From positions 1 through 33,834 of the IMG/VR virus record IMGVR_UViG_3300031576_000211: a stretch of DNA of 33,834 bases, one strand, 5' to 3'. Shown one piece after another: positions 1 to 33,834 of the stretch (position 1 is the stretch's first letter; every line of letters begins with the position of its first letter). Position numbers and translations under genes: made by a program. Source of the DNA: a virus. Below the pieces are notes generated by a model. The model was not told where the DNA came from. It worked only from the letters and a program-made list of their open reading frames with translations, and did not search any database.

Positions 1-35
1 GGCGTTCTGAGAAGACGGAAATCCTCGCGTGGCAT
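1..35 (-). CDS. 5' end of a 60-aa gene cut by the window edge
   Basis: The ATG at 33-35 overlaps the stop of the Pro/Gly-rich gene upstream (ATGA). Eleven codons (MPREDFRLLRT) plus two bases run off the left edge. If the sequence is circular, the last codon is completed by base 33834 and the frame continues without a break into the fragment at 33687-33834. This gives a 60-aa basic protein that ends just before the holin-like gene. I do not recognise its function. The coupling to its neighbour and the exact frame match make it a real gene split by an arbitrary contig cut. Confidence 0.7.
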   Translation of the reverse strand, partial: MPREDFRLLRT

Positions 36-433
36 CAGGTGCCCCGTCCCTTATCCCCACCACGGCGATCAAGCGGTCCGCCATCACCGGGTTTCTTGGG
101 CGGCACTGGCTTAGGCTTCGGTACGATCTTGCTCGGATCGAAACTCGTCGGGAAGTATGGTCGCACCGTGCCAGTCGGGAACCCCTTGGGCGTCGGCGGC
201 GTGAACAGCGGTCGTTGCATAGGGTTGTAGCCGAGCAGCCCGCCGGCCATCGGTCCGCCTTGCTGGCCAAGCCCGGCGAGCAAGCCCATGAGCGGGTTCC
301 CACCACCCGTCTTCCCGTATCCGCCACCTGACGGCGTCAGACCAGTCCAACCCGCCGGCTCGATGCTGCCGGGCGGGCGAAGCCCGGTCATGGGCTGACC
401 GCCCGAGAGTTTGCCAAGCGCACCTGTGCTCAT
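35..433 (-). CDS. Pro/Gly-rich small virion-module protein
   Basis: This is a 132-aa protein, low in complexity and rich in Gly and Pro. A Gly/Leu/Met stretch (about residues 45-70, with GGNPLMGLLAGLGQQ) precedes a Pro/Lys-rich tail (KPKPVPPKKP near 107-116). The ATG at 431-433 overlaps the TAA of the tail-nozzle gene (TAATG), which fixes the start against a longer in-frame reading extending to 1006. Its place between the tail genes and the lysis genes suggests a minor virion or tail-associated protein, but no family is recognised and the function is unknown. Confidence 0.7.
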   Translation of the reverse strand: MSTGALGKLSGGQPMTGLRPPGSIEPAGWTGLTPSGGGYGKTGGGNPLMGLLAGLGQQGGPMAGGLLGYNPMQRPLFTPPTPKGFPTGTVRPYFPTSFDPSKIVPKPKPVPPKKPGDGGPLDRRGGDKGRGT

Positions 434-1938
434 TACCGTCTTCCTTCTGGCCTCGATTCGACCTCGATTCCTTGAGCGTGAGTCCAAGACCCGCCCGCCG
501 CAACAATTGTCCTGAACCTGACATAGCGGTTGTTGATTCTGAGCGGGCACAAACCGTTTCCATTCACACTCGCGGCCGAGCCCGTCGTGAGGCTGTCCGT
601 GGGCAGCGCCCGGTGGATTGGCGTCACCGTGACGGTTCCCCCATCGACGATCGGACGCGCCCCCGTCACGAACGACCGGCGCCCATCGAAAAGCTGGTGC
701 TCGGCCGTATCGAGGGTCGCTTCCAAGTTGGCCCCATCGAAGAACCCGAGCTTGTGCGCCGTCGTCATGGCCGCGAGCTGAAACTTTCCGCCCGTCCACA
801 CGCGACTGTCCGGTGAGAACGTCCAGGTATCGCCATTGAATCCCTGGATCGCATCGATCGCATCGGGCGACACACCCAGCGTCATCGCCGTGAATACGAT
901 CGCCAACTCGAAACCGGACAACGGCGCCCACTTCCGATTCACCACGTCGTAAATCAACATCTTGTTCGGCATCCCCGACGCATTGCCGGAACCCGGATAA
1001 GCCCAATAGACGAACTTGTTGATCGGATCGACCGCCGCCGTCATGCGGTAATGGTTCGTGGTGTCGAGATCGGCGAGGATGGTCTTGTCCACCTTATTCG
1101 CGCCGATCGCGTGCGATTGCACGCCATCAAACGCATAGAACCCATCCTCCGACAGATAGAAGACCACATCGTCGTACTGGATCGCCGAGCCCGGCACGAA
1201 GCACCCGCGAACGCCTTCGACACGATCGGCCTGGAACACAGTGCCGATACCCGAGAACGTCAACCGCGTGACGCCCTTCTCTTGCAGAATGACCGCATAC
1301 TCGCCCCCGAAGACGCCCTGCACGGGACCGTCCTCGTCCTGCAAGTCCTGGAAGTCCGCCGTGGTCGTCGCGCTCACCGTCCACGCGGTCTCATCCGGCA
1401 GGCCCGCCGTCGTCAATCCAGTCCAGCGAATGCGATTCGGCACGTTGCCATCTGCCGTGTCGAACGTGTTGCCGACCAGGATGCGATTACGAACGCGCGT
1501 GATGTAGCGCGCCTTGGGAGGCGAGCCGCCAAGCGCCGTGAAGTTGGCGCCGCCGAACGTGCTGGTTTGAAGATCATCGGCGAAGTTGGTTGCGAGAATC
1601 TGGTTCTCGAACTTGAGAAAGCGCCAGCCAGGCGATTCTTCCGCGCCCGTCGCATAGGCCCCGCTCACCCGCGTTACATTCGTCCATGCGAGCGTCGAGG
1701 AGTTGAGATTGTAGAGCTTCGTCGCATCGCCCGCGTAGATGAAGGCACTGCCGTCATCGTCCCTGAAAGCATGAGCGCCCTGACAGCGTGCCGTAAGCGC
1801 ACCCGTCGAGTATGTCCCAAGCGCGCCATGCGGCGTGTAACTCCGCGCGGCAGGCTTCACATTCAGGATGTTGATCGATCCCGGATTCTGGAACACGGGG
1901 AGATCAGGCAAGTAGTCGGGAAACGGGATGATCGGCAT
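433..1938 (-). CDS. Tail nozzle / stabilisation-type protein
   Basis: This 501-aa protein begins MPIIPFPDYLPDLPVF. It is beta-rich with repeated aromatic and glycine blade-like segments (DDVVFYLSEDGFYAFDG; NKFVYWAYPGSGN; KMLIYDVVNRKWAPL). This is the pattern of the P22 gp10 / SU10-type tail hub or nozzle proteins, which form a beta-propeller-like ring below the adaptor. The start at 1938 was chosen because it follows the 84-aa gene closely; an extension to 1986 adds Arg-rich shadow sequence. It is the largest tail gene here. The assignment rests on length, beta-blade appearance and order, not on a recognised catalytic motif. Confidence 0.65.
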   Translation of the reverse strand: MPIIPFPDYLPDLPVFQNPGSINILNVKPAARSYTPHGALGTYSTGALTARCQGAHAFRDDDGSAFIYAGDATKLYNLNSSTLAWTNVTRVSGAYATGAEESPGWRFLKFENQILATNFADDLQTSTFGGANFTALGGSPPKARYITRVRNRILVGNTFDTADGNVPNRIRWTGLTTAGLPDETAWTVSATTTADFQDLQDEDGPVQGVFGGEYAVILQEKGVTRLTFSGIGTVFQADRVEGVRGCFVPGSAIQYDDVVFYLSEDGFYAFDGVQSHAIGANKVDKTILADLDTTNHYRMTAAVDPINKFVYWAYPGSGNASGMPNKMLIYDVVNRKWAPLSGFELAIVFTAMTLGVSPDAIDAIQGFNGDTWTFSPDSRVWTGGKFQLAAMTTAHKLGFFDGANLEATLDTAEHQLFDGRRSFVTGARPIVDGGTVTVTPIHRALPTDSLTTGSAASVNGNGLCPLRINNRYVRFRTIVAAGGSWTHAQGIEVESRPEGRR

Positions 1939-1942
1939 GGCA

Positions 1943-2197
1943 TCACGTCCACGTCGTGCCCGGCACTGTCGCCGGTGTCCACACACCAGCGCCAGCCGCC
2001 GCCGCAGCCCATGCGTCGCTTGCCGCCGCCGTCACCGTCCAGGTCGCAACCACACCAGCCAAGATACCCGGATAGATGCCAGTGATCTGCTGGCGATCAG
2101 CTTGTGCGATTGCACCATCCGGCACAGGCGCCAAGATCGCGAAGTCACCCACATAGCCCTGGACGGACTTGCGACGCGATACAGTGTCGATTGCCAT
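1943..2197 (-). CDS. Small Ala/Trp-rich structural-module protein
   Basis: This 84-aa protein starts at the ATG at 2195-2197, which overlaps the TAA of the repeat-containing gene upstream (TAATG). The N-terminus is polar (MAIDTVSRRKSVQGYVGDF). The second half is rich in Ala, Thr and Trp (ATWTVTAAASDAWAAAAAGAG), ending TPATVPGTTWT. No domain is recognised. It is probably a minor tail component, since it is translationally coupled between the fibre-like gene and the nozzle gene. Confidence 0.65.
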   Translation of the reverse strand: MAIDTVSRRKSVQGYVGDFAILAPVPDGAIAQADRQQITGIYPGILAGVVATWTVTAAASDAWAAAAAGAGVWTPATVPGTTWT

Positions 2198-3189
2198 TAT
2201 GCCCACTCCCCGCGAGTGAAGGTGGTGGCGTCGTCGCTGATCGTGGACGTGGCGATGTTGGCACCGTCCGCATCGTTGCGAAGTGTCTCGGTCGTAGCCG
2301 TCGTAGTTCTCTTGTTCCTCGCCAGTGCGAATAGCCAATTCAGTTTCGCCTTCAACGTACTCGTCGCGGCCGGTACGGCGGACTCTTCCGCGAACGTATC
2401 GACGTTGATGACATCCAGAACTTCGGTGTTCACCTGAGCGGGCGTCGCGCGCGAGGACACAGTGGCGTCGAGGTTCGATGCCGTCAGCCCCGTGACGCTG
2501 CCGACAGCGCCAGTGACACTGCCGACGGCACCCGTGACCGATCCGACCGAGCCATTCACATTGCCCGTGACCGTCGTCACGGATGGGATCACATTACCCG
2601 TCCCCGCGTAGCCCGTGCCATCAAAGAACGCCTCGGCGTTATCCGCCGCGACGGAATCGCCGCTGATGTGTGAGACGTTGGTCTCCGGCCGGCCGGATGC
2701 GAAGGTGCCCGCCGTGCCGCCGAAGTGCGAGACATTGACCTCGGGCCGTCCGCCGGCGGCAGTTGCAACGGTGCCGGCGACGTGCGTCAGATCGACCTCG
2801 GGAACGCCGGCCACGGTAGGCGTCGCGGCGGCGGTGCCGAGCCACTGCGTGACATTCGCGGTGGAAGGACGGCCAAGCGTGAACTCGCCGACCACTTCGC
2901 CGACGACGCTGACGCTATCCACCGTGCCGGTCGTGATGACGAGCGCGTAGCTCGTGGCATCGGCATAGCCGTTGCCAGAAGTCGCCACGACGCGGACATT
3001 GTTGAGACCCGTTACGCCGTCAAAATCCACGGTGAGCGTGATGCCGGCAGTGAGTTGGGTCAGGGAGTTGTCTGGATACGCCGAGACGACAGGCGTACCG
3101 GCAAGCGTGAAGGGCGCGCCCGTGGAGAAGCGCCGTGTGGTGAACTTCACATCGAAGGTCACGCCGAGGGTGTAGTCCCTGATGCTCAT
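2197..3189 (-). CDS. Repeat-containing tail/fibre-like protein
   Basis: This is a 330-aa protein. Residues 1-105 look like a beta-sandwich, with short strands and a SVVGEVVGEFTLGR end. Residues 129-184 carry three degenerate units of about 19 aa (PEVDLTHVAGT, PEVNVSHFGGT, PETNVSHISGD). Residues 209-234 carry tandem VGSVTGA heptads. The C-terminal 90 residues are helical and Ala/Thr-rich. Similar VTG/GSV-repeat proteins are common in environmental phage tail modules and are thought to be fibre or virion-surface shafts. The start overlaps the C-terminal end of the lectin-like gene by 4 nt. A receptor-contact role is inferred from repeats and position only. Confidence 0.65.
   Translation of the reverse strand: MSIRDYTLGVTFDVKFTTRRFSTGAPFTLAGTPVVSAYPDNSLTQLTAGITLTVDFDGVTGLNNVRVVATSGNGYADATSYALVITTGTVDSVSVVGEVVGEFTLGRPSTANVTQWLGTAAATPTVAGVPEVDLTHVAGTVATAAGGRPEVNVSHFGGTAGTFASGRPETNVSHISGDSVAADNAEAFFDGTGYAGTGNVIPSVTTVTGNVNGSVGSVTGAVGSVTGAVGSVTGLTASNLDATVSSRATPAQVNTEVLDVINVDTFAEESAVPAATSTLKAKLNWLFALARNKRTTTATTETLRNDADGANIATSTISDDATTFTRGEWA
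2488..2565 (-). repeat. Tandem VGSVTGA-coding repeat
   Basis: Codons 209-234 of the fibre-like gene encode VNGSVGSVTG followed by two further AVGSVTG units. The underlying 21-nt units are near-identical (core CAGTGACACTGCCGAC on the plus strand). Such tracts can expand or contract by slippage and would change the length of a beta-helical shaft. Confidence 0.75.
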
Positions 3190-3980
3190 GCCGCGAGCCT
3201 TCCAGGTTCACCGACTAAGCCGCCGCCAATGCCGGCGAGCCGGAAGGGTCGGCCGACAGCGGCCTCCTCGACAAGAGGCGCCTGCACGCCGATTGGCATT
3301 GAGTAGTGATAAGGAAACGGCTCCACCGGCGGCCCAAACGCATCGTCCGTCACGGTGCCCGTAAGCGTCAGGTTCGCCGCGTTACCGGAGAAGTCCGTCA
3401 GCCGCGAGCCCGAGGTCGGGTTCCACCAAGCGCGCATGATGTTCTTCGGCCGAATGCGGACGGGATGGTCACCACCGCTCAAAGCATCAAATTCCGCCAA
3501 GAATAATTCTGCGTTCCACATCGTAAGTAACGCAACATTTCCATCAAACGGAATTGTAATGGCAGCCCTGACACGAGCGCCTATTGCTTGAAAATCTATA
3601 GTTGGATCACTAACCGACGTACCAAATGTTTTCTCAAAAATAACGTTTTTTGCATACGTTCTTGGTGTGCTATCATCAACAAAAATAGCCGCAACGAAAG
3701 TCCACGTATTCGCATCAATAAGAGTCGCGCCAGATGCAGCGCCCATGGTTGTACCAGCATCATTGGCTTTCTGAGAGCTGAATGCTCCGGCCGCAGTCAA
3801 AAAACCGATATACTCGCCAGCGGCGCCGTTATTTCCTAAACCGCCCCAACAACGTGCGGCCCCGGCGGTCACGGATGCGACCTTTATCCACACCCCCATT
3901 GTCAAGGGTTCAGCCGTGATCCCAGTATCCGAACGGCTAAAGTAGTTCGCCGTCGTCCAACCCGAGCACGAGCGGGCCAT
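3186..3980 (-). CDS. LamG/concanavalin-like lectin-domain virion protein
   Basis: This 264-aa protein starts MARSCSGWTT; the ATG is one base past the TAG of the 84-aa gene upstream. Residues 10-175 look like a laminin-G/concanavalin-type jelly roll: PLTMGVWIKVAS, then NTWTFVAAIFVD, then FDGNVALLTMWNAEL. The tail holds the FSGNAANLTLTGTV segment often seen after such domains in phage proteins. The family binds glycans, so a receptor-recognition or decoration role is plausible. The middle of the gene (about 3490-3840) is clearly AT-richer than both flanks, which suggests the domain was swapped in. Confidence 0.65.
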   Translation of the reverse strand: MARSCSGWTTANYFSRSDTGITAEPLTMGVWIKVASVTAGAARCWGGLGNNGAAGEYIGFLTAAGAFSSQKANDAGTTMGAASGATLIDANTWTFVAAIFVDDSTPRTYAKNVIFEKTFGTSVSDPTIDFQAIGARVRAAITIPFDGNVALLTMWNAELFLAEFDALSGGDHPVRIRPKNIMRAWWNPTSGSRLTDFSGNAANLTLTGTVTDDAFGPPVEPFPYHYSMPIGVQAPLVEEAAVGRPFRLAGIGGGLVGEPGRLAA

Positions 3981-3981
3981 G

Positions 3982-4236
3982 CTAGATGGCTCCGGCTCGC
4001 TTGAGCGCGCAATAGGCCATGCCCATCGCCTTTTGCGGCGTCGTCGCCTTGCCGCGCACGCCGGCACGAATCGCGAGGTTGATCACCGCAGCGTTCAGAT
4101 CGAGGTAGGTGTCGAGGTCCTCGATCAGCGCGTCGATGTCGGTCACGTCGAGATTGGCCGTCGCGTCCGCCTCTACAAAGACCTTGCGAACGAATTGCTT
4201 GACCGCGATCTTGCGCTCTGCTGGGGTCATGGACAT
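3982..4236 (-). CDS. Small helical structural-module protein
   Basis: This is an 84-aa, acidic-to-neutral and mostly helical protein beginning MSMTPAERKIAVKQFVRKVF. A DVTDIDALIEDLDTYLDLN helix is followed by a basic RAGVRGKATTPQKAMG segment. No family is recognised. It sits 4 nt downstream of a structural gene and directly upstream of the lectin-domain gene, so it is probably part of the same late transcript. A tail-assembly chaperone or adaptor role would be a guess. Confidence 0.65.
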   Translation of the reverse strand: MSMTPAERKIAVKQFVRKVFVEADATANLDVTDIDALIEDLDTYLDLNAAVINLAIRAGVRGKATTPQKAMGMAYCALKRAGAI

Positions 4237-4240
4237 GGCA

Positions 4241-4765
4241 TCACTCCCAAATGATGTAGGGCTGCACGGTCAGGATTTGCGCCAACGTCCAGCCTGTGGT
4301 CTCGAACGTAAGGTCCATGACGACAACTTCGCCGCCAACGAGCGTGTCGGCATTGAGCGTCCACTTCGCCTCGCCATACTGATCGTTGTCGCCAGCGCCC
4401 CATTCCAGTGTCGCGGTAGCGCCCGCGAGGCCGGCTACAGCATCCGCTGTCGTCGTCTCGGCAACCGGCGTCGCGCCGGACGGGCTTTCGCCGTTAGCGA
4501 CCGAAACCCACTTCGGATTGATCTTCGCGATGCCGGACGTAGCGTTAGCGATCGCCTTGAGCACGAATTTGCCTGTTCCAGTCGGCAACGTCGGCGGCAT
4601 GACGAAGCGCAAACGCCAGATCGCATCGGCGTCCAGCGATGCCTCGACGCCGAGCCCGCCGTCGTGCTTGGAGTTCGCGCCAGCGCCGACATGAAAGTTC
4701 GGGAACAGCCTGCCCGCCGTATCGACCGGGAAAGCGCTATGGGGAAAGATTGGACCGCCGGCCAT
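4241..4765 (-). CDS. Beta-rich minor structural protein
   Basis: This 174-aa protein begins MAGGPIFPHSAFPVDTAGRL. Alternating short strands run throughout (WRLRFVMPPTLPTGTGKFVLKA; GEVVVMDLTFETTGW), typical of a virion beta-sandwich. It shows no enzyme motif, signal peptide or membrane segment. Proteins of this look are common in the accessory tail modules of small podoviruses. Its exact role (baseplate-like, tail tip or decoration) cannot be assigned from sequence. Confidence 0.65.
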   Translation of the reverse strand: MAGGPIFPHSAFPVDTAGRLFPNFHVGAGANSKHDGGLGVEASLDADAIWRLRFVMPPTLPTGTGKFVLKAIANATSGIAKINPKWVSVANGESPSGATPVAETTTADAVAGLAGATATLEWGAGDNDQYGEAKWTLNADTLVGGEVVVMDLTFETTGWTLAQILTVQPYIIWE

Positions 4766-4768
4766 GAC

Positions 4769-4903
4769 CTAGCTCCTCTCCCGCGTGAAGGCGGCCCACC
4801 ACTCGATGCCGACGGGCACGGCGCAGATCAACGCCACAACCGCGAGAAAGAGCCCGCCAACAACGAGTTGGGCGAGCCTACCGATGCCGATGACGTGGCG
4901 CAT
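4769..4903 (-). CDS. 44-aa single-pass membrane protein
   Basis: The protein runs MRHVIGIGRLAQLVVGG at the N-terminus and ends WWAAFTRERS. One hydrophobic helix (about residues 11-32) is flanked by basic residues. The ATG at 4901-4903 directly follows the TAG of the 49-aa gene (no gap), and the stop lies just before the next gene start at 4765, so the frame is packed tightly between neighbours. It could be an inner-membrane partner in DNA entry or lysis. No family is recognised. Confidence 0.55.
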   Translation of the reverse strand: MRHVIGIGRLAQLVVGGLFLAVVALICAVPVGIEWWAAFTRERS

Positions 4904-5053
4904 CTACTTCTTTCTCCGCTTCTTTACACGACGTGCCAACCCGGCCTTCTCAAGAGCGATGGCAATCGCCTGACGGCGCGGAGGCCCGGAGTGAACCAAC
5001 TCACTGATGTTGGCACTCACGGTCTTTCGCGATCGCCCCTTCCTTAGCGGCAT
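4904..5053 (-). CDS. 49-aa basic conserved phage peptide
   Basis: MPLRKGRSRKTVSANISELVH, followed by SGPPRRQAIAIALEKAG, closely fits a short peptide family I know from many phage head-tail modules: MPLKKG, then KTI..NI..L, a Q-A-I-A-I-A-L/M helix and a lysine/arginine-rich end. Here the end is ARRVKKRRKK. The ATG overlaps the stop of the adaptor gene (ATGA), so it is translationally coupled. The function is unknown; the strong positive charge suggests contact with packaged DNA or a virion component. Confidence 0.75.
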   Translation of the reverse strand: MPLRKGRSRKTVSANISELVHSGPPRRQAIAIALEKAGLARRVKKRRKK

Positions 5054-5694
5054 CACGGAGCTCCCACGTCGGACCGGATCACGAGTGGCGAGCCGGAGTA
5101 GCGCCCCTTCATGTCACGCAACCTCTGCTCGGCCAACGCCTTGTCGAAAAGACCACGAAACTGCGAGTGACGCTGTGTCTCGTCGGGCTCATTGATGAAC
5201 AGCATCGCATGAGCCAACGCGCCATATAGATAAAGATCAGGGTTCTGCGTGAAAAGCGTCGGCACATTGCTTGCCGACAAGGCCGACAATCGCGCGTAAT
5301 AGACGGATTCCAGAGTGTAAGTCGCATCGGCAATCGGACGTAACTGAATTGACGTTCCGACTAAGCTGTAAGCCTGCGGTTTGCCCGTTGTCGCACTAGG
5401 AAATTCAAAATCCAATTGATGTGGTGGGAGGTAGCGAAGGACAACCTGTGGATCAGTTGTTATTTTCAGTCGTTCCAATCTCAAAAAACTAGCCGCCGTG
5501 GTAGGTAACTCTATGTATTGCGTATTGGTGGTCAGTGTCGCAGTTGACCGCGTTTCCATTTCACGGATTTCAAGGCGGCGATTGATTTCTGCTTCGGCTA
5601 GTGCAATGAACTCAGGCGTGCGCGCAGATTGATCGGTCCGCACTAGCCAGTTATGGACAGCATCCTGAAGCTCTGCGAGGGTCGTGATGGCCAC
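5053..5694 (-). CDS. SU10-type head-to-tail adaptor protein
   Basis: This 213-aa protein begins MAITTLAELQDAVHNWLVR. The N-terminal helices (LAELQDAVHNWL; EFIALAEAEINRRLEIREME) are followed by a TQYIELPTTAASFLRLERL strand region and a C-terminal PDLYLYGALAHAMLFI helix. That layout is characteristic of the phage adaptor family typified by SU10, which forms a dodecameric ring joining portal to tail. The size is typical for the family. It lies in the tail-proximal part of the late operon, as expected. Confidence 0.75.
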   Translation of the reverse strand: MAITTLAELQDAVHNWLVRTDQSARTPEFIALAEAEINRRLEIREMETRSTATLTTNTQYIELPTTAASFLRLERLKITTDPQVVLRYLPPHQLDFEFPSATTGKPQAYSLVGTSIQLRPIADATYTLESVYYARLSALSASNVPTLFTQNPDLYLYGALAHAMLFINEPDETQRHSQFRGLFDKALAEQRLRDMKGRYSGSPLVIRSDVGAP

Positions 5695-5697
5695 GTT

Positions 5698-6345
5698 TCA
5701 CTCCGCTGCGACCGCTAGACCGGATTCGGAGTCCACGCGCCATGGCGGCGGGGGACCATGAGCGTGAAAGTCCGAGAGCTGCTGGACGATGCCGTTCGGC
5801 CACATGGCAAAGGGCTGAATGTGACCTATGGCCATGTTCTCCAAGACGCCGATCGTGCGTCCTGTCCTGGCCCACAACCGCCAGAAGAACACGTCTTCGT
5901 CCTCGTGTTCGCCATTCCATGTTCCATTCCGATCGGGCCTCGGCATGAACCACGGTCTCTGTAGCGTCGCCAACGCGCCTGCCCGAAAAGCCGTCAGGCC
6001 GAAGTGTCCGATCAGAACGCCATCGACTTCTTGCGGCATCGTTCTCCCGTCATGCCGCTTGACCTGCAATGGCATGGCGCAATCGAACCCGTCAGCGACA
6101 GCGCGCGCCACGGCCGCGACATCCGAGAGCGAGAACAACGTATCGTAATCGAGCGTCAGAACGATCTCGGCTCCACGCTCGATCTCCTTCTCCATGCCCG
6201 TTTGCAGGCATTGCCCCCAAAACGCGCCAGTGACCTGCTGCAACGAGATACCGGCGGCGGGAAGCGAGTTGATCGAGCAAAAGAAGTTGTCCATGAACCC
6301 AAGCCGGGGCACGGACATGACGGCATGGATGCGCGGGAGTTCCAT
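5698..6345 (-). CDS. Putative GT-A type glycosyltransferase
   Basis: This is a 215-aa protein from MELPRIHAVMSVPRLGF. It shows the GT-A signature order. A nucleotide-sugar-binding start (IHAVMSVPRLGFMDN) is followed by an acidic metal-binding motif LTLDYDTLF near residues 72-80, a late GEHEDEDVFFWRLWARTG segment resembling the acceptor/catalytic ED region of GT2-type enzymes, and GVLENMAIGHI. The family transfers a sugar from an activated donor. The start overlaps the upstream stop (ATGA). Its place inside a virion operon suggests glycosylation of a virion protein or of host surface or DNA; the substrate cannot be read from sequence. Confidence 0.65.
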   Translation of the reverse strand: MELPRIHAVMSVPRLGFMDNFFCSINSLPAAGISLQQVTGAFWGQCLQTGMEKEIERGAEIVLTLDYDTLFSLSDVAAVARAVADGFDCAMPLQVKRHDGRTMPQEVDGVLIGHFGLTAFRAGALATLQRPWFMPRPDRNGTWNGEHEDEDVFFWRLWARTGRTIGVLENMAIGHIQPFAMWPNGIVQQLSDFHAHGPPPPWRVDSESGLAVAAE

Positions 6346-6659
6346 CACGCCAGCCTCGCCGTCGTGGTCTTGAACTTCTTGTAGTCGTTGTCGTCGAGCC
6401 ACTTGAACAGCGCCTTGTCGTCGTTCCAGATGCCCTGACGGATCAGCATATAGACCGTGATGCAATCCAGGGTGGCGACATGCTCGGCCCAATGGCCGGG
6501 CATCAAGCCGCGACCGTTGTTCGTTCGCCGCTTGTTATGCTCCAACACCGGCTCGGCGTCGCAAACCGAAAGGAAGCGGACCTTCCGCTCCACTTCATCC
6601 CAATCCATGTAAAGCCGAGTGCCATCCGGCTTCACATCGATGAGTTCGCGCGTGCTCAT
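6345..6659 (-). CDS. Conserved small phage structural-module protein
   Basis: This 104-aa protein begins MSTRELIDVKPDGTRLYMDW. The middle LEHNKRRTNNGRG and the C-terminal half (GHWAEHVATLDCITVYML, then WLDDNDYKKFKT) match a pattern I associate with a widespread small podovirus protein: a HVA(S/T)IP-like motif followed by an NDxxxxxLRT-like end. No enzymatic function is known for it. It is coupled to the glycosyltransferase gene by ATGA. Confidence 0.65.
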   Translation of the reverse strand: MSTRELIDVKPDGTRLYMDWDEVERKVRFLSVCDAEPVLEHNKRRTNNGRGLMPGHWAEHVATLDCITVYMLIRQGIWNDDKALFKWLDDNDYKKFKTTTARLA

Positions 6660-6661
6660 GG

Positions 6662-7000
6662 CTAGATCGTATAGCCCGCGATGTTCGCTTCGCCCGTGAT
6701 ACCGACGCCCCCGGCTCCGGCTTCGACCGAGCAGGCGTTACCCGGCGTCATGGCGATGGGCGAAGCGAACGTGACGATCGTCGGAACATTCGTCACCCGC
6801 CAGGACATCAGAATCGTGGTGCCATCCTTCAACGTGCATTGGATGCCCGTGACGGCGGCACTGAAACTGAAACTGACGTGGGTAACGTGGTGACGAAGGC
6901 CGACGCTCGCGGTTGGAGCGGCGAGCGTCGCCGTTGCGACTGCGTTGACGGCATTGGCGGTCGCCGTCTGTTGAGACGGCCGTTCCTGGACTACATTCAT
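6662..7000 (-). CDS. Beta-rich small virion protein
   Basis: The 112-aa protein begins MNVVQERPSQQTATANAVNA. An Ala/Thr-rich start is followed by beta strands (HHVTHVSFSFSAAVTGIQCTL; TILMSWRVTNVPTIVTF) and a Gly-rich end. There is no signal peptide or membrane segment. Size, strand pattern and place two genes after the capsid gene suggest a head-decoration or minor structural protein. No family is assigned. Confidence 0.6.
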   Translation of the reverse strand: MNVVQERPSQQTATANAVNAVATATLAAPTASVGLRHHVTHVSFSFSAAVTGIQCTLKDGTTILMSWRVTNVPTIVTFASPIAMTPGNACSVEAGAGGVGITGEANIAGYTI

Positions 7001-7009
7001 GGTCGCCTC

Positions 7010-7435
7010 CTAGACAGGCGCCAACGTGACCGTCACCACTCCCGTTGCCGTCGTGAGAACGCCGGTGAAATCGATCGCGAGGGAATCGCCGGCAGCAATA
7101 TCCAGATCGGAACTCGTCGTTGACAGAGTGAGCACCTGGTTTGTGTTCGCCGTTCCCTTGAGATTGACCGTACCGGAGTGCAGCGCCGTCCCGGATGTGA
7201 TCGCGGTACCCGATGGAACCTTACGCACCGCCCCCGTCACCGCTCCCGCATCGGTGCCGGCAACCGTGACTCGCGACGTGATGTCCTTGACGCGATAAGC
7301 ACGCGAAGCGGCGAAAAACGTCTTGTCAACACTGGCGGCAACCCACTCACCAGTGGCCGGGACGAAACCGAGTCTGGCCCCGTCCTTGCCCTGGATGTCC
7401 AATGAGCCGTCATCCGGCTGTACGATGTTAGGCAT
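7010..7435 (-). CDS. Candidate head decoration protein
   Basis: This 141-aa protein begins MPNIVQPDDGSLDIQGKDGA and is rich in Thr, Val, Gly and Ala. From residue 50 onward it is beta-rich (RVTVAGTDAGAVTGAVRKVP; LDIAAGDSLAIDFTGVL). It is the first gene after the major capsid gene, separated from it by a strong hairpin. In many tailed phages this slot holds a decoration or head-stabilising protein, usually 100-160 aa. The role is inferred from position and composition. Confidence 0.55.
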   Translation of the reverse strand: MPNIVQPDDGSLDIQGKDGARLGFVPATGEWVAASVDKTFFAASRAYRVKDITSRVTVAGTDAGAVTGAVRKVPSGTAITSGTALHSGTVNLKGTANTNQVLTLSTTSSDLDIAAGDSLAIDFTGVLTTATGVVTVTLAPV

Positions 7436-7448
7436 GACATGTCTCCAT

Positions 7449-7490
7449 GTGAGCGGGAGCCTCGTTCATGGAACGACAGCCCCCGCTCAC
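7449..7490 (-). terminator. Two-level hairpin between capsid and next gene
   Basis: Outer arms GTGAGCGGG (7449-7457) and CCCGCTCAC (7482-7490) are perfectly complementary. Inside, TCGTTC (7462-7467) pairs with GAACGA (7471-7476) around a 3-nt loop. The element sits between the stop of the capsid gene and the start of the next gene, 13 nt before that start. No T-run follows, so it may be an mRNA processing or stability element, or a partial terminator that keeps capsid mRNA abundant, rather than a classic intrinsic terminator. Confidence 0.6.
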
Positions 7491-7501
7491 CCTTGAGTCG
7501 G

Positions 7502-8488
7502 TTACGATTGCGTCAGATCGTAGACGGCGCCATGCGCCTTCTCGTTCCGCATCTCCAACGTGCCCTCCCAATAGAGAGCGCGTTTGATGAAGTCGCCGGA
7601 CTTGGCCAGCTCGACCTCGTGGATCGGACGCAACTCGGCGACCGAGATATAGTCGGGGTCGAAGGCAAAGACCGTATCGACCGCACCCGTGACGTTCAGG
7701 AACCGATTCGGCACGACATCCAGGCGGCCGAAGTCCGACTTGTAGACATCGATCGCCGTGAACAGCGTTGCCTCGTCGGCCTCGGCCATGCGCGTGGCGT
7801 TGCCGGCGAAGGCCGAGAGGTTCTGTTTGTTGAACGCCTTGGTCACGATGAACCTCGGATTGCCGCCGGAGTTGAACGCCTCGCGCAGAACTTCCTTGAG
7901 TTGACTTTCCTGAAACGCACGCGCGGTGCCGGCGGTACGGACGTTCGTCCCGGTTCCCGCCGACGCGGTTGCGCCGGCTCCGGCACTCGTGTTCGTGATG
8001 ATCCAGGCTTCGAGCCCGCCCATCTTGCGCGCCGTTGTGTCGTTACCAGCGGCGCCGGCGACGTTCTCGGCCACATGGGATTCGATGTTGCGGCGCAACT
8101 CGCGCCCCTTCTTGACGATCTGACGAGCCATCTCGCGCCCGACGCCTTCGACGGTAGTCACCGCCTGCTGCGTACCCGAGACAACAACGGTACGATTCAG
8201 GATCGCGGTCGTGTTCTTGAGCCGTGTCGGAGTGCTCTGCGCCTCGGCAGCCGCGTCATCGCCTTCGATCTGAGCCACCGACGAACCAGCGGCAGCGGCC
8301 AGAATATCGGTGTTCCACTCATGCAGGGTTGCCGTCGCCTTCGACTTCTGCGAAATCTTGGAGAAGATCGGCGTGTCGTAGGGATCGACGTTGTAGATCG
8401 CGTTCGCGAGGTCTTCGCGATTGATGAGACCTATACCGGACGCACCGCCCAAGTCATAGGTCGAGTAGGTGTTGGTTGGCTGTGCCAT
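7502..8488 (-). CDS. Major capsid protein, DUF5309/SU10 type
   Basis: This 328-aa protein begins MAQPTNTYSTYDLGG. It has the family's NREDLANAIYNVDPYDTPIF start, the TLHEWNTDIL segment, the VSGTQQAV helix entry, the long ARQIVKKGRELRRNIESHV spine helix, and the C-terminal FDPDYISVAELRPIHEVELAKSGD ending in a Trp/Glu-rich strand. The family has the HK97 fold and builds the icosahedral head. Length is normal, with no extra domain. Scaffold and portal lie directly upstream. Confidence 0.85.
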   Translation of the reverse strand: MAQPTNTYSTYDLGGASGIGLINREDLANAIYNVDPYDTPIFSKISQKSKATATLHEWNTDILAAAAGSSVAQIEGDDAAAEAQSTPTRLKNTTAILNRTVVVSGTQQAVTTVEGVGREMARQIVKKGRELRRNIESHVAENVAGAAGNDTTARKMGGLEAWIITNTSAGAGATASAGTGTNVRTAGTARAFQESQLKEVLREAFNSGGNPRFIVTKAFNKQNLSAFAGNATRMAEADEATLFTAIDVYKSDFGRLDVVPNRFLNVTGAVDTVFAFDPDYISVAELRPIHEVELAKSGDFIKRALYWEGTLEMRNEKAHGAVYDLTQS

Positions 8489-8491
8489 TGG

Positions 8492-9520
8492 TCATCTCCC
8501 GAGAAGCTGCGCCGCAAGAAGCGCCTCCGCATCTTGTGGCGACCGTGATTTCTGAAAACGCTTCCTGGCTTCCACGACACCGGATGAATCACCGGAACGG
8601 GGCCTGCCCGCCGCCGGCTTGATGACCCTGGGCAACCCACTGACCTTCTTTTGAGCAAGCGGCTTGCTTGCCATCATCCGGTCATAAAGCATCGCCTTGC
8701 GACCGATAATCAGCAATCTGTGATCATAAGTCGAGTTGATCTCCTGATCGGTGAATTTGTAAATTCCACCAGACAGGTATTCACCCAACTCCTTGGCTTC
8801 CTTCATCGCCGTGGTTCTGTCGGCGAGTTCTGGAACCTGCTCGATCAGCCTGCCGTACTCGGTTTGGCGGTGCTTCGTGAGTTCCTCTTCCATTGCCTTG
8901 GCGCGGCCCGCCTGCCACGATTGAAGCGCGTCGATGCGCTTCTTGACGGCTGCGGTCAGACGGACGTACTCGCCAGGGTCTTCCTCGGCGAGCTTTTCCC
9001 AATCCGTCTGTTGTGCCTTGGCGATGACAGGATCGGCCTTGGCCATGAACTCGGCCATCTGGTCTATCGCGGCCATACGCTTCTGCCAGGAATCCCTCGC
9101 GGCTGTCTGCTCCGCCTCGAATGCGCGGCGGTGTTCCGCAAGAGCACTGGTCTTCTGACGGTAGTCGGCTTCTCGGGAGTAGCCCTTTAGAAGCTCCTCG
9201 GCGGTGACTTTTTCGAGGCGGCCATTGACCTTGACCTCGATCAGTTCGTCCTCTTGAGCTTCTTCCTCGGCGCCCTCAGGCTCCGTGTCCGTCTCTGACC
9301 CTTCGGCTTCCTCGGACTCTTCACCCTCGGCAGCCGGCGGAGCGTCCTGCTCCTCTGGTTCAGCCGCCATCTCGTCGGGGCTGTCGGCAACCGCTTTCGC
9401 GGCTGATTTCGTCGCGGACTTCCTGGGCGGCTCGACCGGGGCGAGGATGCTTCGAGTCAGCGCGTCGATCGCCGCCGCCTCGGTCATTCCTCCAGCCCTG
9501 AGAGCCGCTTCGTCAGGCAT
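8492..9520 (-). CDS. Capsid scaffolding protein
   Basis: This 342-aa protein has a very acidic Glu/Asp/Ala-rich N-terminal third (about residues 45-92), then a DELIEVKVNGRLEKVTAEEL segment. The middle is long, charged and probably coiled coil, with YRQKTSALAEHRRAFEAEQ and repeated K/E heptads. The C-terminus is basic (VIKPAAGRPRSGDSS), as expected for the capsid-binding helix of internal scaffolds. The EVKVNGRxxKVTxEELLKGYSRxxDYRQKT motif order is familiar from phage scaffolds. Its place between portal and capsid supports the call. Confidence 0.8.
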   Translation of the reverse strand: MPDEAALRAGGMTEAAAIDALTRSILAPVEPPRKSATKSAAKAVADSPDEMAAEPEEQDAPPAAEGEESEEAEGSETDTEPEGAEEEAQEDELIEVKVNGRLEKVTAEELLKGYSREADYRQKTSALAEHRRAFEAEQTAARDSWQKRMAAIDQMAEFMAKADPVIAKAQQTDWEKLAEEDPGEYVRLTAAVKKRIDALQSWQAGRAKAMEEELTKHRQTEYGRLIEQVPELADRTTAMKEAKELGEYLSGGIYKFTDQEINSTYDHRLLIIGRKAMLYDRMMASKPLAQKKVSGLPRVIKPAAGRPRSGDSSGVVEARKRFQKSRSPQDAEALLAAQLLGR

Positions 9521-9842
9521 TGGGTGGTCCGTTCACCAGAACTTCGCCGATCCGAGGCATGAACATCCTCGGCTTCGCGGCATCTTCCATCTGTTGCATC
9601 TTGTCACGAGCCGCTTTGCCCATCTGGATCATGGCTCGTAGCCCAACTTCCGCCTCGTCGAGCGCCACGGTCATCTGAAACAGCTTCTCGCGACCCTCGG
9701 CATCGCGGGCCGGGGACTTGTGCCATTGATCGTGCAGACGGGCACGGTAAGCGTCGAACGCCTCACGCAACTGAGGATCGCTCAGAAGCGCCTCGGCACG
9801 CCGCGCGCGCTCAACTTCCTGTTCTGGCGTTCTCTCCGCCAT
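9513..9842 (-). CDS. Small coiled-coil head-assembly protein
   Basis: This is a 109-aa, highly charged and helical protein from MAERTPEQEVERARRAEALL. It contains DAYRARLHDQWHKSPARDAEG and a final RMFMPRIGEVLVNG. It overlaps the portal gene end by 32 nt and the scaffold gene start by 8 nt, so the three genes are coupled. Proteins of this size with a D-x-W motif are common between portal and scaffold genes in SU10-like modules. Its role in assembly is unknown. Confidence 0.65.
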   Translation of the reverse strand: MAERTPEQEVERARRAEALLSDPQLREAFDAYRARLHDQWHKSPARDAEGREKLFQMTVALDEAEVGLRAMIQMGKAARDKMQQMEDAAKPRMFMPRIGEVLVNGPPNA

Positions 9843-11871
9843 TCTGTGCCTTCATGGCCACGGACGCCAACATCTTGTGTCGGTCGTTCTCAATATCAGC
9901 CTGTACCTTCACACGGTCAAGGGCTATTTGAGCCTCGACCTTCATGCGTTCAAGCGCGATCTTGGCGCGCGTTTCCTCGGTCCGAAGCTGGATGTTGGCC
10001 TGTTTTTCCTGGGTTTCGAGCTGCATTCGTTGCTTCTCGATCTCCAATTTGGCCATTTCGACCTGCATCTGAGGAGATGGCGGCGGCTCCGGGGGCTGTT
10101 CGGGTGGCTCCGTGAAGAACAACTCGATCGGCTTCAATCCGGCGACCTCGGCGAACTTCATCACGGCACCGTGGATGTTCTGGTCGCTGACCATGTAGCC
10201 CTTGCCGGTCGCGATCAGCTTCTCCTGCACCGCCATGAGCGCCGCGATTGATGCCTGCATCTCGGTCTTGTTCGATGTGCCCAATCCAACCTGGACCGAA
10301 GCATCCATCTTGCCCTTCCAGTCGCGCGGATCAACGGCGATCCATTCGTTCCGCAGCCTGATCGTGCGTTCACGATCCTGGTAGCGCATCGCGAGCTCGT
10401 CGATGCCCTCGAAAAGCTCACGCACGCCCGTTTCGGCGAAGATGCGGGCGATCAACTCGATCCGCTGCTGGGAAGCGGCCATGATTTGGCTGATTCCACT
10501 TGCGGTTTTGTTGAGCGAATCCGCATGCAACCCCTGATTGTAGCGTGTGATTCCCGTTCGGGTCTCTCGCACGCTATCCAGATACTCGATCATGCCGAAC
10601 GAATGAGAAGGCACGGGGGTATGCGGGATCGGGAATACCACGTCGCCAGCCGAACCGAGCGTGCGAATGACCTGATTGGGCCTGGAAATCAGAACGTCGT
10701 CCAGATCGATGATGCGATTGATGTCCACGGCGGTCCGACCGTTGTTCGCGACGTACAGATTGTCGAGAATCTGTCTGATAATCGTGGATTTGATGAGTTG
10801 AAGATCCATCACCAGGTCGGCCAGGGACAGGCCGTAGAAGCGATGAGGCAGGGGCAGGGGGCACAGGGAGTAGAAGGGCGCCCGTTCGCTCGGCCAGTCC
10901 TCCTCCAGCAAGATAGCGCCGCCATCCTGACCACCCGTGATGACGCGCAGGAACTCAGCCTCTCCGTCGCCGTCGCGATCGACCCAAAGGTACGAATCCA
11001 CGATGGCCACGGGGCGCATCGAACGATCGGCGCCATTCCATGACGATTCATCCGCCGTTGTACGACTGGCATCGTTGGAAAACCGAGCCGTTCTCTGAAT
11101 GCCGAACTCGGTGGCCCAGGTCGGCAACCGGTTGACGAGATCGGCGTCGAAGCCCTGGCTCAGAAGCTCACCCTCGGTCATGTGCGTGCGATGATGCACG
11201 CTCCGGGCGTCATCGATACGAGTGGCTTCGCGCGAAATCAGGAACTCCTCGGGCGGCACGTTGGCGATGTGAATGCGACCCTGGCTCTTGACCCGCTTGA
11301 CCGTCACGTCATGCACGAAAGATGGCGGCGCGCCATTCTGGTCCAAGGGCGAACTTTCCGGGCGCTCGCTATGCGCCGTGACAGTAACATCCTGATCCGA
11401 CAGCAACATCTGGAACTGGAGATCGTCCAGATTCTCATATGTTTCACGTGAAACATTCTGAGTCGGGTCCCACCAGAGTTTGACGACGCCGACCTTGGAG
11501 ATCAGGGCATCCTTGAACCACGAATGAAGGATCGAGAAGCCCGGATTGTCGCGCATAAACACGTAGTTGGCGTAGTCCGTGCGCTGCTTGGCGCTTTGCT
11601 CGTCCTCGACGCCCGTGGGAAAGAACTGCGCGATGTGGTCACCTGCCGTGAAGATGCGGAGGAGCGACGGGAGAATGGATTCCACAACATCGGAAACCTC
11701 GCTCATCACCACGGACGAGCGGCCGCGCACTTCGTTCCCGAAGGGTTCGGCGAGGTAGTATTCCATGGCCTTGGCTTGTTGGGTCGCGACTTCGCCGGCG
11801 TAGAGAATGTCGGCGGCGGCGATCTCCGAGGCGATGATGGAGATCAGGTCGCGATCAGCCAGCTTGGCCAT
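9811..11871 (-). CDS. Portal protein, SU10-like
   Basis: This is a 686-aa protein from MAKLADRDLISIIASEI. The ATG at 11869-11871 is preferred over a TTG one codon earlier because it overlaps the stop of the AT-hook-like gene. It has the portal core: VVMSEVSDVVESILPSLL, NPGFSILHSWFKDALISKVG, NVPPEEFLISREA, RFYGLSLADLVMDLQLIK, and a NLYVANNGRTAVD region. The C-terminus (about 590-680) is a Gln/Glu/Lys-rich coiled coil after a PPEPPPSPQ linker. Portals form the dodecameric DNA channel and dock the terminase. A perfect parS palindrome lies inside the gene and encodes NVSRET. Confidence 0.85.
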   Translation of the reverse strand: MAKLADRDLISIIASEIAAADILYAGEVATQQAKAMEYYLAEPFGNEVRGRSSVVMSEVSDVVESILPSLLRIFTAGDHIAQFFPTGVEDEQSAKQRTDYANYVFMRDNPGFSILHSWFKDALISKVGVVKLWWDPTQNVSRETYENLDDLQFQMLLSDQDVTVTAHSERPESSPLDQNGAPPSFVHDVTVKRVKSQGRIHIANVPPEEFLISREATRIDDARSVHHRTHMTEGELLSQGFDADLVNRLPTWATEFGIQRTARFSNDASRTTADESSWNGADRSMRPVAIVDSYLWVDRDGDGEAEFLRVITGGQDGGAILLEEDWPSERAPFYSLCPLPLPHRFYGLSLADLVMDLQLIKSTIIRQILDNLYVANNGRTAVDINRIIDLDDVLISRPNQVIRTLGSAGDVVFPIPHTPVPSHSFGMIEYLDSVRETRTGITRYNQGLHADSLNKTASGISQIMAASQQRIELIARIFAETGVRELFEGIDELAMRYQDRERTIRLRNEWIAVDPRDWKGKMDASVQVGLGTSNKTEMQASIAALMAVQEKLIATGKGYMVSDQNIHGAVMKFAEVAGLKPIELFFTEPPEQPPEPPPSPQMQVEMAKLEIEKQRMQLETQEKQANIQLRTEETRAKIALERMKVEAQIALDRVKVQADIENDRHKMLASVAMKAQNGGENARTGS
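11440..11455. promoter_or_regulatory. parS: Perfect 16-bp parS palindrome
   Basis: The bases TGTTTCACGTGAAACA match, without a mismatch, the canonical bacterial chromosomal parS site recognised by ParB. The site is embedded in the portal reading frame, where it encodes NVSRET. An exact match to a 16-bp consensus is not expected by chance in 34 kb. ParB is a CTP-dependent clamp that loads at parS and spreads. The phage itself encodes a protein with a ParB-type box and HTH (27823-28569), but host ParB is the more obvious reader of a site this exact. Confidence 0.85.
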
Positions 11872-12044
11872 CAAGCTGCGTCCTTGCGCGGGCGGCCGGG
11901 ACCGCGACGGATCGGCTGGTCATCAACTTCCAATGACGAGTCCAACATCCGTTCCGCGACGGTCAGGCGTTCACCGAGGGATGCCATGAACCGTTCGATC
12001 GCATCGAGCCGGTTACTGAGGTCCATGTATTGCTTCATGCTCAT
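11871..12044 (-). CDS. 57-aa coiled-coil protein with AT-hook-like tail
   Basis: The protein begins MSMKQYMDLSNRLDAIERFM, predicted helical with heptad leucines and methionines, and ends with a basic RRGPGRPRKDAA. The G-R-P-R-K core is that of an AT-hook minor-groove DNA-binding motif. A GGGAGAG ribosome site lies 8 nt upstream of the ATG. The stop overlaps the portal ATG. Between terminase and portal, a DNA-binding helical oligomer could aid packaging or terminase-portal docking. That is inference from position. Confidence 0.6.
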   Translation of the reverse strand: MSMKQYMDLSNRLDAIERFMASLGERLTVAERMLDSSLEVDDQPIRRGPGRPRKDAA

Positions 12045-12065
12045 GGACGTTCTCTCCCTGACATC

Positions 12066-14462
12066 TCACACGACCCACCTGTAATCGTATTCCAGCTTCT
12101 TCGCATACGCGGCGCGCCCGACATCGCCCATCGCGAACGTGAGGCAGAAAGCATCCGCCATGTTGGGCGACGGAATGCCGCGCTTCTTCATGTCGCTCTT
12201 GGCCTCGACCTTGACCAGCCCACCAGTCGTGACAGTAAACCCCGGTCCTGTCAATTCCCCAACAAAGTCATCCAGCACATCATCGTTCTCGCGCGTCCGC
12301 TCGGGCAGCGCGCAATCCCGCGCCTCGAACCACTCCCTGGCCCGGAACCAAAGCTCGTCCCTGAGCCGCATATACTTGCCCTCGACCGCCGGGCTCTCCG
12401 CGACGTTTACCCCTCGCGCGGGCAAGCCCAACATTCTCAGCCGGTCGCACACACCCGCACCCAGCCCGATCACGTCAACCGCGATGAACGCCGGCTTCTC
12501 CCGCGCCGCATGATACTGACGCGCCACGATGTCCGCCGTCTGCATCGTGTCCTTGTCGCGCCACGTCTGCACGGGCTCGATAAGCACATTCCCCCGTCGT
12601 TTCGCCAGCGCACTCTCGTCATCTCCGAACCGCGCCACATCCACGCCCCACACCGACGCCTTGTCCGCCAACGGCATCACATCCCGTCCGATCGAGTCCA
12701 CCACCAGCGACATCGGAATCACCGAGTCCTCCTCGCCACTTGGGAACTGCCCCAATACCATGACCCGATACCAGTTCGAATCCTCCCCGAACTTGCGTTT
12801 GGCCTTCTCGATGAACTTGGGATCGGCATAGCGAGCATCCAGACACGAAACCGTCATCGTGCTCCAAAAATCAGACATCTTGTGAAACGCATCGTAAAAC
12901 CAGCCGCGCAATCGAGTAGGATTGCCCACCATGATTTGCTTGGAATTGCGTGTGGAAAGAGAGCCCTCCATGGTCTCGAATATCACGTCATCTATTCCCG
13001 ATGCTTCATCGGCGAGGCACAAAAGATGGTCACTATTACCACTTAAAAACACCCGTCCGTTTCGTCGCGTATAGAATGTCTGCCACGGCGTGGAAATACA
13101 CCACACCTCGCCATTGTATTGTTCTTGCTTTACATCACGCTTCTTTATGGCATACGGCGTCGATAATTTAATAGGCCAGGCCATAACATACGACTCTACA
13201 GAATTACACAGTCGTCCATTGATAACAATCTGTCCCGCCGTCCTGTTAACCCCAATCGTGCCCGATCGCCCAAGTTTCAGCATTATCTCCTGAATCTGGT
13301 CCATGAGAGCGGCATTGACGTTATAGAACTGACCACGTTTGCCATTGGCTTTTGTGCTGCCTTCGGCTTCCCAAAGCCCTTCGCACAGGGCTTCCAAGAT
13401 CGCCGGTTCGGCTTCCATGAGACACTCGGGCACAAGGCGATTGACTTGAAGCCGACCAACATTTTCGATCAGCCAAGCGGCAATATCTCGGTTGGAAAAA
13501 GCAAAATAGTCCTTAGCATACGTCCATTGCAAGGTCGTGCCATCAAGAAGGCCCTCAATCCACGCCATGCCCTTCGGCTTCGTCTGGTACAGCATGATCT
13601 CATAGAACACGCCCGTTACATGAGGTCTAATGCCGCCATCACCAATGAAAAAGCCGATGAAGCGCGCGAATTGTTCGGCGTCGAAACCGAACTTGGCAAA
13701 ACACGGCGGTACTTCAACAGGATCGCCCCGCCAGGAGCCGTGAGCCCGCAAGAGCCAGAAGTTCTCCCCCAGATCGGCGAACGGCACAAGTTCCGATGCC
13801 GACTTGCCCATGTTGGGCGCAACAGGCATCCGGTGCCCGTCCGTCACGGCAAAGTTGACCGACTTTCCATCAAAAACATTAAGTGTTCCCAAGAACGGAT
13901 AGCGATGCACAGACGTTACCGGCATCCACGCCAAATCATCCGTGATTAGATTGCTCGATAACACCCAATCACCGGCGCATATTTTACTAGACCCCAACCA
14001 TCCTCTATTTGTGAGTATTGTGTGTCCCGTTCCGAAACAGTGTATTCCTTGGAACGCCTCGGGATTCTCCTTCCTCGCCGTCCGCGCGATCGCGAAAGAC
14101 TCCTTGGGCGCTTCCCTCAACTCCAGCTTGTCCGACTTGATCTCGAACAAGCCCGCCAACTCCGGCTTCATGTGCCGTAACCACTTCGCGATCTCAGACC
14201 ACAACACGTCTTCCAGTTGATCCGCCTTCGGAGCCGTGCAAAGAACCTTCGCCGGAAACCGCGTCAGCAGCCACCAGATCACGACCCACGACAACAACGC
14301 ATCCTTCCCAACCCCACGACCCGCCTTGATCCCTACCGAATCCGCTTCCCCAATCCGCCGCAGCGCCTCCCCCTGCCAGCCATCCGGCTCGGCACCAATC
14401 ACATCCGTCACAAACAACAACGGATCATCACGGTACTTGAGCATGTTGGGCGCCGGAGGCAT
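12066..14462 (-). CDS. terL: Large terminase subunit carrying an intein
   Basis: The precursor has 798 codons. It translates to a 463-aa terminase, a normal TerL size, after removal of a 335-aa intein. The ATPase part has a Walker-A-like loop AGRGVGKD (47-54; Asp replaces the usual Ser/Thr) and Walker B LLCLADEASG (D485, E486). The RNase H-like nuclease has D608 in GVDVARFGDDES, D663 in IAVDVIGLG and D770 in NMADAF. The enzyme pumps and cuts genome DNA at the portal. The ATG at 14462 overlaps the stop of the presumed small subunit; a GTG one codon earlier is less likely. The extein junction reads QGIH/SDHLL. Confidence 0.9.
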   Translation of the reverse strand: MPPAPNMLKYRDDPLLFVTDVIGAEPDGWQGEALRRIGEADSVGIKAGRGVGKDALLSWVVIWWLLTRFPAKVLCTAPKADQLEDVLWSEIAKWLRHMKPELAGLFEIKSDKLELREAPKESFAIARTARKENPEAFQGIHCFGTGHTILTNRGWLGSSKICAGDWVLSSNLITDDLAWMPVTSVHRYPFLGTLNVFDGKSVNFAVTDGHRMPVAPNMGKSASELVPFADLGENFWLLRAHGSWRGDPVEVPPCFAKFGFDAEQFARFIGFFIGDGGIRPHVTGVFYEIMLYQTKPKGMAWIEGLLDGTTLQWTYAKDYFAFSNRDIAAWLIENVGRLQVNRLVPECLMEAEPAILEALCEGLWEAEGSTKANGKRGQFYNVNAALMDQIQEIMLKLGRSGTIGVNRTAGQIVINGRLCNSVESYVMAWPIKLSTPYAIKKRDVKQEQYNGEVWCISTPWQTFYTRRNGRVFLSGNSDHLLCLADEASGIDDVIFETMEGSLSTRNSKQIMVGNPTRLRGWFYDAFHKMSDFWSTMTVSCLDARYADPKFIEKAKRKFGEDSNWYRVMVLGQFPSGEEDSVIPMSLVVDSIGRDVMPLADKASVWGVDVARFGDDESALAKRRGNVLIEPVQTWRDKDTMQTADIVARQYHAAREKPAFIAVDVIGLGAGVCDRLRMLGLPARGVNVAESPAVEGKYMRLRDELWFRAREWFEARDCALPERTRENDDVLDDFVGELTGPGFTVTTGGLVKVEAKSDMKKRGIPSPNMADAFCLTFAMGDVGRAAYAKKLEYDYRWVV
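13035..14039 (-). mobile_element. LAGLIDADG intein inserted in terL
   Basis: This 335-aa element spans Cys142 to Asn476 of the precursor. Block A is CFGTGHTILTNRG, block B FAVTDGHRMPV (TDGH), block F VWCISTPWQTFYTRR and block G RVFLSGN, with a Ser as the first C-extein residue. Two LAGLIDADG-type helices, FIGFFIGDGG (from 268) and LCEGLWEAEGS (from 359), mark a homing endonuclease. All splicing nucleophiles are present. The usual penultimate His is Gly here, a variant known in active inteins. The element is AT-richer than its host gene, and it splits terL just before Walker B, a highly conserved site typical of intein homing. Confidence 0.9.
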
Positions 14463-14890
14463 CACTCCACAACCTTCCCCTCAATCACTCTCCCACTCGC
14501 CTCCCGCTCCCGCGCCAACCGCTCCGTCTCCAACAACACAGCCAGAAATCCCCCCGCCATCGCCCCCATCGTCGCCGCATCCCCAGCTACAACATCCGTC
14601 AATCCCGCCTTGCTCAGCAAAGCCTTCCCCGCCTCAAGCCTAACCCGATCACTATCCCCATGATCCCTCAAGTAACTCAACATCCGTATCGACGCCGGTC
14701 CCTCCCGTCGCGCCAACGCCCGTATGTAATCCAATGTCGGATCATCAGGGTCATCCCCACGTCTCAAATCCGGCGTAGGACGCCTTAACCCCGTACCCGT
14801 AGCCCCGCCATCAAGAACCTTAACCCCAGGCGCACTAGGCACGGCCGCCGCGTGTTCAGCCGCTATCTCCGCCAGCGTTCGCCCGCTCAT
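14462..14890 (-). CDS. terS: Probable small terminase subunit
   Basis: This 142-aa protein starts MSGRTLAEIAAEHAAAVPSA. The N-terminal helix is followed by an Asp/Arg-rich linker and a C-terminal helical domain (TLDYIRALARREGPASIRML; DRVRLEAGKALLSKAG) that ends with a coiled EREASGRVIEGKVVE. It lies directly before terL with an ATGA overlap and is the first gene of the late operon. The size fits TerS, which recognises packaging DNA as an oligomer. The HTH is not obvious, so the call rests mainly on position and size. Confidence 0.6.
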   Translation of the reverse strand: MSGRTLAEIAAEHAAAVPSAPGVKVLDGGATGTGLRRPTPDLRRGDDPDDPTLDYIRALARREGPASIRMLSYLRDHGDSDRVRLEAGKALLSKAGLTDVVAGDAATMGAMAGGFLAVLLETERLAREREASGRVIEGKVVE

Positions 14891-14970
14891 GCCCAAAAGT
14901 CTCTCAGATCCACGGCGGATTTTCAAGGAACTCCGCGCGGATTTTCGTAAGTACCTGCGCTCACAGTGAG
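14891..14970. promoter_or_regulatory. Late-operon control region: direct repeats and palindrome
   Basis: This region is upstream of the first late gene. GCGGATTTTC occurs twice (14915-14924 and 14937-14946), exactly 22 bp apart, about two helical turns. A perfect 11-bp palindrome CTCACAGTGAG lies at 14960-14970. This spacing is typical of sites for a dimeric regulator on one DNA face. No convincing sigma-70 promoter was found here, so a late-gene activator site is possible. Confidence 0.4.
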
Positions 14971-15137
14971 AGTACCCGTATGGAACCATCGACCGCGATG
15001 GGACCCACCGCGACCCCCGCCCCCTCCCGCCACGATGCCCCGCCCCCGGCCCTACAAGCCCCGTCAGCGCACGACCGCCGGCCAAGCCGTCCACACTCCG
15101 GCTAGGCGCCAGCACGCGCCTACGGGGTCGCCATGGC

Positions 15138-15298
15138 CTAGAACCTACATTAGAATGATTGAATGTCATATAGTGTATTCTGGAGAGTTCCAAACGACCC
15201 CTAACTAATTGATATAGCACGATAATACAGATAATCTTACACTGCGTCATCCGAGCTCTAGCTCCGAAAACACAACATCTAGACCCTACTAGACCTTA
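15138..15298. promoter_or_regulatory. AT-rich divergent promoter region with CTAGACC repeats
   Basis: This is an AT-rich island in the 638-bp gene-free gap between the late and early blocks. Rightward, TTGATA (15209-15214) is followed after 15-17 bp by GATAAT or TAATCT. Leftward, TTGGAA and TATGAC stand 17 bp apart on the minus strand. Decamers CTAGACCCTA and CTAGACCTTA are in tandem at 15279-15298, with a related CTAGAACCTA at 15138-15147. The flanking 14971-15137 stretch is GC-rich and shows no gene or clear motif. Confidence 0.4.
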
Positions 15299-15313
15299 TG
15301 TACCATAATGAGG

Positions 15314-15412
15314 CGTTGCATGCGACAGTCAAAATGTCGATTTTAACAGGGTGCAACGCTACGGCAACACCCCTTGCAACGCCGCCGTCAGCAGCCATAT
15401 TTGCATGCAACG
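15314..15412. repeat. Four-copy TGCAACG cluster
   Basis: The heptamer TGCAACG occurs at 15352-15358, 15375-15381 and 15406-15412, and in inverted form at 15314-15320. The outer two extend into a perfect 10-bp inverted repeat, CGTTGCATGC (15314-15323) and GCATGCAACG (15403-15412). A related AGCAACG follows at 15451. The cluster lies between the promoter region and the first early gene, so it may be an operator array for an early regulator or part of a replication origin. Confidence 0.55.
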
Positions 15413-15528
15413 GCACGTACGCGCTGAAACCCCATCATGTGTTTTTGGAGAGCAACGCGGGGAGGGGCATACGCGCGACCCTTGTGGGGAACCAAACAAC
15501 CTATTGAAACGTAACGGAGAATGACGCC

Positions 15529-15897
15529 ATGGCACGCGACCGACGTTTATCGACGGAACGGCTGATTTCCTGGCTTGACGATCTATTAAATGAAGGAAAG
15601 CATTTAGATATTTTGACTGGGCGCCTTAAGACCGAGGTTATTGACGACCGGAAGGAGACTAAGCGGCTTGCGCGATTAGCACGGATCAAGAAGCATCGGA
15701 AGGCGACGCGAGGGACGGTGTTAGCGGCTCGATCTCGGGAGAGTGCTCGGGTCAAGGCGCGAGCGCGTCGAGTTCGAGAACGGAAGGCGCGTGAGTTAGC
15801 GGCAACGCAGGCATGGCTTGAGCGTGGACTAGCGCCTGAGATAACGAATGCTGGGGAACTTAGCGCGCGGCTTCGGGCTGAGCTTGAGGGCGAGTAG
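15529..15897 (+). CDS. Basic, Arg-rich early protein
   Basis: This 122-aa protein starts MARDRRLSTERLISWLDDLL after a clear GGAGA ribosome site (start-associated sequence ACGGAGAATGACGCC). The first 40 residues are amphipathic helix. The middle (about 48-92) is extremely Arg/Lys/Ala-rich (RKATRGTVLAARSRESARVK), followed by an acidic helical end. It is the first gene of the early rightward block. The charge pattern suggests DNA, RNA or nucleoid binding. No family is recognised. Confidence 0.7.
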   Translation: MARDRRLSTERLISWLDDLLNEGKHLDILTGRLKTEVIDDRKETKRLARLARIKKHRKATRGTVLAARSRESARVKARARRVRERKARELAATQAWLERGLAPEITNAGELSARLRAELEGE

Positions 15898-15966
15898 GTT
15901 GCGACTCGTTCTCATTTCCATGAATGCTGTATCACGCAATTGTGATCGCGGGCCTCGCATTAGCGC

Positions 15967-15995
15967 TTGACGTGACATGTTGACGTTAGGATATA
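15967..15995 (+). promoter_or_regulatory. Possible internal early promoter
   Basis: TTGACG (15967-15972) is followed after 17 bp by GATATA (15990-15995), in the 136-bp gap before the 93-aa gene at 16034. A second TTGACG lies 13 bp downstream of the first. The match to sigma-70 is moderate. Confidence 0.3.
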
Positions 15996-16033
15996 GGGTG
16001 TATGACCTGATGGTTGGGCCGGAGGAGATAGTG

Positions 16034-16315
16034 ATGATCACGACAGTCCACGGCTATAAGTTCGACATCACGACGTGCGGACGCAGCGTTGCGTCGAGGG
16101 AACTTGAGCGTGCCGAGCAAGCGCTTGAGGCGGCGCTGCGGGCGGTAACCATCCCCCGTGCCGGGCTTTTGTGGGCACAAGCTCGCCATCGCGGATATAA
16201 CGACCATGACTTCGAGCTCGGACAGCTTGAAGCGCGAGTGCATGGTCGCTGCACACGCGGATGGCACGACCCGAACGGGTTGGAGCTGACGATTGACGCG
16301 GTTGACCCTGACTGA
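16034..16315 (+). CDS. Early hypothetical protein, 93 aa
   Basis: The ATG at 16034 is chosen because GGAGGAG lies 8 nt upstream; a longer reading from 15977 lacks such a site. The protein begins MITTVHGYKFDITTCGRSVA and has a helical middle (SRELERAEQALEAALRAV) and a charged, His-containing end (HRGYNDHDFELGQLEARVHG). No known domain was seen. A second promoter may serve it. It is followed by the first of the GC-rich hairpins. Confidence 0.6.
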   Translation: MITTVHGYKFDITTCGRSVASRELERAEQALEAALRAVTIPRAGLLWAQARHRGYNDHDFELGQLEARVHGRCTRGWHDPNGLELTIDAVDPD

Positions 16316-16325
16316 CGCTTTGCCG

Positions 16326-16348
16326 GGGCCGGTCGTTGTGGCCGGCCT
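16326..16348 (+). repeat. Intergenic hairpin, GGCCGG type (copy 1)
   Basis: GGCCGG (16327-16332) pairs with CCGGCC (16342-16347), extended by wobble pairs, around a GTTGT loop. It begins 10 nt after a stop codon and ends 43 nt before the next ATG. It is a more diverged member of the hairpin family at 17398, 17891 and 18310. Confidence 0.55.
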
Positions 16349-16391
16349 GAGCAAGGCGCCGGTGGGGCGCTTGATGATGAAGGGACGGGCG

Positions 16392-16721
16392 ATGAAGACG
16401 ACGATGGCGACGCGGCAACGCGGGTTCGGCGCGACGTTCAGTAAAATAGCTGACGCGGACCAGTATCTGGTGACGGCCGACGATGATGGCGTCATCAGAA
16501 TGTATTCACGTATTTTGATCGACACTTGGGCGGACACGGCGCCCGAGACCAAGCGAGCGATAATCAATCGGTTCAACGCACATGATGATCTGGTAATAGC
16601 GCTTCGTCTTCTGGAAACAGCTTCGCGGCGGTTCGTAAATCGTTGGGATACGGACCGGGCTTATGTGCAAAGGATGTGTGACCGTGCCCGCGCGGCGCTT
16701 GAGCTGGCTGAGGGCGAGTAG
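16392..16721 (+). CDS. Early hypothetical protein, 109 aa
   Basis: The start at ATG 16392 has AGGGA about 7 nt upstream; ATGs at 16374 and 16377 are alternatives. The protein begins MKTTMATRQRGFGATFSKIA. It has a YLVTADDDGVIRMYSRIL strand region and two C-terminal helices (NRFNAHDDLVIALRLLETAS; YVQRMCDRARAALELAEGE). No family is recognised. It sits between two hairpin elements in the early block. Confidence 0.6.
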   Translation: MKTTMATRQRGFGATFSKIADADQYLVTADDDGVIRMYSRILIDTWADTAPETKRAIINRFNAHDDLVIALRLLETASRRFVNRWDTDRAYVQRMCDRARAALELAEGE

Positions 16722-16737
16722 CTTGGCGTTGATCTAT

Positions 16738-16782
16738 CCGCGACTTGTCAGCCGAAGCCTTGGCGAAGGCTGATGGTCGCGG
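16738..16782. repeat. REP-like palindromic element
   Basis: Outer arms CCGCGAC (16738-16744) and GTCGCGG (16776-16782) enclose TCAGCC (16748-16753) with GGCTGA (16768-16773), and AAGCCTTGGCGAAGGCT near the centre. One reverse frame reads AFAKASADKS, a spurious peptide I know from dispersed intergenic palindromes in many environmental bacterial genomes. It may therefore be a chromosomal-type repeat that entered the phage. It lies 33 nt upstream of the ArdC-like gene. Confidence 0.55.
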
Positions 16783-16814
16783 GCGAAACGAAGGCGAAAT
16801 GAAGGGAGAATGAC

Positions 16815-17129
16815 ATGAATACGAGCACGACGGGACAAGAGGCATTACAGCGCGCACGGGGCGGGATGTCGTGTATCAACGATGCGATCGTGATGAACGA
16901 GTTCGCGGCGCGCGGGATACCGCTTGCGGAGATTGATCCGCGCGAGAATGTGTTGACGTTCTGGGCGTGGAAGGCGTTGGGGCGCTCGGTACGCAAGGGC
17001 GAGCACGGGGTTCAAATCCTGACTTGGATTCCCGTGACGCGCGTCAATGCGGCGGGCGAGCGAGAGCCGGACGGGGTTCGGCCGAAGAACGCGACTGTGT
17101 TTCATATCTCGCAAACGGATGCGCGGTAG
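16815..17129 (+). CDS. ArdC N-terminal-like protein
   Basis: This 104-aa protein follows a GGGAGAATGAC leader. Residues 20-100 resemble the N-terminal ssDNA-binding-like domain of ArdC antirestriction proteins: a helical start, VLTFWAWKALGRSVRKGEHG, then VQILTWIPV and KNATVFHISQTD, which is the usual end of that domain. The metallopeptidase half of full ArdC (about 300 aa in total) is missing. Such stand-alone domains occur in phages. Protection of incoming DNA is plausible but unproven for the short form. Confidence 0.6.
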   Translation: MNTSTTGQEALQRARGGMSCINDAIVMNEFAARGIPLAEIDPRENVLTFWAWKALGRSVRKGEHGVQILTWIPVTRVNAAGEREPDGVRPKNATVFHISQTDAR

Positions 17130-17140
17130 GGAGAATGACG

Positions 17141-17389
17141 ATGATTGACGAGGTACGGAGAGCGTAGCGCGCACATTATACGGACGTGGTACACGCGAAG
17201 GTGCTTCTTGACGCAATGTGCGATGCACCGCTACCGCGCGTGTCAGGAATGGACACGGTGTCGCGCCTTGCCGTGCGCCTCTCTGCCGGCCGCACGATCG
17301 AGGATGCGGCGTTACGTGAGTATCTGTACCGCTGGCGCCTGGCATGTATCAGCGCGACGTTTGGCGCACCGCACATGTTAGGACTTTGA
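17141..17389 (+). pseudogene. Small gene interrupted by an in-frame amber codon
   Basis: The ribosome site GGGAGAATGACG directs initiation at ATG 17141, but TAG at 17165-17167 ends the frame after MIDEVRRA. The same frame then stays open for 73 codons to 17389, reading RAHYTDVVHAKVLLDAM and further, with a well-formed helical end (TIEDAALREYLYRWRLACIS). TAG ends other genes here, so it is not globally reassigned. The options are a nonsense mutation, a sequencing error, programmed readthrough, or a 67-aa protein starting at GTG 17186 without a good ribosome site. Confidence 0.5.
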
Positions 17390-17397
17390 ACGCACAC

Positions 17398-17426
17398 GGG
17401 GCCGGGCGGATGGTCCGTCCGGCTCC
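17398..17426 (+). repeat. Intergenic hairpin, GGGGCCGG type (copy 2)
   Basis: GGGGCCGGGCGGA (17398-17410) and TCCGTCCGGCTCC (17414-17426) form a 13-bp stem with two G-U type pairs and a TGG loop. The preceding TGAACGCACAC links it to the stop codon of the upstream gene. It ends 19 nt before the next ATG. Confidence 0.75.
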
Positions 17427-17445
17427 ACGACATGGAAGATGAAAC

Positions 17446-17883
17446 ATGAGTGCATTCATGGTGACTCACGCGACGATCGATCGTGTGCTATGGGCAATCA
17501 ACATCATTGATGACGCCGGGAAGCCAACAGGATTGAAACACGAGGACCCCGAGGAATTGGGCAATCGTTTGTTGGCAATGAACGCGGACGCCTTGCGGGC
17601 GCGGTATGGCGAACGGGCGGACACGGCGTTGCCGTATCGGTATCAAGTGCCGACGACGCAATGTGGCAAGGCCGAATGTCTCAGAGCGCTTGATTGCTTT
17701 CTGTACCAGTGCATTGAAGGTGAGGTATCTCAATGTGAGTTGTATCGACGTTGTGAGCTTGTGCGCGAGTGTCTTGTGGAAGAGATCATTTGCGCGTTGC
17801 CGGCGTATGAGCGGGCGCCCTGGGATTATCCCGACTCGGCGCGCTCGGGCGCGGTGCCGTTGATGGCGCTCGCAAAGCGTTGA
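17446..17883 (+). CDS. Conserved phage/plasmid protein with YQC-EG motif
   Basis: This 145-aa protein begins MSAFMVTHATIDRVLWAINI. It fits a widespread hypothetical family that I recognise from phages and plasmids. The family has a MSxFxVxxxTID start, a L(F/L)AMNxxALxARYGE motif (here LLAMNADALRARYG), a PYRYxxP segment, an LDCFLYQCIEGEV motif and a final ALPxYExAPW. No biochemical function is known to me. The family often sits near antirestriction genes, as here. GC-rich hairpins flank it on both sides. Confidence 0.7.
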   Translation: MSAFMVTHATIDRVLWAINIIDDAGKPTGLKHEDPEELGNRLLAMNADALRARYGERADTALPYRYQVPTTQCGKAECLRALDCFLYQCIEGEVSQCELYRRCELVRECLVEEIICALPAYERAPWDYPDSARSGAVPLMALAKR

Positions 17884-17890
17884 CGTGAAC

Positions 17891-17919
17891 GGGGCCGGGC
17901 GGATGGTCCGTCCGGCCCC
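17891..17919 (+). repeat. Intergenic hairpin, GGGGCCGG type (copy 3)
   Basis: GGGGCCGGGCGGA (17891-17903) and TCCGTCCGGCCCC (17907-17919) form a 13-bp stem with a single G-U pair and a TGG loop. It starts 7 nt after the stop codon and ends 25 nt before the next ATG. It is the most regular copy of the family. Confidence 0.8.
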
Positions 17920-17944
17920 GCATGAGCGAAGAGGAGAATTAAAC

Positions 17945-18301
17945 ATGAGTTGGAGAAAACTTGGAAATCAAGAACAATCAGACCTACTCGAATGGTTCAA
18001 TGTGTGCGCGCCATCGCGCGAGGACAAGGCACGGCTCGCAAAGCTCTTCCACGATAGGCAATTCGGCGCGTGGGATTGTCCTGAATGCGGCGAACGGTGC
18101 TATCACGGCGCGCCTGATAACTGGGGTCACTTCCAGGGTGTTTGCCAGGTCGATTATGTGAGCTATCCGGTTACGGAATCGCGGCTGATATCGTGGTGCG
18201 ATTCGTGTCGTTCACAAGGTATGAACTACAAACGACCCGGCAACATAGTAGGCGTGCCACCTTGGGATATGGACGAGGAAACACTAGGCAACTCTGCCTG
18301 A
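17945..18301 (+). CDS. Zinc-ribbon early protein
   Basis: This 118-aa protein starts MSWRKLGNQEQSDLLEWFNV after GAGGAG. Residues 43-51 (DCPECGERC) and a later WCDSCRSQG supply two Cys-x2-Cys pairs about 43 residues apart, as in a zinc ribbon. An additional Cys and His lie between them (GHFQGVCQVDY). It probably binds zinc and perhaps nucleic acid or a host protein. It lies between two copies of the repeated hairpin. Confidence 0.65.
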   Translation: MSWRKLGNQEQSDLLEWFNVCAPSREDKARLAKLFHDRQFGAWDCPECGERCYHGAPDNWGHFQGVCQVDYVSYPVTESRLISWCDSCRSQGMNYKRPGNIVGVPPWDMDEETLGNSA

Positions 18302-18309
18302 ACGCACTC

Positions 18310-18338
18310 GGGGCCGGCCCGATGGTCGAGCCGGCCCC
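18310..18338 (+). repeat. Intergenic hairpin, GGGGCCGG type (copy 4)
   Basis: GGGGCCGGCCCGA (18310-18322) and TCGAGCCGGCCCC (18326-18338) form a 13-position stem with one mismatch and the same TGG loop. Both arms changed relative to copies 2 and 3 (GGCGGA/TCCGTC versus CCCGA/TCGAG), so the structure is kept while the sequence drifts. The preceding TGAACGCACTC closely matches copy 2. Confidence 0.75.
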
Positions 18339-18357
18339 TCTTGATGGAGGAACGACA

Positions 18358-19065
18358 ATGGTGACACTTACTGTCGCGGGAACGACAGCTCGGGCAGCAT
18401 ACGAGGCTGGCGTGCTGAATGCAAACACTGATTGGCGAGCGGTAGCGGAAGCGTGCTATCGGGCTTTGCCGAAGGCACGGACGCCCAGGATCAACGGCAA
18501 GTGGCAACCCTGGCCGATGTATCTGTTGGCGTTCGAGGATGGCTGGCGATGCCTTGCCGGAGCGCCACGGGGCAAGAGCGGGGCGATCGATCTGGCGTAT
18601 GCCGAGGCGAAGGCCCGGCGGCGTCATCTTGAATGCACGGGTCGCGAGGCGGGCTCGGTGACGAGCGTGACGGCGTGGGAGGACGTGACCGAGGACTGGT
18701 CGGCGATCTGGAATGCGAATCTGTCGCATGAGCTATCGACTCGCGTGCTGAGCGCACGTCGCGTGGCGCGCTTCTGGTCGGGCTTGGGATCGTTCGGGCG
18801 ACAGATGACGTGGGAGACGAAGCGACGGGCGTTGCCGAATTATGCGGTGATGTATGCACAATCGGGCGATTGGCGGGACACGATGAGCGGGTCCTGGGAT
18901 GCCATCTACAAGTCGCGTTCGCGTCATCGTGCGAAGCTCGATGGCGAACGGCGCATGGGCCAGAATTACCAATCCGTGATGTACGCCAAGGCGCGAGCCG
19001 AGCGGAATGCCGAGCTCGTCGAGGAGTACGACGACGAGGACGCATTGCTCGCGGCGACGGAATAG
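18358..19065 (+). CDS. Early hypothetical protein, 235 aa
   Basis: The start at ATG 18358 is supported by GGAGG 9 nt upstream. The protein begins MVTLTVAGTTARAAYEAGVL. It has a YLLAFEDGWRCLAGAPRGKS segment, an aromatic middle (SAIWNANLSHEL; ARFWSGLGSFGRQMTWETKR), a YKSRSRHRAKLDGERR basic region and an acidic tail (EEYDDEDALL). It is the second-largest gene of the early block and shows no family I know. A host-takeover role is possible but not shown. Confidence 0.65.
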   Translation: MVTLTVAGTTARAAYEAGVLNANTDWRAVAEACYRALPKARTPRINGKWQPWPMYLLAFEDGWRCLAGAPRGKSGAIDLAYAEAKARRRHLECTGREAGSVTSVTAWEDVTEDWSAIWNANLSHELSTRVLSARRVARFWSGLGSFGRQMTWETKRRALPNYAVMYAQSGDWRDTMSGSWDAIYKSRSRHRAKLDGERRMGQNYQSVMYAKARAERNAELVEEYDDEDALLAATE

Positions 19066-19078
19066 GGAGAACAGGGCG

Positions 19079-19219
19079 ATGACCGATCAAGAACAAATCA
19101 ACGAGTTGCGCGACGCGCTTTACGAGCTCTTGCGTGTGTTGAATGCAGTCGAGCAGGAGGAGCCATTGAACGACATCATGCTTGCACATGCGAGACAGCA
19201 CGCGCGCGTTGCTGCTTGA
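19079..19219 (+). CDS. 46-aa acidic helical peptide
   Basis: The protein begins MTDQEQINELRDALYELLRV and ends ARQHARVAA after a GGGAGAACAGG ribosome site, 13 nt past the previous stop. It is probably a single amphipathic helix or coiled coil. Function unknown. Confidence 0.6.
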   Translation: MTDQEQINELRDALYELLRVLNAVEQEEPLNDIMLAHARQHARVAA

Positions 19220-19240
19220 AACCGTGTGGACATAAAGCCG

Positions 19241-19471
19241 ATGACCAACCTTGAAATCCTGAGCGAGCTCGAAGCGATCAAGGTCGATTGGCAACGATTG
19301 ATCGACCGTGCATTGATCGTGGTGCGTCACTTGCCAAGCGAGGAACGTTGCCGCGCCGAAGGCTATTGGCTTGCTCAGTTGGAGCGCATGCTCGACAACG
19401 AATATCAGTCAGGCACACTGCAATCGACAATCGATAGCGTGCGCGAAACTCTGGAGGAAGTGAACGAATGA
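19241..19471 (+). CDS. 76-aa helical hypothetical protein
   Basis: The protein runs MTNLEILSELEAIKVDWQRL and onward, all helical and acidic, ending VRETLEEVNE. The start could instead be GTG 19226; neither has a strong ribosome site. The stop overlaps the next ATG (ATGA), so it is coupled to the DUF7666-like gene. Confidence 0.55.
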   Translation: MTNLEILSELEAIKVDWQRLIDRALIVVRHLPSEERCRAEGYWLAQLERMLDNEYQSGTLQSTIDSVRETLEEVNE

Positions 19472-20193
19472 CCAAGCTCATCACCCGTTACAAGTTGACG
19501 GACGCGCACAACCGCACATACGGCGATACGCAGTGGGGTCCCGGCGTCACGCATACTGCGTTGGGCACGGGCGATCTCTGCACGGCCGGTTGGATACACG
19601 TTTACACCAACCCCCTGTTGGCGGTGCTGCTCGACTCGATACACGGCGACTTTTTGAAAGGCAAGGGTGCTCATCTGTGGGTTTGCCATGTCTCCGGCGC
19701 TCATTGTGACGATCACGGCTCGAAGGAGGGTTGGCAGTCGGTCACGACTGTCAAGCGGATCGCTCTGCCGCGTCTGTCGCGCGGCGCCAGGATCAGATTC
19801 GTGATCCTGTGCGTGTGGCCGAATTACAGTAAGAAGGCGTGGCGGAGCTGGGCGCGGGGATGGCTCAGTGGTCGCGAGCGTTCTCGGAAAGCCGCTGTCA
19901 AGGCCATCGAGGCCGTCGAGAAGGCCGCCGACAGGGCCGCCTGGGCCGCCTGGGCCGCCAGGGCCGCCAGGGCCGCCTGGGCCGCCTGGGCCGCCAGGGC
20001 CGCCAGGGCCGCCAGGGCCGCCGTCGAGGCCGCCAGGGCCGCCGTCGAGCCCGCTTGTGTCATGCTCGCATCGCTTCCTTGCAGCAGGGCAGCCCTCGAG
20101 GCCGACAAGCCCATCAACCTGATCGCTCTGGCGCGCAAAGCAGTGCGTGACGAAGCCGCGTACCAAGCGCGACGGAAGGAACAGCGCGCATGA
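19468..20193 (+). CDS. DUF7666-like protein with Ala/Trp/Arg repeat
   Basis: This 241-aa protein begins MTKLITRYKLTDAHNRTYGD. Residues 1-110 match the layout of a common phage family: TQWGPGVTHTALGTGDLCTAGWIHVYTNPLLAVLLD, with a HLWVCHVSG strand. A low-complexity helical tract of about 40 residues (near 150-192) is built from AAW and AAR triplets (RAAWAAWAARAAR). A final helix ends RKEQRA. In this family such Ala-rich repeats are usual and vary in length. The function is unknown to me. ATGA overlaps couple it on both sides. Confidence 0.6.
   Translation: MTKLITRYKLTDAHNRTYGDTQWGPGVTHTALGTGDLCTAGWIHVYTNPLLAVLLDSIHGDFLKGKGAHLWVCHVSGAHCDDHGSKEGWQSVTTVKRIALPRLSRGARIRFVILCVWPNYSKKAWRSWARGWLSGRERSRKAAVKAIEAVEKAADRAAWAAWAARAARAAWAAWAARAARAARAAVEAARAAVEPACVMLASLPCSRAALEADKPINLIALARKAVRDEAAYQARRKEQRA
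19934..20043 (+). repeat. 9-bp tandem repeat GGGCCGCC(T/A)
   Basis: About a dozen 9-bp units occur, with the last base ordered T,T,A,A,T,T,A,A,A, giving a 36-bp higher-order period. The tract then has two variants with GTCGAG inserts. It encodes alternating AAW and AAR triplets in the coding frame. It is prone to slippage. Confidence 0.85.
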
Positions 20194-20408
20194 CCGCGCC
20201 CATGATCCTCGGCCCCTGGATGCAACGGGGCGGAATCTTGGAACGTCAGGAATGTGGATGTGCCGGCGCTTTATTTGCGCGCGGGCATGTCATCGTATGG
20301 ACGCCTAGAGAGTTTGAAACGATTTCCTGCGAGATCGACCGAGCACGCGAAGTCGCCGATGCCTGGCTCACGGAGCGGGGCGTGTTGCTGAGGGAGACGA
20401 GAGAATGA
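20190..20408 (+). CDS. 72-aa early hypothetical protein
   Basis: The protein begins MTAPMILGPWMQRGGILERQ. It has a small ECGCAG Cys motif and a helical end (REVADAWLTERGVLLRETRE). The ATG overlaps the preceding stop, and the stop overlaps the next ATG. It is not a family I recognise. Confidence 0.6.
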   Translation: MTAPMILGPWMQRGGILERQECGCAGALFARGHVIVWTPREFETISCEIDRAREVADAWLTERGVLLRETRE

Positions 20409-20683
20409 CGTTCGGGACATGGGTTGTCGAGCGACGTGGGCGCAAGCTGCGTATCGTCGAAAACGAGCTACGCCACGAGATTGCACGCATTGGTGGGGCT
20501 CTCAAGAATCCAGAAGATTGCGCCCATCTCATCGCGTGCGCGCCCCACCTGCTCGCCGCTTGTCGCGCCGCTTACGACTTGCTCACGGGTGATGGCCAGG
20601 ATGGCACGATGGGCCATCACAAGGACAACCCTGTTCCAGCGATGTTGCGCGCCGCCATGGCGCGCGCGGAGGGAAAGACATGA
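20405..20683 (+). CDS. Small phage protein with AHLIACAPHLL motif
   Basis: This 92-aa protein begins MTFGTWVVERRGRKLRIVEN. NPEDCAHLIACAPHLLAACR is the widespread motif (usually AHLIAAAPxLLxAC) of many small phage proteins of unknown role. A helix-loop with HHKDNPVPAMLRAAMARA follows. It is coupled by ATGA to both neighbours. Confidence 0.7.
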   Translation: MTFGTWVVERRGRKLRIVENELRHEIARIGGALKNPEDCAHLIACAPHLLAACRAAYDLLTGDGQDGTMGHHKDNPVPAMLRAAMARAEGKT

Positions 20684-20910
20684 TACTGACCGAGGCAGAA
20701 GCCAAAACGCGCTGGTGCCCGTTCGGACGTGTTCCGGCTGACCGCAATGATGTTCTATCAGGTTCCGTTAATCGCTCGCCTATGTGGAGCAGCGCGTCTA
20801 ATTGCATCGGCTCCGCATGTATGGCGTTTCGTTGGTTTCATGACGAAGCCGACAAAGGGAAACCCTTGCCGTTAACCCATGGTTACTGCGGCTTGGCGGG
20901 CAAGCCATGA
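20680..20910 (+). CDS. Cys-containing small phage protein
   Basis: This 76-aa protein begins MILTEAEAKTRWCPFGRVPA. WCPFGR, then NCIGSACMAFRW, then a final HGYCGLAGKP match a common phage family with four conserved cysteines, probably a structural zinc site. No function is known to me. It overlaps both neighbours by 4 nt. Confidence 0.7.
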   Translation: MILTEAEAKTRWCPFGRVPADRNDVLSGSVNRSPMWSSASNCIGSACMAFRWFHDEADKGKPLPLTHGYCGLAGKP

Positions 20911-21146
20911 CTCACCTTCGCCAAGGCCCCGACGGACAAGCCGACCTCGACATGATCCGCGCCGCGCTCCGCTCGCCCGGTATGACGTGGCAGCGTGCCG
21001 CGCAAGAGGCGGGCGTGGCGTTGGGCACGATCTTCGCCACGCTCAAGCGCGGCCCGCCTCGTAACCCGCGCGCGGCCTATGCGTGGAATGCGCTCGTGAT
21101 TTGGGCGCGGCGAACCGTTCAGGACGCGGGTGTGGCCAGCGAATAG
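20907..21146 (+). CDS. Small HTH-like protein ending the early block
   Basis: This 79-aa protein begins MTHLRQGPDGQADLDMIRAA. GMTWQRAAQEAGVALGTIFATLKRG looks like a helix-turn-helix, with AAQEAGVALGTI as the recognition core. The C-terminus is a helix. Its end overlaps the convergent helicase gene by 28 bp, so the two transcripts meet here with no intergenic space. Confidence 0.6.
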   Translation: MTHLRQGPDGQADLDMIRAALRSPGMTWQRAAQEAGVALGTIFATLKRGPPRNPRAAYAWNALVIWARRTVQDAGVASE

Positions 21147-23017
21147 CGCGGATCGGCCGGCTTGCCCGTCTCATGGCCCGGCAGCCACGATCCGCTGTCA
21201 TTCGACATGATCGTGCCGCGTTTGCGAAGCCTATGGAGCACATTGCGAATTGTCGGCTTTGGCGTGCCGGTGAGACGATCATAGAGCTGCGCGTTGGTCC
21301 ATTTGCCGCCTTCGCGCAAGACCGCGAGCACTCGCGCGATCGCATCACCCTCCAGGGCCTCGGCGACACTGCCCACATAGGTCCAGATCGGCGACGGCTC
21401 CTGCCATACCATCTTCGGCGTGCCGTCCTCGCGCAAGATCGGTTCGCCCTCCTTCGTCTTGACCGCGACCTCGATAGGTCGCGCATCGGACGAAAGCTCG
21501 AACATGACGGCGAACTTGTCATCCTTGATGCCGCGCCCTTGATGATGAATCGTTCCCAGCTTCTCGCCCGCCGATCTTGCCAGATGCCAATGCACATCCA
21601 TCGAGCCGGTAAGGCCGCGTGAGCCCGAGGCGCGGCTGAATACGCTGTCCGTCACCATCTTGTTCGTGTGATGCACGAGGATGAAACACATCTCTCGTTT
21701 CTGTGATTCGCGATTGAATGCCGCGATGCGATTCACGTCGATGTTGTATGCCGTCTCGCGCGAGTTGTTGGGCGTCGCCGGCATGAACCGACCCCATGTA
21801 TCGATGACCACGATCCCGATCTCGGGACGACGATCCAGCTCGGCCAGTAACATGGTCCAGCCTGTCGAGCCGTCGTCCTTCCGCTCGTCGAACCGAGGCC
21901 ATTTTGTCAGCAGCATCAAGTCGTCGCGCGTCTTGTCGAGCACCTTGCCGAAATGCTGCTCCAGCCAATGCACCCGCCATTGAAGCTCGTTGATCCCGTG
22001 CTCGTAATCGATGTAGAGCGATTGCGTCCGCTCGACCGGATAGTGCCCCAGGAACGGCAGGCCCGCCGCGCAACAGAACACGGTCTGCATGGCGAGCAAT
22101 GATTTCCCGACCTTCTGATCCGCATCGATCAACACGACGGCCCGTTTGGGCAACAGGCCCTCGATGATGAACTCGACAGGCGGCAGGTGCATGGTTTTCA
22201 ACAGCGCGGCATTGAAGATTTCCGGCGGATCGGGGTCGGAGCCGTTGAGCTTGCCTGCCGATGTCGTCGGCGCGAACGGTTCGGCGACACCGTAGCGCGC
22301 GACAGACTCGGCGATTCTCCTAACCTCGTGGTCGGGCAGCGACGGTACACATCGCTTGGCATTCTCGGCACGGAGCGCGGCCAGGATAACGCTAGCATCC
22401 GCCGATTTGCGGCGCATGGTGCCGGCAAGTGAGGCAAGGTGCTGGTTGCGTCCGCCCTCGGCGATCGTGTCGGCCGTGCCCCATGGGTCCGCCGGCCTAG
22501 CAGCGGGCGCGCGGAGTAGGGCGAGCAGGGCGCCCGGTGCCTCGGCGAATGGGAAATCGTCGGGATGATGGTCAACGTCCCAAGCATACTGGCGTCCGTT
22601 CGGATGAATGCTCGGCTCGACCAGGACGTATCCACCGTCGCCGCGTATGTCGAGATGCGGCCCCAGCGTGCTCGCGCTGTTGGGGACCGGCTTGCCATCC
22701 GAGACTTTGAAAAAATGATGTCTCCCGCGTCCCGTGAACGAAATGACGGTCTCGGGCAATGGCCCGATCTTGCGCTCAAGCGCGGCAAGCGATGCCTCGC
22801 CTTCGTCGCCGTCCACGTCGAGCACCAGAAGCCCGTTGCCCGTGCGGATGGCGATATTGTAGCGGCTGTCGCCGCCGAACCATGTATGTTGTGCAGCCGG
22901 CTCGGTGCTTGCGTCATTGAGGCCATGCGCGGTCGCGGGAACCTTTTCGCACGGCCGGCATGGCAAAACGGCCCAGCCTCGGGCCACATACGATAAGGCC
23001 GCGTCGAGTGTGGACAC
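21119..23017 (-). CDS. PrimPol-helicase replication protein
   Basis: This is a 632-aa fusion. Residues 1-165 form a PrimPol-type (AEP) primase with DVDGDEG at 67-73, a GRHHFF motif near 98-103 and DIRGDGGYVLVEPS near 123. Residues 187-242 look like PriCT-1. From about 280 a RepA/RecA-type ATPase follows: Walker-A-like DADQKVGKS (298-306), YIDYEHG, Walker B GIVVIDTW (401-408) and ILVHHTNK. The end (about 555-620) is a winged-HTH-like region. It would prime and unwind the phage origin. The only in-frame start is GTG 23017, with a weak ribosome site. It is the last gene of the leftward block. Confidence 0.8.
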   Translation of the reverse strand: MSTLDAALSYVARGWAVLPCRPCEKVPATAHGLNDASTEPAAQHTWFGGDSRYNIAIRTGNGLLVLDVDGDEGEASLAALERKIGPLPETVISFTGRGRHHFFKVSDGKPVPNSASTLGPHLDIRGDGGYVLVEPSIHPNGRQYAWDVDHHPDDFPFAEAPGALLALLRAPAARPADPWGTADTIAEGGRNQHLASLAGTMRRKSADASVILAALRAENAKRCVPSLPDHEVRRIAESVARYGVAEPFAPTTSAGKLNGSDPDPPEIFNAALLKTMHLPPVEFIIEGLLPKRAVVLIDADQKVGKSLLAMQTVFCCAAGLPFLGHYPVERTQSLYIDYEHGINELQWRVHWLEQHFGKVLDKTRDDLMLLTKWPRFDERKDDGSTGWTMLLAELDRRPEIGIVVIDTWGRFMPATPNNSRETAYNIDVNRIAAFNRESQKREMCFILVHHTNKMVTDSVFSRASGSRGLTGSMDVHWHLARSAGEKLGTIHHQGRGIKDDKFAVMFELSSDARPIEVAVKTKEGEPILREDGTPKMVWQEPSPIWTYVGSVAEALEGDAIARVLAVLREGGKWTNAQLYDRLTGTPKPTIRNVLHRLRKRGTIMSNDSGSWLPGHETGKPADPRYSLATPAS

Positions 23018-23029
23018 GCGACATTGACA

Positions 23030-23347
23030 CTAGGCGAAAAGTGGCGCGTCGGAATCATCATTGGGCGGCTTGGCCGTCCCAAGATGTTGATAGACCGCCT
23101 TGAGCGCGGCATCCTGAAATGCCTGTCTCGCATCCGCATTCGCGAAATCGATCATGTTGACCCATTTCAAGTCGCCGGTGTTCTTGTCGGTGTAGCTGCG
23201 TCCGGGAAACGCCAGCCACTCCCGTCCATTCTTTTCATGCCAAGGACATTCTTTGACGATAATGCCGATGTCGGTGAACTCAAGATCGACGAAGCCCTTG
23301 AGTGTATTTTTGGATAGAGGACGAAAATTAGTGCATCTGAGATTCAT
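23030..23347 (-). CDS. Possible SpoVG-like DNA-binding protein
   Basis: This 105-aa protein begins MNLRCTNFRPLSKNTLKGFV. The layout of RPLxKxTLxGFVDLEFxxIGIIVKECPWHEKNGREWLAFPGR followed by a WVNMIDFANADARQAFQDAALKAV helix resembles SpoVG-type small proteins seen in phages and plasmids. Family members bind DNA or RNA. Adjacent to the primase gene, a replication role is plausible. It overlaps the upstream gene by 20 nt. The assignment is tentative. Confidence 0.55.
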   Translation of the reverse strand: MNLRCTNFRPLSKNTLKGFVDLEFTDIGIIVKECPWHEKNGREWLAFPGRSYTDKNTGDLKWVNMIDFANADARQAFQDAALKAVYQHLGTAKPPNDDSDAPLFA

Positions 23348-23759
23348 TAACGTGTGCCTTCGCAGATTTAATAACTAATTCTTTAAGTTGTTCCAACGTC
23401 CACAAAGTTATAGATGTACCGGCAAGAGTTTGTAATTGCTTGCTAAGTATAACAATGGCATATTGAATAGGGCCTGAATGTCCCGCTAGGGCCAAGGCGC
23501 TAATATACTTTTGAACATCAGCAAAGACTTCATCCATATTATCATTTATAACTAGTCTAGGCAATGGGTTTTCGGTTTTAATACTATCAATAACAGAGCC
23601 AGTTGCGCAAGCTAATTCATGGGCGAATATAATGGCATCGTCGCGCGTACCTTGAAAGACAATACCAGCGGAATCATGATAATGAGATACATCATCCACA
23701 ACCCAATCGTTTTCTGCGTCGCCGTTCTTGAAAATATGAAGCCAATGGTGCTTATTCAT
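23328..23759 (-). CDS. AT-rich hypothetical protein, 143 aa
   Basis: The protein begins MNKHHWLHIFKNGDAENDWV. A charged N-terminal half with EVFADVQKYISALALAG is followed by a helical VILSKQLQTLAGTSITLWTL. The region (about 23320-23790) is much richer in A and T than its surroundings, which suggests recent acquisition. The start overlaps the upstream stop by 8 nt. Function unknown. Confidence 0.6.
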   Translation of the reverse strand: MNKHHWLHIFKNGDAENDWVVDDVSHYHDSAGIVFQGTRDDAIIFAHELACATGSVIDSIKTENPLPRLVINDNMDEVFADVQKYISALALAGHSGPIQYAIVILSKQLQTLAGTSITLWTLEQLKELVIKSAKAHVNESQMH

Positions 23760-23943
23760 TGTGTTGTTCTTGGTTACGGCGGAACTGGCCAACATATTCC
23801 CGTCCTCCTTCAATGACAATGATTCCGCGCTCAGCGGGCAATTTCGTGTCGAGGAGTCGGCGTTGACGCCACCACACGGTGCGTAGCTCGGCTTTCGTAA
23901 GATCGTCCAGGACGCGATGCACATTGAAACGAGAGAAAGTCAT
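23752..23943 (-). CDS. 63-aa basic hypothetical protein
   Basis: The protein begins MTFSRFNVHRVLDDLTKAEL. It is basic and helical (RTVWWRQRRLLDTKLPAERG) with a strand-like GIIVIEGGREYVGQF end. The ATG lies 5 nt after the stop of the regulator-like gene. No family is known. Confidence 0.55.
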   Translation of the reverse strand: MTFSRFNVHRVLDDLTKAELRTVWWRQRRLLDTKLPAERGIIVIEGGREYVGQFRRNQEQHNE

Positions 23944-23947
23944 TCGC

Positions 23948-24286
23948 TCACCATCCGACTCGACCGATCTCAACCGGCAAGTCCTGGCGCGCGAGCCTCG
24001 CGCAAGCCTCGCACAGCCGATGGCCGACGTGCTTTGACGTGAAGGTGCGGCGACAGCCGAGACACTTGCGCTTCGCTCTGAGATCGCATCGCTTCTTGGC
24101 AGCCGTGATGCCCTTGCGGTAGGCCAACTCGGCGCATCCCCGTTCGCGCAATGCGGCGACACGCATCTGAATCGAATCAGCCGACGATCGGCCTAGCTTG
24201 GCGGCAATGTCGGTCAGCAGTCGTCCCTCGCGCCACATTTGCATGAGCACGGCATCCTCGGCGGGTGTCCAGAGGCGATACCTCAT
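23948..24286 (-). CDS. GcrA/SANT-like regulator with Cys-rich tail
   Basis: This 112-aa protein begins MRYRLWTPAEDAVLMQMWRE. Residues 5-50 are a Myb/SANT or GcrA-type helical domain (WTPAEDAVLMQMW, then LLTDIAAKLGRSSADSIQMR). The C-terminus holds CLGCRRTFTSKHVGHRLCEAC, a four-Cys zinc-binding motif known from small phage regulators. GcrA proteins act with sigma-70 in Alphaproteobacteria, so this points to such a host. The phage role is probably transcriptional control, by inference. Confidence 0.65.
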   Translation of the reverse strand: MRYRLWTPAEDAVLMQMWREGRLLTDIAAKLGRSSADSIQMRVAALRERGCAELAYRKGITAAKKRCDLRAKRKCLGCRRTFTSKHVGHRLCEACARLARQDLPVEIGRVGW

Positions 24287-24504
24287 CGAGGTAGGCCGTT
24301 GACGAAGGCCCGTGCTATTATTTCCGCTAGCACTTCGTGAACTCTAATGTGCGGCTTCCGCCGTCCCGTCTGTTTCGCGCGCCGGCCTCGCATGTATTCC
24401 CGCATGTACGCCCGGCGCACGGCGTCACGATGTTCGGGCAGCAGCATATAACCCTCGAAGCCGCATTCAGGACAACGGAGCCGCTTGTTGTGCGCCGCGC
24501 TCAT
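24283..24504 (-). CDS. Small zinc-finger-like protein
   Basis: This 73-aa protein begins MSAAHNKRLRCPECGFEGYM. CPECGFEGY is one Cys-x2-Cys knuckle. The rest is very basic helix (HRDAVRRAYMREYMRGRRAK) and a hydrophobic C-terminal helix. It overlaps both neighbours by 4 nt. A nucleic-acid-binding role is likely. Confidence 0.6.
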   Translation of the reverse strand: MSAAHNKRLRCPECGFEGYMLLPEHRDAVRRAYMREYMRGRRAKQTGRRKPHIRVHEVLAEIIARAFVNGLPR

Positions 24505-24980
24505 GTTCCGACGACCTTGGCTTTAGCCTTGCGTTGTTCGGCCGCTTCGATGTGTCGAGGATCAGCTTCGTATTCAGTACGGTTGGGCCACCAGCAATCA
24601 TAAGCGAATTGAACGGCACCGGACGGGAACTCAACAGGATGGTCTTCATCAGGGCCTTCCAGGCCGCACGGTCTGACAATACCATCAGCGCATACGGCCC
24701 ATGCGATACACGGTTCGGCATGAGTCCTGATAACACCATCGTCGTCGGCACTCGTATCAAGTAGCAACGTACCGGGTTCGGCGGCGATCACTGCGATGAT
24801 CGTCTTGCTCATCTGATTTTCAATGGGGTCGCCGTGGCATTTTGTTATGACGTGCAACCTCTCACCGTCGGCGCGCGTCATAAAGCTGACAGTTTTAGTG
24901 TGATAGTTGTAGCGCCAGCTAGTTATCTCGCTCAGCGGATATTGCCATCCCTCGTCGTCTTGAATACTCATGTCCGCCAT
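24501..24980 (-). CDS. Hypothetical protein, 159 aa
   Basis: The start at ATG 24980 is set by the ATGA overlap with the 60-aa gene; ATG 24971 is an alternative. The protein begins MADMSIQDDEGWQYPLSEIT. It is strand-rich with SWRYNYHTKTVSFMTRADGE, AVIAAEPGTLLLDTS and an aromatic FAYDCWWPNRTEYEADPRH end. It is acidic. No family is recognised. Confidence 0.6.
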   Translation of the reverse strand: MADMSIQDDEGWQYPLSEITSWRYNYHTKTVSFMTRADGERLHVITKCHGDPIENQMSKTIIAVIAAEPGTLLLDTSADDDGVIRTHAEPCIAWAVCADGIVRPCGLEGPDEDHPVEFPSGAVQFAYDCWWPNRTEYEADPRHIEAAEQRKAKAKVVGT

Positions 24981-25162
24981 TACCTCGCTGATCCCGGCCC
25001 GGCCACTTTGGGTGGCGTCGGGGGCGCCGTGGCCTGCTCGATGAATGCGGTCAACTCGGCCACGATCTCCCGCGCCTGACTGACCGTCATTGTCAGGCTG
25101 ACATCGTGCGACACAGCTTCCGAACGCCAGCGCCGGGCGAGCGTGTAGGTGGGCTCGGTCAT
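24980..25162 (-). CDS. 60-aa hypothetical protein
   Basis: The protein begins MTEPTYTLARRWRSEAVSHD and contains an MTVSQAREIVAELTAFIEQ helix, ending in Pro/Ala. The start overlaps the RusA-like gene by 4 nt. Function unknown. Confidence 0.55.
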   Translation of the reverse strand: MTEPTYTLARRWRSEAVSHDVSLTMTVSQAREIVAELTAFIEQATAPPTPPKVAGPGSAR

Positions 25163-25584
25163 GGCTCGCTCGCGCTCTCGTCAACGATCACGTCGAGCCC
25201 GGTCGTGCTGGACGTGTAGACCTTCTCGGCCGTCAGACCCCACACCTGCCGATCATCCTTGAACACGACGCCGTTCATCCCATCAAGCGCGGCCTTGCAG
25301 ATTTGATCGATGTCGATGCGCGTCGGTTTGTGCAGCCCGGCGACGGCGCGCGCATTTTTCTTCTTCGACCAAGACCCCGGGATCGGAAACCGCGCGGTCA
25401 ACCGAACCGTGACGGGACCCGTGAACGGCTCGCGTCCATTCATCGCGGCGACGGCGCACATCTCGACCATGTTCTCATAACGACGTGTCCGCTCCGGCGT
25501 GAAGGCATGACCCGTTGTGCGAACGAAGCGAGGTCTGCCCTTACCCCGTGGCTCGCCAGGAACGATGAAAGCGATGTGGGTCAT
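25159..25584 (-). CDS. rusA: RusA-like Holliday-junction resolvase
   Basis: This 141-aa protein begins MTHIAFIVPGEPRGKGRPRF, the exact RusA-type start (GEPxxKGRPRF). The middle gives KPTRIDIDQICKAALDGMNG with the conserved Asp pair (DIDQ and ALDG) and VVFKDDRQV, the catalytic acidic cluster of the family. The length is normal. The enzyme cuts four-way junctions and would resolve replication intermediates before packaging. The ATG overlaps the upstream stop. Confidence 0.85.
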   Translation of the reverse strand: MTHIAFIVPGEPRGKGRPRFVRTTGHAFTPERTRRYENMVEMCAVAAMNGREPFTGPVTVRLTARFPIPGSWSKKKNARAVAGLHKPTRIDIDQICKAALDGMNGVVFKDDRQVWGLTAEKVYTSSTTGLDVIVDESASEP

Positions 25585-25820
25585 GCCGCGCCCTTGGATG
25601 GCCAGACCCTGGCCGACGTTGAACGGATTGCGTTCGCGAAAGCCGTCAGCGCATCGGCGCCGCGCGGTTCCGGGATCGTGCCGGCACGCATGCGGTGAGC
25701 AAATTGATCTGCCGTCATGGCGATGCTGCGTGTTGCTTGGTCCAGTGCGATCCGGCTCATTTCGCGCATGATCTGGTCTTTTGTCGCCATCCAATTGTCG
25801 AGATCAGAGGTGTGTGTCAT
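25581..25820 (-). CDS. 79-aa helical hypothetical protein
   Basis: The protein begins MTHTSDLDNWMATKDQIMRE. It is helical (ALDQATRSIAMTADQFAHRM) and ends ARVWPSKGAA. It starts 20 nt after a perfect 11-bp hairpin and overlaps the RusA-like start by 4 nt. No family is recognised. Confidence 0.6.
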   Translation of the reverse strand: MTHTSDLDNWMATKDQIMREMSRIALDQATRSIAMTADQFAHRMRAGTIPEPRGADALTAFANAIRSTSARVWPSKGAA

Positions 25821-25840
25821 CCGTTACTCACGAGAAAGGC

Positions 25841-25874
25841 GCCCGCACGGCGTTCCCAAGGTTGCCGTGCGGGC
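25841..25874 (-). repeat. Perfect 11-bp hairpin before a gene
   Basis: GCCCGCACGGC (25841-25851) pairs perfectly with GCCGTGCGGGC (25864-25874) across a 12-nt loop. It lies 20 nt upstream of the next start, the same arrangement as the early-block hairpins, and includes the stop of the upstream reading frame. Confidence 0.65.
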
Positions 25875-26683
25875 TAGCCCGTCGCCTGGTCGTTGCCGTA
25901 CCGCGCGCGCGGATTCTCGGCGACGGGGTGGTGTTGGTGGCCGGTCATATCCACCGCTTCCCGGCCTGACTGGCGACAGGGAGGACCTGCGCCTAATTGG
26001 TGGACCAGAGTTGCCCGCCCGGCGCCCAAAGGCGAGACGACGCCGGGCGGGCGACGCACGATGGACCACGCTGCCCACCATGGAGGCCGGGATTCCTTCG
26101 TGCGTTTGGGCTCGAACACGGGCCGGGCTTGATACCGACTGGAAGCTGGCTTTGCCTGGAAACGCGCGGGCTCACCACTCGGGCACGTCGCCCCGAGTGC
26201 AAACTTCCCTGCCTGGAGCTTGGTGTTTAACGACTTCTCGATGCCTCGCGCGGGTTGCTTCCCCTCGTGTGTTCGCACGTCCTTCCGTGCCGCTGTGCTC
26301 GACTGTTTGGACGCGACTACCGCGTTTACGGCGAAGGCTGCCCGCATCGCCGCTTGCGGACCACAACCCTGCGCAGCGACGGGTGGGGTCGCGTCCAACT
26401 CTGTGCCGCCGAAGCGGCGAATGAGTGATGGCCGGCGCATCGGCCGCGCTGCCATCTTGTTCACTGCAAGCACAACTCTCGCGTGCAAGTACGACTCGCG
26501 TGCAAGCACGACCCTCGCGTGCAAGGGCGTTACATGCGTAACACCGCCGATCAGAGAGAATTGGCCGAGCGCGCGCCACACGAATGGTGGGGGGACCATG
26601 GCGCGCGACGCACGGGTGGAGTGTTCCGTGCGCGGTAGGATACCCTCGGCCGGGCCGGCGGAGTCAGGCGCCGGTTTGGTCAT
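25874..26683 (-). CDS. Uncertain 269-aa basic reading frame
   Basis: The frame starts at ATG 26683, with AGGAAG about 6 nt upstream and an ATGA overlap, and stays open for 269 codons. It begins MTKPAPDSAGPAEGILPRTE. It contains a repeated LHARVVLA pair coded by DNA repeats at 26478-26525, and a long Arg/Ala/Pro-rich remainder without strong domain signals. The initiation signal is good, but the composition is that of a weakly constrained or noncoding stretch, and it contains a strong 12-bp inverted repeat (26013-26052). It may be a true accessory gene or partly noncoding. If noncoding, 25875-26679 is the largest gene-free stretch in the window. Confidence 0.4.
   Translation of the reverse strand: MTKPAPDSAGPAEGILPRTEHSTRASRAMVPPPFVWRALGQFSLIGGVTHVTPLHARVVLARESYLHARVVLAVNKMAARPMRRPSLIRRFGGTELDATPPVAAQGCGPQAAMRAAFAVNAVVASKQSSTAARKDVRTHEGKQPARGIEKSLNTKLQAGKFALGATCPSGEPARFQAKPASSRYQARPVFEPKRTKESRPPWWAAWSIVRRPPGVVSPLGAGRATLVHQLGAGPPCRQSGREAVDMTGHQHHPVAENPRARYGNDQATG
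26013..26052. repeat. 12-bp perfect inverted repeat
   Basis: GCCCGCCCGGCG (26013-26024) and CGCCGGGCGGGC (26041-26052) are exact reverse complements with a 16-nt spacer, inside the doubtful 269-aa frame. It is a strong GC hairpin. No T-run follows on either strand. Confidence 0.6.
26478..26525. repeat. Three iteron-like 12-bp direct repeats
   Basis: CTCGCGTGCAAG occurs at 26478-26489, 26495-26506 and 26514-26525 (spacing 17 and 19 bp), with a partial TGCAAGCACAACT just before. Short direct repeats at near-helical spacing occur in replication origins and operators. They also produce the LHARVVLA repeat in the overlapping frame. Confidence 0.6.
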
Positions 26684-27318
26684 GCGACTTCCTTCATTAC
26701 GGCAACGCTTCGTGCCATCGATAGTAACAGGTCGCGGAACGGGATGGGTGTTGTTGCCCTCTGTCGATGCGAGAGACGCTGGCAAGCGCCTGTCCTGATC
26801 GCGCGCCGTCGTTCCTCGACGGAATGAAATCCCTCGTCGAGGCGCACGAAGTCTCCTTTGGCGCGGCCCCATTCGAGTGACGACAGATCGCCAACCCCGT
26901 GGGCATAAAGCCATGTCGCCTTCCGAGCCGGATGACCATAGGCGCCCTGTTCGACGCAACATGTCCAGCCTTGCCAGCCATACATCGCGTCAGCCTTGAT
27001 CCAGCCGCCACTACGGGGCGGGCAGACCAAGCCGAAAGCGCGCCATGCCTGTGAGGCTTCTGGATGTTCCAATACCCCACCCCAGCGACGCGCGGCCGCC
27101 AGCGCGGCGGCAAAGCACCCGCCATCATCGCCCAGCTTGAGACGCGGCCAAGTTGTCGGTGCGCCGCCCCAATAGCGACCCCATCGCTCGCACGGCGGAT
27201 GTGCAACGACAGGCCATGGGCCAGCGTACAGCCGCGCATCGCGCGTCTTGTCCCACGGATCAACGTCCGGTAGGCCGAAATAGCAGCCATTGCGTGCCAC
27301 AAAAAGCGCCGCGATCAT
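26680..27318 (-). CDS. Conserved phage protein with HPPC and DDGGCF motifs
   Basis: The start at ATG 27318 overlaps the upstream membrane-peptide stop; 212 aa. The protein begins MIAALFVARNGCYFGLPDVD. Further motifs are DARLYAGPWPVVAHPPCERWG, GDDGGCFAAALAAARRWGG, VLEHPEAS and CCVEQGAYGHPARKATWLY. I recognise this as a widespread phage family of unknown activity. Its PPC and glycine motifs recall cytosine methyltransferase-like folds, but no full methyltransferase signature is seen. The C-terminus is Arg-rich. Confidence 0.65.
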   Translation of the reverse strand: MIAALFVARNGCYFGLPDVDPWDKTRDARLYAGPWPVVAHPPCERWGRYWGGAPTTWPRLKLGDDGGCFAAALAAARRWGGVLEHPEASQAWRAFGLVCPPRSGGWIKADAMYGWQGWTCCVEQGAYGHPARKATWLYAHGVGDLSSLEWGRAKGDFVRLDEGFHSVEERRRAIRTGACQRLSHRQRATTPIPFRDLLLSMARSVAVMKEVA

Positions 27319-27422
27319 CTCGCTACCCTCGGCAACCATGGCACGATCGGCGTGCCGGGCGTCATCAACATGAGCCACGTCGCGAAGGCGAGCAATGCGG
27401 TCCATACGAGAGATTCCCCCAT
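27315..27422 (-). CDS. 35-aa membrane peptide
   Basis: MGESLVWTALLAFATWLMLM, then TPGTPIVPWLPRVAR, forms one hydrophobic helix (residues 5-22) and a Pro-rich end. GGGGGAGGGG lies just upstream of ATG 27422, a strong ribosome site, and the stop overlaps the next ATG (ATGA). Small membrane peptides of this type are often early host-directed proteins. Function unknown. Confidence 0.55.
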   Translation of the reverse strand: MGESLVWTALLAFATWLMLMTPGTPIVPWLPRVAR

Positions 27423-27441
27423 TCGCCCCTCCCCCATGGGC

Positions 27442-27618
27442 TCAAGCGGCGCGGCTGAACGCCTCGATCGGCAAGCGTCGGCCCTTCGCCCGTGCGGCCA
27501 GGACCAGATCGAGTTGCCACTTCTTCGGCACGCCGCGCTGTTTCCACTTCGCCAGCGCCGGCTCCTTGACGCCGTGTTCGCGCGCCAAGGCCACGATCAG
27601 GTCCCAATACCGCTCCAT
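27442..27618 (-). CDS. Cro/YdaS-like repressor, 58 aa
   Basis: The protein reads MERYWDLIVALAREHGVKEP and ends IEAFSRAA. Residues 6-42 form a helix-turn-helix of the Cro/YdaS type: IVALAREHGVKEPALAKWKQRGVPKKWQ, in which KEPALAKWKQRG is the recognition region. The length is normal for a Cro. It is the first gene of the leftward block and faces the divergent ParB-like operon. No ribosome site precedes the ATG, and the best -10 lies about 9 bp upstream, so its mRNA may be leaderless. It probably sets the switch between the two blocks. Confidence 0.7.
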   Translation of the reverse strand: MERYWDLIVALAREHGVKEPALAKWKQRGVPKKWQLDLVLAARAKGRRLPIEAFSRAA

Positions 27619-27626
27619 GGCGAGCG

Positions 27627-27655
27627 ACGTTAAATGGCATGTGAAAAAATGTCAA
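27627..27655 (-). promoter_or_regulatory. Leftward promoter of the Cro-like gene
   Basis: On the minus strand, TTGACA (27655-27650) is followed after 17 bp by TAACGT (27632-27627). The predicted start is about 2-3 bp from the ATG at 27618. AAAATGTC at 27646-27653 and 27667-27674, exactly 21 bp apart, may be the operator half-sites for the divergent pair. Confidence 0.55.
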
Positions 27656-27674
27656 GCGTCTAGGACAAAATGTC

Positions 27675-27704
27675 TTGACACGCTCATTGGGCGCTGTCTA
27701 CTGT
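27675..27704 (+). promoter_or_regulatory. Rightward promoter of the ParB-like operon
   Basis: TTGACA (27675-27680) is a perfect -35 box. TACTGT (27699-27704) after 18 bp is a moderate -10. It fires away from the Cro-like gene, with its -35 beginning directly after the second AAAATGTC copy. Confidence 0.55.
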
Positions 27705-27727
27705 GCTCCCGTCGCCGCATATCGCGA

Positions 27728-27749
27728 GAGATCGGCCCGGGCCGATCTC
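27728..27749 (+). repeat. 22-bp perfect palindrome in the 5' leader
   Basis: An 11-bp arm beginning GAGATCGG and its exact reverse complement meet without a spacer at 27738/27739. In RNA this gives a 9-bp stem with a CCGG loop, placed about 20 nt past the predicted start of the rightward transcript and 73 nt before the ParB-like ATG. It may be a regulator-binding dyad or a leader hairpin. Confidence 0.65.
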
Positions 27750-27822
27750 GGTTGGGGAAATGGCGCATGGCGGACGGGCTTCCATTGACTTCGCTCGTCC
27801 GCCAAGCCTGCGGGATGAAGGT

Positions 27823-28569
27823 ATGAAGGCACATTCTGCGGCCGCGATCTTCCCGCTTATGACAGGCGCCGAGTTTGAAGCGCTGGTCGAGGACATTGAA
27901 CAGCACGGACTACGTGAGCCGATCGTCGTTTTCGACGGGCTGATTCTCGATGGCCGTAACCGCTTGGCGGCTTGCGAGCGACTCGGCAAGACGGTCGCGA
28001 CTATAGCTTGGGATGGGCTCGGCTCGGCCGAGGCTTATGTCGTCTCGAAAAATCTGCACCGGCGCCATTTGAACACGAGTCAGCGCGCGATGATTGCGGC
28101 GCGGCTCGCAAATAGGAAACGCGAAGAAAGTCTTCTTATTGGCCGACAACAGCGAAATTCTCCCGATACGCAAATTTGCACATCGGCCTCGGTCAAACAG
28201 ACGGCCACGCTTCTTAAAGTCAGTCCCAGGTCTGTAAGTCAAGCTAAGCGCGTTCTCCGCGACGCGGATGCGACTGATGTTGCCCGTATCGAGAAGGGAG
28301 AACGGACAGTGGATTCTGTTGTAAAGCGTTTACCAAAGACGAAGCCCAGCACTATGAAGGAAGCCAAACGGAGAGATACGCTGCAAATGAACGCCAAACT
28401 TTGGCGCTCATTCAAGTTCGCGATCGAGGCTTTGTGCAGTCTGCCGGCACCCGCAGATGTTATGCGCGTAGTGCGCGGATTTGACAAGGGCGGTCTTGTA
28501 GAACGGAAACTGGATCAATCTTATAACTGGCTGAAAGGGTTTGAACATGAATGGCGGAACCGTGACTAA
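27823..28569 (+). CDS. ParB-like protein with N-domain and HTH
   Basis: This 248-aa protein is taken from ATG 27823, with GATGAAGG 1-8 nt upstream; an in-frame ATG at 27760 is an alternative. Residues 10-75 form the ParB N-domain, with FEALVEDIEQHGL, the ILDGRNRLAA box (41-50) and a RHLN-containing box (KNLHRRHLNTSQR, 76-88). An HTH at about 123-146 (SVKQTATLLKVSPRSVSQAK) occupies the slot that reads parS in true ParB. The C-terminus is basic. It is the first gene of the rightward block. No ParA partner was seen. Confidence 0.75.
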   Translation: MKAHSAAAIFPLMTGAEFEALVEDIEQHGLREPIVVFDGLILDGRNRLAACERLGKTVATIAWDGLGSAEAYVVSKNLHRRHLNTSQRAMIAARLANRKREESLLIGRQQRNSPDTQICTSASVKQTATLLKVSPRSVSQAKRVLRDADATDVARIEKGERTVDSVVKRLPKTKPSTMKEAKRRDTLQMNAKLWRSFKFAIEALCSLPAPADVMRVVRGFDKGGLVERKLDQSYNWLKGFEHEWRNRD

Positions 28570-29389
28570 GATGCGTCCGAAGGTTGTCGAACCGATCGAG
28601 CGGGTCATGCTGACGCCGGCAATGGCGACGGAATTGTTGGAAAAGAACACCAACAATCGACCGGTCTACGATATGCACGTTCATCGCATCGCGGCTCAGA
28701 TCAAAACCGGCAAGTGGAAGTTCAACGGCGATACGATCAAGGTCTCCGAGACCAACGATGTGCTCGATGGCCAACACCGATGCTGGGCTGCGATCGAGGC
28801 TAACACTCCGATTGAGACCGTCATCGTGCGTGGTATCAAGCGCGATGCGTTCACCACGATTGATACTGTTCGTCGGCTTCGCTCGGGTGCCGACACGATC
28901 GCACTGAGTGGTACGACGCGATACCGCAACGTGATAGCGTCGGCGCTCATATGGTTGCTCCGCTGGCAGCGCGGCTATCTGCCGGATATAAAGAAACCGC
29001 AGAACAAAATTGAGAACTCGGATATTGAGGTCGCTTTCGTGGAACACCCTCAGATCATGCGCGCTGTCGAGCGCGCCATGAAAGTCAATCGGCTAGCCAA
29101 TCCATCTATCATCGCGTTCCTCTACTATGTCCTGAGTAACCGCGACCAGGAGTTGGCTGAACGAATGGTGACAACGTTGGAGGACCCATCGAGAGTTGCC
29201 ATAAGCGATCCGTTCTTCCGGTTGCGGACCTACTTCACCGCTGAACATCACAAGCGCAAAGAGCCGGTGTTGACGATTGCGCTTGCCATCAAGGCGGCGA
29301 ACGCAGCGCATCATGGCAAGAAGGTCGAAATTCTGAATTGGAAGAATCAGGGGAAGGTCGCGGAGAAATTCCCGACCCTTGATTTCTGA
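28547..29389 (+). CDS. Second ParB-fold (ParB/Srx-like) protein
   Basis: This 280-aa protein starts at ATG 28547; TTG 28541 and ATG 28571 are alternatives. Residues 20-100 give MLTPAMATELLEKNTNNRPV, the GKWKFNGDTI segment, the DVLDGQHRCWAAIEANTP motif (DGQHR core) and ETVIVRGIKRDAFTTID. This is the order of the phage ParB/sulfiredoxin-like family. The C-terminal 170 residues are helical. It overlaps the first ParB-like gene by 23 nt. The composition is somewhat AT-richer than nearby. Confidence 0.7.
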   Translation: MNGGTVTKMRPKVVEPIERVMLTPAMATELLEKNTNNRPVYDMHVHRIAAQIKTGKWKFNGDTIKVSETNDVLDGQHRCWAAIEANTPIETVIVRGIKRDAFTTIDTVRRLRSGADTIALSGTTRYRNVIASALIWLLRWQRGYLPDIKKPQNKIENSDIEVAFVEHPQIMRAVERAMKVNRLANPSIIAFLYYVLSNRDQELAERMVTTLEDPSRVAISDPFFRLRTYFTAEHHKRKEPVLTIALAIKAANAAHHGKKVEILNWKNQGKVAEKFPTLDF

Positions 29390-29424
29390 TGATCGACCTT
29401 CTCGCCGCGCCAGCGCATCATCGA

Positions 29425-29455
29425 CCGGCACGGCGTCCGATTCAGGCCGTGCCGG
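29425..29455 (+). repeat. Perfect 10-bp hairpin next to a start codon
   Basis: CCGGCACGGC (29425-29434) and GCCGTGCCGG (29446-29455) are exact complements with an 11-nt loop. The following ATG is at 29457, so the stem would mask the initiation region. This is the tightest spacing of the hairpins seen. Confidence 0.6.
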
Positions 29456-29456
29456 C

Positions 29457-29729
29457 ATGACTGATACTGATAAATCCAAGACATTCGTCGTCTACGTGAC
29501 GAAGTACGCGCTCACGCAGGGCATCCGTAAATGTCACGTCACATTGAGCGATAATCCCAAGTTTGTTCGCCGCCTAGACAGCTGGTCTGAGGTTTACGCC
29601 AAGAACGAATGGCATATCTTATGGAACGAGGCTTATTGCCGCGCGATCGATATGCGTATAGCCAAGCTTAAGTCGCTTGAGAAGTCGATCGCGCGTTTGC
29701 AACGAATGACGTTCGAGGAACCAACATGA
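29457..29729 (+). CDS. 90-aa basic hypothetical protein
   Basis: The protein begins MTDTDKSKTFVVYVTKYALT. A strand-like TFVVYVTKYAL, then KCHVTLSDNPKFVRRLDSWS, leads to a basic helical end (RIAKLKSLEKSIARLQRMTF). A TTG 78 nt earlier is possible but would span the hairpin. The stop overlaps the next ATG. Confidence 0.6.
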   Translation: MTDTDKSKTFVVYVTKYALTQGIRKCHVTLSDNPKFVRRLDSWSEVYAKNEWHILWNEAYCRAIDMRIAKLKSLEKSIARLQRMTFEEPT

Positions 29730-29956
29730 TCGATCCATTGGCGGTACTCGTCTTAATTTGTTGGGTTGGTGCGCTGATCGCACTGCCGATCATGGCGATC
29801 CGCGCACATCGGCGGCACGCACATAAGCCACGCTGGTCCGAGGTGGAGCGCGCGGCGGTCCTGACGCATGTGCGGAACGCTAGTTGGGGCGCCCCCCGAT
29901 TCCCGCTAACGGTCGGGCGGAACGGGAATTGGGATGGTCCGAGGTTCAGGCGATGA
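29726..29956 (+). CDS. Small membrane protein, 76 aa
   Basis: The protein begins MIDPLAVLVLICWVGALIAL. One transmembrane helix (about 4-25) is followed by a basic cytoplasmic stretch (RAHRRHAHKPRWSEVERAAV). The Gly/Arg/Pro-rich last 25 residues overlap a hairpin and may be weakly constrained. Function unknown. Confidence 0.6.
   Translation: MIDPLAVLVLICWVGALIALPIMAIRAHRRHAHKPRWSEVERAAVLTHVRNASWGAPRFPLTVGRNGNWDGPRFRR
29895..29933 (+). repeat. 11-bp hairpin at a gene end
   Basis: CCCGATTCCCG (29895-29905) pairs with CGGGAATTGGG (29923-29933), with one G-U pair and a 17-nt loop. It ends 19 nt before the next ATG at 29953, the same distance as in two of the early-block copies. Confidence 0.55.
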
Positions 29957-30150
29957 AATTCCCATCGTCCGATCCCCTCGACACGCCCGCGATGCGCGTC
30001 TTCATCAAGCGCGTGGATCGCATCACGGATGAAATGTGTCGTGAGATACGCAAGCGTGGGCCAGCGCCATACAGTGGTCACGAAGGATGTTTGGCAACGC
30101 CACACGTGAGTGAGATGTTCGACGACGATCCATGTGACCCGTGGCTATAG
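29953..30150 (+). CDS. 65-aa hypothetical protein
   Basis: The protein begins MKFPSSDPLDTPAMRVFIKR and ends CLATPHVSEMFDDDPCDPWL. A short basic helix precedes an acidic tail. The ATG overlaps the stop of the membrane-protein gene (ATGA). No family is recognised. Confidence 0.55.
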   Translation: MKFPSSDPLDTPAMRVFIKRVDRITDEMCREIRKRGPAPYSGHEGCLATPHVSEMFDDDPCDPWL

Positions 30151-30162
30151 GAGAGCAATGCC

Positions 30163-30807
30163 ATGTCGATCAGCAAACTACCCGCTCCGTCCGACAGCTC
30201 ATTCGAGCGTGCGCCGGAGGGAACGCATCTGGCGGTCTGCTACCAGATCATCGACCTCGGCACGCAAGAGTCGTCTTTCTATAAGAGCGCGTCCGGTGCG
30301 CCGAAAAAGGCGCACAAGGTCTTGCTCGCGTGGGAGTTGCCCGAGGAGCGAGGCGAAGACGGCAAACCTCTCGTGATCGCGCGACGCTACACGTTCTCGT
30401 CACACAAGAACTCAGTGTTGCGTGGCCATCTCGAGGCTTGGCGCGGCAAGGCGTTTAGCGACGAGGAGATCACCGGGTTCGATCTCAAGACGGTGCTGGG
30501 CGCGCCCTGTTTGCTCTCCGTGGTTCATACCAAGGACGGCGATAAGGAGTATGCCAACGTCAACGCCGTGACCAAGCTCACCAAGGGCATGACGCGCCCG
30601 GTGCCGGAAAACGCTTGCATCTACTTCTCGCTAGAGCCCCCTTTCGCCGACGGCGTATTCAAGATGCTCTCGGAGGGCTTGCGCGAAGTTATCCAGAAAT
30701 CACCCGAGTACGCCGCTTTGTTCGATCGGAAGGTGGCCTCTGGCGGCTTCGAGGCCCCAGCGAAGTCCGGTGCTCGCGATGAGCTTGACGATGAGATTTC
30801 GTTTTAA
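30163..30807 (+). CDS. SSB-like OB-fold protein
   Basis: This 214-aa protein begins MSISKLPAPSDSSFERAPEG. It has the order of a common phage family thought to be a single-stranded-DNA-binding OB-fold protein: THLAVCYQIIDLGTQESSF, HKVLLAWELPEERGEDGKPL, RRYTFSSHKNSVLRGHLEAW and GAPCLLSVVHTKDGDKEYAN. It ends DELDDEISF, which resembles the acidic DDDIPF tip of SSB. It follows an AGGAGA ribosome site and probably coats phage ssDNA during PrimPol-helicase replication. Confidence 0.65.
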   Translation: MSISKLPAPSDSSFERAPEGTHLAVCYQIIDLGTQESSFYKSASGAPKKAHKVLLAWELPEERGEDGKPLVIARRYTFSSHKNSVLRGHLEAWRGKAFSDEEITGFDLKTVLGAPCLLSVVHTKDGDKEYANVNAVTKLTKGMTRPVPENACIYFSLEPPFADGVFKMLSEGLREVIQKSPEYAALFDRKVASGGFEAPAKSGARDELDDEISF

Positions 30808-30809
30808 CC

Positions 30810-30831
30810 GCGCGCCCGGCACTCAGCGCGC
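30810..30831 (+). repeat. GCGCGC hairpin after the SSB-like gene
   Basis: GCGCGC (30810-30815) and GCGCGC (30826-30831) form a 6-bp stem with a 10-nt loop. It starts just after the SSB-like stop and ends 16 nt before the next ATG. Confidence 0.4.
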
Positions 30832-30847
30832 CATAGGGGAAATGACA

Positions 30848-31204
30848 ATGCGCGAATTTTTCATTACCGCTAGGAGTTTCGCCGCGCCGTTCTTTAGCGA
30901 TACGTCGGAAGGCTTCATCGAAGGTGATTCGCCAGCCGATAGTCTGGAGCGATGGGCAAAAACATACTCGCATCCATGCGGACTCTATGCGGCCGGATGT
31001 TATGAGAACGCCGATGCGTTTCATAAAGGATCAAAACCATTGGCCCAATGGTTGTCGAACCATGCGAGAGCAGTTCAGAGGGCGACAACAGGCAAGAGTT
31101 CATATTCATATTTCAGCCATGGGCCAGGCAAGTTTGAAATCAATCGCGAGTTGCACAAAATCGCGGACCCGAAAAGTGGGTCTGTCGTGATCCTGGGAGC
31201 CTGA
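30848..31204 (+). CDS. Hypothetical protein, 118 aa
   Basis: The start at ATG 30848 follows GGGGAAATGACA, matching the early start-associated pattern. The protein begins MREFFITARSFAAPFFSDTS. It is aromatic in the middle (TYSHPCGLYAAGCYENADAF) and basic near the end. The region is AT-richer than its neighbours. No family is recognised. Confidence 0.6.
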   Translation: MREFFITARSFAAPFFSDTSEGFIEGDSPADSLERWAKTYSHPCGLYAAGCYENADAFHKGSKPLAQWLSNHARAVQRATTGKSSYSYFSHGPGKFEINRELHKIADPKSGSVVILGA

Positions 31205-31206
31205 CC

Positions 31207-31566
31207 ATGACCACCCGTCACGAGCTCGCTTACGTGATGATCATACGCGGCTCGGTCGCGTTCGATCCGAACGATCGGGAGCAGATGCGCGCGGCTCACG
31301 ATCGGGTTCACGCGATCAAGGCCGAGCTTGAGCGGTACGGGGCTGTCACGATCAGTCGCGTCCAGTCGCGCGGCCGGCGCATCGGCGAACCCACCAGCGT
31401 TGTCGGGACGCCGATCGAAAAAGCAATTGTCGCGGTGTCCAACGCGGGGCCGCCAGGCGCGGCCGACGCGCCCATCGATCGGCTGCGCGCGCCGGCGCAC
31501 GAGCTCGATCCGCCCGCGTCGCTCGATCGACGATCGGAGCTAGAGAGCGCGAGACCGAAGCGATGA
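31207..31566 (+). CDS. Hypothetical protein with HELxxPASLDRR tail (A)
   Basis: This 119-aa protein begins MTTRHELAYVMIIRGSVAFD. A ferredoxin-like alternation of strand and helix (VMIIRGSVAF; HDRVHAIKAELERYGAVTIS) fills residues 8-50. The C-terminal third is low in complexity and ends HELDPPASLDRRSE, which recurs in the next gene. The stop overlaps the next ATG. Confidence 0.6.
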   Translation: MTTRHELAYVMIIRGSVAFDPNDREQMRAAHDRVHAIKAELERYGAVTISRVQSRGRRIGEPTSVVGTPIEKAIVAVSNAGPPGAADAPIDRLRAPAHELDPPASLDRRSELESARPKR

Positions 31567-31769
31567 TCCGTTGCGACGAATGCGGCCGTTTCATAGCATA
31601 CGCCGATCTTGAAAGCGGCGCCGCAGTAAGTAGGCTCGTCACACCCGACAGCGATAGATCACGCGAGGAATATGAGACGCTGTGCGTAAAGCACGTATCT
31701 ATGGTCCGCCCGCGCCATGAACTTGAGTCGCCAGCGTCGCTCGACCGCCGCGTGCCGAGGCCGGGATGA
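31563..31769 (+). CDS. Cys-containing protein with HELxxPASLDRR tail (B)
   Basis: This 68-aa protein begins MIRCDECGRFIAYADLESGA. A CDECG knuckle near the start and CVKH near 41-44 could bind zinc together. It ends HELESPASLDRRVPRPG, almost the same tail as the upstream protein. The ATGA overlaps on both sides show tight coupling. Confidence 0.6.
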   Translation: MIRCDECGRFIAYADLESGAAVSRLVTPDSDRSREEYETLCVKHVSMVRPRHELESPASLDRRVPRPG

Positions 31770-32005
31770 CAAACCTTCCTCAATTTGAGCGAGTCAAGGA
31801 ACGCGCGATTCAGATTGGCAGATTCGCGTTGCAGGTCACCGGCACGCCGCGCGAAGCCGTTGAAGCGTTGATGTTGGCGGCGACAACGATGGCCGCTCAC
31901 GACGGCGTTCCCCGTGATGTGTTCCTGGAAGGATGCGCGATGATCTACAACGAATTTGCAGCGATCCCCGATCCCGCACCCGGCCGCGCATTGAGGAACG
32001 AGTGA
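31766..32005 (+). CDS. 79-aa helical hypothetical protein
   Basis: The protein begins MTNLPQFERVKERAIQIGRF. It is helical (AVEALMLAATTMAAHDGVPR) and ends AAIPDPAPGRALRNE. It overlaps its neighbours at both ends. Function unknown. Confidence 0.6.
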   Translation: MTNLPQFERVKERAIQIGRFALQVTGTPREAVEALMLAATTMAAHDGVPRDVFLEGCAMIYNEFAAIPDPAPGRALRNE

Positions 32006-32094
32006 TGTTCGGAGCATTGTGGACTTATCTGCTCGCGGGGGCGATAGGTGGATTTGTTTACGCGATCTTGGATCATCTGGATAACAGGAGATGA
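32005..32094 (+). CDS. 29-aa membrane peptide
   Basis: MFGALWTYLLAGAIGGFVYA, then ILDHLDNRR, is one transmembrane helix with a GxxxG-like core (AGAIGG). The ATG overlaps the previous stop (TGATG) and the stop overlaps the next ATG. The tight packing argues it is translated. Confidence 0.5.
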   Translation: MFGALWTYLLAGAIGGFVYAILDHLDNRR

Positions 32095-32276
32095 CCGCTC
32101 TCGCCGAGCGCGAGGCCATCATGGCGTTGATCGCGGAGACCGGCAGGAGGCTCGCATCATCCATCGTGCTCTGCCCGTTGATGAGTGCGGGGAAGGTCGA
32201 GGCGATCTGCGATGTTCTGATCAAGGTAAATGCTGCGATCGCGAAACGGAACAACCAGGAGCACCTGAAATGCTAG
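32091..32276 (+). CDS. 61-aa hypothetical protein
   Basis: The protein begins MTALAEREAIMALIAETGRR. It is helical, with two cysteines and a basic end (NAAIAKRNNQEHLKC). It is coupled by ATGA to the membrane peptide and overlaps the next start. Unrecognised. Confidence 0.55.
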   Translation: MTALAEREAIMALIAETGRRLASSIVLCPLMSAGKVEAICDVLIKVNAAIAKRNNQEHLKC

Positions 32277-32659
32277 CAATCACTCCCGCGCCTGATCTCG
32301 TCGCCCAAGTAGACGCGCTCATGCAACAAGACACAGATGCGTGGTGCCGAGCGAGAAACTATAAACATCAACAAACGGCTCAGTTCATAAGTAGAGCAGA
32401 AATGCGCGGGCTGCTTTATGCTGCGTGGCTTGATTACCAGTCAGGGTCCTTGTTTGCAACGCTCCCGGGTTGTGGCGTGTGTCTCACGGAGTACGCTGCC
32501 GGCTTGATGTGTATAAATCGCGAACGCTATATCTGCCTTGACATGACCGGGGTACCACGCAATAGCTACGACCTAAAGTTCGACCGTGACATGCTCATGC
32601 GCTTCGCAGTCTTGCAGACGCAGGTGCGGTTGATGAACGGCGAGGCGAGCGAGGAATGA
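32270..32659 (+). CDS. 129-aa hypothetical protein
   Basis: The start at ATG 32270 has AGGAG about 9 nt upstream; the longer frame from 32048 overlaps real genes. The protein begins MLAITPAPDLVAQVDALMQQ. It has a Cys-containing middle (LPGCGVCLTEYAAGLMCINR) and ends NGEASEE. The region is AT-richer than nearby. No family is recognised. Confidence 0.6.
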   Translation: MLAITPAPDLVAQVDALMQQDTDAWCRARNYKHQQTAQFISRAEMRGLLYAAWLDYQSGSLFATLPGCGVCLTEYAAGLMCINRERYICLDMTGVPRNSYDLKFDRDMLMRFAVLQTQVRLMNGEASEE

Positions 32660-32817
32660 CCCCCGACGAGCGCTACCGCCTCGCCTACCTCCGTGGTTGG
32701 TTGGCGATCCACACCCGCCCCGGCCGTGACGGCCGCGTGCGCATGGGCGGCGAGGCGATCATGGCAGTCCAAGCCGAGATCGCAGAGTTGGAGCGGGAGG
32801 AACGCGGCGATGACTAG
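32656..32817 (+). CDS. 53-aa charged hypothetical protein
   Basis: The protein begins MTPDERYRLAYLRGWLAIHT and continues through RVRMGGEAIMAVQAEIAELE to an acidic end. The ATG overlaps the preceding stop. It is probably two short helices. Unrecognised. Confidence 0.55.
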   Translation: MTPDERYRLAYLRGWLAIHTRPGRDGRVRMGGEAIMAVQAEIAELEREERGDD

Positions 32818-32920
32818 GTGGTGGAGACCATACCAATATTCTATTGGCAACCGTATCGGATACGTCTGGTATCCGTACAAAAGGCGGTTGCCAATTAGCA
32901 CGCTGCGCCCGCAGCCCTGA
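32810..32920 (+). CDS. Doubtful 36-aa aromatic peptide
   Basis: The protein begins MTRWWRPYQYSIGNRIGYVW. It is unusually rich in Trp and Tyr, has GGAGG upstream and overlaps the previous stop. However, its bases are largely taken up by nested inverted repeats at the convergent operon end, so the codons may be a by-product of a terminator. It overlaps the convergent o-spanin-like gene by 26 bp. Confidence 0.35.
   Translation: MTRWWRPYQYSIGNRIGYVWYPYKRRLPISTLRPQP
32833..32895. terminator. Nested inverted repeats at convergent operon ends
   Basis: ATTGGCAACCG (32843-32853) and CGGTTGCCAAT (32885-32895) are a perfect 11-bp pair. Between them CGGATAC (32857-32863) pairs with GTATCCG (32869-32875) around a 5-nt loop. 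Upstream, CCAATA and TATTGG (32833-32847) form another stem. The right arm ends at the stop codon of the o-spanin-like gene. The block is symmetric and placed to end both transcripts. Confidence 0.6.
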
Positions 32921-33140
32921 TTTGCTCGCGTAAGAGCTGATAGTCACCGACGGCAACGGGAAACACCGCGTCCTCGGGCGCCTGCTCTATCTCCGTCGCC
33001 AGCGCCTCCGTGAAGGCCGTGTCGTAAGACCGCAGCGGCAGGCACGACGTGGCGTGCGTGGTCGAGCAGCCGGCGAGCAGAGCAGTAAGGATGACCCAAA
33101 GAGCAATCCAGCGCCATGTCTTGACGAACAGCGAGGTCAC
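32895..33140 (-). CDS. o-spanin-like lipoprotein
   Basis: This 81-aa protein begins MTSLFVKTWRWIALWVILTA. A signal peptide ends in LLAGC with lipid-modified Cys25, followed by a periplasmic domain with CLPLRSYDTAFTEALATEIE and a helical end. It directly follows the i-spanin-like gene with an ATGA overlap. Such a pair spans the envelope and fuses inner and outer membranes at lysis. The low Pro content is unusual for Rz1, so another small lipoprotein role is possible. Confidence 0.6.
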   Translation of the reverse strand: MTSLFVKTWRWIALWVILTALLAGCSTTHATSCLPLRSYDTAFTEALATEIEQAPEDAVFPVAVGDYQLLREQIRAAGAAC

Positions 33141-33355
33141 AGTCCTTCCTTTCGCAATCTGTCAACAAGCTCCTTCCGCGTGCGCGGTGCCTCGCTCCCA
33201 GCACGCAGCGCCGCTTCGGCCGCCTCGCGCGCGGCGCGCTCCTGGGCGAGCTTCTGTTGGGTCACGCCAGCCTGTTTCAGCTTCCAGATGCCGAAGCCGA
33301 CCAGCGCGACGATGCCGAGCCCGCCCAGGACCGTGAGCGCGGTGGACAAGCCCAA
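33137..33355 (-). CDS. i-spanin-like membrane coiled-coil protein
   Basis: This 72-aa protein begins MGLSTALTVLGGLGIVALVG. An N-terminal transmembrane helix (about 3-23) is followed by a periplasmic coiled coil (KLAQERAAREAAEAALRAGS) and a basic RKELVDRLRKEGL end. This is the topology of a short i-spanin (Rz). It is coupled to the lipoprotein gene that follows. It is shorter than typical Rz proteins (about 150 aa). Confidence 0.6.
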   Translation of the reverse strand: MGLSTALTVLGGLGIVALVGFGIWKLKQAGVTQQKLAQERAAREAAEAALRAGSEAPRTRKELVDRLRKEGL

Positions 33356-33358
33356 GGG

Positions 33359-33454
33359 CTACTTCCCGCCCTTGCCCTTCTCTCGCGGTGCCGGCTTGCC
33401 GGGCTTGCGCTTGCCGAGCACCTTCTTGATGCCCTTCTTGATCTTCGATGCCAT
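33359..33454 (-). CDS. 31-aa Lys-rich peptide in the lysis module
   Basis: MASKIKKGIKKVLGKRKPGK, then PAPREKGKGGK: eighteen of 31 residues are Lys, Gly or Arg. The N-terminal part could form an amphipathic cationic helix. AGGAA lies 8 nt upstream of the ATG. Its position between holin-like and spanin-like genes suggests membrane action or a virion role. Function unknown. Confidence 0.5.
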   Translation of the reverse strand: MASKIKKGIKKVLGKRKPGKPAPREKGKGGK

Positions 33455-33463
33455 GGGAATTTC

Positions 33464-33673
33464 CTACGGTTTGGGTGATGCGTTGGGCGCCATGTAGACC
33501 CCGAAATACGTCGCCAGTCCGACAAGTAGAGACGTGAGCCACGTCCGTTCGTCGAAGTCGGGCTGATCCGGGATGTACGCCACGAGCGCGCTGACCAAGT
33601 ATGGGATCAGCGACGCGAGGATGCCGCCGACCCATGCTTTGGCCGACGCGCCTGAGAAGATCGTTGAGAGCAT
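33464..33673 (-). CDS. Holin-like two-helix membrane protein
   Basis: This 69-aa protein is taken from ATG 33673, with GGAGA 6 nt upstream; ATG 33685 is an alternative. Two hydrophobic helices (about 14-33, ILASLIPYLVSALVAYI; about 47-63, LTSLLVGLATYFGVYM) are joined by an acidic loop (PDQPDFDERTW), with a short polar tail. This resembles class II-like phage holins that set lysis timing. It heads the presumed lysis group. Confidence 0.6.
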   Translation of the reverse strand: MLSTIFSGASAKAWVGGILASLIPYLVSALVAYIPDQPDFDERTWLTSLLVGLATYFGVYMAPNASPKP

Positions 33674-33686
33674 GTTTGTCTCCATT

Positions 33687-33834
33687 TCAAACCCATTGCA
33701 GGATCACGCGATCATACTCCTTGCGGAACCGCGCAACCGTACCCGCTCCCGCGTCCGAGTTCCAGTGGCGTTTCCAGTAGTGCGCGAGGCCCATCACGTC
33801 GTCCGCCGCCGGCAGAGCTTCCTCGATGCGCCAG
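33687..33834 (-). CDS. 3' part of the 60-aa gene cut by the window edge
   Basis: This is the continuation, through a circular join, of the fragment at 1-35. The visible residues begin WRIEEALPAADDVMGLAHYW, continue KRHWNSDAGAGTVARFRKEY and end DRVILQWV. The protein is basic and Trp-rich with one helix-loop-helix. One leftover base at the edge and two at the other end restore the frame. Function unknown; its place before the holin-like gene fits a late minor protein. Confidence 0.7.
   Translation of the reverse strand, partial: WRIEEALPAADDVMGLAHYWKRHWNSDAGAGTVARFRKEYDRVILQWV

Follow-up and report, generated by a model that had tools for sequence, protein, structure and literature searches.

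A host-type parS site in the portal gene of an IMG/VR phage and the possible use of such sites by phages as handles for host ParB

Introduction

ParB proteins bind a palindromic site, close on the DNA as a CTP clamp and spread over the flanking sequence. P1, N15 and some actinophages are phages or phage-plasmids that carry ParABS systems of their own. On bacterial genomes, TGTTTCACGTGAAACA has been applied as the parS consensus, after Livny et al. 2007 (PMC10197239). A phage that uses the host protein has also been described, since Spo0J (ParB) is reported to enable entrapment of the phi29 chromosome in the spore (Meijer et al. 2005, as cited in PMC9437464). The phi29 genome holds four one-mismatch parS sites, one of them in the connector (portal) gene. 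Another position in this family lies in the endolysin gene, where the site is exact in B103, BSP11, Goe1, Chedec 11 and hmny2 and has the form TGTTTCACGTGGAACA in phi29 and Goe6. According to our reading of the sequences, it falls in the linker that joins the lysozyme part to the C-terminal repeats.

In this study, we analysed the IMG/VR record IMGVR_UViG_3300031576_000211, a viral stretch of 33,834 bases referred to here as the window. An earlier note on this DNA had pointed out a parS palindrome in its portal gene and knew of no phage system built in this way. The phi29 parS sites, together with the use of Spo0J as related in the citing paper, show that a precedent exists.

Results

The features of the window are collected in Table 1. 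On the sequence level, chromosomal-type parS is TGTTTCACGTGAAACA or a close variant of it, and the window carries the exact form, as the earlier note had said. It is the sole match in the window when up to three mismatches are allowed, and the palindrome that surrounds it is the second longest perfect one in the palindrome scan. Markov models of order 1 to 3 predict between 6e-6 and 7e-6 exact copies in a window of this kind, so that the claim of a negligible chance occurrence also held. The site lies in frame in the portal gene, where AAT GTT TCA CGT GAA ACA encodes N-V-S-R-E-T at residues 140-145. If the peptide is taken as given, these codons have a probability of 3.3e-5 under the codon usage of the phage itself, and the six-codon stretch has the second rarest codon usage among 682 such windows of the portal gene.

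Table 1. Positions of the parS site and related features in the window
Feature	Positions	Strand	Basis
Portal protein gene, SU10 type, contains parS	9811..11874	-	Pfam PF23899, PHROG 1216, codon context
18-bp perfect palindrome ATGTTTCACGTGAAACAT, with parS as its core	11439..11456	.	palindrome scan
parS, exact 16-bp consensus TGTTTCACGTGAAACA, palindromic	11440..11455	.	exact-match scan
22-bp perfect palindrome GAGATCGGCCCGGGCCGATCTC, candidate operator	27728..27749	.	longest perfect palindrome of the window
ParB-like and helix-turn-helix-like protein, unlikely to read parS	27823..28569	+	PHROG, TIGR00180

The portal gene matches Pfam SU10_portal with an E-value of 1.3e-200 and the portal PHROG with an E-value of 5e-150. 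Profile matches also identified an SU10-type capsid, a terminase, a primase-polymerase and RusA among the other genes of the window. The gene of the terminase large subunit (12066-14465, minus strand) is apparently interrupted by an intein: the intein-like insert starts with Cys (CFGTGHTILTNRGW...), contains a LAGLIDADG_3 domain and ends in ...FLSGN before Ser. A short open reading frame at 16815-17129 (plus strand) matches the ArdC N-terminal (anti-restriction) domain.

Relatives of the portal reach at most 49% identity, and the palindrome is absent at the homologous codons wherever codons were listed. In 99 portal-family loci (1.07 Mb), the exact 14-bp core was not found and a single one-mismatch site was detected. 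Likewise, 18 bacterial-genome loci with related portals, from contigs mostly labelled Alphaproteobacteria, had no parS within two mismatches. Four relatives (L133, L134, L135 and L136) have R-E-T-Y or V-T-R-E at the homologous place, encoded by other codons. In a 12-member portal alignment, E144 and Y146 are invariant and the residues that precede them vary. Three other contigs with the same portal type carry an exact parS elsewhere: L021 in an intergenic stretch, L022 at the start of a gene beginning MFHVKQ, and L091 within a peptidase-like gene that reads it in frame as VSRET. The earlier note had proposed looking for the palindrome at the same codons of related portals, and this check came out negative. 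Because homologous portals lack the palindrome and some relatives carry parS at other places, parS does not, on these comparisons, belong to the portal family as such. Closer relatives of the window phage were found neither via the portal nor via the ParB-like protein.

The earlier note had also attributed a ParB-type N-domain to the protein encoded at 27823-28569 (Table 1), and this assignment is weak. On the one hand, the protein matches ParB-like PHROGs with an E-value of about 1e-5. On the other hand, it scored 20.1 bits against TIGR00180, whose cut-off is 58.45, it gave no Pfam ParB match, and a regular-expression search found no canonical ParB motif (GERR-type) in it. The second proposed ParB-fold protein (28541-29389) has a PHROG of unknown function as its main match and a ParB-like PHROG match of E 2e-6. 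A sequence search against solved structures returned no match for either protein, and the single-sequence structure model of the first had a mean pLDDT of 42, too poor for use. The reported absence of ParA was borne out, since no ParA-type Walker A motif occurs in the six frames of the window. Thus the window has no ParA and no canonical ParB, and its parS does not adjoin a parB gene, the distance to the ParB-like gene being 16 kb. The longest palindrome of the window, GAGATCGGCCCGGGCCGATCTC, sits about 74 bp upstream of the start codon of the ParB-like gene, and a further TGTCAAG/CTTGACA inverted repeat lies nearby at 27650-27680. From its position, we consider GAGATCGGCCCGGGCCGATCTC, a candidate operator with a putative function, a more plausible target of the ParB-like protein than parS. 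The suggestion that the phage loads a ParB-like clamp of its own was not upheld, considering the score far below the cut-off, the distance of 16 kb and the separate palindrome upstream of the gene.

The exact 16-mer was present in 315 of 50,697 named phage records, a redundant collection of 2.3 Gb in which about 0.5 sites are expected; three control palindromes gave 0, 0 and 0 in the same records. Carriers include virulent Listeria phages, phages of Gordonia, Microbacterium, Arthrobacter, Lactobacillus and Roseobacter, as well as phi29-like phages, microviruses and inoviruses. The Escherichia, Salmonella and Klebsiella groups, with hundreds of records in the collection, are outside the ten largest carrier groups, so that each has at most six carriers. 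To our knowledge, Enterobacterales have no chromosomal ParABS. A search of 72,556 annotated plasmid records with a slightly stricter threshold found the exact site in 18, some of them chromosome-sized. This rarity would be unexpected if parS were generally useful for being partitioned.

In IMG/VR, at least 120 stretches carry the exact 16-mer. The reversed palindrome used as a control occurs once, and a palindrome two bases away occurs in three contigs, one of which has eight copies. This contig (IMGVR_UViG_3300037423_000235; L366, L369) carries several of its copies of TGTTACACGTGTAACA just outside long open reading frames, and the palindrome may be an operator or centromere of this phage itself. 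A sub-sample of IMG/VR defined by the flanking bases held 31 stretches, from which we roughly extrapolate some 4,000 contigs; without the gene family that dominates the sub-sample, the figure falls to some 2,000. Among the matches listed, 146 sites comprise 61 in-frame VSRET sites, many in linker-like stretches, and 56 intergenic sites; the other 29 fall in MFHVK frames, and several of these are placed at a start codon. One site per locus is the rule among these matches (104 of 121 parS loci, counting the window's own copy). Several copies are present in the 6.2-kb inovirus bajarodino virus 3 (L271), with exact parS at 704, 740, 3041, 3583, 4380 and 5921, and in a contig with five exact copies within 800 bp (L017:2657-3444) that also encodes a terminase large subunit. 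The 4.4-kb SpV4 and B103 carry parS as well, and no parB is annotated in these two or in the six-site inovirus. Host contamination of IMG/VR was considered as a source of parS and rejected. No ParA, ParB or RsmG signature was detected in 120 parS loci among the matches listed, and therefore the loci are not simply host origin DNA; in addition, isolated phages carry parS too.

Synonymous conservation could be followed in a large phage primase-helicase family (L243/L274, e.g., L243:1192-4041), in which parS lies in frame at one fixed position within EPVSRETW. The family was gathered by peptide patterns outside the site and without reference to parS. Among the 79 members covering the site, 35 encode VSRET and 33 of these 35 keep the 14-bp core; after clustering of the VSRET members at 90% nucleotide identity, the core is kept in 11 of 12 clusters. 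Elsewhere in the primase, only 2% of the invariant four-fold or six-fold residues use a single codon throughout, and the parS motif is the most codon-conserved among 60 four-codon windows. Where a member has VPRET instead, its site is of the TGTTCCACGTGAAAC type. The family combines repeated loss of parS with clear synonymous conservation, and, as far as codon patterns tell, its parS is held as DNA against synonymous drift.

Discussion

We have shown that a phage with an SU10-type portal carries an exact host-type parS within its portal gene. Considering the codon and survey data, we hold with strong confidence that the site is under selection, and we regard binding by host ParB as likely. If ParB binds, a role in partition or retention would be somewhat more probable than another ParB-based role. 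Taken as a whole, the selected site would probably load host ParB-CTP clamps and serve as a cis handle by which the phage DNA is positioned or retained. Recruitment of host ParB is the part of the earlier interpretation that we find best supported, and the loading of a self-encoded clamp is the part that we set aside. Recruitment is favored by the enrichment of exact parS in phages, which is hundreds-fold or higher, and by its retention despite synonymous drift in the testable cases, phages without a ParB of their own included. The phi29 precedent, the varied location of the sites and the phages without annotated ParB likewise make clamp loading by host ParB the most likely mechanism. The scarcity of parS in portal-family relatives and on annotated plasmids counts against this reading.

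In this reading, selection on the 16-mer would act on the DNA sequence and not on the encoded peptide. When the phage DNA enters, host ParB would bind the palindrome, close as a CTP clamp and spread along the flanks, and host ParA and/or SMC may then treat the clamp-coated genome like an origin region. The phage genome could in this way be positioned and kept in a growing or dividing cell, and passed to daughters or dormant forms until lysis. As parS would act in cis on the entire genome, it could be placed in whichever gene offers a permissive stretch, and the varying positions among phages are consistent with a cis handle. The portal copy would use the variable stretch that runs into the invariant Glu-x-Tyr.

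Several other explanations have to be weighed against this recruitment for retention. The site might be selected as a sink or decoy that draws host ParB off the chromosome as phage copies build up, so that chromosome segregation and division stall to the benefit of the phage. The virulent phages among the carriers would fit this, as would the multi-copy phages, with six sites in the 6.2-kb inovirus and five in L017. However, a sink should favor arrays, and the single site of most phages, the window included (104 of the 121 loci among the matches listed), counts against it. Inoviruses also usually do not kill the cell, and the phage with the most copies belongs to this group. We therefore consider a sink unlikely. 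Local gene control, in which spreading ParB would repress or time nearby phage genes such as late structural genes and couple them to the state of the host, seems a little less likely still. It is in line with the MFHVK-frame sites (29 of 146, several at a start codon) and the intergenic sites (56 of 146) among the matches listed, and with a Butyrivibrio phage in which parS overlaps a predicted promoter. However, the gene context varies among endolysin, connector, primase, capsid maturation protease, portal and a position just upstream of a tail chaperone, and the parS of the window is internal to a structural gene instead of being placed at a promoter.

Chance would require that the portal tolerates V-S-R-E-T-Y and that its codons drifted into the palindrome. 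The homologues with R-E-T-Y or V-T-R-E in other codons (L133-L136) place this peptide within the natural range, and the portal-family relatives are mostly without parS. Yet the codon probability of 3e-5 and the 6e-6 expected copies make such drift improbable, and by the IMG/VR control counts (1 and 3), far fewer than 1% of the viral contigs with exact parS are accidental. We give even less credence to the idea that the phage's own ParB-like protein reads parS as part of a self-encoded system without ParA. Its weak ParB-like matches speak for this, but the TIGR00180 score of 20 against a cut-off of 58, the missing canonical motif and the missing ParA speak against it. In addition, 16 kb separate its gene from parS, a 22-bp palindrome lies upstream of the gene itself, and the parS 16-mer also occurs in phages in which no such protein is annotated.

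Beyond the window, we see about an even chance that in many unrelated bacterial viruses, among them tailed phages, inoviruses and microviruses and many with hosts that do not form spores, the host ParB-CTP clamp is recruited by one or a few selected host-type parS sites, which would serve as a viral centromere. The window would be one member of this broad class, which, phi29 apart, seems to be undescribed; we found no survey of parS in phages in the open-licence literature, and this novelty is provisional. Were host centromere sites generally kept by phages, the exploitation of ParB as a host factor would extend to viruses far beyond phi29. One could then ask if incoming phage DNA is positioned or protected by ParB and SMC, if a parS enables virulent phages to persist in cells that grow slowly or divide, and why the host sequence is so much rarer on plasmids than on phages. 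The exact 16-mer offers a simple sequence rule for finding such phages, and recoding of the site can leave the protein unchanged.

In summary, the site can be placed among the described ParB-family systems. Noc binds a related palindrome, ATTTCCCGGGAAAT, with a ParB-family reader, and the window has no such site within two mismatches. The 16-bp palindrome is identical to that of chromosomal ParABS, but the window site is on a phage, away from the host origin, with no reader protein encoded nearby. P1, N15 and the actinophages share with the window a centromere-like site on phage DNA. However, their site differs from the host consensus and is paired with phage ParA and ParB, whereas the window has the host consensus, no ParA and no canonical ParB. 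Phi29 differs in having four sites, a sporulating host and Spo0A control; the window carries a single exact parS in an unrelated podophage-type genome with an SU10 portal, and nothing in it points to a spore-forming host. In the phi29 family, structural and lysis genes hold parS and no parAB of its own is annotated; the window likewise combines a host-consensus parS on phage DNA with the lack of phage parAB. Both carry host-type parS in frame in phage genes (VSRGT and VSRET in the phi29 family), the portal or connector gene included.
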